A stretch of DNA of 28,424 nt from a virus, in the IMG/VR virus record IMGVR_UViG_3300025137_000199, positions 1-28,424 of that record; one strand, 5' to 3'. The number at the start of each line of letters is the position of its first letter. The first letter of the stretch is position 1. Of this stretch, positions 1 through 28,424 are shown piece after piece. Position numbers and translations under genes: made by a program. A model generated the notes under the pieces. It made no database searches and had not been told where the DNA came from. It saw only the letters and a list, made by a program, of their open reading frames with translations.

Positions 1-812
1 GTTCTATCAGCACCAAAACGTGCTACATCACAACTTATGTATTTATCACCTTCAACTCCTTGTTGACTAAACATATTTAAGATTGCATCATATTGTATTA
101 GACTATCATTAGTTGCATCATATTCCCAATTACCAAATAAAAGTCTTTGTTTGCTTAACTCATCAAGTTCAGATAGTTGTTTTTCATAATGCTTTGATAT
201 ATAGGCATTGTCACCAACTAAACTTTGTATAAACTTTCTATAAGGCTTAATAGTGCCATCTTTAGCAGGTCTGTAGTACTCAGTATAAACCCAGTTCTTT
301 GCAGGGTTACAAGTCATTAGCATTTTAGGTATTAAGTTGTTTTCATCTAGCTTGTATCTTAATCTTGATGCAACAACATTCTTTGCTTTTTCTGTTATTT
401 GATTTGCCTCATCAATAAAAGCACCTGTTATTTCTAAAGACCCTAAGCTATCAAAGTTTCTGTCAGATGGATATAAAAATAAGTCTTTAAGTATTATCTC
501 TGAGCCATTAAAAAAGGTTATAACATTGCTTGAACCATTAAAGGTGTAGTCCTCAATAGCTTTTAGATTCCAGGCTGTACAAACTTCAAAGAAAGTATTT
601 AGTGTTGTCTTTTTTAAAGCATCTAGCTTTGACCTTCCCATTAAGTATCTTGTACGTGGGTACTCAATACACATTAAGATTAAATAACTTACACCAACCC
701 AAGACTTACCACCACCTGCTGCACCTCCAAACAATACTTCTGTTGTCTTATTGTCAAGCAAGTATTTTAAACACTCTTTTTGAGTCTTAGTAAATTCAGG
801 ATTAATCTCCAA
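1..812 (-). CDS. terL: Terminase large subunit (TerL), N-terminal ATPase part, 3' end outside window
   Basis: This is the packaging motor ATPase that pumps phage DNA into the prohead and cuts it. About 270 codons are visible. A Walker A motif, GGAAGGGKS, lies at residues 29-37. A Walker B-like FIDEAN lies near residue 133. A CDVARFGAD stretch at the window edge fits the first catalytic Asp of the RNase H-like nuclease domain. The frame has no ATG upstream of Walker A. An in-frame stop at 818-816 leaves TTG at 812 (or ATT at 806) as the start, inside the last codons of terS, so translation is probably coupled. The rest of the nuclease domain lies left of position 1. The function is well supported by the motifs; the exact start is an inference. 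Confidence 0.93.
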   Translation of the reverse strand, partial: MEINPEFTKTQKECLKYLLDNKTTEVLFGGAAGGGKSWVGVSYLILMCIEYPRTRYLMGRSKLDALKKTTLNTFFEVCTAWNLKAIEDYTFNGSSNVITFFNGSEIILKDLFLYPSDRNFDSLGSLEITGAFIDEANQITEKAKNVVASRLRYKLDENNLIPKMLMTCNPAKNWVYTEYYRPAKDGTIKPYRKFIQSLVGDNAYISKHYEKQLSELDELSKQRLLFGNWEYDATNDSLIQYDAILNMFSQQGVEGDKYISCDVARFGADR

Positions 813-1140
813 GATTTATATTGATTTTTATCTTATCATCTTTTGATGTCAAGTCTACTTTGTTTGTTTCATTCCAGCCTAATTGAGTTTTAGCAGCATG
901 TATAACAACTGAAGGCACTTTGTCTTTTACACATTCATAATATTTAGACTTTATAAAATCTTTCTGTATGTTTTCAATCTGTTCTACTTTAGCTGCAAAC
1001 TCTTCATCTTCTTTAAGCCATTTGTAAAAGTTAGTCCTTGACAGGTCTGTTGCTTTTAGTGCTGTAGTAATTACTCCTAGACTTGACTCTAATGCTTTTA
1101 ACATTCTTTCTTTGTTGATTTGTGTTCTATTTTGTTCCAT
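802..1140 (-). CDS. terS: Terminase small subunit (TerS), phBC6A51-like
   Basis: Predicted 112-residue DNA-recognition subunit of the packaging terminase. Residues about 18-50 form a helix-turn-helix (SLGVITTALKATDLSRTNFY then KWLKEDEEF) of the kind seen in small phage terminases and related transposase-like HTH proteins. A helical middle (about 50-80) probably oligomerises, and an acidic/basic tail ends in NINLGD. It overlaps the upstream glycosyltransferase gene by 14 bases and the downstream terL by 11 bases, so the three are probably translated as a unit. The assignment rests on the HTH pattern plus position directly before TerL. The DNA site it binds (cos or pac) is not identified. Confidence 0.85.
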   Translation of the reverse strand: MEQNRTQINKERMLKALESSLGVITTALKATDLSRTNFYKWLKEDEEFAAKVEQIENIQKDFIKSKYYECVKDKVPSVVIHAAKTQLGWNETNKVDLTSKDDKIKININLGD

Positions 1141-2038
1141 TTTCTCTTATTGGTTCGTTAGTAAAAGGCACATCTTCAGGGTAACAATCCCAAGCTATAT
1201 TATTTCTTTTTCCTTTTATTATTTTAGGTGATAAGTTTTTGTGGTTTATTTTATGATGCAATCTTCCTCCATTTCTTTTTTGCTTTTCAGCATGACACAA
1301 ACTTGGAAATTGTATTGGTATAATTAAGGATTTGTTCAACAGTTTACATTCATGATACAATTCAGTCAATCCACCACTAGCTTTTGCAGACACTGTTTGT
1401 TTTAATACCAATCCACTTGCAAGGCTTCCTGTAAAATACCCTTCATTCATCACCCCTACAAACTGACTTGTGTCATTATCTTGAACACCCCTCTCACCCC
1501 TATATATATAAGCAGGGTTAATAAATGTTGTGTTCATTACTTTGTTTCTTAATATGTTTTTATTGGTTCTTGCAAACATATCCCCTGTTTGACTTAATCC
1601 AAACATCCCAACCTTGTGTTTCTTCATAAAGTCTTTAACTCCATAAAATACTGCATTTATTTCATCCATATCTGCAATTCTATTATACACCCCAAATGGT
1701 CTTATCTCAAATCCTGTTGTGTCATCATCCATCACCACATAAAAATCTAATTTTAATTCTTTGGCAAACTCATAAAACATATTCCTTGCCTGACCTGCTG
1801 ACCTTCTTGACTTAGACGCCCTGTGAACATAATCAAATCTTTCCCTTGCTTCTTTCATGCAAAAAACATATAAGTTGCATCCCAACTTTCTTGTGCTTTC
1901 TTTATATTCCAAATAATCATCTGCTTCATCATCAATAAAGACATGAATCTTTTTTGCATCATATCCTTTCCTTATAAAAAACTTTGCTGTCTTTATATTG
2001 TCATGCCTGTGATAACTTGGAATTAAAATATCAAGCAT
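1127..2038 (-). CDS. Glycosyltransferase, GT-A fold (family 2-like; possible TET-associated type)
   Basis: A 303-residue protein that starts directly with a nucleotide-sugar-binding strand (LDILIPSYHRHDNIKT). The sugar-nucleotide/metal motif MDDDTTGF lies at residues 103-110, preceded by GQARNMF (82-88), the usual layout of GT-A glycosyltransferases. No signal peptide or membrane helix is seen, so it acts in the cytoplasm. The start ATG overlaps the ParB-like gene by 8 bases, and the end overlaps terS by 14. Phage enzymes of this sort include TET-associated glycosyltransferases proposed to decorate modified bases in DNA. Its place between a ParB-like protein and the terminase fits a role on packaged DNA, but no base-oxidising enzyme is in the window. 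A protein or glycan acceptor remains possible. The fold is fairly sure; the substrate is unknown. Confidence 0.75.
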   Translation of the reverse strand: MLDILIPSYHRHDNIKTAKFFIRKGYDAKKIHVFIDDEADDYLEYKESTRKLGCNLYVFCMKEARERFDYVHRASKSRRSAGQARNMFYEFAKELKLDFYVVMDDDTTGFEIRPFGVYNRIADMDEINAVFYGVKDFMKKHKVGMFGLSQTGDMFARTNKNILRNKVMNTTFINPAYIYRGERGVQDNDTSQFVGVMNEGYFTGSLASGLVLKQTVSAKASGGLTELYHECKLLNKSLIIPIQFPSLCHAEKQKRNGGRLHHKINHKNLSPKIIKGKRNNIAWDCYPEDVPFTNEPIRENGTK

Positions 2039-2750
2039 AATCTTCTTGTGTTAATCCTAATAATTTAATTAAGTCATCTTCTATAAATCCATTCACCCCA
2101 TCATCTGTCAATACAAGTCTAAGTCTTTCTATTGCCTTCTGTTCTTCTTCACTTGCATTATATTGATAATAGTTTGCAACCCTTTCAAAATCTATTTTAA
2201 TAAATCTATATGCAAAAAGCTTTAATGTTTCTTTTTGTTGTTTAGTTAAGTTGTAATCATTAAGTGCTTTTATCTTTTCATTGTATTTTTTTAAATTAAC
2301 ACAATCTTTTAGTTTAATGTATGGCTCATTTTCAGGTTCATAATATAATGGATTGTATTCTAACTCTGAAAGCAGCTCTGTGTTTTTTATTGTAGGAATT
2401 GAAACCCCCCAATCTTCAAGGTCTTGTATATCCCATTCATTAGCTAACATATCCCATTCCCATTCACCAAACCCTACATTGTCTTTAACTATAAATTCTT
2501 GCTTTTGTTCTTCACTAAGACCTTCAGCTACTTCAATCCACACTTCTTTTAGTCCTGCATCTTTACTAGCTTTTAATCTCATGTTACCTCCAAGCACTAT
2601 CATATCCTCATCAACAACAATAGGTCTTAGCTTTAACATCTCAGGAAACTCTTGAATAGACTTGACTAGTTTTTTAAACTTATCGTTTTTAATTATTCTT
2701 GGATTTTTAGGATTTTCCTTAACCTTACTTATCTTAACTTGTTGCTTCAT
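2031..2750 (-). CDS. ParB/Srx-like N-terminal domain protein
   Basis: A 239-residue protein with a ParB-like N-terminal fold. It shows NPKNPR at residues 13-18, then F..LV.SI..FP, then IVVDEDMIVLGGNMRLKA (44-61), which matches the G-G-N-x-R box that binds nucleotide in ParB/sulfiredoxin-fold proteins. Residues about 75-239 are acidic and mostly helical without a recognised domain. No ParA ATPase is adjacent, so plasmid-style partition is unlikely. Phage proteins of this type usually sit beside DNA methyltransferases, terminases or other DNA-acting enzymes. Here the gene overlaps the glycosyltransferase gene by 8 bases, which suggests joint action. It could be a nuclease, a CTP-dependent DNA-binding factor or a targeting subunit; the sequence does not decide. 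Confidence 0.82.
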   Translation of the reverse strand: MKQQVKISKVKENPKNPRIIKNDKFKKLVKSIQEFPEMLKLRPIVVDEDMIVLGGNMRLKASKDAGLKEVWIEVAEGLSEEQKQEFIVKDNVGFGEWEWDMLANEWDIQDLEDWGVSIPTIKNTELLSELEYNPLYYEPENEPYIKLKDCVNLKKYNEKIKALNDYNLTKQQKETLKLFAYRFIKIDFERVANYYQYNASEEEQKAIERLRLVLTDDGVNGFIEDDLIKLLGLTQEDYA

Positions 2751-2775
2751 AGTATATAATAGAATTTATTTGATT

Positions 2776-3033
2776 TTATTTATAAGGATCATTGACACCT
2801 CTTTCACCTACTAGCTTTTCTTTTGCCCCTTCCCATAACTTGTCATGTCTTTTTTTTTTACTTAATGATGCTTCTGTTCTTTTAAGACTAGGCATACCTT
2901 CAAGAGGTTGAGAATCCATGTATTTGCCACAACTACACATGACATCAGCAACCCAGTTTTTATCTCTATAGACTATCTTAGCTTTAGAGACTTCTTTAGT
3001 TTCTTTTTTACATTCACAGGCGTATAGTGTCAT
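2776..3033 (-). CDS. Small conserved phage protein with zinc-ribbon-like cysteines
   Basis: An 85-residue protein of unknown function. Two cysteine pairs, C6-x-C8 near the N-terminus and C33-x-C35 (MCSCGKYM), could bind one zinc ion. The C-terminal half is basic (LSKKKRHDKLWEGAKEKL). Its ATG overlaps the stop of the DUF3310 gene as ATGA, so translation is coupled. The start and reading frame are well supported by this junction and by the dense gene packing around it. It sits between the DUF3310 gene and the ParB-like gene in the early block. I do not recognise a named family with certainty. Confidence 0.7.
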   Translation of the reverse strand: MTLYACECKKETKEVSKAKIVYRDKNWVADVMCSCGKYMDSQPLEGMPSLKRTEASLSKKKRHDKLWEGAKEKLVGERGVNDPYK

Positions 3034-3287
3034 GTTGCTAGTCCTCCAGTTTTTGTTTTGCTTTTACGAAGTATCTTTTCAATTTCAAATTGTAAATGGT
3101 TAATCGCTTTTTGTATGTCTTGCTCAGTTGGGTTTCCTTCTTTCTTTCCTGATCTTAATAAGTAAGAACAAGCTGTGCCTACATTATAGGTTAAATCAAA
3201 ATCATCTATTATATCTTTAGCTGAATATCCATAAAGTTTGCCAGTATAGTAGTGTGGCTGTGGGTTTTTTTTATAATCTTTAGTCAT
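3030..3287 (-). CDS. DUF3310 family protein
   Basis: An 85-residue protein that fits DUF3310, a small family common in phages and sometimes linked to nucleotide metabolism. Evidence is HYYTGKLYGYSAKDIIDDF, then LTYNVGTACSYLLRSGKK, then DIQKAINHLQFEIEKIL, the family's H-Y, G-x-A-x-x-Y-L-x-R-x-G-x-K and K-A-x-x-H/Y-L-x-x-E-I pattern. The open frame continues 20 codons further upstream, but the family alignment and an 8-base overlap (ATGACTAA) with the upstream zinc-protein gene make ATG at 3287 the better start. It ends in an ATGA overlap with the next gene. The molecular role is not known. Confidence 0.78.
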   Translation of the reverse strand: MTKDYKKNPQPHYYTGKLYGYSAKDIIDDFDLTYNVGTACSYLLRSGKKEGNPTEQDIQKAINHLQFEIEKILRKSKTKTGGLAT

Positions 3288-3684
3288 TTTTATATTTTTC
3301 ATATAGTTTTTTAATACCATCAAAACAAGTAGACAAACAAGAACCACAATTAGTCCTTGTAGAATAATTAGTATTGTATATTGTATTGTACGTCTCTATC
3401 ATTCGCTTTTTTGCTTTTTGGTTTTTTGCTCTACCTGTTTTTAAATCTTCCCACATATTTAATATTTCATGTATTATTTCTTTAGGCAAGTCATCAGGTA
3501 TTTCTATCTTTGTTGTTTTCTGCCATTTCTTTTGGCTACACCCCATCGGTGCTAAACGAGCCTTGATTTTCATAAAACAGCCGCAATCCTTACATGTGCC
3601 TGTTGGTTTAAAATAAAAAATACAACTTTTGCATATTGCTATTCTATCCTCATAAACATCATTAGGCACAAAGAATTTATTCAT
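3280..3684 (-). CDS. Cysteine-rich zinc-binding phage protein
   Basis: A 134-residue protein. The N-terminal half carries C18-x2-C21, C31-x2-C34-G-C36 and C49 followed by KKW, a compact multi-cysteine pattern that recurs in many unrelated tailed-phage proteins and probably binds zinc. The C-terminal part has a second motif, NCGSCLSTCFDGIKKLYEKY, near residues 112-131. The middle is basic and helical. Its start overlaps the preceding 31-codon ORF by 8 bases and its end overlaps the DUF3310 gene by 8 bases. It may bind nucleic acid or a partner protein. No enzymatic motif is visible and I give no function. Confidence 0.75.
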   Translation of the reverse strand: MNKFFVPNDVYEDRIAICKSCIFYFKPTGTCKDCGCFMKIKARLAPMGCSQKKWQKTTKIEIPDDLPKEIIHEILNMWEDLKTGRAKNQKAKKRMIETYNTIYNTNYSTRTNCGSCLSTCFDGIKKLYEKYKND

Positions 3685-3772
3685 CCTTTACTGAGTAATA
3701 TGGTTGCCTCCAGTCTGGGTGTTTAAAACCAAAATGCATGAAAAAAGTGTCGTGTGTTTTTGGGTTATACAT
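3677..3772 (-). CDS. 31-residue micro-ORF, soluble, aromatic-rich
   Basis: This short frame fills exactly the gap between the sigma-like gene and the zinc-binding gene. It begins MYNPKTHDTFFMHFGFKH, continues PDWRQPYYSVKDE, and overlaps both neighbours by 8 bases (ATGTATAA at its start, ATGAATAA at its end), the same junction used by other genes in this block. It is rich in aromatic residues and histidine and has no membrane segment. The junction geometry is the main evidence that it is real. Its function is unknown. Confidence 0.6.
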   Translation of the reverse strand: MYNPKTHDTFFMHFGFKHPDWRQPYYSVKDE

Positions 3773-4337
3773 CTTCATTTAATTTTTTTTTAATTATTGT
3801 TCTTACTTTGTCTATTGTTGTAAATAAGCTATTCCTACTTATTTTTGTTTTTTCTGCTAATGAGTTGTAAGTATTTTTATCATAATAATACAGCTTAAAT
3901 AATTCACGATCATACCATTTTAATTTATCAAGCTCTACATCGATTAATTCTAATTGATGCAAAGTTTTTGTGTGATCAAAATCTTCATTTTCATTAGCAA
4001 TATTGTATAAATTTTTATGTGAAATGACAAAATCTGATTCATAAGTAATGTTGCTTGATGATGAATCAATATGATTATAATACTTATCTATTTTGTAATA
4101 AAAATTGCTTCTCTTGCTGGTCAAAGATCTTCTTAAAGCAACTGCGCCATATTTTAAAATTCCTTTAATACCATCATTAGTATATATTTTTTTTATAACT
4201 TCTGGGTTTGCTTGTAAAAAATAAAGCATTAATTCTTGTACAGCTTCATTTACTCTATTCTCATCTGTTGTTATACCATAAGCCATAGTCCTAAACTTTT
4301 CTGTTAGCTTTGATATTTCAACATAAATATCAGTCAT
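3765..4337 (-). CDS. Sigma-70-like RNA polymerase factor (phage type)
   Basis: A 190-residue protein whose C-terminal part (about 136-190) looks like sigma region 4: WYDRELFKLYYYDKNTYNSL, then AEKTKISRNSLFTTIDKVR, a helix-turn-helix that would contact minus-35-type elements. The N-terminal 110 residues are helical and could be a divergent region 2 (AVALRRSLTSKRSNFYYKID), but the canonical minus-10-melting motif is not recognisable. Similar small proteins are frequent in flavobacterial phages. Its ATG overlaps the upstream gene by 8 bases (ATGACTGA). It could direct host RNA polymerase to phage promoters, for instance for late genes, or act only as an HTH regulator. The DNA-binding part is the safest inference. 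Confidence 0.72.
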   Translation of the reverse strand: MTDIYVEISKLTEKFRTMAYGITTDENRVNEAVQELMLYFLQANPEVIKKIYTNDGIKGILKYGAVALRRSLTSKRSNFYYKIDKYYNHIDSSSSNITYESDFVISHKNLYNIANENEDFDHTKTLHQLELIDVELDKLKWYDRELFKLYYYDKNTYNSLAEKTKISRNSLFTTIDKVRTIIKKKLNEDV

Positions 4338-4686
4338 TATCTGGTTCTAAAGAATCTAATTTTGTAACCGTCTCAGTCAACATTTGTTCAAGTACTACCT
4401 TATAAGCCCTTACAACTGCTGAGTTTGACTTTGTTTCTATTCCTGCATAAAAACCACTAGTTGCAACCGATAGGTTTATTGGTAGTATTACAATCCAATC
4501 ATAGAAATTGTTTTCTCTAACGCCCTCGCCATATCCGTTAGAATATTCTACTATTAAATCAATTACTTCTAAATAATTTTTATATCTTGCTTTTGATGAA
4601 ACTTCTTCTGTAAACTGTTTGCACATTGTAATATAAGTCTCAACAATCATTTTGTGTTCTTCACTTGAATAGATTGGCGTGTGCAT
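4330..4686 (-). CDS. Hypothetical phage protein, 118 residues
   Basis: I do not recognise a family. The protein is predicted to be mostly helical, with an acidic C-terminus (LEPDND) and one moderately hydrophobic stretch, WIVILPINLSVATSGFYAGI (residues about 65-84), that is too polar around it for a confident membrane helix. It starts with ATG 22 bases after the NinG-side gene boundary is passed on the map (the neighbour nearer position 4709) and overlaps the sigma-like gene by 8 bases, so it is in the same coupled early set. That overlap suggests co-production with the sigma-like protein, for which it might be a partner; this is only a positional inference. Confidence 0.6.
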   Translation of the reverse strand: MHTPIYSSEEHKMIVETYITMCKQFTEEVSSKARYKNYLEVIDLIVEYSNGYGEGVRENNFYDWIVILPINLSVATSGFYAGIETKSNSAVVRAYKVVLEQMLTETVTKLDSLEPDND

Positions 4687-4708
4687 ACGGCAAAATTAAA
4701 ATAAAAGT

Positions 4709-5122
4709 CTATTCAATTCCCTTTTCTTTTTTTAAGTTTTTAACAGCCTCTTTGTAATAACTTATTTTATCTTCATAATCTAACCTAGAAATCTTATGAA
4801 TTTGTTTTGCTTTAAATTGCATCTCTTGTGCAGTCCCCTCACCATATTTAGCATCTAAGGCTAAAGCAAACTTGTATTGTTCGCCCTGTTTAAACATATT
4901 ACATCCAACGCATTGAGGTTGACAATTTATTTCATCGAATCTAGTAGATAAAAAGCCTCTTGATTGAAAGTGACCATTTTGCATCCCTAATTTATAATGC
5001 TTAACACATCCGCAAGTTATGCATTGTACCGCACCTTCATCTGTTGCTTCCCTTAAACGAATGAATAAGCTAAAGTATTTGTCAAGTTCTTTTTTTAATC
5101 TACTAATTGATTTAGTAGCCAT
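4709..5122 (-). CDS. ninG: NinG/Rap-like recombination protein
   Basis: A 137-residue protein matching the lambda NinG (Rap) family, which cuts branched DNA during phage recombination. Visible marks are C34-x2-C37 (CITCG), NGHFQSR with H51, and C71-x2-C74-N (CVGCNMFKQGE), an HNH-like zinc arrangement. A helical basic N-terminus (KSISRLKKELDKYF) precedes it. The frame also allows a TTG start nine bases upstream, but ATG at 5122, one base after the preceding stop (TAAAATG), is the natural choice. It follows a winged-helix gene in the early operon, and NinG proteins are usually found among replication and recombination genes as here. Confidence 0.85.
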   Translation of the reverse strand: MATKSISRLKKELDKYFSLFIRLREATDEGAVQCITCGCVKHYKLGMQNGHFQSRGFLSTRFDEINCQPQCVGCNMFKQGEQYKFALALDAKYGEGTAQEMQFKAKQIHKISRLDYEDKISYYKEAVKNLKKEKGIE

Positions 5123-5123
5123 T

Positions 5124-5342
5124 TTAATCAATTATAGAATATTTGCTAAATGATACAGGTTCATTATATCTATTTTTACTGCTTACAAATTCACTTTTTA
5201 TATTGTAGCCTTCATCTCTTAATTCACAAACTCTTGATGATAATCTCATAATTCCATATTCATTCATTGCCTCTCTTGATGTGATTGCTCCTTTGTCATT
5301 TAAATGTCTAATGATTCTTTGTTTTTGTGTTAATGTTTTCAT
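5124..5342 (-). CDS. Winged helix-turn-helix protein, 72 residues
   Basis: A small DNA-binding-type protein. TQKQRIIRHLNDKGAITSRE then AMNEYGIMRLSSRVCELRDE forms a winged HTH (residues about 4-45), and the wing contains NRYNEPVSFSKY. Similar short proteins are common in the early regions of phages, where their targets are unknown. The ATG overlaps the stop of the preceding 20-codon ORF as ATGA, and the gene ends one base before ninG. It could regulate the early operon, or modulate replication proteins. There is no sign of a ligand- or metal-binding domain. Confidence 0.75.
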   Translation of the reverse strand: MKTLTQKQRIIRHLNDKGAITSREAMNEYGIMRLSSRVCELRDEGYNIKSEFVSSKNRYNEPVSFSKYSIID

Positions 5343-5401
5343 TCTTTCAATTTATAGTTTAAATGCAGCACTATTGCTACAATTATTACCCAGCCTATCA
5401 T
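5339..5401 (-). CDS. 20-residue membrane micro-ORF
   Basis: The frame MIGWVIIVAIVLHLNYKLKE lies exactly between two longer genes. Its ATG overlaps the upstream stop as ATGA and its own TGA overlaps the downstream ATG as ATGA. It encodes one hydrophobic helix (residues 2-14) followed by a short basic tail, so it would insert with the tail in the cytoplasm. Perfect coupling on both sides and the absence of any other coding explanation for this gap support it, but its size gives little statistical weight. The product may matter less than keeping ribosomes moving along the operon. Confidence 0.45.
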   Translation of the reverse strand: MIGWVIIVAIVLHLNYKLKE

Positions 5402-5766
5402 TTTAGTAGTTTTGGTTCTGGTCTGTAATGTAAAACTTGTTTTGGGTCTTCTCCTTGATCAACTAATGATCTTGCATACCAAATTAATTCTTGATGTTGT
5501 TTTAACCATTTTATATAAACAGGTACAGTTAAATGTATAAAATCACCTTTTATTGGACTTCTTACACCTAATCTAAAAGCATTTATAGCATCTTCAAAAT
5601 AAAAATTTTTATACATTCTATATAAATCATATGCTAAACTATCTGCCATATTTTCAATTGACTCTACCTCTGTATTATGTTGACCTATTTCAACATAGGT
5701 TCTAGTTAATAAATCAACACAAGACAATAATAAGTCTTTTTTTGACATTGTTTTAATTAATATCAT
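5398..5766 (-). CDS. Hypothetical protein downstream of replication initiator
   Basis: A soluble helical protein of 122 residues (116 if the second ATG at 5748 is used). The first ATG overlaps the initiator gene by 14 bases; the second begins 4 bases after its stop. No Shine-Dalgarno sequence decides between them. A conserved-looking patch is FEDAINAFRLGVRSPIKGDF followed by VPVYIKWLKQHQELI (residues about 55-95), a pattern resembling small Bacteroidota phage proteins found beside replication genes. Position directly after a primosome-type initiator would suit a helicase-loading accessory, but there is no AAA+ ATPase motif, so I do not assign that role. Confidence 0.6.
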   Translation of the reverse strand: MILIKTMSKKDLLLSCVDLLTRTYVEIGQHNTEVESIENMADSLAYDLYRMYKNFYFEDAINAFRLGVRSPIKGDFIHLTVPVYIKWLKQHQELIWYARSLVDQGEDPKQVLHYRPEPKLLK

Positions 5767-6382
5767 TAAATCTTTTTTTAATTTTTTCTTTTACATTCAT
5801 ATTTTTTTGCAGGTGTTGATGTATTTTGCTCATTGTAGGTTTTTTTGTTTCTCTACGTTCCCAAGTACGAACACATGCCTTCCAGTCTTTCATTTTATTT
5901 TTACCAATTTTCCAATCTTTACTTTCATAAAAATCATAAAAGGCTTCTGCATCTATACTATTCTTTCTTAAATTACAATAATTTATAATATCATCAATAA
6001 ATGGTTTTTTAAAGAAAGCCTTTTTATTACTATCTGTAAGATTATTATTAGTATATGCTTTAGCATTAATATTATCTGTTAACTTTTCTTTACAAGGTAT
6101 GTTAACTAAAGTTATCACCCTTGTTTCTATTTCTTTACTACCTTGTTTATATATATTAACACGCTTTATATATTTATTATCTTCTAATATTTTTAACCAT
6201 TTTTGTATAGAAACCCTACTGACTTCATATAGCTTACAAAAATATTCTGTTGAAGCGGTACACTTTCCATTCATATTACATAATGCTGTAATTTCAGCAT
6301 AAAGAAGTTTTGAGTTTGGTGTAAGTTTTTTACTGTATCTTACTTCAGCAGGAATAATAGCATAGTAGTTAGGTTTATTCAT
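5753..6382 (-). CDS. Phage replication initiator (winged HTH, DnaD-like organisation)
   Basis: A 209-residue protein with a winged HTH in residues about 20-75 (KLTPNSKLLYAEITALCN, then SVSIQKWLKILEDNKYI-type helices; the visible text is VSRVSIQKWLKILEDNKYIK). A C-terminal module near residues 128-178 contains YCNLRKNSIDAEAFYDFYES and W-K-I-G-K-N-K-M-K-D-W, a signature shared by many phage replication initiators that organise the primosome. A low-complexity linker rich in Asn and Lys joins the two. It should bind the phage origin and recruit host replication proteins. Its ATG overlaps the DnaA-like gene's stop (TAATG). The family assignment is firm; the origin itself is not located. Confidence 0.8.
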   Translation of the reverse strand: MNKPNYYAIIPAEVRYSKKLTPNSKLLYAEITALCNMNGKCTASTEYFCKLYEVSRVSIQKWLKILEDNKYIKRVNIYKQGSKEIETRVITLVNIPCKEKLTDNINAKAYTNNNLTDSNKKAFFKKPFIDDIINYCNLRKNSIDAEAFYDFYESKDWKIGKNKMKDWKACVRTWERRETKKPTMSKIHQHLQKNMNVKEKIKKRFNDIN

Positions 6383-6891
6383 TATAATATTTTAATTGCA
6401 AAATGATAATTTTTGAGTGCTAAGTTAACATTTTCAATTTGATTAGAAAAATCAAAATATGTAGTATGTATAATACACTTAGCATTCCCACTTTTAACCT
6501 GTAGCTTTACATCTGATTTTCTTGACTCATTAACCTTGTTTTGTAATAAATAGTTTTTCATGTGTTTACTAGATAAAAATATTTCTTTTTCATTATCAAT
6601 ATCTTTATACTTTTTATATATTTTTATAAAATTATTTCTATAAATAATACAATGTATAAAATTTTTTTTATGAGTTTTTTCATAATGATATGTTAATGAT
6701 CTATCCCTATTTAAAACATCAGCGATAACATATCTGTTTATGTTTTCTTCAGTCAAACCAATATAAGCAGCAATTGATCTTGATGACTGCAACTGTCTTT
6801 TTCGACTCTTAGTAGACAAAGAGCCAGTAGGCAACCCCATTACTTTTGTAGTGAGGTTGCAAATAGCTTTAAAATTTAACTCTTCTGTCAT
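6382..6891 (-). CDS. DnaA domain IV-like DNA-binding protein
   Basis: A 169-residue protein whose first 75 residues resemble the DNA-binding domain IV of the bacterial initiator DnaA: KSRKRQLQSSRSIAAYIGL, then VIADVLNRDRSLTYHYEKTH, which parallels DnaA's R-x-R-x-x-x-x-x-R-x-I-A helix and the G/N-R-D-H-S/T-x-x-x-H signature. DnaA's AAA+ ATPase domain is absent, so it can bind DNA but not open it alone. The C-terminal 90 residues are lysine- and asparagine-rich without a known fold. A longer frame begins at 6972 inside the SSB gene, but ATG at 6891, one base after the SSB stop, is better. It lies between the SSB-like and initiator genes, so a role at the phage origin or in competing for host DnaA boxes is plausible. 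Confidence 0.7.
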   Translation of the reverse strand: MTEELNFKAICNLTTKVMGLPTGSLSTKSRKRQLQSSRSIAAYIGLTEENINRYVIADVLNRDRSLTYHYEKTHKKNFIHCIIYRNNFIKIYKKYKDIDNEKEIFLSSKHMKNYLLQNKVNESRKSDVKLQVKSGNAKCIIHTTYFDFSNQIENVNLALKNYHFAIKIL

Positions 6892-6892
6892 C

Positions 6893-7219
6893 TTAAAATG
6901 GCATATCATTATCATCAGAAGTAGCAAAACCCTCATTGCTTTCTGAATTTTTATTATTCCAACGCCAAGCATTTACACTTGTAAAATATTTTCCATTAAA
7001 CTCATTGCTTTTTATATTAACAGAAACTTCAACTGTATCACCTACAGTAAGACCATTTAACTTTTTTAGTGATTCATCACCAAAAGATGTAATGCAAACA
7101 TCAGTTTCAAATTTATCAAACTGCTTTAAAATAACATCCTGCTTTTTCCATTCTTTACCTGCTTTTGATATACCTGTTTCTAGCGGTAAAATGTGACTTA
7201 TTTTTCCTTTAATTTCCAT
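6893..7219 (-). CDS. DUF3127 single-stranded-DNA-binding-like protein
   Basis: A 108-residue OB-fold-type protein of the DUF3127 family, which takes the place of SSB in many Bacteroidota phages. The start EIKGKISHILPLETGISKAG and the strand WKKQDVILKQF are characteristic. The C-terminus is short, acidic and ends DDNDMPF, closely resembling the DDDIPF-type tail by which bacterial SSB recruits partner proteins. It would coat single-stranded DNA during replication and recombination. Its ATG overlaps the upstream stop (TAATG) and the DnaA-like gene begins one base after its end. Confidence 0.82.
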   Translation of the reverse strand: MEIKGKISHILPLETGISKAGKEWKKQDVILKQFDKFETDVCITSFGDESLKKLNGLTVGDTVEVSVNIKSNEFNGKYFTSVNAWRWNNKNSESNEGFATSDDNDMPF

Positions 7220-7407
7220 TATTTCTTTTTCTTTATATTAGACTTTGTTTTAACCTCTTCAAGATTATTTAATTCACAAACATATTCCCAGCCTGCATCA
7301 TTTACAATCTTGCATTTTTCTATTCCATTTTTAAACCATTTTTCTGCTATAGTAAATGGACCGACATAGTTTACTTTTTTTAAATTTTTTACTTTGTACT
7401 TTTTCAT
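7219..7407 (-). CDS. Small basic hypothetical protein, 62 residues
   Basis: A lysine-rich protein (both ends are strongly basic: KKYKVKNLKK and KSNIKKKK) with a central AGWEYVCELNNLEE stretch that looks like a small beta structure. Similar short proteins occur next to SSB-type genes in Bacteroidota phages, but I know of no function. It begins five bases after the end of a 57-codon ORF and its stop overlaps the SSB-like ATG. The basic composition would suit nucleic-acid binding; this is inference only. Confidence 0.6.
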   Translation of the reverse strand: MKKYKVKNLKKVNYVGPFTIAEKWFKNGIEKCKIVNDAGWEYVCELNNLEEVKTKSNIKKKK

Positions 7408-7412
7408 GTTTT

Positions 7413-7586
7413 TTATTTATTAATTATTTTTAAAATTTTTTGTAACTTTTCATTTGTTTCAATAATTTGCATTTTTAGTTTTAAATTATTTTCTCTTACT
7501 CTTTCATTTTCAACTCTAAAAAATTCAAGTCTTTCATTGTTTTCTAAAGGTGTGTTAATACTGTTTTTTGGCATATTTGTTTTCAT
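7413..7586 (-). CDS. 57-residue coiled-coil ORF
   Basis: This frame begins MKTNMPKNSINTPLENNERL and runs into a charged, heptad-like helix (residues about 17-57: ENERVRENNLKLKMQIIETN then EKLQKILKIINK). It would form a coiled coil. It ends five bases before the next gene, in the same operon direction, and otherwise this stretch would be the longest gap in the replication block. A second ATG lies at codon 5. A short coiled-coil protein beside replication genes might be an oligomerisation partner or an inhibitor of a host protein; nothing in the sequence decides. Confidence 0.55.
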   Translation of the reverse strand: MKTNMPKNSINTPLENNERLEFFRVENERVRENNLKLKMQIIETNEKLQKILKIINK

Positions 7587-7617
7587 ATTTATTGTTTTTA
7601 ATTATTAAAAAAAGAAA

Positions 7618-7687
7618 GTGAAAAGGAATTGATAACATCACAAGTATAACAGCTAATTATTAAATGTATTTTATCTAACCTTTTCAC
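7618..7687. repeat. Inverted repeat GTGAAAAGG ... CCTTTTCAC
   Basis: A perfect 9-base inverted repeat (7618-7626 and 7679-7687) frames 52 very AT-rich bases in the gap between the gene ending at 7696 and the 57-codon ORF starting at 7586. The arms are too far apart for a terminator hairpin but could pair in RNA or bind a dimeric protein. The location inside the replication gene cluster makes an origin or operator conceivable. A chance match in such AT-rich DNA cannot be excluded. Confidence 0.4.
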
Positions 7688-7695
7688 AATCTATG

Positions 7696-8079
7696 TTATT
7701 TTCTTTTAAACTCTTCTGATTCATCTTCACCAAATACTCCTAATTCGTAAAAGCCGGTCAACTTTAGTACAACACGACTCATTGCTCTTTTCTCGGCCAT
7801 CTCTAAGACATACCAGCTATTACAGTTGCCATCTTTAAATCCTCCTTTTAATGCTGATCCAAATGTTTCAATAGTAATACCCTCTTTTACACCTGTTGCT
7901 TTAACTGCTGCAAAGTCAGATTCACAATTTATACATTCATATGTAATTCTAATGTCCTCAAGAGCCTGTATTTTCTCGATTCCTGAGCGTGTGATGATTA
8001 AATAATGCTGATGCTTATAAACATCTTCTTTGGTTAAACTGTACTTGATGTACTTTTCTTTTAAAATTTCTGTTTTCAT
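7696..8079 (-). CDS. Conserved phage protein, possible single-strand annealing protein
   Basis: A 127-residue protein. The motif ESDFAAVKATGVKEGITIET precedes FGSALKGGFKDGNCNSWY and VLEMAEKRAMSRVVLKLTG. The last piece resembles the E-x-R-A-x-x-R-x-x-L helix common in ERF/Sak-type strand-annealing proteins, where it follows a small beta sheet. Similar proteins sit beside SSB genes in Bacteroidota phages, as here. The protein is shorter than classical ERF or RecT, so it may be a minimal version or a different fold. I rate the family link as tentative. The start ATG lies 33 bases after the preceding gene ends. Confidence 0.6.
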   Translation of the reverse strand: MKTEILKEKYIKYSLTKEDVYKHQHYLIITRSGIEKIQALEDIRITYECINCESDFAAVKATGVKEGITIETFGSALKGGFKDGNCNSWYVLEMAEKRAMSRVVLKLTGFYELGVFGEDESEEFKRK

Positions 8080-8112
8080 TTTACTTTTTTTAGTTTCGTT
8101 AAAAATATAAAA

Positions 8113-8319
8113 TTATTTTGATTTTATATGTTTAATCAATTGCTCTTTTATATATTCTAATTGTTCTTTGTCTATCCAACTAATAAAATCGTATGCATCA
8201 AAACAGACTTGAAAGTCTTGCCCATATTCATCTGTTCCTGCTAAATACAATTCACCTTCACAACATTGAAAAGTATTTATATTTCTCATGTCTTTATGTA
8301 TTAATTCTTGCTTTTTCAT
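8113..8319 (-). CDS. Hypothetical protein, 68 residues
   Basis: Unrecognised small soluble protein. It has an acidic core with three cysteines (FQCCEGELYLAGTDEYGQDF, VCFDAYDFISWIDKEQ) that reads as a small beta sheet followed by a helix ending in KSK. Its ATG overlaps the upstream stop as ATGA, so it is translated together with the 94-residue gene before it. Early-region genes of this size often encode host-takeover factors, but no specific feature supports that here. Confidence 0.6.
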   Translation of the reverse strand: MKKQELIHKDMRNINTFQCCEGELYLAGTDEYGQDFQVCFDAYDFISWIDKEQLEYIKEQLIKHIKSK

Positions 8320-8600
8320 ATTGTTGTTATTAATGCTTTGTTATTATTCATTTTGTCATATTTTTCTTTATAGACTTTTAACATCTCTTCATTTTCATAA
8401 TCATAAACCTCATCTAAATTAAGTCCTGTTAATTCAATATAATCATCTAATGCTTTATCTATTTGCTCCCTAGTGCCAAATATTTTGATACTAGGCTCTA
8501 CTCTTTCAAGGTCAGTAAACCAACCTTTAGGTGAGAGTTTTTTAATTGTTTTGTATACTCCATTATTATAGAAGTAGAAAGATTCGCATATTAACTCCAT
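8316..8600 (-). CDS. Hypothetical protein, 94 residues
   Basis: Unrecognised acidic protein. The N-terminal half alternates hydrophobic and charged residues like a beta sheet (ESFYFYNNGVYKTIKKLSPK, GWFTDLERVEPSIKIFG). The second half has a helical, acidic stretch (QIDKALDDYIELTGLNLDEV). It overlaps its upstream neighbour by 10 bases and its downstream neighbour by 4 (ATGA). No cysteine pairs, membrane helix or catalytic motif are visible. Confidence 0.6.
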   Translation of the reverse strand: MELICESFYFYNNGVYKTIKKLSPKGWFTDLERVEPSIKIFGTREQIDKALDDYIELTGLNLDEVYDYENEEMLKVYKEKYDKMNNNKALITTI

Positions 8601-8842
8601 TTTGTGTTGTCTTTAAAGTTATAGTATTCAGTTTTAATCTTAACAAATAAATCAATTACTTGCTGATCTATTGATTTGTGTAATAAAAACTGCCTATGTT
8701 CTACTTCTATATTTTTAAGTAATAAAAACAGGCTGTCATTTACTTTGTTAAGCCATAATGGGTTCTCATTTAAGACATCTAAAATAGATATAACAGCTTC
8801 GTCTTTGTTTGTAGCTTCTTTCATTTTGTAGTTAGATAACAT
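8591..8842 (-). CDS. First gene of the early operon, hypothetical, 83 residues
   Basis: Unrecognised helical protein beginning MLSNYKMKEATNKDEAVISI. The second Met (codon 7, at 8824) is an alternative start. It is the first gene downstream of the only sizeable non-coding gap in this part of the window, which carries promoter-like elements 28 to 70 bases upstream, so it should be among the earliest expressed genes. Its end overlaps the next gene by 10 bases. Small leading genes of phage early operons often target host functions, but there is no motif here to name one. Confidence 0.6.
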   Translation of the reverse strand: MLSNYKMKEATNKDEAVISILDVLNENPLWLNKVNDSLFLLLKNIEVEHRQFLLHKSIDQQVIDLFVKIKTEYYNFKDNTKWS

Positions 8843-8869
8843 TTTTCTTTTTTTTAATTATTAATAGTA

Positions 8870-8877
8870 CAAAAGTA
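8870..8877 (-). promoter_or_regulatory. Candidate Bacteroidota promoter, minus-7 element TACTTTTG
   Basis: On the minus strand TACTTTTG matches the Bacteroidota minus-7 consensus TAnnTTTG. It lies 28 bases before the ATG at 8842, and two TTTGTAC-type units flank it. No convincing minus-33 TTG occurs at the usual distance. The gap separates late from early genes, which favours a true early promoter. Confidence 0.45.
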
Positions 8878-8910
8878 CAAAGAAATATTAATTATAAACA
8901 CATTTGCTTA

Positions 8911-8937
8911 CAAAGTTATTAACAATTTAAGTGTTAA
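8911..8937 (-). promoter_or_regulatory. Second minus-7-like element with adjacent inverted repeat
   Basis: TAACTTTG (minus strand, 8918-8911) also fits TAnnTTTG. Directly upstream lies the inverted repeat TTAACA-7 bases-TGTTAA (8919-8937), which could be an operator or a weak hairpin. The remaining bases of the 8843-8961 gap show no further gene or structure. Confidence 0.35.
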
Positions 8938-8961
8938 GAAAGGTTTTACTAGATAAAGTTT

Positions 8962-9039
8962 TTATAAACTTAATAGTAAAATAAGTAAGATAATCAGGAA
9001 ATAAAGGGTGTAAATCTGCCAGCTAAGGTCTTTATCCAT
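8962..9039 (-). CDS. 25-residue membrane micro-ORF after the phosphoesterase
   Basis: The frame starts MDKDLSWQIYTLY and ends FLIILLILLLSL. The last 15 residues are almost purely aliphatic, a single membrane helix with a short charged N-terminal end. Its ATG overlaps the phosphoesterase stop as TAATG, the same junction used between larger genes here. It is the last frame of the lysis-like block before the control region. It could be a lysis accessory or membrane peptide. The coupling and the composition argue that it is real, but it is very short. Confidence 0.48.
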   Translation of the reverse strand: MDKDLSWQIYTLYFLIILLILLLSL

Positions 9040-9770
9040 TATAATGGCATTAACAGATTTAATGGGGTTTTACCGTTGTTTAGTATAACAGCGCAACCAA
9101 CTGCTGGTCTTTTGCCGTATTTAGCGTAAGCCATAGCGTATGACTTATGGTTTATGCCACAGCCTACCTGAGATCCAAAGACTCTAAACTTCTTACCAAC
9201 GTAGTGTTCTGTATAGCATTGCGTATGTAAATGACCTTGAACAGTGTTCATCATGTCAGCACGACATTTAGTCCTAGCAGTACCGCCTTCGCCATGAATG
9301 TACTGAACATTATCTTGTTCAAACCTTTCTACAAAATCCCAATTAGGAGTTCCTAATACTTCTTTGTAAGACTTAATCCACTTAGAAGGTATTGCAGAAG
9401 TCTGTGCTTTACGCATTATAATACGATCATGGTTGCCAACGATTACCCTAGTGCCAATATCATCAAAAGCATCATACCACTTAGATATTTTGCTTATAGC
9501 TAAATCAAGCTCTTCTAAGCCCCCCATACCATCAGCCGAGGTCTCATGGTAGCTGCTGTAATGATTATCGATTATATCGCCTATAAACACTGTTTGTGTG
9601 CAATTAAAGTCTTCGTATTGCTCTAAGCACCAATCTAAGTAGCCATCTAGGCAAAATGGTTCATGAAGGTCGCCGATAACTAGAACATTCCTAGTATCGG
9701 TTTCCCTCATTTTCTCTAATGCCACAATCTCATGTGGTTTTAGTCTGTATCTATTATCTTTTTGCTGCAT
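9039..9770 (-). CDS. Calcineurin-like metallophosphoesterase
   Basis: A 243-residue enzyme with all core motifs of the metallophosphoesterase fold, counted from the ATG at 9770: GDLH (D34, H36), GDIIDN (D65, N69), GNHD (N113-D115), IHGEGG (H159) and GHLH (H180, H182). These residues bind two metal ions and hydrolyse phosphate esters. A TTG start at 9794 is possible, but the ATG overlaps the holin-like gene by a modest 17 bases. Phage enzymes of this class may act on DNA ends, cyclic nucleotides or nucleotides; the substrate is not predictable. The gene is visibly richer in G and C (for example 23 of 60 in 9541-9600) than the early genes beside it, which hints at separate acquisition. Confidence 0.87.
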   Translation of the reverse strand: MQQKDNRYRLKPHEIVALEKMRETDTRNVLVIGDLHEPFCLDGYLDWCLEQYEDFNCTQTVFIGDIIDNHYSSYHETSADGMGGLEELDLAISKISKWYDAFDDIGTRVIVGNHDRIIMRKAQTSAIPSKWIKSYKEVLGTPNWDFVERFEQDNVQYIHGEGGTARTKCRADMMNTVQGHLHTQCYTEHYVGKKFRVFGSQVGCGINHKSYAMAYAKYGKRPAVGCAVILNNGKTPLNLLMPL

Positions 9771-9936
9771 CTGCGATTCCTTGTCCGAGTACAAGAGTTA
9801 AAGCAGCATAAAATATTTCTTGTGCAGTCTCAGGAGAAACGCCTAGAAATGTTACAATTCCGGGAACGACTATAGATCCTACTGCGTACCAGAATTTTTT
9901 TGAGCGTAAAATCGTTGTTATTATCCACGTTTTCAT
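9754..9936 (-). CDS. Holin-like small membrane protein, 60 residues
   Basis: Two hydrophobic segments, FWYAVGSIVVPGIVTFLGV (residues about 15-33) and IFYAALTLVLGQGIA (about 41-55), are joined by a short polar turn, with a positively charged N-terminus and a KR end. The size and topology suit a class II phage holin, which perforates the inner membrane at lysis. It starts two bases after the DUF5675 gene ends and overlaps the phosphoesterase gene. The neighbouring likely lysis enzyme strengthens the reading, although small membrane proteins of phages are not all holins. Confidence 0.6.
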   Translation of the reverse strand: MKTWIITTILRSKKFWYAVGSIVVPGIVTFLGVSPETAQEIFYAALTLVLGQGIADAAKR

Positions 9937-9938
9937 AA

Positions 9939-10424
9939 TTATTTGTTTTTGATTATTAAATTAATATTTGTGCCTCCCAAATTTATTATTTCTTTAATAA
10001 GTAAATCCATTGCTAAGGTTGAATTGTGAACAATGTTCTGTTGACTACCTTGTCCAACAAGGATACACCCTCTAGTGTCTTTAGCTGTATTTCCTCTGTG
10101 AAATAATATATATGATCGGTCTTTGACTTCTTGTACTAATAAATGCAAATAGTTTCTTGTTGCACTTTCTCTTGGGTATCTTAATCTTACCTTATACTCG
10201 CCTGCTGGAATGCAAGATATACTTCTTTGATTATCTCTATATGGTAACTCTAAAGTGTCACAAAACCTTTCTCCATTAACAAATAACTCACCGATAGTTG
10301 ATTCATCAGTAAAGGTATCACGAATGATTAAAAGGTTTATGTAATTAGGTTTAGAGATAGGTTGTTTTATAGATTTTGCACCCCTTAACATTTCCAACAA
10401 GTACCTGAAGCACTTTAGCATCAT
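9939..10424 (-). CDS. DUF5675 family protein, probable cell-wall-acting enzyme
   Basis: A 161-residue protein of the DUF5675 type. The core has GELFVNGERFCDTLELPYRD, then CIPAGEYKVRLRYPRES, then a histidine-cysteine region YILFHRGNTAKDTRGCILVG. The H...G-x-x...T-x-G-C-I arrangement resembles the L,D-transpeptidase (YkuD) active site, with the Cys as possible nucleophile. In Bacteroidota phages this family sits in the lysis position, next to holin-like genes, so it may be a peptidoglycan-active lysis protein. That activity is an inference. The first 27 residues are poorly conserved in character, and ATGs at 10424, 10421 or 10391 could start it. Confidence 0.72.
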   Translation of the reverse strand: MMLKCFRYLLEMLRGAKSIKQPISKPNYINLLIIRDTFTDESTIGELFVNGERFCDTLELPYRDNQRSISCIPAGEYKVRLRYPRESATRNYLHLLVQEVKDRSYILFHRGNTAKDTRGCILVGQGSQQNIVHNSTLAMDLLIKEIINLGGTNINLIIKNK

Positions 10425-10475
10425 TCTCTTTGTTTTTTTTATACTTTGGGTTTGTACTATTTAGCTTAGTTCGTT

Positions 10476-10571
10476 TCATTTGCAACCCTTAAAACCACAA
10501 TTACCACACCACTTTAAGCAATAAGTTTGCCCTGTTAATTTATATATAAGATTGCATATTAGTTTTTTCAT
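10476..10571 (-). CDS. 31-residue cysteine-rich micro-ORF
   Basis: The frame begins MKKLICNLIYKLTGQTY and ends CLKWCGNCGFKGCK, with five cysteines (6, 18, 22, 25, 30) and a net positive charge. The C-terminal cysteine cluster could bind a zinc ion. Its ATG overlaps the stop of the preceding membrane-protein ORF as ATGA. It accounts for part of an otherwise empty stretch between 10425 and 10804. Short cysteine-rich peptides at this place are common in Bacteroidota phages, but their role is unknown. Confidence 0.5.
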   Translation of the reverse strand: MKKLICNLIYKLTGQTYCLKWCGNCGFKGCK

Positions 10572-10723
10572 TTCTTAAATTTTACGAATTTATAAATAGT
10601 GAAACTAATCGCTAATAAAAGCGATAATAAAGTTAGATATTCATTAACTTCTCCAACTAGGGAAACCCCTATTGCGGAGCCGTTAGCTATTCCTACTTGT
10701 ATTGTGTCTCTTAGGTCTGTCAT
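10568..10723 (-). CDS. 51-residue membrane protein, holin-like
   Basis: The frame begins MTDLRDTIQVGIANGSAIGV and continues to a clear membrane helix, YLTLLSLLLAISFTIYKFV (residues about 29-47), ending KFKK. One N-terminal amphipathic region plus one membrane helix with a basic cytoplasmic tail is typical of small phage membrane proteins found beside lysis genes. It overlaps the 31-codon ORF as ATGA. Together with the 60-residue protein downstream it may form a holin and anti-holin pair, which is only a suggestion. Confidence 0.6.
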   Translation of the reverse strand: MTDLRDTIQVGIANGSAIGVSLVGEVNEYLTLLSLLLAISFTIYKFVKFKK

Positions 10724-10805
10724 TGTTTTTTGTATTAGGCTTTTTTTCCAAGTAGGATTTAAGCTTTGTTATGTTTTTTGTTTTTGGTTTATAGTGTTTC
10801 TTCAT
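10683..10805 (-). CDS. 40-residue highly basic ORF, doubtful
   Basis: A frame beginning MKKHYKPKTKNITKLKSYLE starts at an ATG overlapping the adaptor gene's stop (TAATG). It is almost entirely basic and polar, with no hydrophobic core, and overlaps the membrane-protein ORF by 41 bases in another frame. It may serve mainly to carry ribosomes to the next start. The rest of the 10425-10804 stretch is explained by this and the two neighbouring small ORFs, with no RNA gene or terminator seen. Confidence 0.3.
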   Translation of the reverse strand: MKKHYKPKTKNITKLKSYLEKKPNTKNNDRPKRHNTSRNS

Positions 10806-11377
10806 TAATCTCCAGCAGTTAAAAAGTTTCTTAATGTTATTTCTGTTCCCTGTCTATTAGGTCTTTCTAGGTTCATGCCATTATAAAATGCATTTTGATC
10901 TGGCGAAACGTCTGAACCAGAATTTGTATTATACTCAGGAAAGCTAGATAAGTTGTTTGTCACATAATCAATCATTCGCTCTGTATAGTATTCAGATGTA
11001 TTTCTTATCTCTTCCCTTAGGTGTTGTGCCTCTTCAGTAGAAAGTGAATTTCCTGTCTCTGATGTTTTAGAATAAATGTTTCCGTTTTCTATCTTAAAAC
11101 GCAAGAACGGAACAGCATGATAAAACGCCCAGTTTGGAAGCATGTCGCCAATATAGTCTTCTAATAAAGTCTTGTAAGCTGCATTAGCAACATCACCAAT
11201 TGTTCCTGCTGTAATTAAATCTTTTAATTTTTGTGTTAAATCCGTTCCTAATTTAGGTTCAACATATAGTTTTTGTGCTTGCCTTACATACGGTAATAAT
11301 AATTCCGTATCGACATTTAGGTTTATTGCAGTCGATTCAGCGAGCTTCTGTTGTGAGATAAAGAGTACGTATGACAT
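10805..11377 (-). CDS. Head-tail connector/adaptor protein (DUF6712-like)
   Basis: A 190-residue protein directly after the portal gene. The sequence is helical and includes VDTELLLPYVRQAQKLYVEP, then LGTDLTQKLKDLI, then WAFYHAVPFLRFKIENGNIY, a layout typical of Bacteroidota phage connector proteins of the DUF6712 type (gp6/gp15-like head completion). It should form a ring under the portal and link the head to the tail. The C-terminus is polar, with several Asn and Gly residues. The start follows the portal stop by two bases. The role rests on position and family resemblance. Confidence 0.72.
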   Translation of the reverse strand: MSYVLFISQQKLAESTAINLNVDTELLLPYVRQAQKLYVEPKLGTDLTQKLKDLITAGTIGDVANAAYKTLLEDYIGDMLPNWAFYHAVPFLRFKIENGNIYSKTSETGNSLSTEEAQHLREEIRNTSEYYTERMIDYVTNNLSSFPEYNTNSGSDVSPDQNAFYNGMNLERPNRQGTEITLRNFLTAGD

Positions 11378-11379
11378 AG

Positions 11380-13374
11380 TTAATTATAATATCCGTTATT
11401 TTCCATTCGTTGTGGTGCTATTGCTACAAGCTTATCATTTCTTTTAGCTGTAAATCCTTCTGACCTTGCTTTTGTATAGCCTATAAGTTGACTGTCTTCA
11501 ATTGGTTGCTTTGCATTTCTCAATGATGTTTTGAAAATCTTTCTGAGGAAAAAATGTCGACACTGTGGTCCGCCCTTGTAAAGAAAAATATTGTACGCTT
11601 CACCATCATGACCAAAGCCTTTGTTAAGTATTTGACTGTCTGCATTTACTAAATCTTCTTTAGTGTATAGCTTGTTTGCATCGACCATATCTTTGCAAAA
11701 GTCCCTACTAGTTCCTGACTTGTTAACTAAGAAGTTATCAGTAGCATATACATATCTTACTTTGTAATAAAAACTCCTTGACCTATTAGCACCATCCTGT
11801 GAGCTTCTTTTATTGGGTGTTGCGGTTACAGCTTCTGCCAATTCAATCTTTTCTTCTGCTAATTTGTTAAGCTCATCTTCAAAGTCAAAGTCTGTATGCT
11901 CTCCATCAACAATTTCTTCATCTACCAACTCCCAATCACTTGGCATATCTTCACCAAACTTTTCTATCCATTTAGAAAGACCTGTTGCCTCTGAATGCCC
12001 CTCGCAAGCCATATAAGCCGTTCTACCTTCATATTTGTGTTCGTGATACCCACTACACCCTAAAGTCTTTGCATGCGCCTCAGCCTCTTCTATGGTGCTG
12101 AAAACAGGCTTTCCATCAATCATTCCAACTTTACTTAATTCTAATGATTCATCAACTGCTTCCTCATCTCCTAAAGGCTCAAGACCTAGTTCTTCCCTTA
12201 TCTCATCTTGTGTCATAACCTCCCTTATAGTCTTTGAGTCAAATTGTACTGTTATAGGTTTAAGCTGTACAAAATTAACAGGCATATCCATATTATTAAT
12301 CTGAAATATTTTTCTAAGCTGTTTTACTATATGGTCTTGGAATGGTTTTATTACCGTATTGAGATAGAAGTTTGCTGCGTTTATAATTTCGTCTGTATTG
12401 CTTGAAAAACCATTTGCGGTATCAATACCCATAAGAGTTTTAGACGTTACACGATGTCCAGAAAGTATGTTAGAAGTGAGTAGCTCTTGCAATGCTAGAT
12501 ATTGTTTATCGAGATCACTTGTACTAATTGGTGTAACTTCTGGTGTTCTTGTTTTATCGTCACTAAACGTTAGCACAAATTTGCCCGCGTTTTTCTGTCC
12601 TACGAATTTCTCAGTAAGACTTCTTTCAATTTGCATTCTTTCCTCTTGTGTCGGTATACCATTAGCAAAGGAAATCATAAAACTGCCAGAAAATCCTGAG
12701 CTTATTGCGTTGAGATGATACTCAGAGACACGACTATCGATGAGCGCCCAATTATTGCAAGAGACGTAATCCGGGGTATAATACGAGTTCATATTAGGAC
12801 TATAAAGACCTGAATACATTATTTGATTCGGTGATGTTCTGTCATTAGGATTAAAAGCTGGCACATAATAAGGTTTGTGCTGCCTAGTGTTTGACCAATC
12901 ACCACTTATATAGTAACCTGTTGTCCTTCCCATTTCATCTGGCCTTGCACACCGTAGCTTAGAAACGTCTAAATGATAGACCTCAGCGATTTGTGTACGA
13001 TCCCTTGACCAAATGACGTTAAGGGCGAAGCCACCTTGTAGCTTAAAGTCAAATGCTAGTTTTTTTATAACTTCATGTAGACTTTCATTGTTATTAGCCC
13101 TGTTCATAAAATTTTGTAGTTTAACAGTAGCTTCTAAGTCTCTGTCTTCCTCATCTTCTATTATTAAATCTTCACCTGCAATCATCTCAGCTGTTGAATT
13201 AATTATCGCAGCTGATATAGAACTAGAATAATATAAATCAACTAAAAACTGTGGGTATAAGTTCGCCCACTCCCCATTTGCATCGCCGTAAGAAATCCAG
13301 TCTTTACCTCTAGTTTCTTGTATAACTGGTGAAGTGCTTGTTTCTAAGTTGATATTTATGATATTGTCTTTCAT
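11380..13374 (-). CDS. Portal protein fused to extra C-terminal domains
   Basis: A 664-residue protein. Residues about 1-410 form a phage portal: a mixed N-terminal region, the LQGGFALNVIWSRDRTQIAE strand, EVYHLDVSKLR, and long stem/wing helices around 245-360 with GFSSNTDEIINAANFYLNT. Portals of this kind make the dodecameric DNA channel at one head vertex. They are usually 400-480 residues, so the extension is unusual. Residues 422-465 hold a GCSGYHEH...YMACEGH element with cysteine and histidine pairs. Residues 531-612 hold a second domain with SRDFC (556-560) and GGPQCRHFF (601-609), reminiscent of Mu F-like minor head proteins. The fusion may carry an internal or minor head function. Confidence 0.85.
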   Translation of the reverse strand: MKDNIININLETSTSPVIQETRGKDWISYGDANGEWANLYPQFLVDLYYSSSISAAIINSTAEMIAGEDLIIEDEEDRDLEATVKLQNFMNRANNNESLHEVIKKLAFDFKLQGGFALNVIWSRDRTQIAEVYHLDVSKLRCARPDEMGRTTGYYISGDWSNTRQHKPYYVPAFNPNDRTSPNQIMYSGLYSPNMNSYYTPDYVSCNNWALIDSRVSEYHLNAISSGFSGSFMISFANGIPTQEERMQIERSLTEKFVGQKNAGKFVLTFSDDKTRTPEVTPISTSDLDKQYLALQELLTSNILSGHRVTSKTLMGIDTANGFSSNTDEIINAANFYLNTVIKPFQDHIVKQLRKIFQINNMDMPVNFVQLKPITVQFDSKTIREVMTQDEIREELGLEPLGDEEAVDESLELSKVGMIDGKPVFSTIEEAEAHAKTLGCSGYHEHKYEGRTAYMACEGHSEATGLSKWIEKFGEDMPSDWELVDEEIVDGEHTDFDFEDELNKLAEEKIELAEAVTATPNKRSSQDGANRSRSFYYKVRYVYATDNFLVNKSGTSRDFCKDMVDANKLYTKEDLVNADSQILNKGFGHDGEAYNIFLYKGGPQCRHFFLRKIFKTSLRNAKQPIEDSQLIGYTKARSEGFTAKRNDKLVAIAPQRMENNGYYN

Positions 13375-13384
13375 GTTTTTTATT

Positions 13385-14068
13385 TTATAAACTTGCTAAC
13401 CTCGCAATTACATTAGTTGTTAAAGCTTCACTTGTTGAGCTGTAAAACTGGAATTCTTCAGCGGTTCCTGTGAAGTCATTTAAGCCTGCGGTTCTATTTC
13501 CTATAATATTAATTTTTACAGTACCAGCCCCTGTATTTGTATCTGTTAATTTAGTCCCATTTACATGAATTTCAATAAGATTAGAAGAGTTTCTAGTGAC
13601 AACAATATTATCATTCCCCCAAACACCACTATCCAATTCAAAATTCTTTGAAGCGTTATCAATTTTTATTGTTATTTTAATTGTATTTTGATATTTTAAA
13701 AAATCAATGTCAGTAGAACTTGTACCAGTATTACCCAAAAGAGCGCCTAAGCCAGTTGGGTTAGCTCTATAGCCAATTGTAAAGTCACCTGTTAAATTTA
13801 TGTCTGAACTAATTGTAAGAAAATCATCATTTGCTCCTGTAAAAGTCAAGCGACCTCCTGAGTAAGCTGGTCGATTTCCTTCTGTTGTTGTTATATTATT
13901 GCTATTTGAAGAACTATCAGCCCATGCAGTAATGTCACCACCATCTTCAGTAACTCCTACGTCTTTTTGATACCATGCCTCTAGACTTGCTTCACTAGTA
14001 GGTGACCACGCACTACTAGATGGATAGTTAGATGAATTTAAACTTAAACCTAATTTTAATGCTAACAT
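13385..14068 (-). CDS. LamG/concanavalin-like virion protein
   Basis: A 227-residue beta-rich protein. LEAWYQKDVGVTEDGGDITA then WADSSSNSNN and RPAYSGGRLTFTGANDDFLT are the opening strands of a LamG-type jelly roll, which often binds carbohydrate. Further strands follow with ISSDINLTGDFTIGYRAN and NIIVTRNSSNLIEIHVNGTK-type repeats (read here as NDNIVVTRNSSNLIEIHVNG). It has no signal peptide and lies between the probable tail-tube region and the portal, so it is likely a virion decoration or fibre that touches sugars on the host surface. The carbohydrate role is inferred from the fold. Confidence 0.65.
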   Translation of the reverse strand: MLALKLGLSLNSSNYPSSSAWSPTSEASLEAWYQKDVGVTEDGGDITAWADSSSNSNNITTTEGNRPAYSGGRLTFTGANDDFLTISSDINLTGDFTIGYRANPTGLGALLGNTGTSSTDIDFLKYQNTIKITIKIDNASKNFELDSGVWGNDNIVVTRNSSNLIEIHVNGTKLTDTNTGAGTVKINIIGNRTAGLNDFTGTAEEFQFYSSTSEALTTNVIARLASL

Positions 14069-14069
14069 A

Positions 14070-14333
14070 TTATTCTTTATAGCCTACACCTATTCCGCTC
14101 GTCAGAGTAATAGCTGTAACGTTCATAAATAGTGTTGTACCCGCTGGAAGAGTTGTTTGTAATGCAGTTACACCAGTTACACTAGCGGCTGTTATTGAGG
14201 ATACCACGCTTTCTACTGGAAAGTAAACACAGTAAAAGTCTTTGCCTGTTTGTGCTACTGTTGTAAAAACTTCTGTTCCTGCATTTTTTCCTAGTTGCTC
14301 AGTTAGTAATTGTTGTACGTTTTCTATTGCCAT
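14070..14333 (-). CDS. Small beta-rich virion-associated protein
   Basis: An 87-residue protein with a helical start (IENVQQLLTEQLGKNAGTEV) and then alternating short strands with Ser/Thr/Val (DFYCVYFPVESVVSSITAAS, TLFMNVTAITLTSGIG). It resembles small structural proteins found in phage head or fibre modules, possibly with a partial link to the LamG-like protein that begins two bases after its stop. I do not assign a specific part of the particle. Confidence 0.6.
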   Translation of the reverse strand: MAIENVQQLLTEQLGKNAGTEVFTTVAQTGKDFYCVYFPVESVVSSITAASVTGVTALQTTLPAGTTLFMNVTAITLTSGIGVGYKE

Positions 14334-14344
14334 TTTTTTTTATT

Positions 14345-15052
14345 TTATTGTCCGTAATATATATAATTTGTTTCTTTTATACTTGCTGTAATACTTGCGT
14401 CTAAAGTAGCACCCCCGCCTGATACTGTCACTGTAGGATTCTTAGTGTATCCACTACCAGCATTTGTTATTGTTACTGCATTCACCACACCCCCTGCTAC
14501 TGTTGCTGTTGCTGTTGCCTGAGTTATATTGTCACCTGTTATTGTTAAGGTTGGTGCTGATGTATAACCTGCACCCCCATATTTTATACTTAATGTTTGT
14601 ACACTGTTTGCACTTTGTATATAAGATACCTCTTCTGTTCCTGACTTTTCATCTATATACATTTTGCCTTTTGTCACAAGACCTTGTACTATTCCTCTTG
14701 TATCTGCAGCTGGTGTAAGCACTGCCAATTCTGTTTCAGGTGCTCTTCCTGATACTAATGAAGGCGAAGCAACCCAGCTAACCTCATAAACTTCATATTT
14801 ATAATAACCAGCTGGTGACAGGTTTATTTGCCCTAAAAACATGTTAGGGCTTGCATTGTAATCAAACAAAAAGTATGTATACCTGTCATATATAGTTTCA
14901 GTCTTTGCATAAGCATACTTTACACTACCATCCATGTCATTAGTAAACTTAAATAAATGCTTTATATTAGAAGATGCAACAGAAGTATTAATTCTATTAT
15001 CCTCAGTTTGCAAGTATGCTGTAATGCTGCTTTCTGTAAATCCTTGTATCAT
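14345..15052 (-). CDS. Virion protein with GYTxxPTxTxxG repeats
   Basis: A 235-residue protein. The first 140 residues form a beta-rich domain of unknown type (KYAYAKTETIYDRYTYFLFD, YYKYEVYEVSWV). The last third contains two related units, GGAGYTSAPTLTITG (about 157-172) and GSGYTKNPTVTVSGGG (about 195-211), separated by a QATATATVAGGVVNAVTI stretch. The same unit style appears inside the 1094-residue tail-tip protein. Such repeats are common in surface adhesins and phage fibres. Its start follows a terminator-like hairpin after the tube gene, so its level may be set apart from the capsid genes. Confidence 0.65.
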   Translation of the reverse strand: MIQGFTESSITAYLQTEDNRINTSVASSNIKHLFKFTNDMDGSVKYAYAKTETIYDRYTYFLFDYNASPNMFLGQINLSPAGYYKYEVYEVSWVASPSLVSGRAPETELAVLTPAADTRGIVQGLVTKGKMYIDEKSGTEEVSYIQSANSVQTLSIKYGGAGYTSAPTLTITGDNITQATATATVAGGVVNAVTITNAGSGYTKNPTVTVSGGGATLDASITASIKETNYIYYGQ

Positions 15053-15100
15053 ATAGTATATAATAGAAAAAGCCTGTTTTTGTTTGCCTTATAAATAGAA

Positions 15101-15124
15101 AAGAGTGACATTTAAGCCACTCTT
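15101..15124 (-). terminator. Terminator-like hairpin after the tail-tube gene
   Basis: On the minus strand AAGAGTG and CACTCTT form a 7-base stem around a 10-base loop, followed directly by TT and C-T-A-T-T-T-A-T. It lies 29 bases after the stop at 15153, between highly expressed virion genes and the next structural gene. The U run is short, so it may attenuate rather than end transcription. Confidence 0.5.
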
Positions 15125-15152
15125 CCCTAGAAATATATAAAGACTGCTAAGA

Positions 15153-15734
15153 TTAAGATTTAATAATGAAAGGTGATGCTTCATTAACAAAACCACTTTG
15201 ATCAAATGGTGCTGTTGTAAAATCTTCTAAGAAAGCAAAAGGTAAAGGCTCCATGCCATCGAATGTCAACGTGTATCCGTTACGATCTCCGAAAGCAGCG
15301 CCGCTATCCATAGTTCCTGCATTTAGTTCCAATCCATTAGTCATTCCTAATGCAATAAACACATCGTGTCCATTTGCTAATTGTTGATTCAATTGAGCAA
15401 AAATTCTTACTTTAGTTGCTGCTAAAAGCTTAATTTCGTTTTGGTCTTCTTTAGAAAGTTTGTTTAGCATAATATTTACTGTCGGTGTGTAGTGAATCGT
15501 TCCGTTCTCACGACTACCAACAATTGTATCAGTCACAGATGCTACACCTAAAGGCATAACATATTCAAATATAGTTGTAGAGTTAAAGTCAATTGCATCA
15601 ATTTCTAATTTGTGAGTTGCATCATAAGTAAATGAAACATTTTCATCAAATACAGAAAAGAATATTTTCTTTACGCCCCCCGATATCCTATTACAGTCTA
15701 AACCTCGACCTTTAGTTAGTGTTCCGCATGCCAT
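15153..15734 (-). CDS. Probable major tail tube protein
   Basis: A 193-residue protein beginning MACGTLTKGRGLDCNRISGG, an opening shared by a Bacteroidota phage protein family near the capsid and tail genes. The body is beta-rich (KIFFSVFDENVSFTYDATHK, IDFNSTTIFEYVMPLG, FAQLNQQLANGHDVFIALGM), compatible with the tail-tube fold, and a C-terminal polar tail follows. Its place two genes after the scaffold/capsid set and a hairpin on each side fit a very abundant virion protein. Tail-tube identity is inferred from fold, position and expected abundance; an alternative is a head decoration protein. Confidence 0.6.
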   Translation of the reverse strand: MACGTLTKGRGLDCNRISGGVKKIFFSVFDENVSFTYDATHKLEIDAIDFNSTTIFEYVMPLGVASVTDTIVGSRENGTIHYTPTVNIMLNKLSKEDQNEIKLLAATKVRIFAQLNQQLANGHDVFIALGMTNGLELNAGTMDSGAAFGDRNGYTLTFDGMEPLPFAFLEDFTTAPFDQSGFVNEASPFIIKS

Positions 15735-15763
15735 GTTTTTTTTATGTTTTAAAGGTTAAAGAT

Positions 15764-15785
15764 GCAGAGGTTTTTACACCCCTGC
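15764..15785 (-). terminator. Hairpin after the major capsid gene
   Basis: In the minus-strand RNA GCAGGGG and CCUCUGC pair over 7 bases (one G-U) around an 8-base loop, 18 bases after the capsid gene's stop. It is followed by AUCUUUAACC, with no long U run, so it is a stabilising hairpin or weak attenuator rather than a strong terminator. Confidence 0.45.
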
Positions 15786-15802
15786 TTCTATTAATTAGTT
15801 AT

Positions 15803-16717
15803 TTACGATACAAGAACAACGTCTGCTCCAATACCTACTTGTGTGCCTCCTGAGTACCTTGCTACCACACGCATGTTGTCGCTGCCATCGAGGTTAGACA
15901 TGTCTAACATTTGGATTCTCGTTTGATCGCTTAAAAGATCGGTCCCGAAAAATAAATTTGATCTTTCTGCTGCTACCAACACATCATTATTCATTCCGTT
16001 GCAAACAGCTATTTTTATTCCTTCAAATACTGCATCATAATCTCCATTCATAGAGTATGCATTAACATATCCTAAAGTTGAGATTGCTGAAATGTAAACC
16101 CTGTAAGATTTTGGAGACATGTATATATACAAGTCTTCTTTAGTATAAACTGTAGTTGGTATTGCTGCTGTACATGCTTGTAAGTTAGCGATAATGTTAG
16201 CTGCAGTATATTCAACACCTGCACCCCCTGCATTTACTACATCAACAACTGTTCCATCAGTTACTAATCTTCCAACAGCTCCTTGTACAAATCCAGTGAA
16301 TTCACCTGCTGTTGCATCATTACCACTCCATAAAGAAACTTCAGTTGCATTAGCAATAATCTCACCTAAGTAAGAAATTACATAATCATCAAAAGATGCT
16401 GGAGGTGGTGCTCCTGCTCCTGCTCTCATTTGTGCCGCTTCCCATGAATCTAAAAGTGTAGACTTGCATAAATCTGTATTCACTTGTAGGTTCTTAGGCG
16501 TAAGAACAGCTTCGGTCATTGTTAATGTACCTGCCTCATTAAAATCGCACGTTGCGTCCTTCACCATATTGGCAGCCGCCATTTTCTGGATGTTGCTTTT
16601 ATATTTAATATTTTCTATCATTGTCAAGAACTCCATTGATGAAGCTTGACGTAATGCAGCGGAGATGTAAAATCCAGCCGCTTTTCCTGCGTAGTTACTT
16701 GTCGTTGCTAAAGCCAT
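15803..16717 (-). CDS. Major capsid protein, HK97 fold
   Basis: A 304-residue protein. SYLGEIIANATEVSLWSGND (about 115-134) resembles the spine-helix end and the axial region of HK97-type capsids, and IAVCNGMNNDVLVAAERSNL then FFGTDLLSDQTRIQMLDMSN is the typical capsid C-terminal strand set. GAPPPASFDDYVISYL marks the loop. No N-terminal delta domain is visible, which fits a separate scaffold gene just upstream. It would make the icosahedral shell. It is compact for the family. It is flanked by the scaffold gene and by the likely tube gene, with a hairpin after it. Confidence 0.85.
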   Translation of the reverse strand: MALATTSNYAGKAAGFYISAALRQASSMEFLTMIENIKYKSNIQKMAAANMVKDATCDFNEAGTLTMTEAVLTPKNLQVNTDLCKSTLLDSWEAAQMRAGAGAPPPASFDDYVISYLGEIIANATEVSLWSGNDATAGEFTGFVQGAVGRLVTDGTVVDVVNAGGAGVEYTAANIIANLQACTAAIPTTVYTKEDLYIYMSPKSYRVYISAISTLGYVNAYSMNGDYDAVFEGIKIAVCNGMNNDVLVAAERSNLFFGTDLLSDQTRIQMLDMSNLDGSDNMRVVARYSGGTQVGIGADVVLVS

Positions 16718-16744
16718 TTTTTAATTGTTTTTAATGTTAATGTT

Positions 16745-17464
16745 TTATTTGTATAATTCGTAGAAATACTTTTCTTGTTTAGTTAATTTAGACAATTGTT
16801 TTTTAGATAAAGAAACTTTATTGTCTGAGCTAAATTTATTTGTGTTAATTGGTGCATCAGCTGGTGATTCTGCTAATTCAATTTTAAGTTTTTCATTTTC
16901 AGATTTTAGTTTTTCTATTTCATCTTCTACTGAAAATTCAACTACTTCTGTAGTTTTGATAGTCTTAGGATTTGTAGAAGGCTCTGTTTTTTCTTCTGAC
17001 ATTTCTTCAACATCATCATCACCACCTACTTTGTCTCTTTTCAGATCAGCAATTGCATCTTCAAGATTCTTGATACGTTTTTCCATACCTTTCCAATCTG
17101 CTACGTCTGCTTCATCTTCATAGTCATCTTTGTCTTCATCTTCATCTTTTTTAGCTAATTCAGTATCATCTGACATTTTTTCTTCAGTTTCAACCTCTTC
17201 AGATTCTGACTCCATCACTTCCGAAACCACGCCCTCCTCTTCCACACGAAAGCTTATGCCATCTTCGGTTTTGTATGTTCCGACAGGTAAAAGTATCGTT
17301 GTGCCGTCTTCTGTAAGCACTGAAATGTCCACGCCAGATTCTAACTCCTCGGCAGTAGATACATAAATGGTACCGTCCTCACCTTTTGCCTGCCAAGCAA
17401 GCTTGATTTCTTCCTCAGCTTTGTTTAAGCCAAGTGCTACTAAAATTTGTTCTTTAATGTCCAT
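16745..17464 (-). CDS. Acidic scaffold protein
   Basis: A 239-residue, very acidic protein between the protease and capsid genes, the normal place for a scaffold. The N-terminal third has a small beta domain (GTIYVSTAEELESGVDISVL, LLPVGTYKTEDGISFRVEEE). The middle is a long run of D, E and K with coiled-coil heptads (MEKRIKNLEDAIADLKRDK, EIEKLKSENEKLKIELAE). The C-terminus is basic (SLSKKQLSKLTKQEKYFYEL) and probably binds the capsid subunit. It should guide shell assembly and be removed by the adjacent protease. Confidence 0.7.
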   Translation of the reverse strand: MDIKEQILVALGLNKAEEEIKLAWQAKGEDGTIYVSTAEELESGVDISVLTEDGTTILLPVGTYKTEDGISFRVEEEGVVSEVMESESEEVETEEKMSDDTELAKKDEDEDKDDYEDEADVADWKGMEKRIKNLEDAIADLKRDKVGGDDDVEEMSEEKTEPSTNPKTIKTTEVVEFSVEDEIEKLKSENEKLKIELAESPADAPINTNKFSSDNKVSLSKKQLSKLTKQEKYFYELYK

Positions 17465-17491
17465 AGGTTCTTTTTTAATATAATAGAATAG

Positions 17492-18211
17492 TTAATACTT
17501 TGTTTGATTTTCGTTTATTATTTTATTTAAAGCTGATAATATCTCTTCATTAGTAGGTGTTTTCTCTGACATCTTTTCCATGCGATCGGTGAAGTAGCCT
17601 TCGATGCTCAAACCACGTAATGATCCATCTTTTACCTTACTCCAAAGCTCATCGTTGTTTATCTTCATAGAAACCATCCAAGTTCCTTTCGGTAGGTCAT
17701 AGCCGAAAAGTCTTGACTTATCCATTTTAGGGTCTTCTATAATCCAGCTTTCAGTAGTTAAAACACCTGATACTCTATCTTGATGTTCATACGTTGCTTT
17801 GTGATGGTTGTTATGTTTTAAATATAACTCAGAAGATTTTCTTACGGTCTCAGGACTAAAATAGACGTAATACTCAGAGTCTGTATTTGGGTTGTATCTA
17901 AATATTTGTTTATTAGGAATTAAAGCAGGAGATACAAGCATTCTCTTTTCTTCGTCAACCTTTGCAAATGTTAAATTATTCTTTTCTTTTCCAAAAAAAA
18001 CAAAGTCTTGTTCGATAGCAGGTGCAGAAACTAAGCTTATAGCATCAATTGCTAGCTCTTCACTAGACTCATCAATTACAAGTTCAACTATTGAAGTAGT
18101 CTTTTCGTAATAGTCTTTATTGTCAGATTCACAGGCTTCTTTAGTGTCATATTTACACTCTCCTGTTTCTCCAAATTTGTACTTACCGTCTTCACATTTT
18201 TTACAAGGCAT
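17492..18211 (-). CDS. XkdF-like prohead protease
   Basis: A 239-residue protein with the PBSX XkdF-type domain. AISLVSAPAIEQDFVFFGK starts the domain. The likely catalytic residues are H143 in YEHQDRVSG and S202 in GLSIEGYF, the H...S pattern of U35-type prohead proteases. The N-terminal 35 residues hold four cysteines (C3, C6, C19, C27), a small zinc-binding-like knuckle seen in the Bacteroidota version. It cleaves scaffold and capsid during maturation. It sits between the tape measure gene and the scaffold gene. Confidence 0.8.
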   Translation of the reverse strand: MPCKKCEDGKYKFGETGECKYDTKEACESDNKDYYEKTTSIVELVIDESSEELAIDAISLVSAPAIEQDFVFFGKEKNNLTFAKVDEEKRMLVSPALIPNKQIFRYNPNTDSEYYVYFSPETVRKSSELYLKHNNHHKATYEHQDRVSGVLTTESWIIEDPKMDKSRLFGYDLPKGTWMVSMKINNDELWSKVKDGSLRGLSIEGYFTDRMEKMSEKTPTNEEILSALNKIINENQTKY

Positions 18212-18247
18212 AATATATAATAGATTTAATTAATATTTGTTTGATAT

Positions 18248-20128
18248 TTAAATTGTTGCTCTTCTTCTAATATTTGCAAGCTGGTTTTGCGATGACGTCA
18301 TTTCATCTGTTACAACGAAGGCTTTTACTGGTTCTGGTTCTTCTACTCCTGATAAATCAAAAGCTCCTGACATCATTTGTGGGGCTGGGGGTGTTGGAGC
18401 AGTTCCTCCACCTCCACCTCCTCCACCTCCTCCACCATCGCCTGTTGATGCAATAGCGTTAACATTAGCAATACCTGCTGCAATTGCTGCACCAGCAGCT
18501 ACTGCCCCAAGTCCTGGTCCTACGACAGGTATTCCAGCCATTGCCTTATAAGCAGCATTTGCAGAGGCAAAAGTGTCAATTGTGGCTTGTGTTATTGCAA
18601 AAGCCTTTCCTGCTGCTGTTTCTTCACCCATTATTTTAGCCATGTCACCAGCTGTATCTGAGGCAATACCAAGCTGCTGTTCTTGTGTCATTTCTGAAAA
18701 TTTGACTTGTTGTTTATCAAACTTTTTACCTAAGTCACCTCTTTTCCTGTCAAACTTCTTTCTTATTTCTTCTTTAACAAGTTCTGAATTTTCCATTAAC
18801 TCTGCACTAGCCAATTCTTTTTCTTCTTGTATTCTTAGCTCTTCCATAGCTCTTGTCTTCAAGTCTTCTATTAAAGCTAATGTGTTTTCTTGTTGTAAAG
18901 CTAGTAAAACTTCACCCTCTCTTTTTCTTTTTTCTTCAAGTGCTAAATCATCAGCTTCACCTTGCAATCTTATTTCTTCTTTTTGTGCTTTTTCTTCATT
19001 TACTGCTGTTGTTATTTGTGTTTGTAATAACCTTTGGCTTCTTAGTTTTTTAGTATCTAATTGAATTAATTCAGCCTGCATTTGTGCTAGCTTGTCTTTG
19101 TCTTCAATAGTGTTTTTACCCTGAGCCATTTCTTGCTTTTGGGCTTCTATTAAAATTCTTTTAGCTCTAATTTCTTTGTTTGTAATATCCTCTTCTATTG
19201 CCTGCGCTCTTCTAAGCAGTTCAATTCTTTCTGTTGCACTTTTGTTTTCTCTATCTTCAGCTTGTAACCTAATATCATTTATTTCTCTATCTGCTTTAGC
19301 CCTATCTACTTGCAGCTGCCTTTGTATATGGTGTGCTTTCTGCCTAGCTTTAGTAACAGCAATCATTGCATCAACCTCTTTTGAAGTTTCATCTACCATT
19401 GTTTTGACTGCGGCTGTTGTTTTTGCTACAACTGCTATTGTAGAACCTAAAGGGTCTTTAAAAAATTTAAAAAGCCCATCTTTAAAAGATTTAAGGGCTT
19501 TCATTGGGCTTGTAAATGCTTCAATAATAGATTCGCCAAAGTCAGCAAACATATCCATCAATTGGTTGGTTACCGCACCAATACCAGCCATTATTCTTTG
19601 AAATTTTTCTTGACCTTTTTCTGACCTTTTAAAAGCTGCCATTAATGCAGATACACCAATAATTAAAGCACCAATACCTGTTGACATTATACCTGCCTTA
19701 ATAGTGCCAAACATTGCCCTTGCAGTAGGTATTATTTGCCTAAAACCTTTTTTTATACCATTAAGAGAAAGACCCATAAACTGAAAGTTTGCAATACTTT
19801 CTTTTGTTTCTTTATTGTTTTCTTTTTCAGCTTTAGTTAATTCTTTTTGTTGGTCTGTTAAACCTTTGACATGGTGAGTCTGTTGCTTTGTTTCAAGACT
19901 AATTTCCTCTAATTTTTTATCAATACCTGTAAGGCTTTTTTCATAATCATTCATACCAGCCCTAGCCTTTTTCAATTCTAGCTCTTGACCTTTTAATTCA
20001 TGAAGTATTTGTTTTTGAAGTTTTAAATCTTCATTAACCTCATCTAGAGTCATTACATACTCTTTTACGTCTTTTGTAGCACTCTTAGTGTTACCCTTAA
20101 TTTCTACTTCTATTGTTTCTTTTGCCAT
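18248..20128 (-). CDS. Tape measure protein
   Basis: A 626-residue protein. It has an N-terminal helical, charged region with coiled coils, a hydrophobic stretch at 143-166 (IKAGIMSTGIGALIIGVSAL), a long coiled coil at about 260-520 rich in E, K and R, and a second hydrophobic C-terminal region (KAMAGIPVVGPGLGAVAAGA, then AIAAGIANVNAI). This is the standard layout of a siphophage tape measure, which sets tail length and enters the host membrane during DNA delivery. A run of 11 glycines (565-575) precedes the C-terminal tail. The length suggests a short to medium tail. Confidence 0.87.
   Translation of the reverse strand: MAKETIEVEIKGNTKSATKDVKEYVMTLDEVNEDLKLQKQILHELKGQELELKKARAGMNDYEKSLTGIDKKLEEISLETKQQTHHVKGLTDQQKELTKAEKENNKETKESIANFQFMGLSLNGIKKGFRQIIPTARAMFGTIKAGIMSTGIGALIIGVSALMAAFKRSEKGQEKFQRIMAGIGAVTNQLMDMFADFGESIIEAFTSPMKALKSFKDGLFKFFKDPLGSTIAVVAKTTAAVKTMVDETSKEVDAMIAVTKARQKAHHIQRQLQVDRAKADREINDIRLQAEDRENKSATERIELLRRAQAIEEDITNKEIRAKRILIEAQKQEMAQGKNTIEDKDKLAQMQAELIQLDTKKLRSQRLLQTQITTAVNEEKAQKEEIRLQGEADDLALEEKRKREGEVLLALQQENTLALIEDLKTRAMEELRIQEEKELASAELMENSELVKEEIRKKFDRKRGDLGKKFDKQQVKFSEMTQEQQLGIASDTAGDMAKIMGEETAAGKAFAITQATIDTFASANAAYKAMAGIPVVGPGLGAVAAGAAIAAGIANVNAIASTGDGGGGGGGGGGGTAPTPPAPQMMSGAFDLSGVEEPEPVKAFVVTDEMTSSQNQLANIRRRATI
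18404..18436 (-). repeat. GGN codon run encoding eleven glycines
   Basis: Thirty-three bases of GGT/GGA codons (CCACC/CCTCC on the plus strand) encode Gly565-Gly575 of the tape measure. Such a low-complexity tract could vary in length by slippage and probably acts as a flexible linker. Confidence 0.85.
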
Positions 20129-20140
20129 ATCTTTTTACTT

Positions 20141-20977
20141 TTATACTTTCATTTCATAAAGGTTAAGAGTACAACTCCATGTAATATTCATGTTAGCTGC
20201 ACCTGTTACTTGAAAAATCATATCATCTGTACTAAATGCAATAGCAGCTGTCCAACCTGTTACAGTTCCAAAACTTCCTAAAGTTGACACCGATTGATTG
20301 TCTGCTTTTAAGTAAGCTATGCCAGTTGCTCGTAATAATATCCTATCATTAACACTTCCTGCTGCTGAACCGCCTGTTCTTACTCCTATTACATTAGCTT
20401 CAAAACCTGTAAAAGATGTACTTGCTGTTTCTGTATCTCTAGCAATTATTGTGACACCATTTAAACCATTTACTTTTAATGTTGTTGGTGCAGCAACGGC
20501 ATCATCAATAGAATTTCCTGACAAGTGTATAGTAGAGCTTTGACTTTTGCCACAAGAATCACCACCTCCACCAAAAACAACCTCTCCTGGTCTTTGAGCT
20601 TTACCATAAGATGATAATACTGCTGCATTGTTTACACTATTATTTATTTGATTAAAACTACCAACAATAATGTTATTTCTTGCTAACCCTTTAACAGTAT
20701 TTTTATCTCCCATTATATAAGTGTTACTAGTTCCCATTTCTGTTGAGTTTTGTGCTCCTTTTATTATATTAGTTGAGTTATTAGAAGAGCTTATGATTTT
20801 AGGATTATATGTAAAAGCAGAACAAGTGCCTGTTGCCGTATCATATTTATATCCATAAGCTTGACATTGTTGTTGATTAGGAGTAATTACATTAGTACCA
20901 TCAGTAAATTGAACAACACCAAATGAATCAATTGAGGCTGGTTTTACATTGTATCCTGGAATAAAAGTTAATGACAT
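20141..20977 (-). CDS. Fibre- or spike-like tail protein
   Basis: A 278-residue protein. An N-terminal part with Cys and Gly (QQQCQAYGYKYDTATGTCSA) precedes short repeated units such as MGDKNTVKGLARNNIIVGSF and N-Q-I-N-N-S-V-N, which look like the left-handed beta-roll of trimeric surface adhesins. The C-terminal part is a likely beta-sandwich (ILLRATGIAYLKADNQSVST, MNITWSCTLNLYEMKV). It lies between the tail-tip gene and the tape measure gene. Roles in host binding or in tail decoration fit. I do not recognise a named family. Confidence 0.6.
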   Translation of the reverse strand: MSLTFIPGYNVKPASIDSFGVVQFTDGTNVITPNQQQCQAYGYKYDTATGTCSAFTYNPKIISSSNNSTNIIKGAQNSTEMGTSNTYIMGDKNTVKGLARNNIIVGSFNQINNSVNNAAVLSSYGKAQRPGEVVFGGGGDSCGKSQSSTIHLSGNSIDDAVAAPTTLKVNGLNGVTIIARDTETASTSFTGFEANVIGVRTGGSAAGSVNDRILLRATGIAYLKADNQSVSTLGSFGTVTGWTAAIAFSTDDMIFQVTGAANMNITWSCTLNLYEMKV

Positions 20978-20987
20978 TTTTTAATTT

Positions 20988-23900
20988 TTATGGTATTAAT
21001 ATAAATTCAACAGTTGATAAATCACCAGGCTTATAATCTATTTTATTGACCCTAAACACTCGGTTTTTAATAAATACCCGATCAAACATATTAAATGTGT
21101 TTATATCAGCAGAATTTAGTTTAACTTTAATGATCATTGTTCTAGTATCTGCATTATAAAGCTCACCAAAGTAAGGCTGCCAATAAGTAGAAAATAAGTT
21201 GTTTGTAGGTGATTCTCCTAATCCAATTAATCGACAAGGACCAAAGTTAAAGTCTCTTGTATCTCCTGCACTAGGTGGGTTTGAAACTATTGTTTGAATG
21301 TCAGTTACATGACTAAACTGTAAAAATGCATCATACCACTGAAATCCTTCGCCATTTTGGGGTGGTACATAATATTTTAATGGCAATATTTGTTTTGTTC
21401 CATTATCGTACATTATTCTAGGTAAGTTTTCAAAACCTTCTGAAGCGCCTTCATCATCTAATGCATATACTTGTGGAACTATAAGTTCGGAATATTGCTC
21501 CATCATAGGCTTACAAACTGTTGCAGCAAATGGTTCAGCTGATATTTCCTCTGTTTCCCCTCCTAATATAGTAAAACCTGAAGCATCAAATAATCGACTT
21601 CCATATAAAAACCCTGAAGTAGATTTTTTATAATTCATAAAAGGATAATCATCTTCATCTTCTTGAAATTTAAATAAAGTCTTTTGGTTTAATTCTGTAA
21701 GTGGAGTCAATTTAATTTCAGAAACATCTACTTTATCAGTCCAATCATGCTCAACAATATCAGTATTTTCTATAAATATTTCTCCATAAGGTTCAATTGT
21801 TATATTATTAGGATTACTTTTATCAGGCACTGTTATTAGATTAAACATATTTATAATGCCTTTTAAAAACCCCCATTGCTCTGTATCGCCTCTAAGAGCT
21901 TTTAGTTTTATGTCTGCTACTGTAGCAATATAATTAAAAGTAGCTTGTATTTGACTATTATTAGTTTGTAAAAATTTTTGATTAGCATCTCCTAAAGTTC
22001 CAAGCCCTTGAATCATGTCCCCTAAGTCTCTTTGTCTTACACGATTGTTATGTCCTGCTTTCCACTGAAAAGCTAAAGTATCTCCTGCTTCTAGTGATAT
22101 GTTATTTGCTATATTATTGAAATAATTATTAGGATTTACACCATTAAATTCCATTTCATAAGTAACACCAAAATTTGTGTATCCTAATCCATCATCATCA
22201 ATTGCACATCCTGTCAAATCATTTCCTGTTATAGTTGGATTAAAAGTTGCCTGAGTTGGTGAAGTTGTACCAATAGCATCAGGAGTAACTACAGCAGTTG
22301 GTGGTGATGTATAGAATCCAGGTTCCCATATTTTAACAGCCTGAATATCTGTAGAACTAATCGCACTAAAGTTGTTTACACCTTGTTTTCGAACTCTTAC
22401 ATTAGCAACCGCTGCCCCAGATACATTAAAAACTCCAGAGTAGTTAAAAATTTCTTCTGTTGCTGTAACACCTTCATTTTTAATCCATCTAAATTCTATT
22501 GTAGTATCTCTTTTAACTGCATAATGAATATCAGCTTCAAAATCTGCATTTAAATTATCAAAACCAGCAGGAATTACAAATTTGAAATTTGTATCATCCC
22601 AACCTGCAACAACTGGAAAGCTGTCATTGTAAACTTTAAAATTAGTCCAATTAGTTGTCGCATAATTAGTCGGATTACCACCACTAGGACCTAAAAAGCT
22701 GCCATGATTTGTTAGATATGTTGCAAGACCGCTTTCATTTCCTGAAGTAGGAGCATCATCATTGCCCCAATTAAAATCCATATACAATTTTTTAAAATCT
22801 TGAGTATTAAAAAAGTTACTTGTATAATTAAAAGGTGAATCATTAAAAATTCTATCAATTAAATATTTAATATTTATAAAAGGTCTAAATGCTGTTTGTA
22901 AGTTGTCTAATTGTGGAAATCCATTAAGAACTGATGATGGGTCATTATAAGGAAGAAATTGATGATTCCAATCAACAAAAGGATATTTTACTGTTTGGGC
23001 ATTTCTAAAGCCACCATTTGCAAAATTAAGAGCATGGGCATAAGTAACACCAGCAGCAGTCCAACTAGCTTTTATTTGTGACCACACATAAGAATGTTCT
23101 AATTCATCAAAATTAATATCATTAAATGTTTTTTCTGCTAATATATCTGCTAGTGCGACTGCTTCTGAATAAAGATTAACATTATAGCTTATTTCACCAT
23201 CCTTATCTACAACATCTATTAGCCTTAAATAACCCTCAAACAAAACAAAACCATCTTCTCGCAATCTACATTTAGTTTTTATATAAGGATTAAAAGCTAA
23301 TGTTCCTTGAGCTGTTCTTGTAATCTCAAAAATATTATCAAATATTTTACTATTTCTTTTAGTTGATGGTAATTTAAATGCTTTAGAATAAGATTGTACT
23401 TTTTCAGCTACATTTTTAAAATCATCGACACTTAATGTTAAAGGTATATTTTCTTCTTCATAAAGATCAGCAATTACAACTCCATTTCCACCTACAATTT
23501 CCTCTTGATCTGTGCCTGCTTCTATACAAGATATTGACTCTACTAATATTTGTTGTGTCAAAGTTGCACTGTATAAAAACCAAATAACATCATTTGGACC
23601 TACTGCTGTAAATGTAAACTCTAGAGTTGTGCCTGCTAGATATGCTGGATCATTAAAAGTTTGAGTAGTTGATGGTTGATTAGGATTATATTCTGGATAA
23701 CCATTAGGATAGCTTATGTTGTTTGTTGTCTGTGTGCTGTTGTCATAACCAATGTGCGTAAAAGTAATATTGCCTGTTGGTGGCGTTGTACTTGTAACTT
23801 GAAACAATTTTAATCTTGCCACATAATTCTTGCCTGGTGTTAATCCAAATCCAAATTTAAAACCTACACCCATTGGTGATGGAAAGTTTTGAACCGTAGC

Positions 23901-24272
23901 AGATCCCATTTCTAAGGTAGTTGTAAACTGGCTATCAAAACTCGGTCCTATGCCACTTCCTCCTGTCGTTGCATCTATTCTATATCTTTTCCATGTTCCA
24001 GGTATCCACTCTTCTGAAGTAGTGCCACCAAGGTTACAGCAATAAAGTGCACTATTTGCCTGGTTAATAGAACTATTTGAATTTAAAAAAGGAGTAGTGT
24101 CAGAAAACAAACCAACCCACCAATTTGTAAAAAGAGAGCCAAAGGGATTGTCATTTACAGGTAATTGATCACCAAATGTTTGACTATTAGTTAATAATTC
24201 AAGTGGCGGTGGCGTGTAGTCACTTGAAAACCCTAAATGTTCTTGTGGAAATATTTCTAATTGTATACTCAT
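20988..24272 (-). CDS. Tail-tip/baseplate hub protein, 1094 residues
   Basis: The largest gene in the window. Residues about 276-318 carry LTLSVDDFKNVAEKVQSYSK and AFKLPSTKRNSKIFDNIFEI, a conserved block of Bacteroidota siphophage baseplate proteins. The N-terminal 260 residues are beta-rich and glycine/asparagine-rich, and residues about 650-700 contain GYTxxPT-like and GLGYTN units, which suggest an inserted adhesin domain. The C-terminal third has TLFKFQEDEDDYPFMNYKKS and a beta-rich end (MIIKVKLNSADINTFNMFDR). It is likely to be the tail hub or tip, which binds the receptor and opens to release DNA. Its ATG overlaps the previous stop (TAATG). Confidence 0.68.
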   Translation of the reverse strand: MSIQLEIFPQEHLGFSSDYTPPPLELLTNSQTFGDQLPVNDNPFGSLFTNWWVGLFSDTTPFLNSNSSINQANSALYCCNLGGTTSEEWIPGTWKRYRIDATTGGSGIGPSFDSQFTTTLEMGSATVQNFPSPMGVGFKFGFGLTPGKNYVARLKLFQVTSTTPPTGNITFTHIGYDNSTQTTNNISYPNGYPEYNPNQPSTTQTFNDPAYLAGTTLEFTFTAVGPNDVIWFLYSATLTQQILVESISCIEAGTDQEEIVGGNGVVIADLYEEENIPLTLSVDDFKNVAEKVQSYSKAFKLPSTKRNSKIFDNIFEITRTAQGTLAFNPYIKTKCRLREDGFVLFEGYLRLIDVVDKDGEISYNVNLYSEAVALADILAEKTFNDINFDELEHSYVWSQIKASWTAAGVTYAHALNFANGGFRNAQTVKYPFVDWNHQFLPYNDPSSVLNGFPQLDNLQTAFRPFINIKYLIDRIFNDSPFNYTSNFFNTQDFKKLYMDFNWGNDDAPTSGNESGLATYLTNHGSFLGPSGGNPTNYATTNWTNFKVYNDSFPVVAGWDDTNFKFVIPAGFDNLNADFEADIHYAVKRDTTIEFRWIKNEGVTATEEIFNYSGVFNVSGAAVANVRVRKQGVNNFSAISSTDIQAVKIWEPGFYTSPPTAVVTPDAIGTTSPTQATFNPTITGNDLTGCAIDDDGLGYTNFGVTYEMEFNGVNPNNYFNNIANNISLEAGDTLAFQWKAGHNNRVRQRDLGDMIQGLGTLGDANQKFLQTNNSQIQATFNYIATVADIKLKALRGDTEQWGFLKGIINMFNLITVPDKSNPNNITIEPYGEIFIENTDIVEHDWTDKVDVSEIKLTPLTELNQKTLFKFQEDEDDYPFMNYKKSTSGFLYGSRLFDASGFTILGGETEEISAEPFAATVCKPMMEQYSELIVPQVYALDDEGASEGFENLPRIMYDNGTKQILPLKYYVPPQNGEGFQWYDAFLQFSHVTDIQTIVSNPPSAGDTRDFNFGPCRLIGLGESPTNNLFSTYWQPYFGELYNADTRTMIIKVKLNSADINTFNMFDRVFIKNRVFRVNKIDYKPGDLSTVEFILIP

Positions 24273-25735
24273 TAGACTGATTGTGTTCTTAGTGTTTCAC
24301 TTTTTTCAACTTCAAATGTATATTGTAAAAGCTTATCATTTGCAACAGTTTTTTTGGTAAAGCTAGTCGATTTTAATCTTACTGGGGTAACATGTTCATT
24401 TAAAACTGAAGTTGTTTGTGATGCGGTATTATATCCTTTTAAAATGTAAATTTCAGGACTGTTTGTAAGCTCTTCAAACATAACATTATCATTTTCACTT
24501 ACAAAGTCAGTATTCATAATTATTGTCTCAGTTGCATTTATTCTAAATGATTTTTTTCCTCCTTTAAAAGCATTAGGAACATAGAATTTTTCATTCCAAC
24601 TTCCTGCTAACTGGTTGTAGGTAGTTCCTTTTGTTGTTGTTTTTCTTATTGACTTTTGAATGAAAGTATAATAATCCCAAGCACCCCACTGATTTAACCA
24701 ACATAGTCTAATGCTTTCAAATCCTTTTTGATTAGGACAATTTAAATATATTGTATATTCTTGTATAGTTAATTGATTGCTAGAATTTAAACCATCAACA
24801 ATATAATAGCCACCATCTAAATCTCCTGCTTCATAAGAAGTTTTAAAGTTGCTATCCCAATTTCTTAAATTACCAGGAAAAACACCAATATATCCAATTA
24901 ATTTATTTGTCTCTTCACTAAAATTATCAAATTTATAACTCCCAGTGTACCCAACTGCTGTCTCATTGTCTCTAATTATATTGTCAGTAGATTGTAAAAC
25001 CCCAGCACTATTAAAAGATCTAAATCTGATTTTTCTTACAGCTTCTGAAAAAACACTTTCAGTTGTTGTAAAACCAAAAGTACCATAATCATCGCCATTT
25101 GCATATTGTGTATATGGTGCATTAGTTAAAAATATTGATGGGGCAGATGATTTAGGAAACAAGAAGTTAGGATCAAAACCAAAATCAGTGTTTGGCTGTG
25201 CTGTTGTAAAAGTAACCCCTCTGACTAAAGAATCTGTTCGTTTTAAGTAACCATTAAAAATTCTTTTTAATCCAGTAACAACTGCAGTTCCATTAATCTC
25301 TTCTATGGTATTTGTAGCAGTGTCTAAATATTCAACACTAAATCTAATCACTAAATATCTTACAATATTTCTATTTTTAGAATATTTATCTATTACATGT
25401 AAAGGATAAGACAAATCATCATCTGTTGATTGAGTTTTAAATTGACTTCCAATTGCAGCTAAATTATCAGCACTAACATAATTTTCAACAATTGCACTAA
25501 AGTCCATCATTCCAACACCAGCATTATTAGGTGCTATTTTAAAAGTTCCAATTAAATCATTATTATTAGCAATAACAGGAGGTGTATCGTTGCTTATATA
25601 TACTTTTGCAATATATTTTACATTGCTTTCATTAATTACTGCATCTTCATTTAAAACAGAAAATATTATCTCTTGTCCGACTGGCAAAGTGCTGTATAAA
25701 GGTTTCTGTATTATTTCTGTATTTGTAACTGCCAT
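24272..25735 (-). CDS. Distal tail/baseplate protein, 487 residues
   Basis: A beta-rich protein typical of Bacteroidota siphophage tail modules. It shows KIAPNNAGVGMMDFSAIVEN, then GFESIRLCWLNQWGAWDYYT and F-I-Q-K-S-I-R-K-T-T, which recur in this family. It should form part of the distal tail or baseplate next to the hub, whose gene overlaps its stop by one base (TAATG). No enzymatic motif is visible, and there is no signal peptide. The family reading is good, the exact place in the tail uncertain. Confidence 0.62.
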   Translation of the reverse strand: MAVTNTEIIQKPLYSTLPVGQEIIFSVLNEDAVINESNVKYIAKVYISNDTPPVIANNNDLIGTFKIAPNNAGVGMMDFSAIVENYVSADNLAAIGSQFKTQSTDDDLSYPLHVIDKYSKNRNIVRYLVIRFSVEYLDTATNTIEEINGTAVVTGLKRIFNGYLKRTDSLVRGVTFTTAQPNTDFGFDPNFLFPKSSAPSIFLTNAPYTQYANGDDYGTFGFTTTESVFSEAVRKIRFRSFNSAGVLQSTDNIIRDNETAVGYTGSYKFDNFSEETNKLIGYIGVFPGNLRNWDSNFKTSYEAGDLDGGYYIVDGLNSSNQLTIQEYTIYLNCPNQKGFESIRLCWLNQWGAWDYYTFIQKSIRKTTTKGTTYNQLAGSWNEKFYVPNAFKGGKKSFRINATETIIMNTDFVSENDNVMFEELTNSPEIYILKGYNTASQTTSVLNEHVTPVRLKSTSFTKKTVANDKLLQYTFEVEKSETLRTQSV

Positions 25736-25736
25736 T

Positions 25737-26282
25737 TTATTTTTGTTTAGTAAATGTTGTTATATAAGTTTGAATATCTAAAGCAATATTTTTTAATAAA
25801 TCATCTTTTAATGTAGTGTATGCAGCACCTAATGGCTTTTGAAAAAAACTAATGCTTTTGATTCCTTCCCTTTTTATTTTTTTACTTATTAAATAAGCAA
25901 AGCCAGATATGAATTGACCAGTATCTTTAGATCTCCCCCTACCTAAACCTTTAGGCTCTATGCCTTTCTTTTTTATCCATTTAGATATTATGTCAATTGG
26001 CGGTCCTTTTGTTGTATAACTATAAGGACTTGATTCATTTACTTGTTTATAGTTTGTAAAACTTCTTTTTGTTTTGTTCCCTGAAACACCTTTGTCTAAA
26101 AAAGTACCATAGTCTAACATGTAAAACTTGACACTAAAACCACTATCTGTAACTTCAACTGTAGACCTTATTGATTCACCTAAAGCTGTGTTCCCTTTAG
26201 CCCTTTGCAAACTTGCCTTAGCATCATTTACAACCTGACCAGCAAAGCTGTCTAAGTACCTTTTTATGTTGGTTGTTTTCAT
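25737..26282 (-). CDS. gp10-like head-tail/tail completion protein
   Basis: A 181-residue protein resembling HK97 gp10-type neck or tail-completion proteins. It has an N-terminal helix with QVVNDAKASLQRAKGNTALG, the strand SGFSVKFYMLDYGTFLDKGVSG, a basic loop (NKTKRSFTNYKQ), and FAYLISKKIKREGIKSISFF. The Y-G-x-F-L-D-K-G-V motif is typical of the group. It should join the completed head to the tail. It begins one base before the end of the beta-rich gene upstream and ends one base before the distal tail gene starts. Confidence 0.65.
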   Translation of the reverse strand: MKTTNIKRYLDSFAGQVVNDAKASLQRAKGNTALGESIRSTVEVTDSGFSVKFYMLDYGTFLDKGVSGNKTKRSFTNYKQVNESSPYSYTTKGPPIDIISKWIKKKGIEPKGLGRGRSKDTGQFISGFAYLISKKIKREGIKSISFFQKPLGAAYTTLKDDLLKNIALDIQTYITTFTKQK

Positions 26283-26744
26283 TTAAACAACACCTACAAA
26301 TATTTCAACGTTTGCATTGTCAGTTGCACCCCTTGGCTTCACTTGTATGCTTGTAATATCTTTTAATGTAGGAAATGCAGGGGTTGTTGAATCATCTTCT
26401 GCAAATACTGCTGTATCTGCTTGACATAATATATGAGACGCTCCTGCTGTTAACACAACAGTATAAACACCAGTTTCTTCAACAACAGCTAAATCACAAA
26501 CTGCTGTTGCACTTGTATTTGTTACTCTAATATACTTAGTGTTTTCTAAATCTAAATTCATATTACCAGCACTTCCTGCAACGCTACTATTAAAAGACGC
26601 TATTGTAGTAATATTTGAATGAGGACAAGTTACAGTTCTTTCAAAAGTGTCTGTTATATCTGTTACTGTTAATGTGTTTGTTGATCCCCTTAATGCACCA
26701 TTTATAGTTACACTCTCAGAAATCGTTGCTACTAAATTTGCCAT
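26283..26744 (-). CDS. Beta-rich virion-like protein, 153 residues
   Basis: A protein rich in Thr, Val and Ala with alternating strands (ATISESVTINGALRGSTNTL, YIRVTNTSATAVCDLAVVEE, TYPV-like segments such as GVYTVVLTAGASHILCQADT). It looks like a single immunoglobulin-like or jelly-roll domain and contains no catalytic pattern. Its location among neck and tail genes suggests a virion part, for example a decoration protein or a tail-attached module. I have no family name for it. Confidence 0.55.
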   Translation of the reverse strand: MANLVATISESVTINGALRGSTNTLTVTDITDTFERTVTCPHSNITTIASFNSSVAGSAGNMNLDLENTKYIRVTNTSATAVCDLAVVEETGVYTVVLTAGASHILCQADTAVFAEDDSTTPAFPTLKDITSIQVKPRGATDNANVEIFVGVV

Positions 26745-26749
26745 AATTT

Positions 26750-27100
26750 TTATTTTTTATCTATTTGTTTTAATTTATTAATTGCCCAATTTACACCACT
26801 AGAACCGCCCCATGCATCCCACATAAGACCGCCACACCCTTCTGAATATGGAACATCTTTATGTTGTTGATGTCTTTTAAATGATGCCATACGTGCTATT
26901 GTATCTCTGCTTATATTTTCTCTGTTTGCTAGCTGAGAGCTTCTAGTCCAACCTACCCTAGTTCCACAATCACTACCGTTTTCTTCTTTCCATTTTCTTG
27001 CTCTTTTTGCATTGTTTGTTGCTGCTTGTGGATAGTCATTGTAAGTTTCTAGCCTTATGCTTATTGCTTCTAGTTTTTCTAGTAAGTCGTCGTAACTCAT
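26750..27100 (-). CDS. Small conserved phage protein (R-T-G-W...DTIARM motif)
   Basis: A 116-residue protein with a pattern seen in many phage genes: AATNNAKRARKWKEENGSDC, then GTRVGWTRSSQLANRENISR, then DTIARMASFKRHQQHKDVPY, then SEGCGGLMWDAWGGSSGVNW. Elsewhere this module occurs alone or fused to head-maturation and portal proteins. It is helical and basic and has no clear enzymatic residues. Its ATG overlaps the preceding 29-codon ORF as ATGA. Its role in the virion or in assembly is not known. Confidence 0.68.
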   Translation of the reverse strand: MSYDDLLEKLEAISIRLETYNDYPQAATNNAKRARKWKEENGSDCGTRVGWTRSSQLANRENISRDTIARMASFKRHQQHKDVPYSEGCGGLMWDAWGGSSGVNWAINKLKQIDKK

Positions 27101-27186
27101 AGTTTTATTTTTATTGTTGGTGGTATTATCTTAATTTCTACTTTACCAATCTTTATCGTATTTAATTTTTTTAAGAACTCTATCAT
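27097..27186 (-). CDS. 29-residue basic/hydrophobic micro-ORF
   Basis: The frame MIEFLKKLNTIKIGKVEIK followed by IIPPTIKIKL fills exactly the 85-base gap between two virion genes. Its ATG overlaps the upstream stop (TAATG) and its TGA overlaps the downstream ATG (ATGA). The alternating hydrophobic and lysine residues could make a short beta hairpin or a membrane-associated peptide. The double coupling is the main evidence; it may simply bridge ribosomes between the two larger genes. Confidence 0.5.
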   Translation of the reverse strand: MIEFLKKLNTIKIGKVEIKIIPPTIKIKL

Positions 27187-27731
27187 TAGTATCCTGCTCC
27201 TTTAGTGTTAACTGGTATGTCGCATGTACTAAAGTCATTTATTACCTTAATACCTATTGTAAATGTCCAGCCACAAAGTAAATTGTCGAACCTTTCTTGA
27301 AATGGCTCAATAGTAAACTGGTCCTCTGTAAAATAAAGAGGCTCATTAATATCATCAACACCTAATAATGATTGCCTTGAGCTATGCCTAAGCATTCCTA
27401 TAAAGTCAGTACAAATATCTAGCGTTTGATTCCAAACTTGCTGTTCATTATTCTTAGTGTCTACCAGCTTAGTTAGTTCCTTATTTTGTTGTACCTGCCA
27501 ATTATCTTTTTCACTTACTAAGTCGCATATAAATAATTGAAAGTTATATATTAATTCTGAATCGCCAGTTGCAACATTAGTTGGGTTTATATGTAGCAAA
27601 GGCATTTTAGTCTGATTCATGTCAATGTCAAATATATCACCAACAGAAACTGTAGATATTTGTTCATGATACTCACCTAAACGACACAAAGTGTTTATTA
27701 CGTTATTATATGTTTTATTGCTTACTGGCAT
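27186..27731 (-). CDS. Tail completion/neck-like protein
   Basis: A 181-residue protein of a family conserved in Bacteroidota siphophages. It includes VSVGDIFDIDMNQTKMPLLH, INPTNVATGDSELIYNFQLF and, at the end, FTEDQFTIEPFQERFDNLLC followed by GWTFTIGIKV. Proteins of this type resemble tail-terminator or neck proteins, in which a beta sandwich with one helix forms a ring on the head or tail. It is preceded by the tail-assembly-chaperone-like gene, whose -1 product overlaps its start by 17 bases. The role is inferred from position and overall type. Confidence 0.65.
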   Translation of the reverse strand: MPVSNKTYNNVINTLCRLGEYHEQISTVSVGDIFDIDMNQTKMPLLHINPTNVATGDSELIYNFQLFICDLVSEKDNWQVQQNKELTKLVDTKNNEQQVWNQTLDICTDFIGMLRHSSRQSLLGVDDINEPLYFTEDQFTIEPFQERFDNLLCGWTFTIGIKVINDFSTCDIPVNTKGAGY

Positions 27732-28424
27732 ACTTTACTTTATTTTGTGATTCTAAATCTGTTTCATAACTTAACCATGTTAGTGCTTCTAAAAGATTGA
27801 GCTTCGTAATTGCATCTAGTTTTGAAATATCTGCATTTGTCAATCTATACATTACACCAAACCATGACCACTTTTCAGCGAATGAATCTGATGCTATTGC
27901 TTTATCATTCCCGTCTGCTTGCGAATCAAAAACGATTGCAAAATCATTAATAATACCTGTGCGAAATGATAAAAAAAAACCAGTGCACTTTGCACTTGCT
28001 CTATTGCCATGTTTTTCATTTGCTCTGCCCTTATACTTATATTGCCATCATAGGCTTCTATAGTATAAACCCCACTACTTGTTTCTTCTACAATCGGTCT
28101 ATAAAGAACCGACATCAACTCAGGTAAATTCTTTTGAATGTCATTCTTTATAAAGTTCTCAATATCTGCATATTCGCCTAACGTAATACTATCTAAGTCA
28201 GGATGAAACCCATATCGTTTACCTTCTATTTCAATCACTCTTTTTAAAGAACTATCCTCATTCTTTTGTAGGTCAGCAACCTTTCCCATTATATATGCCA
28301 CATCTTTTAATTCCAATTGATCAATGACATTTTTTGGAATATCAGAAAGGGTTGATATTGTTTCTCTCGCTTCTTTTGTTTTTGATCCTGTCTTTAAACT
28401 TACCAGTTTTAACCACTTTTCTAA
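27715..28424 (-). CDS. Tail-assembly-chaperone-like protein with -1 frameshift, 5' end outside window
   Basis: The frame runs from the right edge without a stop, so the true start lies beyond 28424; TTG at 28316 is only an internal codon. Zero-frame translation ends at 27894. A -1 shift at the nine-T tract (27979-27971) instead continues for 85 codons to 27715. The joined product continues KRVIEIEGKRYGFHPDLDS and AIEQVQSALVFF with LSFRTGIINDFAIVF, then FAEKWSWFGVMYRLTNADIS and KLNLLEALTWLSYETDLES, which matches the N- and C-terminal halves of a single Bacteroidota phage family. Frameshifted tail chaperones (like lambda G/GT) fold around the tape measure. A sequencing error in the T run would give the same fused frame. 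Confidence 0.72.
27972..27978 (-). other. Putative -1 ribosomal frameshift slippery site U UUU UUU
   Basis: On the minus strand the zero-frame codons GTT TTT TTT TAT contain the heptamer T TTT TTT in the correct phase for simultaneous slippage of two tRNAs. The -1 frame then reads TTA TCA TTT CGC and stays open for 85 codons. No downstream pseudoknot was modelled. Confidence 0.55.

Follow-up and report, generated by a model that had tools for sequence, protein, structure and literature searches.

The gene cut by one end of this contig, which comes from a marine bacterial virus, raises the question of whether its two overlapping reading frames are read as a single protein and, if they are, whether RNA polymerase or the ribosome makes the change of frame. 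The window analysed here is a whole IMG/VR viral record of 28,424 bp, with nearly all of its coding on the minus strand. On that strand the gene reads GAG CAA GTG CAA AGT GCA CTG GTT TTT TTT TAT CAT TTC, around a slippery run (TTTTTTTTT, 27971..27979) of exactly nine T's. The zero frame crosses the run as GTT TTT TTT TAT and encodes the short, G-like form (27894..28424, minus strand, 176 codons in the window), whose tail past the run (27894..27971) consists of 25 codons and a stop at 27896-27894. Overlapping this tail, the -1 frame encodes a T-like C-terminal domain of 85 codons (27715..27972, minus strand; stop at 27717-27715) with the sequence LSFRTG...FAEKWSWFGVMYRLT...LTWLSYETDL..., and the +1 frame shuts after 7 codons. 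T2 to T8 of the run (27978-27972) form a T_TTT_TTT heptamer in phase for -1 slippage, and the fusion junction, VFF-LSFR, would be identical whichever machine slipped. The original prediction had described the nine T's, the phase of the heptamer, the zero-frame stop at 27894 after 25 codons and the 85 open codons of the -1 frame just as they stand; it had also called the zero-frame tail uncharacteristic, and in this it was mistaken, as a conserved LVFF[YW] stretch normally runs on into this tail.

Genes around the junction

Since the window is the entire IMG/VR contig, the frameshift gene is truncated at 28424, and the 24 N-terminal codons missing from it are supplied by a near-identical relative, L003. 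The same relative also supplies the gene before the truncated one, that of the large terminase, and the opposite end of the window carries 270 codons from the start of this terminase gene (3..812, minus strand, truncated by that contig end). Placement of the terminase directly upstream is taken from L003, L005, L012, L022, L030 and the isolate phage P12024L, and the order runs from large terminase to frameshift gene to a gene of 181 aa; the tape measure follows after several further genes. The two contig ends (1-812 and 27894-28424) thus sit in the large terminase and the gene that follows it. Because relatives set these ends ~0.7 kb apart, the record is a nearly complete genome opened at this place; the genome is circular or terminally permuted, and ~0.7 kb of it is absent between the window ends.

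The 181-aa gene (27186..27731, minus strand) begins at an ATG at 27731 and shares its first 17 nt with the end of the -1 frame; it is the positional counterpart of P12024L gp42 and probably encodes a tail-completion or terminator-type protein. The tape-measure protein gene lies at 18248..20128 on the minus strand and matches phrog_9483 and phrog_3336 (tail length tape measure protein). The frameshift gene had been placed two steps from neck genes, which is right in part, its immediate neighbour being the large terminase that it follows.

The coding strand of the window holds other homopolymers as well: an A10 run (2850-2859) inside an 85-aa gene (2776-3033), where it encodes a Lys run, an A9 run (3783-3791) at the end of the gene at 3765-4337 (IIKKKLNEDV) and an A9 run (14333-14341) at the start of the gene at 14070-14333. 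The first two of these could also slip.

Conservation of the run and selection on the frames

We tabulated 218 loci, drawn from searches of viral contigs with the N-part protein together with isolate phages and genome contigs. The run is T9 at 213 of them and T10 at 5, with T7, T8 or shorter runs at none, and the two-frame layout is present in every relative retrieved, far above chance, with protein identity falling to ~25% (the N-part is as low as 24-32% identical to the reference L003). In all loci free of contig-end truncation the -1 frame is open for 80-90 codons and its domain aligns; the +1 frame shuts within 2-18 codons in the tabulated loci. Removal of near-identical DNA leaves 120 loci, comprising 112 with canonical T9, three with T9 displaced by -1, one with T9 displaced by +2 and four with T10, and a separate search with the -1-frame C-part gave 80 loci, 79 of them T9 and one T10. 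The in-phase T_TTT_TTT is found in every locus examined, including those with a shifted run, and no other heptamer type occurs among these relatives. The Nonlabens phages P12024L and P12024S, both isolates, carry the same T9 and both frames; tblastn with the distant members L213-L216 for further isolates returned the P12024 phages or no match. Bacterial genome contigs contributed three loci only (L110, L111 and L112), in MAGs labelled Euryarchaeota and Pseudooceanicola, and these are probably mis-binned viral contigs.

The position of selection along the gene can be read from codon-position variability, which we followed in 8-codon windows across 93 distinct loci. Up to the run, the least variable zero-frame position is position 2 and the most variable is position 3. 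Directly past the run, the minimum of variability moves to zero-frame position 1, equivalent to -1-frame position 2, so that protein-coding constraint changes to the -1 frame there; constraint over the zero-frame tail likewise follows the -1 frame. The synonymous sites at the run are frozen: the Val codon is GTT in 102 of 102 cases, compared with 33% elsewhere, and the two Phe codons are TTT in 112/112 and 109/112 (221/224 together), compared with 77% elsewhere. The N and C models both match A0A516L5A8, a viral protein of 260 aa in BFVD, which is an apparent natural fusion of the two in a single ORF. Taken together, these comparisons make it almost certain that the -1 frame is joined to the first by a programmed fusion.

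Two explanations would dispense with a programmed shift, and both are rejected on comparative grounds. An error of sequencing or assembly, or decay of the gene, with ten T's and one frame as the true sequence, is scarcely credible, since homopolymers are error-prone in principle but T9 or T10 with the same layout is kept across 218 loci in many independent assemblies, two isolate genomes (P12024L and P12024S) carry the same T9, no retrieved locus joins the frames in DNA, zero-frame constraint stops and -1 constraint starts exactly at the run, and the synonymous sites there do not vary freely. The slip therefore seems to be built in.

If instead the two frames were separate overlapping genes, the -1 frame would be entered by internal initiation or by termination-reinitiation. 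P12024L and P12024S are annotated in this way, and there the ATG of the second ORF does overlap the zero-frame stop. In the window, however, the -1 frame contains no ATG, GTG or TTG between its upstream stop and a conserved Trp (KWSWF), and this lack of a common start codon makes separate initiation of the window's C-part unlikely; 100 of 112 distinct loci likewise lack an ATG in the interval. Even in P12024L the stretch from the run to the ATG (FLSFRERLRDLYPELY...) shows -1-frame conservation of its own, and a frozen run would have no reason under this arrangement. We consider separate genes very improbable.

Several features of the relatives deserve mention in their own right. A displaced T10 form, CTT TTT TTT TTC, occurs at three places on the tree (L025, L028 and L122), each beside a canonical T9 sister, which could reflect convergence or local recombination. 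Past the T9 of a distant relative, L223 (~1980), the zero and -1 frames are both open for >90 codons. The zero-frame tails of L003-L200 stop mostly at two fixed distances past the run, 25 or 39 codons, so the tail length of the short form may matter. Flavobacterium phage 6H (L217, KC959568) was tried as an outgroup and dropped, its similarity being too weak; at 10048-10927 on its minus strand it has a 191-aa gene with a fold weakly like that of the N-part, followed by ~300 nt of unannotated sequence with a C-part-like ORF in another frame and no T9 run. This region may encode an analogous chaperone whose junction differs, or may reflect an error in the record.

Polymerase or ribosome

Frameshifted tail chaperones are textbook cases of ribosomal recoding in dsDNA phages, and the original prediction proposed tandem tRNA slippage. 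Its programmed -1 switch, by which a tail-chaperone-like gene gains a conserved C-terminal domain, is upheld, the refutations that it had named having been tried without overturning it, and the ribosomal mechanism comes out as slightly less likely than slippage by the polymerase. If RNA polymerase were to slip on the nine-T run, most messages would have U9 and be translated into the short zero-frame protein of about 200 aa, and a fraction would carry an extra U. Normal translation of this U10 message would enter the -1 frame and append the 85-residue domain, for a GT-like fusion of ~260 aa. Given a programmed shift, the sequences lean somewhat toward the polymerase, because the run stays at 9 or 10 even when displaced, because nine is the length at which bacterial polymerase is reported to slip efficiently and because one clade carries a hairpin before the run.

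Relative to the frame, the run has shifted on at least five occasions in the tree (L025, L028, L122, L039 and L224-227), with a canonical sister beside each, and its length is 9 or 10 in all displaced cases. In L224-227 the last T has been lost and one gained at the front (TTG TTT TTT TTT CTG); had only the last T gone, a T8 run with its heptamer intact would have remained. According to PMC5009743, runs of nine A or T have been reported to support efficient slippage by bacterial RNA polymerase in vivo. Constant length is no proof of polymerase slippage, since coding partly fixes T1, as the second base of a Val or Leu codon, and T9, as part of a Leu or Phe codon of the -1 frame.

In the window's clade, clade A, a terminator-like hairpin (AGTGCA-AAG-TGCACT; 27982..27996, minus strand) ends 2 nt before the T run. 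It is present in 62 of 66 distinct members of the clade, a terminator scan flags it unprompted, and it has the geometry of an intrinsic terminator. Strongly biased synonymous codons keep the hairpin in place: within it Val is GTG in 57/59 (8% background), Leu is CTG or TTG in 55/59 (17%) and Ala is GCA or GCG in 56/57 (49%). The mean stem score is -12.8, compared with -5.1 under synonymous shuffling, and is near zero at anchors 15-45 nt upstream. Both T10 members of clade A are without the hairpin, against 2 of 64 T9 members, as if a longer run replaced it. Only 22% of single sequences have the hairpin at p<0.05, and covariation within clade A offers no double compensatory change, only one-sided G-U wobble, with a column shuffle that does not discriminate. 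A family-wide hairpin was considered and dropped: clade B has a mean score of -6.9, like its synonymous-codon null of -6.3, and no hairpin was found in the P12024 clade. In clade A, a nascent-RNA hairpin in the position of an intrinsic terminator stem, 2 bases before the run, would probably boost slippage, and an upstream stem-loop is reported to stimulate RNA polymerase slippage in a Roseiflexus IS (PMC5009743).

Classical -1 ribosomal frameshifting is the one rival that survives in strength. If tRNA-Phe pairs on UUU UUU slipped one base back on U_UUU_UUU, the same fusion would result, and the heptamer's phase is kept at every locus even where the run has moved. Coding accounts in part for the outer T's of the run, and ribosomal frameshifting is the best-known mechanism in tail chaperones, being the one found for all tail-chaperone frameshifts in the literature covered (PMC5009743). 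Against this, seven T's would suffice for the ribosome, yet nine is the observed minimum, and other heptamer types are absent among relatives as divergent as those described above; the same source gives U_UUU_UUU as a poorer shift site in E. coli than A_AAA_AAG. Across 112 distinct loci the search for a downstream stimulatory structure gave a mean z of ~ -0.2, not above control stretches. To judge from the ribosome footprint, the codon-constrained hairpin would moreover sit inside a ribosome that is decoding the run. Ribosomal frameshifting is accordingly a serious possibility to which we give somewhat less than an even chance, and polymerase and ribosome may both contribute.

Products and known systems

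Whichever machine slips, the two proteins probably constitute a tail-assembly chaperone pair, in which the fused domain would link complexes of the tape measure and the short form to tail subunits, as in lambda G/GT. The N-part model has a confidently predicted alpha/beta fold (pLDDT 88.6), and none of the PDB chains compared matched it well (best Z 2.5); the C-part model is weak (pLDDT 63). In sequence searches, phrog_32199 matches 32 of 32 aligned N-part members and phrog_38404 matches 11 of 25 C-part members. Pointers to tail assembly chaperones are weak: the 'tail protein' family phrog_166 is matched by 5 members and PF10109 (Phage_TAC_7) by 3 of 32 (best E=0.009), and BFVD proteins named tail assembly chaperone match at E 0.02-0.24. 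A chaperone-like role for both products is likely. The complete reading, in which polymerase slippage would set the ratio of two tail-chaperone products with the hairpin helping in clade A, has in our estimate only a little better than an even chance.

In the open literature, tail chaperones are described with ribosomal frameshifting, and transcriptional slippage is described in bacterial genes and in IS elements; within that scope we found no account of this T9 family, nor of a tail chaperone that uses transcriptional slippage. A 2016 review, in the legend of its Table 1B, names polymerase slippage in virus genomes for single-stranded RNA viruses only. A transcriptional mechanism would, as far as the literature searched reaches, be without precedent in a tailed phage, and would mean that control at the RNA level can fix the same ratio of two proteins. 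With a ribosomal shift, phrog_32199 and phrog_38404 would still be united as one fused gene, in a widespread family with hundreds of mostly metagenomic members whose present annotation is either unknown or a pair of separate ORFs. The host of the known isolates is a flavobacterium, and P12024L on its host IMCC12024 offers a testable system.

Lambda G/GT, HK97 and many other dsDNA phages likewise produce a short protein and a -1-frame fusion from one gene. The resemblance to lambda G/GT extends to a switch near the end of the first frame, within a virion-morphogenesis gene cluster, to an in-phase slippery heptamer close to that end and, at the level of conserved frames, to a short and a fusion product kept across relatives. 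In lambda-type phages, however, the gene lies directly upstream of the tape measure, after the tail tube, whereas the window's gene follows the large terminase. Its family also differs from lambda G/GT in a slip site that is always a T run of at least 9, in the terminator-like hairpin upstream in the window's clade and in having no recognisable sequence similarity beyond the weak Phage_TAC_7 matches. We have called the gene G/GT-like in working without filing it as a member, because the architecture fits and the gene position does not.

The closest known counterparts are P12024L gp40/gp41 and P12024S gp38/gp39 (phrog_32199 and phrog_38404), direct homologues whose identity to the two parts in the window is 28% and 23%. 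They share T9, both frames and a gene that follows the terminase, and differ in being annotated as two unrelated hypothetical genes, in lacking the clade-A hairpin and in the -1-frame ATG that overlaps the zero-frame stop.

Genes that use transcriptional slippage, such as Thermus thermophilus dnaX and those of Shigella type III secretion, have a run of nine A or T, as the window does, and the family as a whole has the A/T homopolymer of ~>=9 at the frame junction by which such genes are recognised. The window differs from them in being a dsDNA-phage morphogenesis gene, in that slippage at the RNA level is here putative and in that its run also holds an in-phase ribosomal heptamer. The stem-loop of the Roseiflexus IS lies immediately before the slip site and exerts its effect on RNA polymerase (PMC5009743), and the clade-A hairpin is placed alike.
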